The notes beneath the pieces were generated by a model that worked only from the letters and a program-made list of their open reading frames with translations, searched no databases and had not been told where the DNA came from. A program made the translations under genes and the position numbers. Shown one piece after another: positions 1-35,641 of a DNA stretch of 35,641 nucleotides; positions within the stretch are counted from its first letter, which is position 1, and the number at the start of each line of letters is the position of its first letter. Source of the DNA: an uncultured Lachnospiraceae bacterium (GTDB lineage: Bacteria; Bacillota; Clostridia; Lachnospirales; Lachnospiraceae); contig CADCII010000024.1 in assembly GCA_902801515.1 (NCBI GenBank), forward strand, positions 1 through 35,641, given 5' to 3'.

Positions 1-76
1 TTTGAACCCTCGCGCCGCTGTTAACGACCTGCACCCTTTCCAGGGGTGTCCCTTCGGCCAGCTTGGGTACTTCTCC
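1..76 (-). tRNA. tRNA-Ser (anticodon GGA), 3' end cut by window edge
   Basis: The minus strand reads as a class II (long variable arm) tRNA. Its 5' acceptor strand GGAGAAG is at 70-76, the D-arm follows, and the anticodon loop CTGGAAA sits on a CACCC/GGGTG stem, giving anticodon GGA, which decodes UCC and UCU. The long variable arm and the start of the T-arm are visible. The last T-arm and acceptor bases lie outside the window. It is downstream of the tRNA-Ser(UGA) gene on the same strand and probably shares its transcript. Confidence 0.9.
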
Positions 77-148
77 AGAAATACACTTGCCCGAATCAAA
101 ATCGGTTATTGTATTGTATGGTCGAATCACATTCTGTCTCCGACCTAG

Positions 149-234
149 CGGAGAGGATGGGATTCGAACCCATGCGCCCTTGCGGACAAACGGTTTTCAA
201 GACCGCCTCGTTATGACCACTTCGATACCTCTCC
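149..234 (-). tRNA. tRNA-Ser (anticodon TGA)
   Basis: This is a complete class II serine tRNA of 86 nt. The acceptor strand GGAGAGG (228-234) pairs with CCTCTCC (150-156), and base 149 gives discriminator G. The anticodon loop TCTTGAAA contains TGA, which decodes UCA and related codons. A long variable arm precedes the T-loop GGTTCGAATCC. No CCA is encoded. A promoter lies about 55 bp upstream at 289-317. Confidence 0.95.
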
Positions 235-288
235 AGAGAGATTATTTATCTCTTCTGATTCCGTTTCCCCGAAATCAGCGCAAGAAAT

Positions 289-317
289 ATATTATCATCC
301 GATTTTCTAAAAGTCAA
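289..317 (-). promoter_or_regulatory. Sigma-A promoter for the tRNA-Ser pair
   Basis: The minus strand shows -35 TTGACT (312-317), a 17-bp spacer and -10 TAATAT (289-294) preceded by TGA, an extended -10. Transcription would start near 282 and run through both serine tRNA genes. The region 318-400 holds nothing else that I recognise. Confidence 0.7.
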
Positions 318-400
318 CGCTTATTTTCATATATTTATGAGTAAAATGAATGATACTCTCCAGGTATTTTTTATGGCGCAAAACTGGTATTGCGGTATCG

Positions 401-428
401 TTGACATTGATAATCTTGTTGTGATAAA
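401..428 (+). promoter_or_regulatory. Predicted promoter for the amt-PII fusion gene
   Basis: The plus strand has a perfect -35 TTGACA (401-406), a 16-bp spacer and -10 GATAAA (423-428) preceded by TGT, which fits an extended -10. Transcription would begin near 435, leaving a leader of about 150 nt before the start codon at 587. The -10 is imperfect, so the call is moderate. Confidence 0.5.
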
Positions 429-445
429 ACCATCCCCATAAAAGC

Positions 446-483
446 AAAGGCGCTTAGGAGAAATCATTCTCCGAAGCGCCTTT
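446..483 (+). terminator. Strong hairpin in the amt leader (attenuator or terminator candidate)
   Basis: A 10-bp stem (446-455 with 474-483) continues, after one mismatch, as a 6-bp stem (457-462 with 467-472) closed by the tetraloop ATCA. It is followed by TTTCTCTTTATT, an imperfect U-tract. It lies about 10 nt after the predicted transcription start and about 100 nt before the amt start. No plus-strand gene lies upstream that would need terminating, so it is either a leader attenuator, a 5' stabilising hairpin, or the terminator of an unseen short RNA. Confidence 0.6.
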
Positions 484-586
484 CTCTTTATTACAACTGC
501 GCAGCCGGCTCAGGCGGGCCACGGTTGTACTCCTGTCCGGACAATGGGAGCGTCATATTGTTTTGTTCAGAAAAGGAGGGGAAGGT

Positions 587-2380
587 ATGAATCAGGATAT
601 CTTAAGTGCGATTAACGGAGAAGTATTCGGAGTATGGTTTCTGATCGGGGCCGCTCTGGTCTTCTGGATGCAGGCTGGTTTTGCCATGGTGGAAGCCGGC
701 TTTACCAGAGCCAAGAACACAGGCAATATCCTTATGAAGAACCTGATGGATTTCTGCATCGGCACTCCGATGTTTATCCTGATTGGTTTCAGTCTGTTTC
801 TCGGAGAAGACATTGCGGGAATAATCGGAAAACCAGGTTTTGATATTTTTACAGACTACGCTCATTTTGACTGGTCTAATTTTGTTTTTAATCTTGTCTT
901 CTGCGCAACGACGGCAACTATCGTGTCAGGTGCCATGGCAGAGCGCACGAAATTCTTATCCTATTGCATCTATTCGGCTGTGATCTCTGCGGTTATCTAC
1001 CCCATCGAAGCCCACTGGACCTGGGGCGGCGGATGGCTGGCACAGATCGGTTTCCATGATTTTGCCGGTTCCAACTGTATTCACATGGTCGGAGGCATCT
1101 GCGCACTGATCGGTGCAGCTATCCTCGGGCCCCGTATCGGTAAATTCTCAAAAGACAAGAGCGGCCGCATTACCAAAGTGAATGCTTTTCCTGGCCACAA
1201 CCTTCCCATCGGCTGTCTGGGCGTCTTCATCCTGTGGCTTGGCTGGTACGGTTTCAATGGTGCAGCAGCAGTAACAGTCGAGGAAATGGGATCTATCTTT
1301 GTCACTACTACTATCGCTCCGTCTGTTGCCACGGTAGTATGTATGGTCTTCACATGGATCCGTTATGGGAAGCCCGATGTGTCCATGTGCCTCAACGCTT
1401 CCCTTGCAGGCCTGGTTGCCATAACCGCACCATGTGATGTCTGCGACGCCTTCGGTGCAATCGTAATCGGTGCTGTATCAGGTGTCCTCGTTGTGTTTGG
1501 CGTATGGCTCCTGGACAATGTACTTCGTGTGGATGACCCAGTCGGTGCGGTAGCCGTGCATTGCCTCAATGGAATCTGGGGAACGATCGCTGTCGGTCTG
1601 TTCGCAACCTCCAGTGCACCGGCATATGCAAGAGGGATAGGTGACGGAGCAGGATTTGGTGCCAACCAGATTGCCGGAGCCGGTCTGTTCTACGGCGGCG
1701 GTTTCAAACAGCTCGGAATCCAGTTCATTGGTATGGGAGCCACTGCAGCATGGACAGCAGTTGCCATTACGATCGCATTTGTTGTGATCAGAGCCATCTT
1801 TGGACTGCGGGCAAGCGAAGAAGAAGAGATTCTCGGCCTGGACAGCACAGAGCACGGACTTCCTTCAGCTTATGCCGGATTCCAGATCGTGGACCTGTCC
1901 ACCGGAATGCAGGTTAATGAAAACACTGACCTTGGAGAAGATTCCTACGAGAATGCCAGCGAATTCAAGAAAAACGCAGCAGTCCCTGTCGTCCAGTCTG
2001 CTCCTGCCGACCACGAAGCAGTTACCGGCATGTACAAGGTAACCATCATCGCGAAACATTCCCGCTATGAGAGGCTGAAGAATGCGTTGAATGACCTTGG
2101 TGTAACCGGCATGACTGTCACCCAGGTTATGGGGTGCGGTATTCAGAAGGGTGCAGGCGAACGTTACCGCGGAGTTGAACTGGATGTAAACGTACTGCCT
2201 AAGATGAAGGTTGAGGTGATCATCGGAAACATCCCGATCGACAGTGTAATTGAAACAGCGAAGAAAGCCCTGTATACCGGCCATATCGGCGATGGCAAGA
2301 TCTTTGTTTACAATGTCCAGAGAGTAATCAAGGTCCGCACAGGCGAAGAAGACCTTGCAGCTCTGAAAGATGTTGAATAA
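587..2380 (+). CDS. Ammonium transporter fused to a C-terminal PII (GlnK-type) domain
   Basis: This 597-residue protein joins an Amt channel (about residues 8-415) to a complete PII domain (about 482-597). Amt hallmarks are visible: the phenylalanine/ATT segment near 101-115, the twin pore histidines H166 (in CIHMVGG) and H325 (in VHCLNGIWG), and WYGFNGA near 220. The PII part has a T-loop with the tyrosine Y527 in ERYRGVE and the C-terminal signature TGHIGDGKIF at 564-573. Amt normally forms trimers blocked by a separate trimeric GlnK; here the regulator is tethered by a polar linker of about 65 residues. I chose ATG 587 because AAGGAGG lies 7 nt before it; an in-frame TTG at 563 lacks a ribosome-binding site. 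The gene stands alone and ends at a strong terminator. Confidence 0.95.
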   Translation: MNQDILSAINGEVFGVWFLIGAALVFWMQAGFAMVEAGFTRAKNTGNILMKNLMDFCIGTPMFILIGFSLFLGEDIAGIIGKPGFDIFTDYAHFDWSNFVFNLVFCATTATIVSGAMAERTKFLSYCIYSAVISAVIYPIEAHWTWGGGWLAQIGFHDFAGSNCIHMVGGICALIGAAILGPRIGKFSKDKSGRITKVNAFPGHNLPIGCLGVFILWLGWYGFNGAAAVTVEEMGSIFVTTTIAPSVATVVCMVFTWIRYGKPDVSMCLNASLAGLVAITAPCDVCDAFGAIVIGAVSGVLVVFGVWLLDNVLRVDDPVGAVAVHCLNGIWGTIAVGLFATSSAPAYARGIGDGAGFGANQIAGAGLFYGGGFKQLGIQFIGMGATAAWTAVAITIAFVVIRAIFGLRASEEEEILGLDSTEHGLPSAYAGFQIVDLSTGMQVNENTDLGEDSYENASEFKKNAAVPVVQSAPADHEAVTGMYKVTIIAKHSRYERLKNALNDLGVTGMTVTQVMGCGIQKGAGERYRGVELDVNVLPKMKVEVIIGNIPIDSVIETAKKALYTGHIGDGKIFVYNVQRVIKVRTGEEDLAALKDVE

Positions 2381-2461
2381 AGATTGTAGATTTATTATTT
2401 GAATAGGATTGTCAGATATTTATTATAGATATTGACTCCTGTCGATTTTAACAGGTACAAA

Positions 2462-2526
2462 AAGAGACTGTCGCATTGACGTTGATATTCTGCCCTGCAG
2501 ACACCACGTCAATTGCGGCAGTCTCT
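2462..2526 (+). terminator. Long hairpin terminator between convergent amt and ispD
   Basis: The arms AAGAGACTG...TTGACGT (from 2462) and ACGTCAA...CAGTCTCTT (to 2526) form a long stem with small bulges. On the plus strand it is followed by a T-rich stretch including TATTTTTTATTT. It can end amt transcription and may also act on the opposing ispD operon transcript. Confidence 0.8.
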
Positions 2527-2548
2527 TATCTATATTTATATTTTTTAT

Positions 2549-3361
2549 TTATATGTTCCCCTTCATCAGACACATTGCAATATCGATGTCTTCCGGCGTT
2601 GTGATCTTCATATTCCTGTAAGAGCCCTCGACCAGTTTCACCCGTGCGCTGCTCTCCAGTTCCACAACCATAGCATCGTCTGTCACAGCTGTGACTCCGT
2701 CTTCAATCAGTTTTCTATAGGCATTGTATACCAACGAAAATGAAAACACCTGAGGGGTCTGCACCTGCCACACCAGACTGCGGTCAGGAGTCTGCTCAGC
2801 ATACCCTTCAGCATCGGCGATCTTGATGGTATCCTTCACCGGCATACCGACCACACACGCACTGTACTCCCGCGCACACTGCAGGGCTCTCTCCAGTATC
2901 GGCCGGTCGATCATAGGACGGGCGCCGTCATGTATAAAGATGATCGGTTCCTGAGCCCCGTCACTGTCTTCATCGACAGAGCCACTTCCTGACTGATCCG
3001 CTGCGGCAGTCACGTTACTCCCGGTACTTGTCCGGTCTCCGCCCCCGAGAATTTCTCCTGCCGCCTTCAGGCCTTCCCAGACTGAGAGGTAGCGTTCAGC
3101 GCCTCCCGGCACGATCCGGCGTACTTTATCATATCGATATTTCTCGATAATCTCGCATCGACAATATTCGATATCTTCAGGAGACGTCACCAGAATGATT
3201 TCATCCACAGAATCGAACTCCTGGAATGCCTTCAGCGACCAGGCTATCACCGGCATACCGCACAGTTCCATGTACTGCTTGGGTATGTCAGAATGCATCC
3301 TGCTGCCTCGTCCCGCAGACAGTACTATGGCGATATTCTTTTGACCCTTTTTTCTGTCCAT
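2549..3361 (-). CDS. ispD: 2-C-methyl-D-erythritol 4-phosphate cytidylyltransferase
   Basis: IspD transfers CMP from CTP to MEP, the third step of the MEP isoprenoid pathway in the cytoplasm. The 270-residue protein has the nucleotidyltransferase signature VLSAGRGSRM (13-22) followed by PKQY (27-30), the mid motif FIHDGARP (142-149), DTIK, and the C-terminal ITTPEDI. Residues about 104-139 are an unusual Gly/Ser/Asp-rich insertion just before the DGARP strand, making the protein about 35 residues longer than usual. ATG 3361 is preferred because AGGAG sits 8 nt upstream; a GTG one codon earlier is possible. It is the last gene of the tsa/rnz operon, 60 nt after tsaD, and is followed by the shared terminator near 2462. 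Confidence 0.93.
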   Translation of the reverse strand: MDRKKGQKNIAIVLSAGRGSRMHSDIPKQYMELCGMPVIAWSLKAFQEFDSVDEIILVTSPEDIEYCRCEIIEKYRYDKVRRIVPGGAERYLSVWEGLKAAGEILGGGDRTSTGSNVTAAADQSGSGSVDEDSDGAQEPIIFIHDGARPMIDRPILERALQCAREYSACVVGMPVKDTIKIADAEGYAEQTPDRSLVWQVQTPQVFSFSLVYNAYRKLIEDGVTAVTDDAMVVELESSARVKLVEGSYRNMKITTPEDIDIAMCLMKGNI

Positions 3362-3424
3362 CACAGTCGCTCCTCTTCTGCGTTTCAGGCAGGACTGTCT
3401 CCGTTTTCTGAATATTCGTCTTTC

Positions 3425-4444
3425 TTACCGTTCTCCCAGTTTCAGGTTCGGCACTGCGTTCAGACTCCAGTCAGACCGAATGCCTTTCAGATAATCATAG
3501 TATGCCGCAGCTCCGATCATGGCTGCATTATCCGTGCACAGAATCGGGCTGGGGCGGTAGAATTCCACATGCCTGCGCCTGCATGCTTCTTCCATGGCTG
3601 CACGCAGTGCTGAGTTGGAAGCGACGCCGCCTGCGATGGCAAACTTTTTGAAGCCGAATTCATTTACCGCGTGCATCGAATGTTCCACCAGTACGTCGAC
3701 TACTGACTTCTGGAAAGATGCCGCGACGTCGTTCACGCTGATCTCTTCACCCTTCATACGTTTTTCATTCAGGAAGTTCAGTACTGCGCTCTTGAGTCCG
3801 CTGAAGGAGAAATCATATTCCGAGCCGCGCACTTTCCCATGAGGGAACTCTATCGCCAGCGGATCGCCTTCCTTCGCCGCTTTGTCGACCTTCGGTCCGC
3901 CGGGATATCCCAGTCCTATAGCGCGGGCAACTTTGTCAAATGCTTCCCCCGCGGCGTCGTCGGCTGTTTTCCCGAGGATCTCATACTCTCCGTAATCTTT
4001 CACCAGCACCAGATGCGTGTGGCCTCCGGATACAACCAGGCATCCGAAAGGAGGTTCCAGTTCTTTGTTCTCTATATAGTTGGCGGATATATGTCCCTCG
4101 ATATGATGTACGCCGATCAGAGGGAGATTCCTCGCCCATGCGATCGCCTTGGCTTCCGCCACCCCTACCAGCAGAGCGCCGACAAGGCCAGGACCGTAGG
4201 TCACGCCGATGGCATCGATGTCGTCCAGTGTCATCTGTGCCTTATCAAGTGATTCCTGCACGACCTGATTGATCCGCTCAATATGTTTCCTTGAAGCGAT
4301 CTCCGGGACCACTCCGCCGTACAGTGTATGAATATCGATCTGCGAAGAGATCACGTTGGAGCGCACATCACGCCCGTTCACGACAACCGATGCTGCCGTC
4401 TCATCGCAGGAACTTTCTATTGCAAGTATCTTAACGTCACTCAT
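3425..4444 (-). CDS. tsaD: tRNA threonylcarbamoyladenosine transferase TsaD
   Basis: TsaD is the Kae1-family catalytic subunit that moves the threonylcarbamoyl group from TC-AMP to A37 of ANN-decoding tRNAs, working with TsaB and TsaE. The 339-residue protein starts with [14 protein letters not shown], carries the metal-binding HHIEGH motif (H114, H118), [10 protein letters not shown], and the late [12 protein letters not shown] nucleotide-binding loop. ATG 4444 is taken as the start; it overlaps the stop of rnz by 8 nt, a translational-coupling arrangement. An in-frame TTG at 4453 is less likely. TsaB and TsaE are encoded upstream in the same operon. Confidence 0.96.
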
Positions 4445-5357
4445 TTTCTTCAAAATCCAGTTCTGTGCTCATTCCATCCTTACCCATCACTGTGCCAGGG
4501 TATATGCTCTTCGCTTCCTTCAGATAATCCTCCGGATGCACCAGTGACGGACTGTAATGCGTCAGCCACATCTGTTTCACTCCGGCATCTGCCGCAATCT
4601 GCGCCGCCTCCCGGATCATCATATGCCGGTGGTCGCGGGCATTTTCATATTTTTCCGGCTCTCCGTACATTCCTTCGCAAATGAACAGGTCTGAGTCTTT
4701 CGCATTTTCCGTGATCGAAGATGTCGGGCGGGTATCTGTCACATACGTGACCTTCAGCCCCTTCCGCTGCGCGCCGAGCACCATGTCAGGAGTGTATACC
4801 TTTCCGGTCTCAGGGTCAGTCATGATATTGCCCTTCTGGAGAGGATTCCAGAACTTCAGCGGGATCCCCGCACTCTTCGCACGCTCTACATCGAATTTTC
4901 CCGTACGGTCCAGTATCACACTGTATCCGTAACAGGTCACCCTGTGGTTCACCTTGAACGCCCTGAGGCGATATCCATTCAGCTGGAACTCCTGCTGCGG
5001 TTCTTCAATCTCGATATACCGGATCTCAAACGGAAGCTCCGGGGCGATCACTCTGAGCGAGTTCACCACACGCACCAGTCCTTTGGGGCCGATCATCGTA
5101 AGCGGCTCTGTCCGCTCCGCATTTCCCATCGTAAGCAGAAGTCCCGGAAGTCCCCCGATATGATCCCCGTGAAAATGAGTGAAGCAGATCACATCGATGG
5201 GTTTGAAACTCCAGCCCTTCTTTCTGAGCGCGATCTGGGTTCCTTCGCCGCAGTCGACCAGCAGGCTGGAACCGTTCAGGCGCACGATCATGGAAGTTAA
5301 ATGGCGCCAGGGCAGGGGCATCATGCCTCCGCACCCGAGCAGACAGACATCTATCAT
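4437..5357 (-). CDS. rnz: Ribonuclease Z (tRNA 3' endonuclease)
   Basis: This 306-residue metallo-beta-lactamase-fold protein carries the zinc motif [10 protein letters not shown] (H61, H63, D65, H66), a downstream histidine in [17 protein letters not shown], and the C-terminal HxxH-type LTHYSPS. RNase Z trims the 3' trailer of tRNA precursors lacking encoded CCA, which matches the CCA-less tRNA-Ser gene at 149-234. Length matches the short bacterial form. AAAGG about 10 nt before the ATG is a modest ribosome-binding site. It overlaps tsaD by 8 nt and follows rimI by 39 nt. Confidence 0.94.
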
Positions 5358-5396
5358 TTATTTCAAACCTTTCATTTTTATATATCGGACTTCTTT

Positions 5397-5903
5397 TTAT
5401 GTATCGGACCTCTCCGGCGTCCACAGAATCAGTGCGTCCTCGCGAGGATTCTCATAGTATCCTCTCCGAAGTCCTTCCTGCCGGTAGCCCAGTTTTTCAT
5501 ACAGGGCAATGGCCGGAGCGTTGGAAGCTCTCACCTCAAGGGAAAATCGTTCCACCCCCGCCCGGTATCCATCATCCATAAGTTTTCTCAGAAGTTTCTC
5601 ACCGATCCCGGATCTGCGAAGTGATCCGCGAACAGCGATATTAGCGATATCGGCAGTCTCAAAAGACCGGATATATCCGCAGTAGCCGGCGACTTCTCCG
5701 TCCAGGATCGCAGTCAGAAAATGATAATAGTCCAGGTCGAGCACGTCCCGGAAGATACGCTCCGACCACGGGGCCGGGAAGCATTCTTTCTCAATCTCAA
5801 GCACTGTGGGAAGATCCGCCAGACTCATAGGACGGATACGCAGGCATAAGCTGCTTTCGGTCTGTCCCGGCTCTCCCGCGGTTCTTCCTTCAGCCTTTTC
5901 CAT
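5397..5903 (-). CDS. rimI: RimI-type protein N-acetyltransferase
   Basis: This is a 168-residue GNAT. RimI homologues acetylate the N-terminus of ribosomal protein S18 and sometimes other proteins. The acetyl-CoA loop RRSGIGEKLL is followed by the usual SLEVRASNAPAIALYEKLGY segment and GYYENPREDALILW, all typical of RimI. The first 20 or so residues are extra and polar, but GGAG lies 7 nt before ATG 5903, so I keep this start. It overlaps the end of tsaB by 14 nt. The tsaB-rimI-tsaD association is common in Firmicutes. Confidence 0.93.
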   Translation of the reverse strand: MEKAEGRTAGEPGQTESSLCLRIRPMSLADLPTVLEIEKECFPAPWSERIFRDVLDLDYYHFLTAILDGEVAGYCGYIRSFETADIANIAVRGSLRRSGIGEKLLRKLMDDGYRAGVERFSLEVRASNAPAIALYEKLGYRQEGLRRGYYENPREDALILWTPERSDT

Positions 5904-6675
5904 TTTCTTTCTCCGCGCGGATCCGTTCCGCCTGTGAAACTCTCAGATATACCGGACGGTGCTGAGCCGCAGATTCCATTTTCTCTTCACCAAAGACCCT
6001 TGCCAGATCCATCGCGCGGGCTGCGACTGAACCAGCCTTCTGCTCATTGAGATGTGCCGGCGCATAGCTGTGGACAGCTGTCAGGTTCTCCTCGATCAGG
6101 CTGCGGTATGACACTGCGCCATCCCCCATAAGGAGCACTTTCCGTCCAAGCTTCTTCGCAAGAGCATCCAGTCTTGCGCACAGTTCTTTCACATCGACAG
6201 GCTCCTGATCCATAAGGATCTCCAGCGGATCTTCCCTGTTTCCGAATGTATCCTCGTTGCCTTTCTCTTCCCTTTTGCCGGCAACATCACGGAACGAATA
6301 GATCCCGGCGAATACCTGGCTTCTCCTGGCGTCCATCATTGGCGCAACGATACAGTCGGTGCCATAGAAATTGTAAGCCATCCCCTCCAGTGTCGGGACA
6401 TTGATCAGCGGCCTGTCAATGGCCATTCCGATCCCTTTGGCTGTCGCGGAGCCGATCCGAAGTCCGGTAAATGAGCCCGGCCCTCCGGCTATCGCCACTG
6501 CATCCACACTCTCCAGGTCAAGTCCCAGCATGGTCCTGACCTCATCCATCATCGGAAGCAGTGTCTGGCTGTGTGTTCTCTGATAATGCACGGTATACTC
6601 CGCAGTCAGCAGGCCGTCCTCCAGGACCGCCACCGACGCCGGCATACCTGAACTGTCAATTGCCAGTATCTTCAT
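5890..6675 (-). CDS. tsaB: tRNA threonylcarbamoyladenosine complex subunit TsaB
   Basis: TsaB is the inactive Kae1 paralogue that heterodimerises with TsaD and recruits TsaE. The 261-residue protein begins ILAIDSSGMPASVAVL and has HSQTLLPMMDEV (35-46) and GGPGSFTGLRIGSATAKG (64-81), both diagnostic. A charged segment at about 129-150 (KREEKGNEDTFGNRED) interrupts the region after the MMDARR strand and makes this copy longer than average. It follows tsaE by 45 nt and overlaps rimI. Confidence 0.94.
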   Translation of the reverse strand: MKILAIDSSGMPASVAVLEDGLLTAEYTVHYQRTHSQTLLPMMDEVRTMLGLDLESVDAVAIAGGPGSFTGLRIGSATAKGIGMAIDRPLINVPTLEGMAYNFYGTDCIVAPMMDARRSQVFAGIYSFRDVAGKREEKGNEDTFGNREDPLEILMDQEPVDVKELCARLDALAKKLGRKVLLMGDGAVSYRSLIEENLTAVHSYAPAHLNEQKAGSVAARAMDLARVFGEEKMESAAQHRPVYLRVSQAERIRAEKENGKG

Positions 6676-6720
6676 AGTTCTCTGCCTTCTATAATCAATA
6701 CACTCATCTCTTCGGATATC

Positions 6721-7158
6721 TCAGGAAACTGTGATCCTTCTGTAGTCAAATCCCTTCTGAAGATCTTTCTCAATCTTCACTCCGGTCACAATCTCGGGAG
6801 GAAGTTCTTCGATCAGGTCCTCGATCAAATCCGCCCATTCAATCAGGCAGACGCCATTTCCTGAGACATACTCGTCCCAGCCCACTTCCAGCATCTCTTC
6901 GCTGTCTCCTATGCGGTAGACATCAAAATGATACAGCGGGATCCTCCCATCCTCATAGACCTGCAGGATCGTAAACGTTGGACTGTTCACTGAATCCTGA
7001 ACTCCCAGGCCTGCAGCAAATCCCTGTGTGAAAACGGTTTTTCCAACGCCCAGGTCACCGATCAGTGTGATCACCTGTCCGGGCACGGCTTCCTGGCCCA
7101 TCTCATATCCCGCCTGCCAGGTCTCCTGCGCACTGCGGGTCTCAATCATTCTTTCCAT
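6721..7158 (-). CDS. tsaE: tRNA threonylcarbamoyladenosine ATPase TsaE
   Basis: TsaE is the P-loop ATPase that binds TsaBD and is needed for repeated t6A cycles. The 145-residue protein has Walker A GDLGVGKT (34-41), the NSPTFTILQVY switch region, LYHFDVYRI and IEWAD, all family hallmarks. ATG 7158 lies 6 nt after the NUDIX stop. An alternative ATG at 7149 would still include every motif. It is the first tsa gene in the operon. Confidence 0.94.
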   Translation of the reverse strand: MERMIETRSAQETWQAGYEMGQEAVPGQVITLIGDLGVGKTVFTQGFAAGLGVQDSVNSPTFTILQVYEDGRIPLYHFDVYRIGDSEEMLEVGWDEYVSGNGVCLIEWADLIEDLIEELPPEIVTGVKIEKDLQKGFDYRRITVS

Positions 7159-7164
7159 AATAAA

Positions 7165-7779
7165 TCAGTTCTTTTCAAGAAATGAAAACGCGTCGTCTGC
7201 GTTATGGATGAACTGCATCAGCATGTATGCACAGTTTGCGGCTACACGCTCCTCGCGAAGGATCCTTCTTGCTTCCTCGCGGTCCGCCAGCACCACATCC
7301 AGTTCCTCGGATTCCTCAAGGCCGTCCCTGCTGATGGTTCCTTCGCAGTAACCATAAACAAGATTGCAGCTCTCATCGGTCATGCCTACTGAATTGTAGA
7401 AAGCTCTCTCATACATAGGATCTACGTCCAGCGGAGTGAAAGTCATGCCGGTCTCTTCCTTCATCTCACGCACGGCAGCCTCCCTGTAGTTCTCATTTTT
7501 CTCAATCAGACCAGCAGGCAGTTCGTAGATATAGCCGGCGATGGGATACCGGTACTGGTGCACCAGAACGACCCGGTCCTTCTTCTCTCCCGCAAGGCTG
7601 AATATCACGACGCCGTCGGGTGTGTTCTCTCCTGTTGAGAGGTCAAGCGCTTCAATGTTCGCGGCACGTGAGGCCATGAAATACCGTCCCTTCCTGCCGG
7701 TGCGCTTTACTGTGGAAAGCTCGTAGTAATTCAGAAACCGGTTGTTCGTGATCTGCGTAACCTTTTCTACATTTGCCAT
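7165..7779 (-). CDS. NUDIX hydrolase, ADP-ribose pyrophosphatase-like
   Basis: The 204-residue protein has a complete Nudix box GX5EX7REUXEEXGU beginning GLIEKNE and ending REMKEETGM, preceded by the strand-loop PIAGYIYELPAG that is typical of ADP-ribose pyrophosphatases. Family members cleave nucleoside diphosphate sugars such as ADP-ribose; substrate cannot be fixed from sequence. It is first in the minus-strand operon with tsaE only 6 nt behind it. A good promoter lies upstream at 7822-7851. The function in relation to t6A synthesis is unclear; the link is probably only co-transcription. Confidence 0.9.
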   Translation of the reverse strand: MANVEKVTQITNNRFLNYYELSTVKRTGRKGRYFMASRAANIEALDLSTGENTPDGVVIFSLAGEKKDRVVLVHQYRYPIAGYIYELPAGLIEKNENYREAAVREMKEETGMTFTPLDVDPMYERAFYNSVGMTDESCNLVYGYCEGTISRDGLEESEELDVVLADREEARRILREERVAANCAYMLMQFIHNADDAFSFLEKN

Positions 7780-7821
7780 ATCTCATCCATTCCTTTCTCC
7801 ATCCGATGGACATATGGCAGT

Positions 7822-7851
7822 ATTATCGGATTATCACGCCTGTTCTGTCAA
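7822..7851 (-). promoter_or_regulatory. Promoter for the NUDIX-tsa-rnz-ispD operon
   Basis: The minus strand has a perfect -35 TTGACA (7846-7851), an 18-bp spacer and -10 GATAAT (7822-7827). It sits about 45 bp upstream of the NUDIX start codon and faces away from the plus-strand promoter at 7930. Confidence 0.7.
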
Positions 7852-7929
7852 GGGCTGAGGTATGATCAATTCCTCCTTGCCTGCAAACCGGCACTCTGTG
7901 AAGAATTGATGAAGTTTATAATCCTGCGA

Positions 7930-7958
7930 TTGTCTTGTTTCATGCCAGGTGATAAACT
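7930..7958 (+). promoter_or_regulatory. Probable promoter for the DUF4190/DUF975 pair
   Basis: The plus strand shows -35 TTGTCT (7930-7935), a 17-bp spacer and -10 TAAACT (7953-7958) preceded by TGA. The start would be near 7965, about 36 nt before the TTG start codon at 8001. The -10 is only four of six, so confidence is moderate. Confidence 0.4.
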
Positions 7959-8000
7959 TGAAAACAGTTATGAGATATCTATAGATATGGAGATCAGATC

Positions 8001-8576
8001 TTGAACGAATCCGAGTATCAGAATAATAATGCAGAGCCGGATAATAACGGCAGGCCTGATAATAGTGCAGGGCCGAACAGTCCGGATGACTACAGCAGGC
8101 TGAAGGGAACGGTAGCAAGACGGAATATGGCTACCGCGTCATTAGTATGCGCAATCATCGCACTTGTGACGATCCAGTTCTTCTTCATTTCCCTTCCGCT
8201 GGGCGGAACATCCGTGATCCTTGCGCTGCTCTCCCGCGGGAGCGGAAGAACGCATGGCAGAGCCCGTATTGCCGTGATCGGCGGTACTGCGGCCTTGGTG
8301 CTCAGTTCTCTGATCACTGTATATGCAGTCCGTCAGGTATATACCAATCCTGCGCTCCGCGCCCAGGTAGAACAATTGTACAACTACTACACCGGACAGA
8401 TCCCGGGTATCACGGATAAGGCAGCAGAATCCGAAGAAGAAGAGCCTCTCTCTGAGAGTCCGCAGGAGATCCTGCAGAATATCCTTTCAGGTGAATATCG
8501 TGAGCACCAGGCTCAGCAGCAGATATCCGGTTCCAAGCCTGAAGGCATATCAGATAACGGGGGGGTCTACATATGA
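8001..8576 (+). CDS. DUF4190-like small membrane protein
   Basis: The 191-residue protein has an Asn/Asp/Pro-rich hydrophilic N-terminus (1-33), two hydrophobic segments at about 46-68 and 86-106 separated by a basic loop, and an acidic, Gln-rich C-terminal tail. The layout (NMATASLVCAIIALV then GGTAALVLSS) resembles DUF4190 proteins, whose function is unknown. The start is TTG 8001 with GGAG 8 nt upstream; no ATG in frame gives a better fit. It ends in an ATGA overlap with the DUF975 gene, so the two are translationally coupled and probably act together at the membrane. Confidence 0.7.
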   Translation: MNESEYQNNNAEPDNNGRPDNSAGPNSPDDYSRLKGTVARRNMATASLVCAIIALVTIQFFFISLPLGGTSVILALLSRGSGRTHGRARIAVIGGTAALVLSSLITVYAVRQVYTNPALRAQVEQLYNYYTGQIPGITDKAAESEEEEPLSESPQEILQNILSGEYREHQAQQQISGSKPEGISDNGGVYI

Positions 8577-9331
8577 TAAAGAGAAGTCTCTCCCAGATAC
8601 GCACAGATTCCAGGGATGCACTGGCAGGCAATTACAGTGTGTGCTTTATCGCACTGTTCTTCATGTTCATAGCCGACATAGCCATCTCGCAGATCATGTA
8701 TCTGCTTCCTCTCAGAGGCGCACCCGGAGTCTTCGTAATCCTGACAGATGTCATTTACAGCATCCCGGGATCTCTGATCATGACCATGCTGCAGGCAGGA
8801 TTCCTGTTCCTGTGCCTGAACGTTGCCCGCTACGGACATCCGACATTCAATGATACCCTGCTGGCATTCCGCTATGATCCGCCCAAGGCAGTCGGCCTGT
8901 GTCTGGTCATCGGCGTGATCGATATCATCTGTTCGCTGCCCTTAAGCTATGCGTTAACTGATTTCATAATCGAACTTACTCCTGCGATCCAGGGCAGCAG
9001 AGTATCATCCCTGCTTCAGAGCCTTGGCTTTGTCATACTCGGTGCACTGTTCTCCATGGTACTGCGCGTGATATTCGCCTATCCGTTCAGCCAGGCACTG
9101 ATGCTCTACATCGATCATCAGGAATTCTCAGGTACAGAATGCCTGATGAAGAGCCGCGAACTGATGCGGGGCCAGATCATCCGTTATCTGACTCTGGAAC
9201 TTTCCTTCATCGGATATCTCGCACTGGCAATCCTGAGCCTGGGCATCGGCCTGATCTGGGTCATCCCTTACATGAACGTCTCCCGGGCTAATTTCTATAT
9301 GGATCTGACCGGGACGTACAAACCTTACTAA
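8573..9331 (+). CDS. DUF975 family integral membrane protein
   Basis: The 252-residue protein is strongly hydrophobic with about five to six membrane segments. The C-terminal pattern ELSFIGYLALAILSLGIGL followed by WVIPYMNVSRANFYMDL is diagnostic of DUF975 (YciC/YesK-like) proteins of Firmicutes. No biochemical role is established for the family. The start ATG overlaps the TGA of the preceding gene. A strong hairpin terminator begins 38 nt after the stop and is also the first unit of the 62-bp hairpin array. Confidence 0.85.
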   Translation: MIKRSLSQIRTDSRDALAGNYSVCFIALFFMFIADIAISQIMYLLPLRGAPGVFVILTDVIYSIPGSLIMTMLQAGFLFLCLNVARYGHPTFNDTLLAFRYDPPKAVGLCLVIGVIDIICSLPLSYALTDFIIELTPAIQGSRVSSLLQSLGFVILGALFSMVLRVIFAYPFSQALMLYIDHQEFSGTECLMKSRELMRGQIIRYLTLELSFIGYLALAILSLGIGLIWVIPYMNVSRANFYMDLTGTYKPY

Positions 9332-9368
9332 GACACTTTATACATTCTTAAATTAACATTGATATATG

Positions 9369-9418
9369 CCGCGGGTCAGAACCGGAGTTTTTCTCCGTTC
9401 TGACCCGCGGTATTTTTG
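9369..9418 (+). terminator. Terminator after the DUF975 gene (unit 0 of the hairpin array)
   Basis: CCGCGGGTCAGAAC pairs with GTTCTGACCCGCGG, with an inner GGAG/CTCC stem, one bulged C and a TTTTT loop. The stem is followed by TATTTTTG. This makes a convincing intrinsic terminator. The same 40-nt hairpin recurs without change at 9928-9967. Confidence 0.8.
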
Positions 9419-9967
9419 CCTTATGTCTTCACGCGGGTCTAATCTTTCACTTTTCTTCATTCTGACCCGCGCGACTTGCCTTTCAATTTTCTTCGCGGGT
9501 CTGTTCCTTCGCTTTTCCCCATTCTGACCCGCGCGGCTTGCCTTTCAATTTTCTTCGTGGATCTAATGCTTCGTTTTTTGCCATTCTGACCCGCGCGACT
9601 TGCTTTTCATTTTTCTTCGCGGGTCTGTTCCTTCGCTTTTCTTCATTCTGACCCGCGCAACTTGCTTTTCATTTTTCTTCGCGGGTCTGTTCCTTCACTT
9701 TTCTTCATTCTGACCCGCGCGGCTTGCCTTTCATTTTTCTTCGCGGGTCTGTTCCTTCGCTTTTCTTCATTCTGACCCGCGCGACTTGCTTTTCTATTTT
9801 CTTCGCGGGTCTGTTCCTTCGCTTTTCTTCATTCTGACCCACGCGACTTGCTTTTCATTTTTCTTCGCGGGTCTGTTCCTTCACTTTCCTTCATTCTGAC
9901 CCGCGCAACTCGCTTTTTAATATTTAACGCGGGTCAGAACCGGAGTTTTTCTCCGTTCTGACCCGCG
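9370..9967. repeat. Ten-unit hairpin array with exact 62-bp period
   Basis: The right arm GACCCGCG starts at 9402 and recurs every 62 bp ten times, to 9960, with no indel. Each unit is a 40-nt inverted repeat (arm CGCGGGTC starting at 9370+62k, arm GACCCGCG) plus a 22-nt T-rich linker. The first and last units are identical, fully folded 40-nt hairpins. The eight inner units keep only the outer 8-bp arms around a pyrimidine-rich 24-nt loop. Small arm lesions are seen in unit 3 (left arm CGTGGATC) and unit 7 (right arm GACCCACG). The array fills the gap between convergent genes and has no open reading frame of note. Confidence 0.95.
9928..9967 (-). terminator. Hairpin downstream of thrH (last unit of the array)
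   Basis: This 40-nt hairpin is identical to the one at 9370-9409 and lies 16 nt after the thrH stop. On the minus strand it is followed by TTAAATATTAAAAAG, which is AT-rich but not a clean U-tract. It probably ends thrH transcription, with the other nine hairpins behind it. Confidence 0.6.
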
Positions 9968-9983
9968 TGACTTATTTCTATAA

Positions 9984-10589
9984 TTACTTCTTCAATTCTT
10001 CCTTGATCGCTGCCAGGAATTCATCATACCCTTCAAACGCCTGAAGATCCGGATTGTCTTCGATGATCTTAGGAGTGCTGCGGAACAGGAAACCTGTCCG
10101 ACTCGCACGGATCATGTCCAGATCGTTATAGGAATCGCCTGCGGCGATGGTATCGTATCCGATAGACTGCAGTGCTTTGACTGTGCTCAGTTTAGAATTC
10201 TCGATGCGCATCTTAAAGCCCGTGATCTCGCCGTCTTCCGCCACATCCAGCGTATTGCAGAACAGGGTCGGACGGCCAAGTTTTTCCATCAGAGGAGATG
10301 CGAACTGCTCAAATGTGTCGGAGATCAGGATGACCTGGGCGACAGAGCGAAGTTCATCGAGAAACTCACGCGCGCCTTCCAGCGGCTGGATCTTTGCGAT
10401 GGTCGCCTGAATCTCTTTCAGTCCCAGTCCGTGTTCTTTCAGGATCCCAAGTCTCCAGTTCATCAGCTTGTTGTAATCCGGCTCATCCCTTGTGGTCCTC
10501 TTCAGTTCCGGGATACCGCTTGCTTTGGAAAACTCGATCCAGATCTCAGGTACCAGGACCCCTTCCACATCAAGGCATACTATATTCAT
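9984..10589 (-). CDS. thrH: ThrH: phosphoserine phosphatase / homoserine phosphotransferase
   Basis: The 201-residue HAD-superfamily protein begins with CLDVEGVLVPEIW, in which D7 is the predicted nucleophile; a glutamate occupies the +2 position, as in ThrH. It also has LISDTF (HAD motif II) and AAGDSYNDLDM (motif III/IV). The pattern and length match ThrH of Pseudomonas, which dephosphorylates phosphoserine and can transfer phosphate to homoserine. AGGAGG lies directly upstream of ATG 10589. It follows the ydjH-like gene by 131 nt on the same strand; no firm promoter was found in that gap, so co-transcription is possible. Confidence 0.9.
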   Translation of the reverse strand: MNIVCLDVEGVLVPEIWIEFSKASGIPELKRTTRDEPDYNKLMNWRLGILKEHGLGLKEIQATIAKIQPLEGAREFLDELRSVAQVILISDTFEQFASPLMEKLGRPTLFCNTLDVAEDGEITGFKMRIENSKLSTVKALQSIGYDTIAAGDSYNDLDMIRASRTGFLFRSTPKIIEDNPDLQAFEGYDEFLAAIKEELKK

Positions 10590-10679
10590 TCTCTCCTCCT
10601 CTGCACGGCTGCGTTAAAGCGCCCTGCATGCTTTCTATTGCTGCAAAAATTCAAATCTGCACTGCAGTTTCTGAATATC

Positions 10680-10700
10680 CGGCGGTTTTCTTTTCCGCCG
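10680..10700. other. Short GC hairpin between ydjH-like gene and thrH
   Basis: CGGCGG (10680-10685) can pair with CCGCCG (10695-10700) around a pyrimidine loop. A T-tract follows only on the plus strand, whereas both flanking genes are on the minus strand, so a terminator role is doubtful. Confidence 0.3.
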
Positions 10701-10720
10701 TTTTCATCTCCTGAATGATC

Positions 10721-11578
10721 TCAGAACTTCCCGCCTCCGCCGCCGGCTGAATGACCGCCGGAAGTAGTGTGGACCGATGATATATGGCTGGGACCTCCGC
10801 CGCTGCCATGATGATCATTGTCTCTCGGGATCAGTCTGCGGCTGACGTGCCTGTTGATCAGGTTATCCTGTTTCACACGCAGGTTCAGATGGACGTTATC
10901 CTGTACCTTATAATCGTTCTTCTCCGGGACTTTCATCTGATAGCGGCGCTTTGTTGTCATGAACATCGACAGGAATCCCAGAAGTCCGACGCCGGCTGAC
11001 ATCAGGGCTTCAAAGGGAGATATGGATTTCGGCGGTTCATAAAAAGTATAGGTGCCTGTCTCCACATCATAGAGAGCAGTGCCCTCCTGAACGCCGTCAT
11101 TAATGTAGGTCTTTGTATCTGACATCATGCTGGAGAGCGTCCCCTCCCAGTCACCGTTTCGCGCATAACTTCCTGCATTGCTGACCAGGGTATCGATCCT
11201 GTCGTCCGTCAGGATATACCTGAGGTCGCCATAAGTTGCGACATAGTATTCACGGTTATCCAGATCCAGCAGATAACAGCCGCCGGCAAAGTCTTCAGCC
11301 AGAGCTTCAAAATAATCTTCTGCATATGAACCTGCGCTCTTGCCTTCGGCATCATCAGTAGTGACAACACGAAACTCCATTCCGGTCATTTCAGCAAGTT
11401 CTGTTGCCTGTTCCAGGAGCGCTTCTTCCTCTGTGTCTGTCAGAACGCCTGCCATATCCTCAACACTTGCAGTATTGTCCGTACTGTATCGGATGGCCGC
11501 ACATGAGGGAAATGAATACAGCGCAGCTGCCAGGAGGGTGCAGGCTAAGGCCCTGCAGAATAATCTTTTTCTGATCAT
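10721..11578 (-). CDS. TPM-domain membrane protein, YdjH/YgcG-like
   Basis: The 285-residue protein has an N-terminal signal or anchor segment (about 7-27), a TPM domain (about 38-165; DMAGVLTDTEEEALLEQA, then FRVVTTDDAEG), a second membrane segment near 190-208, a basic/polar region and a Gly/His/Ser-rich tail ending GGHSAGGGGGKF. In Bacillus subtilis the similar YdjH sits with YdjG, YdjI and PspA (YdjF) in an envelope-stress module. AGGAGG precedes ATG 11578, and the gene follows the zinc-ribbon gene by 10 nt, so the two are co-transcribed. The TPM domain was once called a phosphatase, but its activity here is not known. Confidence 0.85.
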   Translation of the reverse strand: MIRKRLFCRALACTLLAAALYSFPSCAAIRYSTDNTASVEDMAGVLTDTEEEALLEQATELAEMTGMEFRVVTTDDAEGKSAGSYAEDYFEALAEDFAGGCYLLDLDNREYYVATYGDLRYILTDDRIDTLVSNAGSYARNGDWEGTLSSMMSDTKTYINDGVQEGTALYDVETGTYTFYEPPKSISPFEALMSAGVGLLGFLSMFMTTKRRYQMKVPEKNDYKVQDNVHLNLRVKQDNLINRHVSRRLIPRDNDHHGSGGGPSHISSVHTTSGGHSAGGGGGKF

Positions 11579-11588
11579 AGCCGCCTCC

Positions 11589-12794
11589 TTACAGTACGAA
11601 ATAAGACGCCAGCAGGCAGGCCCCCGCCAGGATACCGCCGATTATCGCGGATACCCCTGACAGCTTCCTGAAATCGATGGGAAGTTTTCCCTTGATCTCA
11701 CCAGTCTGGCCGTTCATTGCATAGTAATATCTCTGCCCGCTGTTGGATCCATACGTCAGAACCCATACCGGGAGAAGAAGATACTGCCACTTCTCTCTGA
11801 CCGGATGCAGTGTCCTGTGATCTGTGGTTACGGAAGTATATCCCTTCACAGTCCCTGCCATCGCTTTCTCTGCGTATCCGCGTGCGGCTGTCTGGAGTTC
11901 CTGCGAGACTTCACTGGTCTCCACATCTCTCTTCTGTGCCACGAACCCCTGCAGATAAGGCATGGAAAACTGCGTCGCCTTGTCGATCTCAAACGGACGG
12001 ACCGCATCGATCAGGTTGCGGTCACTCTCCTTCAGCGCATTGCGGGTTATGTTCTGAACATGGACATTGCCGCCACGCTCGAAAGAATAGGTGCTGGTCT
12101 CGGTATACTCAAACATACCGCTGCGCCATACACGGACATTCCTTGCGTGACCGTCAATACCGCCCTCGACCTCACAGTCGTAGATCCAGAACGGATAATA
12201 AACTCCGGAGAGTTTTTCGATCTGTTCCTCATTGAAGAATGCCTTCGGAACGAACTTCTTCCCCCTCACATATTTCAGGAAACGTTCGGTTGCCTCCTTC
12301 TTGTCAAACTGGAACGGGATGATCTTGTCCGGAAGGAACTCACCGGACACCCTGCCTTCCAGAACGACCGGATTGTGGCAGTAATAACAGAATGTGGCTG
12401 CAGTGGTCTCATCCGTGACAACCTCGGCTCCACAGCTGGGACAGGTATAAACCACGACCGTCTTCTTACCCCCGGCTGCTGTCTGAGACCCCGCCTGAGA
12501 TCCGGCTCCAGCTGCCGACTGAGTTTCTGCCTGAGCTGTTTCCTGAGACCCTTCCTGGGATGTTCCTTCGCCGGATGGCTCTTCGTAATACCCTTCCGCA
12601 GGTTCCGCTGCCTGGGCATCTTCTGCACCCACGGCTTCCTCATAAACCTGATCCGAGGCTCCTGCCTTCTGCAGTTCGTCCAACTGTGCCTGGGTATAGT
12701 CCGACAGGCAGAACTCACACTTAAACTTCTGGCTTGCCGGATCAAATATCATACCGCCGCCGCAGTTCGGGCATTTGTATGTAATTGTCGCCAT
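11589..12794 (-). CDS. Double zinc-ribbon membrane protein, YdjG-like
   Basis: The 401-residue protein has two four-cysteine zinc ribbons: C8/C11/C26/C29 and C118/C121/C136/C139. A low-complexity Glu/Ala/Gln/Ser/Gly linker (about 45-110) separates them. A domain with PFWIYDCEVEG and WQYLLLPVWVL follows, and a C-terminal membrane helix at about 377-400. The first ribbon is TFIIB-like, which often draws misleading 'replication restart PriA' or 'TFIIB' labels. B. subtilis YdjG, with YdjH, anchors PspA/YdjI at the membrane. The start at 12794 has AGAGGTGAG 4 nt away, just after the hairpin at 12808-12842. Confidence 0.85.
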   Translation of the reverse strand: MATITYKCPNCGGGMIFDPASQKFKCEFCLSDYTQAQLDELQKAGASDQVYEEAVGAEDAQAAEPAEGYYEEPSGEGTSQEGSQETAQAETQSAAGAGSQAGSQTAAGGKKTVVVYTCPSCGAEVVTDETTAATFCYYCHNPVVLEGRVSGEFLPDKIIPFQFDKKEATERFLKYVRGKKFVPKAFFNEEQIEKLSGVYYPFWIYDCEVEGGIDGHARNVRVWRSGMFEYTETSTYSFERGGNVHVQNITRNALKESDRNLIDAVRPFEIDKATQFSMPYLQGFVAQKRDVETSEVSQELQTAARGYAEKAMAGTVKGYTSVTTDHRTLHPVREKWQYLLLPVWVLTYGSNSGQRYYYAMNGQTGEIKGKLPIDFRKLSGVSAIIGGILAGACLLASYFVL

Positions 12795-12807
12795 AGGCTC
12801 ACCTCTT

Positions 12808-12842
12808 AAAAAACGGCCGCCGACACTTCAGCCGGCGGCCGT
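12808..12842 (-). terminator. Intrinsic terminator between ydjI-like and ydjG-like genes
   Basis: ACGGCCGCCG (12813-12822) pairs perfectly with CGGCGGCCGT (12833-12842), and six Ts follow on the minus strand (12808-12813). It lies between two same-strand genes and only a few bases before the ribosome-binding site of the next one, so it should lower expression of the ydjG- and ydjH-like genes relative to the ydjI-like gene. Confidence 0.85.
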
Positions 12843-12855
12843 ATAACCGATCTGT

Positions 12856-13977
12856 TTATTCAGGTTTCTTTGTTCCGCAGTTCATGCAGAAGTTTCCGCC
12901 GTTCAGAGTTCCGCACTCAGGGCAGAACCACTCACCCGGCTGCTTCTGTCTCGGGCCTGCTCCTGCAGCTGCCTGGGGCTGCTGCGCTGCCTGCTGCTGC
13001 ATCTGAGCTGCGTTGTTCGCGCTTGCAGTTCCCATGAAACTGCCGGCGGCATTCATGCCCATTCCCATTCCGACGAAGGCAGCACCTGCGCCTGCGGGGT
13101 TGGAACCTGCATCCTGAAGTCCCTGTGCTACCGCACTCTGCACAAATCCTTCACGGATCGAAGGATCCTGCATCATAGCACCCTGGTTGCGCATGTTGAT
13201 CAGCTTCTGGGACTGCTCATCATAAGAGATGGAGCCGATTCCGACAGAGACGACTTCGATACCGCGAAGTGCTGTCCAGCTCTCGTCCAGGACATCTGCC
13301 ATATACTTCGACAGAGTCGTTCCCTTGGAAGCGACATAGCTGATGCGCTCGCCGTCTGCGCTCATCTGGTTGATCGCAGCCTGCAGAGCCTCAAGGAATT
13401 CATTGAGATACTGCTCATTGATATCCGCAACATCGACCTTGGCCGCATTGCGCGGGCACGCATTTGCATAGAACAGAAGCGGGTTCGTGATCTGGATCGA
13501 ATAGGTTCCGAACGCACGGATGAACAGCTCCGCATTGTAGAAGTTGTCAAAATAGTTGACTGCGTTGCGGGTACCGAACTTGATGCCCTTGATCTCCTGC
13601 GTATTGATGAAGAAGACTTTCTGGGACTGCGGGCTGGTACCGTTGAACTTAAATCTCTCCCACACATCCTTCAGGCTCTCTTTGAACTGCCCCTGGAACA
13701 GGGACGGCATGGAAGAATTGTCTACGATGAAATAACCCGGCTCTGCGCAGTAGTCGATGATCTTGCCGCCGTCGACAAGGATCATGAACTGATTGTCATA
13801 AACATGAATGCAGGATCCGTTTGAAATAAGATCGCTTGAAGTGAATCCGCTCTTATTTTTGATACGTCCCTGAGTCATAAGGGTCTGCGGCCCCATGTTG
13901 AATGGCTCTACAACTTCCTGAAACTGATCACTGAGCGCACCTGCTACAGATCCCAATCCAGCTCTGATTAATCCCAT
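12856..13977 (-). CDS. SPFH-domain protein with C-terminal zinc ribbon, YdjI-like
   Basis: The 373-residue protein has an N-terminal and central SPFH (stomatin/flotillin-like) region to about residue 265. An Ala/Gly/Met/Gln-rich flexible stretch (about 285-340) follows, then a final CxxC...CxxC zinc ribbon (FCPECG and FCMNCG). The opening MGLIRAGLGSVAGALSDQF is typical of the YdjI / 'virion core protein' family. In B. subtilis YdjI is recruited with PspA to YdjGH at the membrane. GGAGG is 6 nt before ATG 13977. PspA itself is not encoded in this window. Confidence 0.88.
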   Translation of the reverse strand: MGLIRAGLGSVAGALSDQFQEVVEPFNMGPQTLMTQGRIKNKSGFTSSDLISNGSCIHVYDNQFMILVDGGKIIDYCAEPGYFIVDNSSMPSLFQGQFKESLKDVWERFKFNGTSPQSQKVFFINTQEIKGIKFGTRNAVNYFDNFYNAELFIRAFGTYSIQITNPLLFYANACPRNAAKVDVADINEQYLNEFLEALQAAINQMSADGERISYVASKGTTLSKYMADVLDESWTALRGIEVVSVGIGSISYDEQSQKLINMRNQGAMMQDPSIREGFVQSAVAQGLQDAGSNPAGAGAAFVGMGMGMNAAGSFMGTASANNAAQMQQQAAQQPQAAAGAGPRQKQPGEWFCPECGTLNGGNFCMNCGTKKPE

Positions 13978-14067
13978 AACATACCTCCATTTGATTAGTG
14001 TAACCCTGTGATATTACTGTTTATATCTAAGCAGGTCTCCCCGCTTTCTTACTGTTGATTATTCAGC

Positions 14068-15204
14068 TTAATCCTGCACCTGTGCCTTCCGGTTGGGTCT
14101 TCCCAGCGAATCCCATTTCAGGTAGGCGTCGATAAACGGTGTAAGATCTCCATCCATGACAGCCTGCACATTTCCGGTCTCCCAGCCGGTCCGAAGGTCC
14201 TTGACCATGGTGTATGGCTGGAATACATAAGAGCGGATCTGGCTGCCCCAGCCGATCTCCTTGACTTCACCGCGGATGTCTGCCGCCTTCTCCCTGTTCT
14301 CCTCCATCTTCAGCATCAGGAGTCTTGCCTTCAGCATCTGCATGGCCTTGTCCTTGTTCTGGAACTGGGAGCGCTCATTCTGACAGGTGACTACGATTCC
14401 TGTCGGAAAATGAGTAATGCGGATCGCGGATGATGTCTTGTTGATATGCTGGCCGCCGGCGCCGCTGGACCGGTAGGTGTCGATACGGATGTCCTCGTCG
14501 CGGACTTCGATATCCACATCCTCCTCGATATCCGGCATAACGTCGCAGGATACGAAGGAAGTCTGGCGCTTGCCCGCCGCATTGAAGGGGGAGATACGCA
14601 CCAGGCGGTGAATCCCCATCTCACTCTTCAGATAGCCGTATGCATTTTCACCATTCACCTGGAAAGTGACGGACTTGATGCCCGCTTCGTCTCCGTCCAG
14701 CAGATCCAGGACTTCCATAGAGAATCCCTGTTTGTCGATCCATCTGGAATACATGCGGTAGAGCATACCGCACCAGTCGCAGGCCTCGGTTCCGCCAGCT
14801 CCGGAATGGAGTGTCACGATCGCGTCATTGCGGTCATAAGGTCCGGACAGGAGTGTCTGGATCCGCATGGTTTCAAATGTCTCCATGAACTCCTGCATAT
14901 CGTTCTGGACGTCAGGAAGGACCGACTCATCATCGTCTTCATTTGCCATGTCGATCAGCATGAGTGTCTCTTCATAGAGATTCTCCAGCTTTGAAAAAGC
15001 CTCCATGCCATTCTTCAGGGAACCGAGTTCCTTCTGCATCTTGGACGCAGATTCCGGGTTCTCCCAGAATGAAGGCTCTGCCATGCTGCGCTCCAGTTCC
15101 TCCACCCTCTTCTCCTTGGAATCCAGATCGAGGGAAGAACGCATCTGTGAGAGCGGCTCTTCGTATGTCTTTAACTGGGCCTTCAGTTCATCTAATTCAA
15201 GCAT
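14068..15204 (-). CDS. prfB: Peptide chain release factor 2 (no programmed frameshift)
   Basis: RF2 ends translation at UGA and UAA. The 378-residue protein has the SPF stop-codon recognition tripeptide (205-207) and the GGQ catalytic motif (250-252). In most bacteria prfB holds an in-frame UGA near codon 26 that requires +1 frameshifting. Here codons 25-26 read CTC GAT (15127-15132) and the frame is open from the start, so that autoregulation is absent. The ATG follows the secA stop by 2 nt, with AGGAG inside the end of secA; secA and prfB are therefore coupled. Confidence 0.96.
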   Translation of the reverse strand: MLELDELKAQLKTYEEPLSQMRSSLDLDSKEKRVEELERSMAEPSFWENPESASKMQKELGSLKNGMEAFSKLENLYEETLMLIDMANEDDDESVLPDVQNDMQEFMETFETMRIQTLLSGPYDRNDAIVTLHSGAGGTEACDWCGMLYRMYSRWIDKQGFSMEVLDLLDGDEAGIKSVTFQVNGENAYGYLKSEMGIHRLVRISPFNAAGKRQTSFVSCDVMPDIEEDVDIEVRDEDIRIDTYRSSGAGGQHINKTSSAIRITHFPTGIVVTCQNERSQFQNKDKAMQMLKARLLMLKMEENREKAADIRGEVKEIGWGSQIRSYVFQPYTMVKDLRTGWETGNVQAVMDGDLTPFIDAYLKWDSLGRPNRKAQVQD

Positions 15205-15206
15205 AA

Positions 15207-17801
15207 TTACGCTCCTGCCTTACCGCCGGCCATATCTGATCTCATATGGCACTGCTTATACTTCTTACCGCTTCCGCACCAGCACAGGTCGTTCGGGTAG
15301 ATCTTCTTCTTTTCTCTCTTCTTCGGAGCCTTGACTGCCGTGTCATCACGGTTGGTGCCGGTCACCTTGGCGACTTCTTCACGCTCGACCTTCTCCTGGA
15401 CCTTGACGTGATACATCATCTTCAGAGTATCTTCCTGGATCGATGTGGTCATGGCATTGAACATGTCATAGCCTTCCATCTTGTACATGACCTTCGGATC
15501 CTTCTGTCCGTAAGCTGCAAGTCCGATACCCTGGCGAAGCTGATCCATGTCGTCGATGTGGTTCATCCAGTGACGGTCGACCGATCTCAGAAGAACGACA
15601 CGCTCGATCTCACGCACATCCATGCCGGCTTCTGTCAGTTCTGCTTCCTTTGCGTCATACAGCGCATTGGCGTCAGCAATCATCTTATCCTTCAGCTGCT
15701 GTGTGCTCAGTCCGTTCACATACTCTTCGGTGATCGGAGGAAGCGGAATGATCGGGCGGATGTAATCATTGAGTTCGCGCAGGTTCCATCCGGATCCCTC
15801 ATCCTCTCCGGCAGCACACAGATCCACATAGCTGTTGATCGTATCATCGATCATCTTGACGACCGACTCACGCATGTTTTCGCCGTCCAGGACTTTACGT
15901 CTCTCAGCATAAATAATCTCACGCTGTTCGTTGTTGACCTGGTCGTATTCCAGCAGGCTCTTTCTGATCGCAAAGTTGTTGGACTCGATCTTCTTCTGCG
16001 CTTTCTCGATGGCGGAGGACAGCATCTTGTGTTTGATCTCCTCGCCTTCCTGGACTCCCAGGGTCTTGAAGGTCGACATCATCTTCTCAGATCCGAACAG
16101 TCTCATCAGATCGTCTTCCAGGGAGATGTAGAACTGGGATTCACCCGGATCACCCTGACGGCCGGAACGGCCGCGCAGCTGGTTGTCGATACGGCGGGAC
16201 TCATGGCGCTCGGTACCGATGATCTTCAGACCGCCTGCAGCCCTGGACTCTTCGTCCAGTTTGATATCCGTACCACGGCCTGCCATGTTGGTAGCGATGG
16301 TAACTGCACCGTGAACACCGGCGTCCTTGACGATCTCAGCTTCGAGTTCATGGAACTTCGCGTTCAGGACATTGTGCTGGATGCCTTCACGTCTCAGCAT
16401 GCCGGACAGCAGTTCCGAGACTTCGATGGTGATAGTGCCGACCAGAACAGGCTGCTGTTTCGCATGAGCTTCCTTGACTGCCTCGACGACTGCACGGTAC
16501 TTTTCCTTCTTGGTCATGTAGACCGCGTCATCATGATCAACTCTTGCGACCGGCTTATTGGTCGGGATCTCGATAACGTCCATTCCGTAGATATCACGGA
16601 ATTCTTCTTCCTCAGTCAGAGCGGTACCGGTCATGCCTGCCTTCTTCTTATATTTGTTGAAGAAGTTCTGGAACGTGATCGTAGCAAGAGTCTTGGACTC
16701 TCTCTTGATCTTGACATGTTCCTTCGCCTCGATCGCCTGATGCAGACCGTCGGAATAACGTCTGCCGGGCATGATACGTCCGGTGAACTCATCAACGATC
16801 AGGACCTCATCGTCCTTGACCACATAGTCCTGATCCCTGTGCATCAGATTGTGGGCACGCAGAGCCAGGATGATATTATTCTGGATCTCAATATTCTCCG
16901 GATCCGACAGGTTCTGGATCTGGAAGAACTTCTCACAGCGGGTGATACCCTCAGCCGTAAGAGTGACAACCTTGTCCTTCTCATTTACGATAAAATCACC
17001 GGTCTCAGTGATCTCTTCGCCCATGATAGCGGTCATCTTCGTGACTTCGCCGCTCGCTTCACCTCTCTTGAGCTGACGTGCGAGAATATCGCAGGTCTCA
17101 TAGAGCTTGGTGGACTTGCCGCTCTGTCCGGAAATGATCAGAGGAGTACGTGCTTCATCGATCAGGACCGAGTCGACCTCATCGATGATGGCGTAGACCA
17201 GATCTCTCTGGACCAGTTTCTCCTTGTAGATGACCATGTTGTCACGAAGATAATCGAAGCCGTCTTCGTTATTCGTGATATAGGTGATATCCTTCGCATA
17301 CTCGGCTCTTCTCTCATCCGACTCCATGCTGTTCTGGATGCAGCCGCATGTCAGGCCGAGGAATTCATGGACCGGGCCCATCCAGTCACGGTCACGCTTA
17401 GCCAGGTAGTCATTGACCGTTACGATATGGACGCCTTCGCCGGTCAGTGCGTTCAGGTATGCCGGAAGGGTCGATACAAGCGTCTTACCTTCACCTGTTC
17501 TCATCTCAGCGATACGGCCCTGATGCAGGATGATGCCGCCGATGACCTGAACCCTGTACGGTTTCAGTCCGATGACTCTCCATGCAGCCTCCCTTACCGT
17601 AGCAAACGCTTCCGGAAGGATATCGTCAAGACTCTCTCCATTCGCATACCGCTGCTTAAACTCAGCAGTCTTACCTTTAAGTTCTTCATCTGTGAGCTTC
17701 GAATAGGAATCCTCGAGGCCCATGACTTTATCGACGATCGGCTCAATCTTCTTCAGCTCACGCTGAGAATGTGTGCCGAACAGTTTTTCCATAAAACCCA
17801 T
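15207..17801 (-). CDS. secA: Preprotein translocase ATPase SecA
   Basis: SecA drives post-translational export through SecYEG. The 864-residue protein has Walker A GEGKT (103-107), the DEAD-box-like [17 protein letters not shown], the PPXD region, helicase motifs such as [11 protein letters not shown] and [11 protein letters not shown], and the C-terminal zinc-binding SEC-C tail (CWCGSG and QCH). Length is normal. AAAGGAG lies 10 nt before ATG 17801. A strong promoter is at 17885-17913, and prfB follows 2 nt after the stop. Confidence 0.98.
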
Positions 17802-17884
17802 ATGTACAATACTCCTTTATCTGCTTTATGATCATGCTGTCTGTGCCGCCCTGTCAGAAGGCAGGATACCGCATAATCAGAGTT

Positions 17885-17913
17885 ATTTTATCATGCACAG
17901 GGCAGACTGACAA
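17885..17913 (-). promoter_or_regulatory. Promoter for secA-prfB
   Basis: The minus strand has -35 TTGTCA (17908-17913), a 17-bp spacer and -10 TAAAAT (17885-17890) preceded by TGA. The start would be near 17878, giving a leader of about 77 nt. Confidence 0.7.
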
Positions 17914-17921
17914 CCAAAATA

Positions 17922-17950
17922 AGAGCCGGCAGATATTTCCTGCCGGCTCT
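17922..17950 (-). terminator. Terminator after hpf
   Basis: AGAGCCGGCAG (17922-17932) pairs perfectly with CTGCCGGCTCT (17940-17950) across a 7-nt loop. On the minus strand TTATTTTGG follows. It separates hpf from the secA promoter. Confidence 0.8.
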
Positions 17951-18017
17951 AACTATTCTCTATATAAAGGAGCGTACAGCTTTTTATATTCTGCCTTTGC
18001 TCCTTATTCTCATATTA

Positions 18018-18542
18018 TCAGAATTCAGGCTCGATCAGTCCGTAGGTGCCGCCCTTTCTCTTGTAGACCACACTGACCTGCTCATTTTCCGCGTTCAGGA
18101 ATACGAAAAATGAATGTCCGAGCAGTTCCATCTGTACGCATGCATCTTCCGGATACATCGGCTTGATGTCAAACTGCTTCGTGCGGACGATACGGATATC
18201 ATCCGTCGGCTCTGTATCATTCTCAAGGAATTCCTTCTTGAAACTGCCGTCCTGGTGACGGTCGACCAGCTTCTGTTTATACTTTCTAAGCTGTCTCTCA
18301 ATTACCTCCTCAACCAGATCGATGGAAACATACATGTCATTGGAAACCTGTTCGGAACGGATCACGTTGCCTTTGAGAGGAATGGTTACCTCAATCTTCT
18401 GGCGCTCCTTCTCAACACTCATGGTGACATGAACCGTTGTCTCCGGCGTGAAGTAGCGTTCAAGTTTTCCCAGTTTCTCAGTAACTGCTTTTCTCATGGA
18501 ATCAGTCACTTCCAGGTTCTTCCCGCTGATAATAAATCTCAT
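18018..18542 (-). CDS. hpf: Ribosome hibernation promoting factor, long form
   Basis: The 174-residue protein starts MRFIISGKNLEVTDSM and has the N-terminal ribosome-binding HPF/RaiA domain (about 1-100), a charged linker and the C-terminal dimerisation domain (about 118-174; KPMYPEDACVQMELLGH, FVFLNAENEQVSVVYKRKGG). Long HPF dimerises 70S ribosomes into 100S particles in stationary phase. Two ATGs are possible. AAAGGAGG is 7 nt from ATG 18542 and only 1 nt from ATG 18548, so 18542 is preferred. The gene has its own promoter and terminator. Confidence 0.95.
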   Translation of the reverse strand: MRFIISGKNLEVTDSMRKAVTEKLGKLERYFTPETTVHVTMSVEKERQKIEVTIPLKGNVIRSEQVSNDMYVSIDLVEEVIERQLRKYKQKLVDRHQDGSFKKEFLENDTEPTDDIRIVRTKQFDIKPMYPEDACVQMELLGHSFFVFLNAENEQVSVVYKRKGGTYGLIEPEF

Positions 18543-18579
18543 AAGCATACCTCCTTTGGAAGGAATTGTTGTTGATACA

Positions 18580-18608
18580 AGTATAGCACACGGTGAAGTG
18601 ACAAACAA
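18580..18608 (-). promoter_or_regulatory. Promoter for hpf
   Basis: The minus strand has -35 TTGTTT (18603-18608), a 17-bp spacer and -10 TATACT (18580-18585) preceded by TGC, an extended -10. Transcription would start near 18573, about 31 nt before the hpf start codon. Confidence 0.65.
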
Positions 18609-18622
18609 TAAATTATTATCGC

Positions 18623-19393
18623 TTACTGCATCCGGCGCAATACTTCCCGGTACGGCATATTTCCGCCGAAAATATCAAGGGCGCTTCCGATGGTCACATC
18701 AACTCTCCCTTTTCCGCGGTCTCTGAGGTTCTCAAGATCATCAAAGTCCGCGATCCCGCCTGCGTAGGTGGCTGTGATCGGTGCTTCCGCCAGGATATCA
18801 ACCAGTGCAAGTTCCGGTCCCCTGCGAAGGCCTTCCGCATCAACTGCATGGATCAGGAACTCTGAGCAGTTACCCGCCAGCTCTCTCAGAGTCTCATGGG
18901 TCAGTTCAACATTGGTGAACTTTGTCCAGTGATCCGTCACAATGTAATAAGAATCACCACTCTTCCTGCAGCTCAGGTCCAGGACCAGACGGTCCCTTCC
19001 CACCGCGTCTGTCATCTTATTCAGATGCCGTTCATTGAAGAATCCGTCCTGGAACACATAGGAAGTCACAATGACTTTGGACGCACCGGCATCAAGGAAC
19101 TCATCTGCATTATAGGGCGTTATACCCCCGCCCACCTGGAACATACCCGGAGCAGCCTTGAGCGCTTCAAACGCCGCGTCTCTGCTGGGCTTGTATTCCG
19201 GTGAACTGCCCCTGTTCAGGATGATGATATGCCCGCCGGTCAGATTGTCCTGTGCATAGAACCTGGCAAACCATGCCGCGTCATGCTCAGAGACAAAGTT
19301 TTCCTGCGCTTTGTCTGTGCTCTCCTCAAGACTAACGCCAACGATCTGCTTGACTTTTCCGTTATGAATATCGATACAGGGTCTGAATTTCAT
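18623..19393 (-). CDS. hisA: HisA isomerase, eukaryotic (HIS6-like) type
   Basis: HisA isomerises ProFAR to PRFAR, the fourth step of histidine synthesis. The 256-residue protein begins FRPCIDIHNGKVKQIVGV and has FQVGGGI, ASKVIVTSYVF, LVLDLSCRK, FLIHAVDAEGL, TYAGGI and IGSALDIFGGN. This combination matches the eukaryotic HIS6 branch (like yeast His6), not the usual bacterial HisA opening of the ID-GK--RL type. D8 is the predicted catalytic aspartate. GAGGAGGGT precedes the ATG, and the gene follows the formate-THF ligase gene by 12 nt. No other his gene is nearby. Confidence 0.92.
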   Translation of the reverse strand: MKFRPCIDIHNGKVKQIVGVSLEESTDKAQENFVSEHDAAWFARFYAQDNLTGGHIIILNRGSSPEYKPSRDAAFEALKAAPGMFQVGGGITPYNADEFLDAGASKVIVTSYVFQDGFFNERHLNKMTDAVGRDRLVLDLSCRKSGDSYYIVTDHWTKFTNVELTHETLRELAGNCSEFLIHAVDAEGLRRGPELALVDILAEAPITATYAGGIADFDDLENLRDRGKGRVDVTIGSALDIFGGNMPYREVLRRMQ

Positions 19394-19405
19394 GTTACCC
19401 TCCTC

Positions 19406-21166
19406 TCAGAACAGCCCGGATACTGCTCCGGTTTCTGTGTCCACGTCGATCCTGCGGTAAGCAGGATTGGATCCGGTTCCCGGCATCATGGAGATTGCGC
19501 CTGCCATCGGACACAGGAATCTTGCTCCGCCGTATTCCAGGATGTCGCGGATCGGGAGACGCCAGTTCTTCGGGACGCCCTTCAGATTCGGATCATGAGA
19601 CAGAGACAGATGTGTCTTGACCATCATGGTCGCATAATCAGCGTACTTCGGATCGTTCTCGAAGCGTTCTGCCTTCTCAAGAGCGAGCGGCTCCCAGTCG
19701 ACTCCGTCAGCACCGTACACTTCTGTGGCGATCTTCTCAACTCTCTGGCGAAGCGGCATATCAAGGTCGTAGAGATAATGCAGTTCAGTCGGTTCTTCGC
19801 ATGCATCGACGACTGCCTGTGCCAGTTCCAGCGCACCCTCTCCGCCGTACTGCCAGTGCTCGGACAGTGCGCAGCGAACATTGTGTTCAGCGCAGAGTCT
19901 GCGGATCAGTTCCACTTCCGCATCCGTATCCGTATAGAACTTGTTGATGCATACGACCGGTTTGATACCGGACTTCTGCACATTTTTCACATGATGGAAC
20001 AGATTCTCGCAGCCCTTCTCCAGAAGCTCCAGGTTCTCGCTGGTGTACTCCTCCGGAAGCGGTTTTCCGGGCTTGACCTCAGGTCCGCCTCCGTGCATCT
20101 TCAGAGCACGGATCGTAGCTACCAGGACTGACACATGCGGCTTGAGGCCGGACAGACGGCACTTGACATTCCAGAACTTCTCAAATCCGATATCCGCTGC
20201 GAAGCCGGACTCCGTCACATGATAGTCAAACAGCTTCAGTCCCAGCCGGTCTCCGATAATGGAAGACTGTCCGATCGCAATATTGGCAAATGGGCCTGCG
20301 TGGACGAGGCACGGCTGGTGTTCTACCGTATAGCAGAGGGTCGGATTGATAGTATTGCGCATCCAGGCCGTCATGGCACCGGCAACTTCCAGATCTTCTG
20401 TAGTGACCGGATTTCCATTTTTATCATAGGCAAGAACGATCTTGCCGATACGCTCACGAAGATCCTTCAGATCTGTTGCAACTGCCAGGATCGCCATCAG
20501 TTCGGAAGACACCGCGATATTCGTGCGTGTCCTCATCCGGTAGCCCATCATCTTGCCTTCGCCAAGGCCGATCTCCATATCACGGAGCGCCTGGCAGCAG
20601 AAGTCCATTACGAAATTCCACTCGATTCTCTCGGGATCGATGTCCAGACGTCTGATGCCGATCTTTGCAAGACGCTCGTCATCATAATTGCGCTCATGCT
20701 GCATTCTCGCGTTCAGCGCGACCATGCCGAGATTATGAGCATTGGTAATATCATTGATATCCCCAGTAAGTCCCAGTGAGAACTCAGTCATCGGGATCAG
20801 CAGGGCATTGCCGCCGCCTGCAGCGGTCCCCTTGACATTCATCGTCGGGCCGCCGGAAGGCTGACGCAGACAGCCGCCTGCATTCTTGCCAAGCTTGCCG
20901 AGGCCTTCGATCAGTCCCAGAGAAGTGGTTGACTTGCCCTCCCCCAGCGGAGTCGGCGTGATGGCAGTCACTTCGATATACTTTCCGTCAGGCTTATCCT
21001 TGAGACGGTTCATGATCTTGATGAAATCCAGCTTCGGAGTTCTTCCATAGGGGATGATCTCATCCTCCTGAAGTCCCATCTTCTTACGGAACTCTTCTAC
21101 GGACGGAAGGGTCTTCTCTGCCTCTTCTGCGATCTGCCAGTCTTTGTACTGAGTAGGGTCAAGCAT
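19406..21166 (-). CDS. fhs: Formate-tetrahydrofolate ligase, divergent branch
   Basis: The enzyme makes 10-formyl-THF from formate, THF and ATP. The 586-residue protein has the P-loop [11 protein letters not shown] (70-80), [26 protein letters not shown] and [13 protein letters not shown]. It departs from standard Fhs at several normally fixed places: [13 protein letters not shown] where REPSLGPVFG-KG is usual, and FSLGLTGD where INLHFTGD is usual. It is also about 30 residues longer than typical. ATG 21166 is chosen because AGGAGG lies 6 nt upstream and the homology begins there. It is followed by hisA after 12 nt. Confidence 0.9.
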
Positions 21167-21194
21167 GTCGTTCCTCCTGTTTATTTGCTGCCAC

Positions 21195-21261
21195 AGGTCT
21201 GAATTGCTTGTCAGACCTCTTCTGACCCGCACTGCCATTCTGCTTTTTGCAGCTCCGGGTC
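21195..21261 (-). promoter_or_regulatory. Two hairpins in the gap between nadE and fhs
   Basis: One stem is AGGTCTGA (21195-21202) with TCAGACCT (21211-21218). The other is GACCCG (21224-21229) with CGGGTC (21256-21261), with a nested CTGC/GCAG stem. The outer one may end nadE transcription. Both would be in the fhs leader if transcription reads through. No known riboswitch consensus was recognised. Confidence 0.45.
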
Positions 21262-21284
21262 TTGATTGTTTACCGGGTTAAGAG

Positions 21285-23210
21285 TTACAGCGTCTCCAGG
21301 TCTTCCTGCCACAGTGCACAGACTGCGTCACTGGGCATGCGCAGGTCGCCGCGCGGGCTGACTGCGACAGAACCGACCTTCGGGCCGTCCGGCACGCAGG
21401 ATCTCTTGTACTGCTGCGAGAAGAATCTCCAGTAGAACTTCTTCAGCCACTTCAGGATAGTCTCTGCGTCAAATTCTCCTTCAAATGCATTCTGCGCGAT
21501 CCTGTAAACTTTGTGCGGCGCAAAGCCGAAACGAAGTATGTAGTACAGGAAGAAGTCGTGCAGTTCATAAGGGCCGACCAGGTCTTCAGTCTTCTGCGAG
21601 ATCTCACCGTCTTTGGGAGGCAGAAGTTCCGGACTGACCGGCGTATCAAGCACATCCATCAGTACACTCTGCAGTGTCTTGTCATCGCAGGTGTCCGCGT
21701 AATAGCGGACCAGGTGGCGGACCAGCGTCTTCGGTACGGAGCTGTTGACTGCGTACATGGACATATGGTCTCCATTGTAGGTTGCCCATCCGAGAGCAAG
21801 TTCGGAGAGATCTCCGGTTCCCACAACGATGCCGCCGGTCTGGTTTGCCAGATCCATCAGCACCTGAGTGCGCTCTCTTGCCTGGGAATTCTCGTACGTG
21901 ACATCTGTCACTTCCGGATCGTGTCCGATGTCTGAGAAATGACCCATAACTGCGTTCTTGATGTTGATCTCTTTCAATGTGCAGCCGAGAGTGACAGACA
22001 TGGTGCATGCATTGTTGTATGTGCGGTCGGTGGTGCCAAAGGCAGGCATCGTAATGGCATAGATCCCCTTGCGGTCCAGTCCGAGCAGGTCAAATGCCTT
22101 CACTGCTGCCAGCAGTGCCAGTGTTGAGTCCAGTCCTCCGGAGATTCCGATGACTGCCGTCTTTGCTCCGATATGCTCCAGCCTTTTCTTCAGCCCGAGA
22201 GCCTGCAGCAGGAAGATCTCTTCACAGCGGGCTCTCCTGTCATCAAAGGCTGACGGCACGAAAGGCCTGGGATCAAACCTGCGGGTGAGTTTCACGTCAT
22301 CAACGTTCAGATCGAATATCGACGATGTGAATTCCCCGGCAAACTTCGTATCATATGTTGTCAGGCGCCTTCTCTCGGCACGAAGCCTGTCTACATCGAT
22401 CTCGCCGTAAGTGATGCCGGTGGTAAACCTGCCTGAATCCGCCAGAAGCGCACCGTTCTCCGCAATCATCCTCTGACCGCAGAAAACAAGATCCTGAGAG
22501 GATTCCCCCTCGCCCGCACTGGCGTAAATATAACCGGAAACAAGCCGCGCAGAAGTCATTTTCACAAGATTCCTGCGGTACGCAGTCTTGCCAGCAACCT
22601 CGACCGAAGCAGACAGATTGACGATCACATTTGCCCCCGCCAGAGCCGCGAGGGTTCCGGGAGTATCCGCGACCCAGAGGTCTTCACAGATCTCCGCTGC
22701 AACCTTCAGGCCGCCCGGAACCTGCTCTTCCTCACTGTCACAGATAAACAGCTGATGAGCACCGAACGGAATCAGATCACCGTCAAACAGAATCTCCCTG
22801 GCCGGACCAGTGCCTTCTGTAAAATGTCTTCTCTCATAGTATTCACTGTAGTTGGGGATATTGACCTTCGGCACAAAACCGAGCAGTTCCCCGTCCGACA
22901 GCGCTGCAGCAACATTGTAAAGTTTGCCGTCCACCTCCAGCGGAAGTCCGACAAATGTCAGCGCCTTGATCCCGGCGCTCTGCTTAACGATCCTCTTCAG
23001 CGCAGCCCTCGCCTTCTTAAGCAGACTGCTCTGCAGGAACAGGTCGCCGCAGGTGTAGGAAGTCAGGACCAGTTCCGGAAAAACTATGATCTTCGCCCCG
23101 TTCCCGGCAGCTTCCCTGTACAGGCTGATCACCTGCTCCGTGTTGTAATCCACATCCGCAACTCTGATCTTCGGAGTTACCGCCGCTGCTTTTATGAATC
23201 CATCTCTCAT
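21285..23210 (-). CDS. nadE: Glutamine-dependent NAD+ synthetase
   Basis: The 641-residue two-domain enzyme amidates NaAD to NAD+ using glutamine. The N-terminal nitrilase-like glutaminase has the predicted triad E46 (FPELVLTSY), K115 (VPKVNIPNYSEYYE) and C175 (AAEICEDLW). The C-terminal synthetase has the P-loop SGGLDS (357-362) and a late GTGDLSELALGW motif. ATG 23210 is used because protein similarity starts there; the longer open frame upstream overlaps hslO. The ribosome-binding site is weak (AGGGCGG). hslO lies 49 nt upstream. Confidence 0.95.
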   Translation of the reverse strand: MRDGFIKAAAVTPKIRVADVDYNTEQVISLYREAAGNGAKIIVFPELVLTSYTCGDLFLQSSLLKKARAALKRIVKQSAGIKALTFVGLPLEVDGKLYNVAAALSDGELLGFVPKVNIPNYSEYYERRHFTEGTGPAREILFDGDLIPFGAHQLFICDSEEEQVPGGLKVAAEICEDLWVADTPGTLAALAGANVIVNLSASVEVAGKTAYRRNLVKMTSARLVSGYIYASAGEGESSQDLVFCGQRMIAENGALLADSGRFTTGITYGEIDVDRLRAERRRLTTYDTKFAGEFTSSIFDLNVDDVKLTRRFDPRPFVPSAFDDRRARCEEIFLLQALGLKKRLEHIGAKTAVIGISGGLDSTLALLAAVKAFDLLGLDRKGIYAITMPAFGTTDRTYNNACTMSVTLGCTLKEINIKNAVMGHFSDIGHDPEVTDVTYENSQARERTQVLMDLANQTGGIVVGTGDLSELALGWATYNGDHMSMYAVNSSVPKTLVRHLVRYYADTCDDKTLQSVLMDVLDTPVSPELLPPKDGEISQKTEDLVGPYELHDFFLYYILRFGFAPHKVYRIAQNAFEGEFDAETILKWLKKFYWRFFSQQYKRSCVPDGPKVGSVAVSPRGDLRMPSDAVCALWQEDLETL

Positions 23211-23259
23211 ATTCCGCCCTGTGGTCTCCCACAGCCTCCATGTGCTTACGCCGGACTGA

Positions 23260-24150
23260 TCAGTGCCTGCCCCGGGTCTGTATCTTAAGTATCTTCTCAA
23301 GATCCGGAATCTCGAACCTGTAATCTTTGCCGCAGAACTGGCAGCCGACATCAATCGGTTTCCCGTCATCGATCATCTCCCGGATATCCTCCGGTCCGAT
23401 GGAAATGAGCGCTTTTTCAATTCTCTCTTTCGAACAGTTACACCGGAACGAGACTTCATTTTTCTCCATAACCTGAAGGCCGAAGTCTCCGAGAAGCTCC
23501 TGCAGGATATCCTCCGGAGTCATTCCCATTTCCAGCATACTCGTAACGCTGGCGACATTCGCAAGCTTCTTCTCCAGCGCATCGATCACCTCGTCCGGAG
23601 TCGCGGGAAGAAGCTGGATGATAAATCCCCCTGCCTGCTTCACGCTCCAGTCGCGGTCCACCAGAACGCCCAGCCCGACCGAACTGGGAACCTGCTCTGA
23701 CTCTGCGAAATAATAGGTCAGGTCTTCCGCGATCTCGCCGCTGGGCATATCAATCGTCCCGGCGAACGGCTCCTTCAGCCCAAGGTCCCTGATCACTGTC
23801 ATTGTACCACGTCCGACGGCACCTGAAACATCAAGCTTCCCATTTGGCTTCAGAGGAAGCTGCACATGGGGATTGTTGACGTATCCTTTCGCATGAAAAT
23901 GAGAATCCGCAGTGACTGTAATGCCGCCTGCAGGACCGTCTCCGCGAACCTGGATCGTGACAAGAGCCTTGTCTTCCTTCAGCATGCTTCCGATCATGAC
24001 GCCGCCGGTAAGAAGGCGCCCGAGGGCCGCCGTGCAGACCGGTGTCGTATCATGTGCCTGCCTCGCGTCTTCCACCATCTGTCTGGTCGTCGCAGCAAAT
24101 GCACGTATCGCATCATTCGCGGCAGTCGCACGAATCATATAGTCATTCAT
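23260..24150 (-). CDS. hslO: Redox-regulated chaperone Hsp33
   Basis: Hsp33 is a holdase activated by oxidation. The 296-residue protein begins with IRATAANDAIRAFAATT, contains GDGPAGGITVTADSHFHAKGYV and the SGEIAEDLTYYFAESEQ segment, and ends with the redox zinc switch CNC...CQFCG (CxC then CxxC). All four cysteines are present, so redox sensing should be intact. GAAGG is about 12 nt before the ATG, so the ribosome-binding site is weak. It precedes nadE in a likely operon and follows the permease gene by 39 nt. Confidence 0.95.
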   Translation of the reverse strand: MNDYMIRATAANDAIRAFAATTRQMVEDARQAHDTTPVCTAALGRLLTGGVMIGSMLKEDKALVTIQVRGDGPAGGITVTADSHFHAKGYVNNPHVQLPLKPNGKLDVSGAVGRGTMTVIRDLGLKEPFAGTIDMPSGEIAEDLTYYFAESEQVPSSVGLGVLVDRDWSVKQAGGFIIQLLPATPDEVIDALEKKLANVASVTSMLEMGMTPEDILQELLGDFGLQVMEKNEVSFRCNCSKERIEKALISIGPEDIREMIDDGKPIDVGCQFCGKDYRFEIPDLEKILKIQTRGRH

Positions 24151-24189
24151 TTATATATTGAACCTTCTTTCTATATATAGAAACATTCA

Positions 24190-25053
24190 TCACACCAGCT
24201 TCAGCAGTCCGGTCAGTATACCGCCGATCACGCCTGCGCAGTACAGGATCGCGATGATCTGCAGAGTCTCTTTCTTCTTCCGGTTCGTTCTGAACAGGAT
24301 CAGAATGCCGACTCCCGCACCGACCATAAGCCCGGACATCATGGCTCCTGCGCTCATTGCGCCGTCCAGATACATCGTCGTCAGAGCCACAGACGCAGCA
24401 CAGTTCGGGATCAGTCCGATCAGGCCGGCAAGCAGTTCCCCGATCACAGGCTGATTGAATACCAGGCTCTGAAGATTCTCCGTGCCGATTCCTTCCAGCA
24501 CAAGCGCCAGCACCACAGAGATCAGGAAAATGAACAGCGTGATGTGCAGCGTATGCTTCACAGAAGACCGGAAGATACTCTGCTCACATTCACAGTGCTC
24601 TGCCTCACAAAGCCCGTGAATATTCATCCCGATCTTACGCAGATTCAGCCAGCGGAACAGAAAGTCCACCACGAATCCGGCGATCACGCCATAGCACGCT
24701 TTGATCAGAAGGATCTTCCCGATCAGCCTGACATCTACCCGGTTTGACAGAAAGATCGGCAGCATCTCATCCGATGTAGAGAGAAAGACTGCGATCAGCG
24801 TACCGACCGTGATCACACGTCCTGCATAGAGGCTGGCAGCTGCCGCAGAAAAACCGCACTGCGGGAATGCCCCCAGCGCGCCTCCGAACAGCGGTCCCAT
24901 TTTATCCGCTCTGCGGATGATCGCACGGGTACGGTCAGAAGTCCTGTGTTCGATATACTCCATCAGGAGATATGTGATAAATAAAAACGGAACCAGTTTT
25001 ACAGTGTCAAGTGCTCCGTCAACAATAGCATCCCAGAAAATCATATATTGCAC
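24190..25053 (-). CDS. ArsP-like putative metalloid efflux permease
   Basis: The 287-residue membrane protein has about eight hydrophobic segments in two related halves, each with a conserved loop (GALGAFPQCGFSAAAASL in the first; LIGLIPNCAASVALTTMYL in the second). This matches the ArsP_2 'putative arsenic efflux' family of Clostridia. A cytoplasmic loop holds His/Cys residues (LCEAEHCECEQ) that could bind metal. GTG 25053 is preferred over ATG 25044 because AAAGG is 6 nt from the GTG. No arsR or arsenate reductase is nearby, so the substrate is uncertain. Confidence 0.75.
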   Translation of the reverse strand: MQYMIFWDAIVDGALDTVKLVPFLFITYLLMEYIEHRTSDRTRAIIRRADKMGPLFGGALGAFPQCGFSAAAASLYAGRVITVGTLIAVFLSTSDEMLPIFLSNRVDVRLIGKILLIKACYGVIAGFVVDFLFRWLNLRKIGMNIHGLCEAEHCECEQSIFRSSVKHTLHITLFIFLISVVLALVLEGIGTENLQSLVFNQPVIGELLAGLIGLIPNCAASVALTTMYLDGAMSAGAMMSGLMVGAGVGILILFRTNRKKKETLQIIAILYCAGVIGGILTGLLKLV

Positions 25054-25197
25054 GTATTGCCTTTCAGAATAACTTCTATATGAATTACTTTTACGTTCAT
25101 TTTCTATATATCTTATTTTCAGCCTAACGCATCATCTCATTATTGCAAGCCCCCTGTCAAGTGCAAAGAGGCCGGCGGAGCTTATTTAGCGGCGATA

Positions 25198-25235
25198 CGG
25201 TAATCTAGCGGTATGAATGCGGTAATTTTGCGGTT
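25198..25235 (+). repeat. Four CGGTA/CGGTT iterons with 11-bp spacing
   Basis: CGGTA starts at 25198, 25209 and 25220, and CGGTT at 25231, an exact 11-bp step that places all four on the same face of the helix. The last overlaps the -35 box at 25234. This looks like a binding array for a regulator of the downstream HTH-Uma2 gene. The rest of 25054-25197 holds no gene that I can see. Confidence 0.7.
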
Positions 25236-25262
25236 GCATTTTGGTTTTTCAGGTGTTATACT
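25234..25262 (+). promoter_or_regulatory. Promoter for the HTH-Uma2 gene
   Basis: The plus strand has -35 TTGCAT (25234-25239), a 17-bp spacer and -10 TATACT (25257-25262) preceded by TGT, an extended -10. The start would be near 25269, inside the downstream repeat set. Confidence 0.7.
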
Positions 25263-25308
25263 CTAGGAAGGCTCTAGGAAGGCGTACTCTAGGAAGGCAT
25301 CTAAGAAG
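25261..25308 (+). repeat. CTCTAGGAAGG repeats in the HTH-Uma2 leader
   Basis: The 11-mer CTCTAGGAAGG occurs at 25261-25271, 25272-25282 and 25287-25297, followed by a degenerate copy at 25298-25308. The first pair and last pair are each spaced 11 bp, with a 4-bp insert between the pairs. They lie at and just after the predicted transcription start. Confidence 0.8.
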
Positions 25309-25344
25309 ATCTGGCAGAAAGGAATTGCTCGGGGAGGTATGGAC

Positions 25345-26175
25345 ATGACGATTCAGGAAATGATCAACCGCAAACAGGAACTCGGTTATTCCAATGAACA
25401 GATTTCCGCACTGTCAGGCGTTCCTCTTGGGACTGTAATCAAGATCTTCTGCGGGGTGACGAAGAATCCACGCAGTACTACTATCCGGGCACTCGAAAAA
25501 GTACTGGCACCATCCCGGCCTTCCTTTTCTTATGAATACCCCGATGACAGGCTGGAGTACGATGCTTCTTCCAACAGCATATTAAAGGAAAGTGTTCGTT
25601 ATGAAGCAGCAGCCCTGAGAAATGACCACAAATATACAATCGATGATTATTATGCTCTTCCGGATGATCAGCGGGCAGAACTCATAGATGGCATATTCTA
25701 TGACATGTCATCACCGCGGGTCATTCATCAGCTTATCATCGGCGAATTATATCTGCAGCTGAAGCAGTGTGAAAAGAAACATAAAGGAGCCTGCCGGGTC
25801 CTGCTCTCGCCATGCGATGTGCAGCTCGACTGCGACCAGTACACTATGCTCCAGCCCGATCTGCTCGTGATATGTGACAAGAATAAGATAAAGGAAAGAG
25901 TCTGCTATGGCGCGCCTGATCTGGCAATAGAAGTATTGTCTCCGTCATCCCGCAGCCGTGACTGTGTGCTGAAGCTGAACAAATATATGAATGCAGGGGT
26001 TCAGGAATACTGGATCGTAGACCCCGAGTATCTGAAGATCATCGTCTACCGGCTGGACGAAGAAAAACAATTCCGGGTCTACTCTTTCCATGATACAGTT
26101 CCGGTCGGAATATCCGATGGTTCATGCAGCATAGATTTTCAGGACGTCTTCGATGAGATACAGGACCTGCTATGA
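25345..26175 (+). CDS. HTH-Uma2 fusion protein (putative PD-(D/E)XK nuclease)
   Basis: The 276-residue protein joins an XRE-like helix-turn-helix (about 1-55; GYSNEQISALSGVPLGTV) to a Uma2/DUF820 domain (about 95-276). The Uma2 part shows AELIDGIFYDM, the central QPDLLVI, APDLAIEVLSPSS with a restriction-nuclease-like D...E-x-x pattern, and YWIVDPE. Uma2 proteins are predicted Mg-dependent nucleases, but their targets are mostly unknown. ATG 25345 is chosen because GGAGG is 7 nt upstream; ATG 25339 is only 1 nt away. The HTH suggests DNA targeting or autoregulation, and the promoter is surrounded by phased repeats. Confidence 0.85.
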   Translation: MTIQEMINRKQELGYSNEQISALSGVPLGTVIKIFCGVTKNPRSTTIRALEKVLAPSRPSFSYEYPDDRLEYDASSNSILKESVRYEAAALRNDHKYTIDDYYALPDDQRAELIDGIFYDMSSPRVIHQLIIGELYLQLKQCEKKHKGACRVLLSPCDVQLDCDQYTMLQPDLLVICDKNKIKERVCYGAPDLAIEVLSPSSRSRDCVLKLNKYMNAGVQEYWIVDPEYLKIIVYRLDEEKQFRVYSFHDTVPVGISDGSCSIDFQDVFDEIQDLL

Positions 26176-26211
26176 TCCGGACAGCGCCTTCCCACCGACT
26201 GCATACTGAAT

Positions 26212-26249
26212 GTCCGGCCGCCTTCTCAATGTCTGGCCGCCTTCTCAAT
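26212..26249. repeat. 19-bp tandem repeat across the dus stop codon
   Basis: The unit GTCYGGCCGCCTTCTCAAT occurs at 26212-26230 and 26231-26249, followed by a partial third copy. The second copy includes the dus stop codon (26245-26247). It lies in the 69-nt gap between the convergent Uma2 and dus genes. Confidence 0.85.
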
Positions 26250-27396
26250 GCCCGACCGGAAAACTGCCGCTCTTCGCGCCCGGGCAGTAGTCCTGGTTCA
26301 GAACTTCGCCCGCAAGCTGCCTGTATGTCTGCAGGTCCCGGGCTTTGCGGATCTTTCGTACCTTCCGCTCATTTCCGGGGAAAGATGCTCCAAGATAGTC
26401 CCAGATCTCGAGCATACGGCAGATCGTCGGATGCTCCTGACCGTAACATTCATACCAGGCATTGCACAGGTCATCATGGAAACGGATCAGACGCTCATGC
26501 TCTGACTGTACGCGGCTAGGCTGCGTATGACCTGACTGAGTATGACCTGGCTGCGTATGGCCTGACTGTATGTGCCCCTGCTGCATATCCGGATTCAGGT
26601 CTGCTTGTATCTTCTCCGCCAGCATGGGATCTGCAACAAGCCCCCGGCCGATCATGACAGCTGAAAGGTCAGGAAACTCTTCATGCAGTTTCCTAAAGTC
26701 TTCAATACTGCAGATATCCCCGTTGTAACAGACGGGGTGAATAATCCCGTCATAAAATCTGCGGAAAGCTTCCTTGTCAGGGATTCCGTTGTATGCGTCT
26801 TTGCCCAGTCTCGCATGGACCTGGACTTCCGCGATCGGATAACGATTGTAGATACGGATCAGCTCATCAATCTGATCTGTGCTGTTCATTCCGATCCTGG
26901 TTTTGATTGTTACCCGCAGGCCGCTTCGGCCGCTCTGTGAGGTCTCACAGGCACTTCGGGCTTCGCTCTGCGCGCCCTCAAGAAGTCGGCTTCCCGCTCC
27001 ACCGCACGCTTCTGCTTCCATCCCGGTAAACAGATGCTCCAGGAATTCGTCCAGTTTCCCGGTATCTTCCAGGATGCCCGCTCCCTTGCCTTTTGTGACA
27101 ACTGTTCTTGCCGGGCATCCGAGATTCAGGCTCACCTCGTCATAACCTGCGGAGCGGATCATTTCCATATAGAAAAGAGTGTCCTCCGCACCGGCCGGAA
27201 GAAGCTGCGGCACCATGCAACTCATCTCATTGTGGGCAGGATCCATGTCCCGCTTCTCGCCGCCTTTCATGGCACGTGTCTGATGCACGCTGATAAACGG
27301 CATATAGTAACGGTCCACTCCGCCATAATGTTTCAGATGAGTCATGCGGAAAGGCCAGCCGGTCACCCCCTGCATCGGTGCAGAATAAATCTTCAT
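26245..27396 (-). CDS. tRNA-dihydrouridine synthase
   Basis: Dus enzymes are FMN TIM-barrel proteins that reduce uridine in tRNA D-loops. The 383-residue protein begins YSAPMQGVTGWPFR, has the catalytic-cysteine motif LNLGCPARTVVTKGKGAG with C94, RVTIKTRIGM, VQVHARLG, YNGDI and MIGRGLVADP. Two low-complexity stretches are added: about 127-160 (Gly/Ala/Ser/Glu-rich) and 274-298 (pentapeptide repeats of the GHTQS/P type). The ATG overlaps the transporter stop by 4 nt (ATGA), so the two genes are coupled. Which Dus paralogue it is cannot be said. Confidence 0.9.
   Translation of the reverse strand: MKIYSAPMQGVTGWPFRMTHLKHYGGVDRYYMPFISVHQTRAMKGGEKRDMDPAHNEMSCMVPQLLPAGAEDTLFYMEMIRSAGYDEVSLNLGCPARTVVTKGKGAGILEDTGKLDEFLEHLFTGMEAEACGGAGSRLLEGAQSEARSACETSQSGRSGLRVTIKTRIGMNSTDQIDELIRIYNRYPIAEVQVHARLGKDAYNGIPDKEAFRRFYDGIIHPVCYNGDICSIEDFRKLHEEFPDLSAVMIGRGLVADPMLAEKIQADLNPDMQQGHIQSGHTQPGHTQSGHTQPSRVQSEHERLIRFHDDLCNAWYECYGQEHPTICRMLEIWDYLGASFPGNERKVRKIRKARDLQTYRQLAGEVLNQDYCPGAKSGSFPVGH
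26503..26577 (-). repeat. 15-bp coding repeat (GHTQS/P pentapeptides) inside dus
   Basis: Residues 274-298 of the Dus protein are built from about five pentapeptides of the type G-H-[IT]-Q-[SP], encoded by imperfect 15-bp direct repeats. It sits between the TIM barrel and the C-terminal helical domain. Confidence 0.85.
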
Positions 27397-28766
27397 TTAT
27401 TTGCGGGAGTCTTCTCTCCCAGAAGGCCCATGACCTTCTTCTCATTGTAGCGCGTCATCAGAAACGCAGCTGCAATACACAGTACGGTAGATGACAGAGC
27501 CGCGATACGATAGCCCATGCCGCTGCTTCTGCCGATAGTTGCAAAAGACGTGAACAGGATCGCTGCCAGTGACTGTCCCAGTTTCATAGCGAAGGTACGG
27601 GCTGCGAAGAACATGCCGTCATGGTTCTCACCGGTTGTCACTTCATCACTCTTTGCGATATCCGCGACAACAGTCTGCGGAAGGATACCCAGGATCGCCA
27701 TGGCAGGCGCAGCCAGCACCATGACCAGAACACCGAAGATCATGCCCTTGTTTGTTCCGGCCTGACCGCGGGACAGAGCAGTCACCAGGTAGACGACAGA
27801 GAACTCGAAGAAGGCAAATGTGATCAGGCTCTTCTTGGTAAATCTCTTGGTCAGTTTGCCGACAAATACGTACAGGCATACAGACAGCAGGGTCATGCCG
27901 ATGTACAGGACCGTGTTCATAGTCTCAGGCAGTTTCATCAGAGAAGTGATGAAGAATGTCAGGCCCGACTGGAACATTGTGATCGCCACCCAGTAACAGA
28001 TATCCGAACCGACAAAAACCCTGAAATCTTTATTTGCAAAAGTCTTGGTGAGGGAGGAAAATGCATTTCCCTCGACCGGTTTCACATCGACGTAATCAAA
28101 TTCGTTGATGGTAAATGTGGGTACCAGCAGGCAGATCAGTGCGATGACTGCGAGAATGATAAATGTCACTCTGATCGCCATGACTCTTCCGAGCGACGGT
28201 GTCAGGGCTCCCCAGATAAACGGGCAGGCATATCCCAGTGCCGAGCCGAAGATGAATGTAAATGAGATTGCCGTGGAGATGGCGGTGAGTTCTTCCTGAG
28301 AACCGGACAGTTCGGCGATCAGGGCATTGTAAGGCGTGCAGTAAACAGTCATGAACAGATAGAACAGCAGCATCATGACCAGGACCCAGATACCGTTGAC
28401 CGGGCTCGTCTTGTTGACCGGCGTCCAGTAGATCAGGATCGTAGCGGCGGTAAGCGGAAGGGCAGCCCTTCTCATGAACGGCAGCCTGCGCCCCTTCGGG
28501 TTCCTGCTCTTGTCAGACAGGTTTGCAATCCACGGATCCGTGATCGCGTCAAACAGTCTTCCCAGTGCATAGATACCGCCCAGAATCGTGACCACGCCAA
28601 AGACCACGCGTCCCTGAGGAAGGAATACCGTCTGACCAGCGTCCAGCATCTCCTGGTTCGGCTCATAGAAACTGATGACCCAGTTCGTCACCAGAGCCGA
28701 CAGGGTACTCCACCCAAGCTGACCGATTGCAAACATCCAGATGACTCTTTTCGTAAGTTTCTTCAT
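27393..28766 (-). CDS. GPH-family (MFS) sugar:cation symporter-like transporter
   Basis: The 457-residue protein has about 12 membrane segments. Signature stretches for the GPH family include RLFDAITDPWIANLSDKS, the basic loop NPKGRRLPFMRRAALP, TVYCTPYNALIAEL and GENHDGMFFAARTFAMKLGQ. Members import melibiose, glucuronides and similar sugars with Na+ or H+; the substrate here is unknown. It starts at ATG 28766 with a GGAGG-like site and overlaps dus by 4 nt. An inverted repeat surrounds its predicted -10 at 28817-28822. Confidence 0.88.
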   Translation of the reverse strand: MKKLTKRVIWMFAIGQLGWSTLSALVTNWVISFYEPNQEMLDAGQTVFLPQGRVVFGVVTILGGIYALGRLFDAITDPWIANLSDKSRNPKGRRLPFMRRAALPLTAATILIYWTPVNKTSPVNGIWVLVMMLLFYLFMTVYCTPYNALIAELSGSQEELTAISTAISFTFIFGSALGYACPFIWGALTPSLGRVMAIRVTFIILAVIALICLLVPTFTINEFDYVDVKPVEGNAFSSLTKTFANKDFRVFVGSDICYWVAITMFQSGLTFFITSLMKLPETMNTVLYIGMTLLSVCLYVFVGKLTKRFTKKSLITFAFFEFSVVYLVTALSRGQAGTNKGMIFGVLVMVLAAPAMAILGILPQTVVADIAKSDEVTTGENHDGMFFAARTFAMKLGQSLAAILFTSFATIGRSSGMGYRIAALSSTVLCIAAAFLMTRYNEKKVMGLLGEKTPANK

Positions 28767-28802
28767 GTCTCACGCCTCCACGCAACAGTTTTTCAATAAC
28801 AA

Positions 28803-28840
28803 CAGGCATTGAACCTATGATACCACAGATTCAATGCCTG
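28803..28840 (-). promoter_or_regulatory. Inverted repeat around an extended -10, upstream of the GPH transporter
   Basis: CAGGCATTGAA (28803-28813) and TTCAATGCCTG (28830-28840) are perfect 11-bp arms. The 16-nt centre contains, on the minus strand, TGGTATCAT, an extended -10 (TATCAT at 28817-28822). It could be an operator for the transporter gene or, alternatively, a weak terminator for the thioredoxin gene; the T-tract on the minus strand is poor. Confidence 0.5.
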
Positions 28841-28896
28841 CTCGATTCTATAACCGGATAAATTCATCACGCCTTTGCGCAAAATCGTCCCATCTT

Positions 28897-28930
28897 TTAC
28901 AGATTTCTCTCAATTACAGATTTCTCTCAA
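28897..28930. repeat. 17-bp tandem duplication at the thioredoxin stop codon
   Basis: TTACAGATTTCTCTCAA is present twice without a gap (28897-28913 and 28914-28930). The thioredoxin stop codon (28927-28929) lies in the second copy, exactly where the protein breaks off. Confidence 0.9.
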
Positions 28931-29163
28931 TAGACTGCAACATACGGGATAGAGCTGATGCCATATTTCATAGCCAGATCCTGGTTGTCATCAACGTCTA
29001 CCGCATAGAAGGAAGCCTTGCCTTCCATCTCTGCAGACAGTTCTTCCAGAACCGGTCCAAGCATACGGCAGGGGCCGCACCAGGTCGCGTTGAAATCTAC
29101 AACTGCTACACCACTCTTGATAGCGTCTTCAAATTCCGGGCTGTTGATCTTCTTAACACTCAT
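28927..29163 (-). CDS. C-terminally truncated thioredoxin
   Basis: The 78-residue protein has the thioredoxin start VDFNATWCGPCRMLGP with WCGPC at 28-32, and the cis-proline loop ISSIPYVAVY at its very end. Normal thioredoxins run about 25 residues further, adding the last beta strand and helix; these are missing. No remnant of them is seen in any frame of the following 100 bases. AAAGGAG 7 nt before ATG 29163 shows it is set up for translation. It lies 177 nt after the TrxB-like gene on the same strand. It may be a working mini-thioredoxin, or a decayed gene. Confidence 0.8.
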   Translation of the reverse strand: MSVKKINSPEFEDAIKSGVAVVDFNATWCGPCRMLGPVLEELSAEMEGKASFYAVDVDDNQDLAMKYGISSIPYVAVY

Positions 29164-29340
29164 GATAAATCTCCTTTTATTGTTGTTGCTTGTTGTCGCC
29201 TATTATTGCCTGTTTTGCCTGTTTTACTTGTTTTGTTTATTTTGTTTGTTTTTGTATAAATGAACGGTTTACTATGTCTATCTATTCTTATGTATATTTC
29301 CGGACAGTTTATTTCCGGATAAAGAATATTGTAAAGGGTG
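29164..29340 (-). other. Gap between trxB-like and trx genes, low-complexity
   Basis: On the minus strand this gap holds a T-free A/C-rich leader made of imperfect AAAACAGGC and AACAA repeats just before the thioredoxin ribosome-binding site, and the direct repeat TCCGGAAATA twice. TTGACA occurs at the trxB stop, but no convincing -10 at the right distance was found. Confidence 0.5.
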
Positions 29341-30231
29341 TCAATTCTGGCTGTCAATGTAGGAAACCGCACTCAGCGCCGCCACATTTCCCTCGCCGGC
29401 TGCCTTGATATACTGATACGGCGTTCCGGTGATATCGCCCGCTGCGAACAGCCCCGGAAGGTTCGAAGCCATCTTCCTGTCAACCTTCACATGATTACCG
29501 TCCAGCTCCAGTCCGGGAACCAGCTTGCCGGGAGATACGCTCTCCCTCAGAAGGAAGATTCCGTCAGACACGACCTCACCCTGGTCAGTAGTCAGGACCA
29601 TCCTGCCATCCCTTCGCACGATCCCTTCCGGCTTCGCGAGCATCACTTCGATATTCCCGATACCGGGAAACAGCTCCGTACCTTCAGCAGGCATCTCATC
29701 CTTCTTGTAGACAGGAATGTAAGTCACCTTGTCCGCAAGCTCCGACAAAAATCTGGCATCGGCCTCTTCCTTCGGCGCATATCCGACTATGACAGCCTCC
29801 TTGCCGCGGTACAGAGTCCCGTCGCAGGTGGCGCAGTAACTGACGCCTCTTCCCAGATTCTCATCCTCACCCGGCAGAGGTTTGCCGAAACTGACACCGA
29901 TCGCCAGTATTACACTCTTCGCTTCGACAAAATCCTGATCGATCTGCAGGCTGTAGAAATCACCCATCGCATAGATCATCGCAACCTTGCGGTCCGTGAT
30001 CTCGATCCCCATCTGATCCAGATGCTCCCGCAGCTTCTTCGCCAGCTCCGCACCCGGGATATCCGGCAGTCCCGGATAATTCTGTATACTGTGCGCCTTG
30101 GCAACCTTATCAGAGATATCCGCACTCCCCAGAAGAAGCACCGACTTATTTCTCACCTTCGCAGTGATCGCCGCAGAAACACCGGCCGGCCCCGTACCGA
30201 TAATCGCCACATCATACCTGTCAGCAAACAT
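29341..30231 (-). CDS. TrxB-like flavoprotein, probably ferredoxin-linked thioredoxin reductase
   Basis: The 296-residue protein has the FAD motif IIGTGPAG (10-17), the redox-active CATC (C133, C136) and the C-terminal FAD motif LFAAGDITG. The NADPH-binding parts of ordinary TrxB are missing: the GGGDSA-type loop is replaced by VGYAPKEEA (149-157) and the HRRD-type motif by PVYKKDEM. This fits the clostridial FFTR/DTR-type reductases that do not use NADPH; electrons would come from ferredoxin or another donor. ATG 30231 is preferred, with GAGGG 6 nt upstream; the TTG at 30249 is less likely. The truncated thioredoxin gene follows. Confidence 0.88.
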   Translation of the reverse strand: MFADRYDVAIIGTGPAGVSAAITAKVRNKSVLLLGSADISDKVAKAHSIQNYPGLPDIPGAELAKKLREHLDQMGIEITDRKVAMIYAMGDFYSLQIDQDFVEAKSVILAIGVSFGKPLPGEDENLGRGVSYCATCDGTLYRGKEAVIVGYAPKEEADARFLSELADKVTYIPVYKKDEMPAEGTELFPGIGNIEVMLAKPEGIVRRDGRMVLTTDQGEVVSDGIFLLRESVSPGKLVPGLELDGNHVKVDRKMASNLPGLFAAGDITGTPYQYIKAAGEGNVAALSAVSYIDSQN

Positions 30232-30330
30232 ATCTTTCCCTCTCTTCAAACAGACAAGCCACCGTCACAACCAATGAACCTTCAGAATCAGCACCCCGTG
30301 ATTCAGCGGCGGTTTATTTGTTTCAAATTA

Positions 30331-30344
30331 GATTGTGTACAATC
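30331..30344. promoter_or_regulatory. Palindrome GATTGT-GT-ACAATC upstream of the TrxB-like gene
   Basis: Perfect 6-bp arms separated by two bases lie about 100 bp upstream of the TrxB-like start and 9 bp before TATAAT on the plus strand (30353-30358). It may be an operator in the divergent trxB/UMF1 region (30232-30563). No clear -35 was found for that TATAAT. Confidence 0.4.
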
Positions 30345-30417
30345 TTTATGGTTATAATATACATGACTCGAGCCAGCCTGTCAACCCTCCATATACAGAA
30401 AAAAATTTGAGCAGGTG

Positions 30418-30452
30418 TGAACAGGTGTGAACGAGTGACAGGCACCTGTTCA
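30418..30452. repeat. REP-like palindrome A
   Basis: TGAACAGGTG (30418-30427) and CACCTGTTCA (30443-30452) are perfect 10-bp arms. The right half is a 25-nt family member (30428-30452), related to the copies near 33.3, 33.8 and 34.6 kb. TATAAT at 30474-30479 follows and may serve the UMF1 gene, though its -35 is weak. Confidence 0.8.
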
Positions 30453-30563
30453 ATATGAGCGCTGGACTTTTCTTATAATGTGTCGGATAATGGGGATGGT
30501 TTACTTGTCTAAACTGCACAATGCATTGCTGCAGCGATAGTATGACTATGCGAGGAGACGGTT

Positions 30564-31859
30564 ATGAAATCTTCCAAGTTCCTGCCCGGCTATTCGGATC
30601 TGGAGAAGTCCTGGGTTATCTATGATGTCGGTAATTCTGCTTTTACACTGATGGTGTCGACGCTCATTCCGATCTGGTTCAATACGCTGGCGGAGCGTGC
30701 GGGTATGAGTTCGGTTGATTATCTGGCGAACTGGAGTTTTGCCACTTCGATCGCTACTATCATTATGGCGCTATGGGGGCCGATCCTGGGCTCGCTTGCT
30801 GACCATAAGGGGTATAAGAAGCCTTTCTTCACCGCATCTTTGCTGATCGGTGTTGTGGGCTGTGCGTTCCTGGGGCTTGTGGGAATCCTGCCTTTCCCGA
30901 TCGCTGCGGGATGGATGATCTACCTGGTCGTCTACATTGTCTCCAAGGTTTCTTACCAGTCGTCGCTGGTTCTGTATGATTCGATGCTTGTCGATGTGAC
31001 TGAACCTGACCGTATGGATCTGGTTTCGTCAAATGGATTTGCCTGGGGCTATATCGGCTCCTGTATTCCGTTTATCATTGCACTTGTGCTGTATCTGCTG
31101 GGTACGAAGGGCGTCATCCCGCTGAGTCTTGCGATCGCAGTTGATTTCATCCTGGTCGCGCTGTGGTGGTTTGGCATCACCACTCCGCTCCTGCGCCTGT
31201 ACCGCCAGAAGTATTATATAGAAATGAAAGGGTCGATGGTCACTGAGAGTTTCGCCCGTCTTGGAAGGACTCTGACGGAACTGTTCCGGCACGACCATAA
31301 AGTCCTGTTCTTCCTGCTTGCGTTCTTCCTGTACATTGACGGTGTCTACACCATCATCGATGAAGCGGTTGCTATCGGGACAGCACTCGGCCTGGATCAG
31401 ATCGGCCTGCTGGTTGTCCTGCTCCTGACACAGGTCGTGGCATTCGCATTTGCCACACTCTTCGGGAAACTGTCTTCCAAATATTCGACAGTCACTCTGA
31501 TCTCTGTCGCCATCATAGGTTATTTCGCAGTCGCGATCTATGCACTGTTCATGCATACCCTGTGGCAGTTCGGGATCATGGCATTTGTCGTAGGAATGTT
31601 CCAGGGCGCGATCCAGGCACTCTCAAGATCCTACTACGCCAAGATCATCCCGCCCAATGTCAGCGGTGAATATTTCGGCCTCTATGACATCTGCGGCAAA
31701 GGTGCAGCATTCGTCGGAACCATGCTGATCGGCATTACCACCAAGCTGACCGGCAGTGTCAACATCGGTGTCGGCACTCTCGCATTCCTGTTTGCGGGCG
31801 GCCTGATCCTGCTGCGCATCGCAGACCGCATGCCGGAAAGCGACACGAAATCAATCTGA
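30564..31859 (+). CDS. UMF1-family (Atg22-like) MFS transporter
   Basis: The 431-residue protein has about 11 to 12 membrane segments and starts with the family signature KSWVIYDVGNSAFTLMVST, followed by GPILGSLADHKGYKKPF. Later it shows GMFQGAIQALSRSYYAKIIPP and YFGLYDICGKGAAFVG, both typical of the UMF1/Vacuole effluxer Atg22-like group. Bacterial substrates are unknown; amino-acid efflux is a guess from yeast Atg22. GAGGAG lies just upstream of the ATG, and the gene ends at a clear terminator. Confidence 0.88.
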   Translation: MKSSKFLPGYSDLEKSWVIYDVGNSAFTLMVSTLIPIWFNTLAERAGMSSVDYLANWSFATSIATIIMALWGPILGSLADHKGYKKPFFTASLLIGVVGCAFLGLVGILPFPIAAGWMIYLVVYIVSKVSYQSSLVLYDSMLVDVTEPDRMDLVSSNGFAWGYIGSCIPFIIALVLYLLGTKGVIPLSLAIAVDFILVALWWFGITTPLLRLYRQKYYIEMKGSMVTESFARLGRTLTELFRHDHKVLFFLLAFFLYIDGVYTIIDEAVAIGTALGLDQIGLLVVLLLTQVVAFAFATLFGKLSSKYSTVTLISVAIIGYFAVAIYALFMHTLWQFGIMAFVVGMFQGAIQALSRSYYAKIIPPNVSGEYFGLYDICGKGAAFVGTMLIGITTKLTGSVNIGVGTLAFLFAGGLILLRIADRMPESDTKSI

Positions 31860-31901
31860 CATTATGCATAAAACCATCTGCGGCATTTACGCATGAAAAT
31901 G

Positions 31902-31940
31902 AACCAGGCTGACCTGCGATTCAGGCCAGTCTGGTTTTTT
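31902..31940 (+). terminator. Terminator after the UMF1 gene
   Basis: AACCAGGCTG-CCTG pairs with CAGG-CAGTCTGGTT with one mismatch and one G-T pair, followed by six Ts (31935-31940). This is a textbook intrinsic terminator on the plus strand. Confidence 0.9.
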
Positions 31941-32008
31941 AAATTCTTATTCATTAATGTCCCGGCAATTCTCTTATATCTGAGCAGTTCACTTATGCCC
32001 GGGTGATC

Positions 32009-32263
32009 TCAGCCCTTCAGCCCTCTGGACTGGCGGTCCATGTCCTCAACCACGATGTCATAGATCTCACCCAGAGATCTGCAATACTCCAGAACCTTCC
32101 AGGGCTCATTGGTATGATAATGAATCTTGATCGGGTCTCCGTCTCCGCCTACCGCGAGCAGGCAGTCACCCTTGAAGTTCTCGGTGAAATAATCCGCAAC
32201 TTCGTCTTCATCCAGATCGTCGCCATCGATCAACAGCTGTGTATCATATCTGTATTCAAGCAT
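32009..32263 (-). CDS. Stand-alone FakA/DAK-like domain protein
   Basis: The 84-residue protein (MLEYRYDTQLLIDG start) matches the segment of fatty-acid kinase FakA/YloV that follows the DhaL-like kinase domain: YDTQLLI, LAVGGDGDPIKIHYHTNEPW, then VLEYCRSLGEI. The kinase domain is absent, and no FakB/DegV gene is near. It may be a regulator or partner for a FakA encoded elsewhere. Start ATG 32263 has AGAGAGG 9 nt upstream; ATG 32269 is the alternative. It is convergent with the UMF1 gene and follows nagB on the same strand. Confidence 0.75.
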   Translation of the reverse strand: MLEYRYDTQLLIDGDDLDEDEVADYFTENFKGDCLLAVGGDGDPIKIHYHTNEPWKVLEYCRSLGEIYDIVVEDMDRQSRGLKG

Positions 32264-32396
32264 ACTCATCAACCTCTCTAAAAAATGAATCTCTGCGCGT
32301 TTTTCATTTTCCTGAAACAAAACACACTTCAGAAACCGCCCCAATCATACTTCGGAGAATCGAATCTGTCAATGACATCGTTCCTGTTACAGGCAA

Positions 32397-32429
32397 ACCG
32401 GCTTTCATTTTCAGGATGAAAGCCGGTTG
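32397..32429 (-). terminator. Hairpin after nagB
   Basis: AACCGGCTTTCAT (32397-32409) pairs perfectly with ATGAAAGCCGGTT (32417-32429). On the minus strand only TTTGCC follows, a short U-tract. It probably ends nagB transcription before the FakA-like gene. Confidence 0.7.
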
Positions 32430-32465
32430 ATAAAATCATATTCTCTTGTTTATTTCCGAAAGACC

Positions 32466-33257
32466 TTACAGTCTCTGAGACTTCTCAATATCCAGGAAAT
32501 ACTTATAAGTATCCACAGTCAGCTCACCGCATGCAGCCTCGTCGCAGGCAATGATCGCACCATTGTGCATCTGAAGCGCACTGCAGGTCCATTTCTGGCT
32601 GACACCGCCCTCAACTGTAGCGGCAAGAGCACGAGCCTTATTATGACCGCTGATCAGAACCAGGACTTCCTTCGAATCCGTAACCGTTCCGATGCCGACA
32701 GACAGCGCCTGAGCCGGAACCTTCTCCGGGTCATTTCCGAAGAAACGGGAATTCACGATGCGGGTATCCGTCGTCAGATCACGGACACCGGTGCGGGAAG
32801 TCAGTGAAGTATACGGCTCGTTGAACGCAAGATGGCCGTCAACGCCGATGCCGCCCATGAACAGATCGATGCCGCCGTAGGAAGCAATCTTCTCCTCATA
32901 ACGAGCACACTCACCTTCCGGATCATCCGTCATACCATTGAGAATATTGATATTCTCCGGCTTCATATCAACAAGATGATCAAAGAAATTATCATGCATA
33001 AAATACCAGTAGCTCTGATCATGCTCATGAGGCAGGCCAAGATACTCATCCATATTGAACGTCACAACATTCGCAAAAGAAACCTCACCGGCCTTATTCT
33101 TCTTGACCAGCTCCTGGTACACACCGATCGGAGAAGAACCGGTCGGCAGTCCAAGAATAAACGGACGATCTTCCTTGTGAGCATTGATCTTAGCCGCGAT
33201 ATAATCAGCAGCCCACTTGCACATATTCTCATAATTTTCCTGAATAACAACTCTCAT
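32466..33257 (-). CDS. nagB: Glucosamine-6-phosphate deaminase
   Basis: NagB converts GlcN6P to fructose-6-phosphate and ammonia. The 263-residue protein has LGLPTGSSPIGVYQEL, the catalytic-aspartate region FNMDEYLGL, GIGVDGHLAFNEP with active-site D and H residues, and the SKEVLVLISGHNKARAL segment. Length is typical. The best ribosome-binding site, GAAGGG, is about 13 nt away, so initiation may be weak. nagA is not present. Three REP-like copies begin 29 nt upstream of the start codon, and its promoter is not clear. Confidence 0.95.
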   Translation of the reverse strand: MRVVIQENYENMCKWAADYIAAKINAHKEDRPFILGLPTGSSPIGVYQELVKKNKAGEVSFANVVTFNMDEYLGLPHEHDQSYWYFMHDNFFDHLVDMKPENINILNGMTDDPEGECARYEEKIASYGGIDLFMGGIGVDGHLAFNEPYTSLTSRTGVRDLTTDTRIVNSRFFGNDPEKVPAQALSVGIGTVTDSKEVLVLISGHNKARALAATVEGGVSQKWTCSALQMHNGAIIACDEAACGELTVDTYKYFLDIEKSQRL

Positions 33258-33285
33258 AACTAAATCAAATCCCTTCTATATGGTT

Positions 33286-33368
33286 TGAACAGGTGCCTGT
33301 CACTTGTTCAAGTTTGCACCAGTGCCTGTCACTTGTTCACTTTTGAACAGGTGCCTGTCACTTGTTCA
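33286..33368. repeat. REP-like array B, three 25-nt copies on a 29-bp period
   Basis: Copies start at 33286, 33315 and 33344, each 25 nt with 4-nt spacers. Copies 1 and 3 are identical (TGAACAGGTGCC...TTGTTCA); copy 2 has a changed left arm (TGCACCAG). The rest of the 33258-33844 gap shows no gene that I can support; a possible extended -10 is at 33726-33731. Confidence 0.9.
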
Positions 33369-33725
33369 ATATTATCGTTTGGTATATATGTGGTAAGGCA
33401 TGCTCTGTTACAGTGTTGATTCTGTTTTTTAACATGCTCTTTTACGACTCACAACAGCCGCGGCAGCATCCGCCGAGTCTTTCGATAACTGCCGACCTCG
33501 TCAACCTGTTACGGTCCTGGCGCTAACAACACTTCCACCCTCCCAAAGAAGTGTGGTTTTAATGTCATGCTGTGTCCTGTATCTGCAACGCCTGAGATAT
33601 AGCGGCTATACCTGAACCTGCATAACATGGGTATTCTACTGCGATACGCCCCGGAACGCAAATAAAATCGTGCATAAAAACAGAAAACAATACTACAGCC
33701 TCTGCGAATCAAGTTATTAATATGA

Positions 33726-33731
33726 TACAAT
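33726..33731 (+). promoter_or_regulatory. Possible extended -10 for the histidine phosphatase gene
   Basis: TACAAT is preceded by TGA, giving an extended -10, but no good -35 lies 16-18 bp upstream. If used, the leader of about 110 nt would contain REP cluster C. Confidence 0.35.
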
Positions 33732-33746
33732 GGACAGGCGACTATC

Positions 33747-33797
33747 TGAACGAGTGACTGAACGAGTGACTGTGAACGAGTGACAGGCACTTGTGTA
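33747..33797. repeat. REP-like cluster C
   Basis: TGAACGAGTGAC occurs three times (33747, 33759, 33773). The third copy continues into a full 25-nt element (33773-33797) ending CACTTGTGTA, with one arm degraded. It lies in the probable leader of the histidine phosphatase gene. Confidence 0.85.
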
Positions 33798-33844
33798 ATT
33801 AGGCGCTTATGCAATTAGCACCGATGTAATTAAAGGAGTTATCT

Positions 33845-34576
33845 ATGAAGCTATTGATTGTCCGGCACGCTGATCCGGATTATGACGTTGATTCACTCAC
33901 CGAAACCGGCTGGCGCGAAGCAGAGGCGCTCTCGGAACGGATTGCCAAACTGGACGTCAAAAAGTTCTACTGCTCTCCTCTGGGACGTGCAAAGGATACT
34001 GCTTCACTTACTTTGAAGAAGATGGACCGGGAGGCAGAGATCTGCCCCTGGCTTCGGGAGTTTTCACCGCCTCTTATTAAGTACCCCGGAACCGGTGAGG
34101 AACATATCTGTTGGGACTGGCTGCCTGCTGACTGGACGGTCTGCCCTGAGTTGTATGACCGGGATAAGTGGATGAACCATCCTGCCATGGTGGAAGGTGA
34201 AGTACGGGAATATCACGATTATGTGGTCTGTGAGCTGGATAAATTGCTTGCCAATCATGGTTATGTGCGTGAGCAGGGCTATTATAGAGCGGTCTCGCGA
34301 AACCGGGATACCATAGTTCTCTTCTGTCATTTTGGAGTTGAATGTGTTCTTCTCGGTCATATGCTGAATCTTCCGGCATTTGTTCTCTGGCATGGAACGG
34401 TAGCCGCGCCGTCTTCTGTGACTACTGTTTATACGGAAGAGCGCCGGGATGGTATCGCCTCGTTCCGCATGCAGTCATTTGGGGATATCAGCCATCTCTA
34501 TGTAGAAGACATGGAACCTTCATTTGCAGCCCGGTTCTGCGAAACATGGGACAGTCCCACCGAGCGGAAAGACTGA
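33845..34576 (+). CDS. Histidine phosphatase superfamily protein
   Basis: The 243-residue protein opens with LLIVRHADPDY, in which RHA replaces the common RHG; the histidine is the predicted phospho-acceptor. It then has LTETGWREAEALSERI and YCSPLGRAKDTA, and a late FCHFGVE with the second active-site histidine. The substrate is unknown; members include phosphoglycerate mutases and small-molecule phosphatases. AAAGGAG is 6 nt before the ATG. REP-like elements lie both upstream and directly after the stop. Confidence 0.85.
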   Translation: MKLLIVRHADPDYDVDSLTETGWREAEALSERIAKLDVKKFYCSPLGRAKDTASLTLKKMDREAEICPWLREFSPPLIKYPGTGEEHICWDWLPADWTVCPELYDRDKWMNHPAMVEGEVREYHDYVVCELDKLLANHGYVREQGYYRAVSRNRDTIVLFCHFGVECVLLGHMLNLPAFVLWHGTVAAPSSVTTVYTEERRDGIASFRMQSFGDISHLYVEDMEPSFAARFCETWDSPTERKD

Positions 34577-34579
34577 TGT

Positions 34580-34663
34580 TGCACGAGTGACAGGCACTTG
34601 TGCAAAATTGGACGAGTGACTGGACGAGTGACAGGCACTTGTGCAAAATCAGGCACTTGTTCA
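34580..34663. repeat. REP-like cluster D
   Basis: There are full 25-nt copies at 34580-34604 and 34621-34645, a half copy at 34609-34620 and a 3' fragment at 34650-34663. Both full copies end in GTGCA; the first starts TGCAC, a compensatory version of TGAAC...GTTCA. The cluster fills almost the whole gap between the two genes. Confidence 0.9.
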
Positions 34664-34673
34664 GGGAGTGAAG

Positions 34674-35429
34674 ATGGATAATACGAAGCTGTTCAGTACG
34701 CGAGGGGCAAGTTATGAGCATGCGCGTCCGGGATATCCGGATGCGCTGATTGATTATCTGTATGGGGAACTGGGCTTCTCCGAGGCGAATGCTATTGCTG
34801 ATGTGGGGTCGGGAACTGGAAAGTTTTCCCAGCAGCTGCTTGAACGTGGCAGCCGGGTATTCTGCGTAGAACCTAATGATGAGATGCGGGCGATTGCCGA
34901 GAAAAAGTTAAGCCGATATGAAGGTTTTATATCTGTGAATGGCACTTCTTCTGATACGGGTATCCATGAAAAGGTTGATGCGATCACTGCCGCACAGGCA
35001 TTCCACTGGTTCGAGAGAAATGAATTTCACAGAGAGTGCAGGCGTCTGCTTGTGCCTGGGGGAAAGGTCTGCCTGATCTGGAACCTGCGGGTACCAGATT
35101 CGGATATTACTGTCGCCTGCCGGGAGGTTTTTCATAAGTACTGTCCAAGGTTTATAGATTTCAACATAGGTATGAAGGAAGACGCGCCGGAAGTGTTTGA
35201 GTTCTTCGGCGGACGAGACCATTGTGATAAGACAGTTTTTGAAAATGTGCTGTCATTTGATGAGGAGTTGTTTGTAGAGCGCTATCTGAGCAGTTCCTAT
35301 TCCCTTCGCGATTCTGATTCATGCTACGAAGAATGTATCCAGAGTGTAAGAGATATCTTTGCTCGTTTCTCTATAGATGGTCTGGTCGAGGTTCCGAATC
35401 AATCGATCTGCTACAGCGGGCAAGTGTGA
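34674..35429 (+). CDS. Class I SAM-dependent methyltransferase
   Basis: The 251-residue protein has the SAM-binding motif I IADVGSGTGKFSQQLL, motif II FCVEPNDEM, AAQAFHWF and the post-motif LLVPGGKVCLIWN. These fit the Methyltransf_11-type family common in Firmicutes (YcgJ/Smt-like small-molecule methyltransferases). The target is unknown. ATG 34674 is preferred, with GGAG 5 nt upstream directly beside the last REP fragment; the longer frame from 34641 runs through the repeat. It ends 31 nt before a strong terminator. Confidence 0.85.
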   Translation: MDNTKLFSTRGASYEHARPGYPDALIDYLYGELGFSEANAIADVGSGTGKFSQQLLERGSRVFCVEPNDEMRAIAEKKLSRYEGFISVNGTSSDTGIHEKVDAITAAQAFHWFERNEFHRECRRLLVPGGKVCLIWNLRVPDSDITVACREVFHKYCPRFIDFNIGMKEDAPEVFEFFGGRDHCDKTVFENVLSFDEELFVERYLSSSYSLRDSDSCYEECIQSVRDIFARFSIDGLVEVPNQSICYSGQV

Positions 35430-35460
35430 TGCCAATTGCGATCGATGTGATGAGTCAATG

Positions 35461-35503
35461 ATAAAGCAGGAGCTGCCGCAACGTGCGGCAGCTCCTGCTT
35501 TAT
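35461..35503. terminator. Bidirectional terminator after the methyltransferase
   Basis: A perfect 20-bp inverted repeat (35461-35480 and 35484-35503) with the 3-nt loop ACG ends in AAAG/CTTTAT on both strands. It can serve both the methyltransferase gene and the convergent gene at the window end. Confidence 0.9.
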
Positions 35504-35566
35504 TGGGAGGGAGTTCTTCGGGATTTCACCCGTTGAAGACTGTATGAGTTTATTAGTTTATATCGA

Positions 35567-35641
35567 TCAGATCAGGAATCCTGCGTTGACCCATCCGCAG
35601 CGATCGTACTTCGGGCTGTAGACGAATACGTAGCTTCCTGC
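35567..35641 (-). CDS. C-terminal end of an SH3-like protein (partial)
   Basis: Only the last 24 residues are present, read on the minus strand up to the TGA at 35567-35569. They include SYVFVYSPKYDRCGWV and end AGFLI, a pattern typical of the last strands of a bacterial SH3 domain, often found in secreted or cell-wall proteins. The rest lies beyond the window. The 64-nt gap to the terminator has no other feature. Confidence 0.6.
   Translation of the reverse strand, partial: AGSYVFVYSPKYDRCGWVNAGFLI

Follow-up and report, generated by a model that had tools for sequence, protein, structure and literature searches.

What kind of element is a row of ten hairpins that repeats between two convergent genes with a period of exactly 62 bp and without a single indel? 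The row lies in a window of 35,641 nucleotides, by which we mean the whole stretch of DNA that was analysed, from an uncultured Lachnospiraceae bacterium (Table 1). Its geometry, as described in a first-pass annotation of the sequence, was borne out: every unit spans 40 nt, and the right arms begin at 9402 and then at each 62 bp up to 9960 (n=10). The right arm reads GACCCGCG in nine of the ten units (GACCCACG in the exception, at 9836), and the left arm reads CGCGGGTC, likewise in nine of ten (CGTGGATC in the exception, at 9556). TRF returned a period of 62 with 8.7 copies, 86% matches, 0% indels and a score of 755, as well as an overlapping row of period 29; with this score and no indels, the array is not an arrangement produced by chance. 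The first and last hairpins are identical, as had been claimed, and nearly fully paired (about -31 kcal/mol); in the inner eight units pairing takes place chiefly through the outer 8 bp. The motif AAGGAA was indeed found on the minus strand in six of those eight.

Conventional assignments gave no name to the array. No Rfam family matched the region 9300-10050 at E values up to 1, the 252-aa protein encoded to the left had no NCBIfam match, and no target-site duplication was seen by eye. A CRISPR array, with identical repeats and unique spacers, could be ruled out, since all parts of the 62-bp unit repeat, at the 86% of matches given above. DNA curvature by means of phased A-tracts found no support in the one unit checked by eye, where the A-tracts are out of phase.

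The own genome (G000) carries the element at six places, i.e. the window array and five further ones. Blast of this genome detected related arrays at three further places, and a pattern search in which 22-52 nt were allowed added a solitary unit; this search rendered 29 forward matches, 28 of them of 34 nt and one, elsewhere, of 38 nt. A decayed copy is found in the window itself, between the 3' end of a nadE-like gene and the 5' end of an fhs-like gene, and there GGGTC again comes 33 bp after GACCC. One of the arrays of the own genome contains a short masked stretch of four N (L173:10018-10117).

Table 1. Positions of the window array, its parts and neighbours, and of the further copies in the own genome (positions without a contig prefix are those of the window)
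Feature	Position	Strand	Remarks
Whole array, ten units, period 62 bp	9370..9967	-	minus strand is the purine-rich strand (72%)
Unit 1, nearly perfect 40-nt hairpin	9370..9409		plus strand continues with GTATTTTTG
Eight inner units	9432..9905	-	conserved arms; purine-rich interior mostly unpaired on the minus strand
Unit 10, identical to unit 1	9928..9967		
Left flanking gene, 252-aa protein	8573..9331	+	stops 39 bp short of the array
Right flanking gene, thrH-like phosphoserine phosphatase/homoserine phosphotransferase	9984..10589	-	end 17 bp from the array
Decayed copy	21195..21261	-	one unit AGGTC...GACCC (34 nt) and a GGGTC half-site; E 9.8e-4, covariance model
Further array	C11:13040-13668		blast/pattern search
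Further array	C11:82471-82876		blast/pattern search
Further array	C27:14955-15273		blast/pattern search
Solitary unit	C11:55341		added by pattern search

Other features of the window were recorded in passing. Three 29-bp hairpin units with TTGAACA-type arms are located around GTGCCTGTCAC (33283-33369), with GAACGAGTGA repeats nearby (33746-33784), and this second small hairpin repeat looks like another REP-type family. Rfam-type searches elsewhere in the window detected a glmS ribozyme on the minus strand (33385-33535, 69.6 bits) and a tRNA. An ammonium transporter with a C-terminally fused P-II regulator domain is encoded at 563-2380 (+), and an 861-aa open frame at 15246-17831 (+), probably an effect of composition, lies antisense to the 864-aa secA gene.

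On its purine-rich strand the unit can be described as GGGTCAGA, about 20 nt and (C/T)(A/T)GACCC, with the starts of GGGTC and GACCC 29 bp apart, and it is followed by a purine-rich linker, often GCGnGAAGAAAA. Arrays of such units were also found in a congener (G011), in a member of a second genus of the family (G245) and in a Lachnospiraceae MAG (G451). The 22 clusters compared, from the four genomes, were preselected for the 29-bp distance: each had to contain three or more exact half-sites and at least one pair 29 bp apart. In them, GGGTC was followed by the next GACCC at 29 bp for 104 of the 111 adjacent pairs (29/30 in G000, 7/8 in G011, 65/70 in G245 and 3/3 in G451). Lost through this filter were the decayed copy at 21195 and, in G451, cluster L170, whose spacings are 33 and 30. 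When single half-sites were considered, 214 out of 247 were matched exactly at 29 bp, and for 8 others the partner was one letter off. The distance from GACCC to the following GGGTC was 33 in 24 of 27 cases in G000 (44 in two and 48 in one), 33 in five of six in G011 (61 in the other), 21-24 in all 72 cases in G245, mostly 23 (48 cases) or 24 (19 cases), and 23 and 33, once each, in G451.

The sequence enclosed between the arms behaves differently from the arms and their distance. Among exact-arm units the identity of the interiors falls from 75% within an array to 61% across arrays of the same genome and 36% across genomes, as against 31% after shuffling, in a comparison in which the arrays L164 and L168 were split by binning. 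The arm identity of 0.90 overstates the conservation, the selection of units having itself fixed 10 of the 14 letters that entered the comparison; of the unfixed letters, the three that follow the left arm are kept (A 103, G 89 and A 99 times in 108 units), and those before the right arm vary more. These results indicate that the arms and the distance between them have been retained while the rest has drifted, between genomes, to nearly the level of shuffled sequence. The idea that the length is under selection, put forward from the window array, therefore gains from the comparison, although exact length turns out not to be peculiar to that array, since the 29-bp spacing is common to arrays with different interiors. 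The arrays are, moreover, homogenised internally. Two unit types alternate in L171, L172, L173, L164 and L174; the resulting higher-order repeat, about 124, 105 or 114 bp long, is absent from the window array. The units were listed in an orientation given by a crude purine rule, which was wrong or unsure for L052 and L014; these two and L170 were excluded from a later set of 50 distinct units, 41 of which served for the consensus of the letters next to the arms, and of an earlier set of 35 distinct units 27 were used.

A covariance model of the unit produced matches in two of 19 genomes of the genus, G000 (40) and G011 (12), counts that include some units twice, once per strand; several of the 17 genomes that did not match are incomplete. 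A second model produced 73 matches in G245, spread over 13 clusters, of which six lie at contig ends, with arms and arm spacing as in G000 and a period of 52 or 53 bp. Zero matches were obtained in the five congeners of G245, i.e. one of the six genomes of its genus carries the element. Exact-arm units located in clusters number 31 in G000 and 67 in G245. Searches of 397 genomes of the family and 392 of the order, with stricter filters by which weak matches are lost, rendered only the own genome and G245. The MAG G451 has two arrays: in one the units follow each other at 62, 52 and 62 bp, and the other is more diverged. This MAG gave no model match, and its kinship is based on the geometry, the GGGTC/GACCC arms and a linker that is similar by eye. 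An exact two-unit pattern with the 62-bp period was sought in 84,980 named species, a collection from which records of the own genome may be missing, and was found in four stretches: two in uncultured Clostridiales bacterium RUG829, with the unit sequences of G011, one in a Lachnospiraceae MAG, and one (L054) judged by eye to be a chance match in coding DNA.

The surroundings of thrH (about 1.5 kb) contained no exact unit in 15 congeners, and a search for empty sites in stretches of relatives, carried out with 17 proteins that flank other arrays, gave one match (26% identity) that was too distant to be of use. TRF was run on 40 stretches, each of 20 kb, drawn from five congeners (G018, with 400 kb of its about 2.5 Mb, and G004, G005, G009 and G010, with 100 kb apiece), and it detected no arrays of period 62 that have other arms. 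A period-60 row in L120 appears to consist of coding repeats, and in the congener G009 (L128:19026-19114) there is another hairpin-like repeat in tandem, with a period of 40 and arms that differ. A phage or plasmid origin was discarded: two matches to viral contigs were judged by eye to be due to chance, the window array had no match among plasmids, and one of the G245 arrays had none among phages. Homologous arrays do exist in relatives, but they are sporadic, carried by few genomes (2/19 in the genus and 1/6 in that of G245) and missing from the other relatives searched.

Two readings that involve transcription have to be weighed against this background. The arrays could be the outcome of a neutral tandem expansion of an ordinary bidirectional terminator, which we regard as very improbable. 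It is true that several arrays directly follow gene ends, that four clusters (the window, L173, L168:8769 and L174) are located between convergent genes, and that units 1 and 10 are strong hairpins; by eye, a T run follows unit 1 on the plus strand, making GTATTTTTG a possible terminator of the gene at 8573-9331, and the thrH locus has an ordinary terminator-like hairpin in G011 (a short gap in G018). However, other clusters are found between codirectional genes and one between divergent genes, and a single G011 unit is placed, by eye, between two ABC-transporter-like genes. All clusters lie between larger ORFs, as called by a simple procedure in which short overlapping ORFs were disregarded. 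A scan for terminator patterns rendered only weak sites, in three inner units and on the plus strand, with unit 1 absent from the list, and the same arms and spacing recur, with divergent interiors, in other arrays and in a second genus. The existence of homologous arrays weakens the expansion of one terminator as an explanation, and the sporadic distribution together with the codirectional and divergent settings means that a stacked terminator block, one of the roles first proposed, is not a general trait of the family; a terminator function would be local at best. On the other hand, the purine-rich strand could be co-transcribed with the neighbouring genes, in which case rows of hairpins would stabilise the mRNA or punctuate it. 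The flanking genes have the purine-rich strand as their coding strand in 15 of the 17 clusters that are informative (10 of 11 clusters with both neighbours known and 5 of 6 with one, the exceptions being L214 and L210), for which the one-sided chance is about 0.001 if the clusters are independent. These orientations were counted by hand with neighbours taken by simple ORF picking (at least 90 aa, including some small ORFs), the left gene of L172 coming from a separate ORF call and that of L217 being read by eye; an 80-aa ORF lies on the opposite strand beside L164. A role in RNA may underlie the bias, but so may insertion that favours one strand, or an avoidance of T-rich hairpins inside operons.

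Pairing within the units is likewise divided. On the purine strand, the interiors pair better than shuffled ones in G000 (mean z -0.95, 26 units) and G011 (mean z -1.52, 7 units), means to which the units do not contribute independently, and this fits a hairpin formed in RNA or in single-stranded DNA; in G245 (-0.24, 30 units) and G451 (+0.32, 5 units) pairing is near chance. G-U exceeds A-C at two positions on the purine strand in G245 (36 against 3, and 27 against 2), but the bias is absent or reversed in G000 (2 against 6, and 1 against 2). The arm covariation to which the first-pass annotation looked for evidence of structure did not rise above shuffles: in two tests the score was reached in 112/500 and 75/500 of them, and the share of paired cells in 26/500 and 59/500. 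An RNA loop, in addition, requires no exact length. Selection on an RNA structure found no support in the arms, with covariation not above shuffles, and the interiors pair above chance only in G000 and G011; a role of the transcribed hairpins as such we hold to be improbable. The CsrB-like decoy, for CsrA or ribosomes, that the AAGGAA motifs had suggested was rejected as a property of the family. In a sponge RNA of the CsrB type, GGA-bearing loops are conserved across units and loci. Here, AAGGAA is present in 6 of the 9 exact-arm units of the window array and in none of the 99 elsewhere, of which 34 contain any GGA at all; with the motif confined to one array and no covariation, the sponge reading fails.

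What remains alive of the earlier proposals is a recombination or chromosome-structure site, and it is among DNA repeats that the closest likenesses are found. Like the REPINs of Pseudomonas, the family has short inverted ends at a fixed distance with a variable spacer, is extragenic, and is present both as singles and as ordered tandem clusters; a REPIN is described as a REP doublet that forms a hairpin, occurring in just these two arrangements (PMC3116915). REPIN arms are nevertheless 16-mers, as compared with about 5-8 bp here, and our family consists mainly of tandem arrays of up to ten units and has fewer copies, its model matches in G000 and G245 being below the REP copy number, which is usually above 100 per genome (PMC2817692). 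REPINs, furthermore, go with a RAYT transposase that the same repeat flanks, and assignment to them on this ground was rejected because no matching gene was found in G000, G011 or G245. Regarding Y1 transposases, to which RAYT belongs, none was detected in G011 (75% complete), G000 has only a fragment at a contig edge, G451 has two partial matches, and the matches seen in 8 of the 19 genomes of the genus do not track the arrays. G245 does encode a 252-aa Y1 protein, here labelled RAYT-like (L176:1474-2232), flanked by a different repeat that starts GGGACGGTTC, with inverted GGGACGGTTCTTTTGTCAC copies on both sides as seen by eye; this protein and the GGGACGGTTCTTTTGTCAC repeat possibly constitute a second REPIN system. 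The arrays also resemble BIMEs, in which regularly spaced sites of alternating orientation are located between genes (PMC2817692), with the difference that BIMEs alternate complete palindromic REP sequences and our family a short half-site. The GTAG- and CGTC-tagged repeats, small intergenic palindromes that are sometimes in tandem (PMC3733652), are similar as well, but neither tag is present in the consensus beside the arms. Lacking a matching RAYT and a tag, and having a lower copy number, the element is called here REPIN/BIME-like and not a member of these families. No description of such arrays in Clostridia was recognised among the titles and beginnings of abstracts covered by a search of the open-access literature, and a table in PMC12306157 names no close relative.

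The periods of the arrays are mostly 52/53, 62 and 73 bp, corresponding to about 5.0, 5.9 and 7.0 turns at 10.5 bp, and such whole-turn periods would suit a reading at the level of DNA in which the units face one side of the helix. This is suggestive only: the phasing comes from about three or four independent linker changes, linkers that do not fit are found in G000 (48 bp, a 77-bp step of 7.3 turns) and G011 (61 bp), and those of G245 differ by 1-3 bp among themselves. The periods are one of the points in favour of an architectural or anchoring array, in which a DNA-binding protein (nucleoid, gyrase-like or partition-like) would occupy the phased inverted sites in many copies, fixing or relaxing the DNA that separates transcription units; dispersal would be secondary. 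Its half-sites alternate, and BIME-2 arrays have been reported to bind DNA gyrase (PMC2817692). With few independent changes of length, however, we consider this possibility unlikely, if worth keeping in view, and the lack of matches in 17 of the 19 genomes of the genus, incomplete as several are, indicates that such an array is probably not needed.

The reading that we prefer, to which we would give an even chance, is that of a REPIN/BIME-like dispersed family whose paired DNA sites are read by a putative protein acting in trans, with local expansion into arrays. That the spacing of the half-sites is kept while the intervening sequence is free points to such a site-reading protein. It would bind the paired half-sites in DNA, either double-stranded or extruded as a hairpin, and this contact would disperse the unit, in the manner of REPINs or BIMEs, or would be itself the function of the unit. 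Slippage or unequal exchange could then lengthen the arrays by one or two units at a time, and linkers may survive where the units stay on roughly one face of the helix, i.e. at about 5, 6 or 7 turns. A stronger version, which is a speculative and rather doubtful one, would make of the arrays a DNA-architecture system of Clostridia, with the trans protein placed on inverted GGGTCAGA half-sites 29 bp apart, whole-turn periods (5, 6 or 7) aligning its copies on one face, and arrays gained and lost together with that protein.

The row of hairpins thus belongs to a family with a measurable rule, namely a fixed spacing of the half-sites and a period near whole helical turns. Its sporadic distribution means that the protein that reads or moves the unit can be sought by comparing carrier with non-carrier genomes. 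If that reader is not a Y1 transposase, bacteria would have a second way to spread or use REPIN-like arrays.
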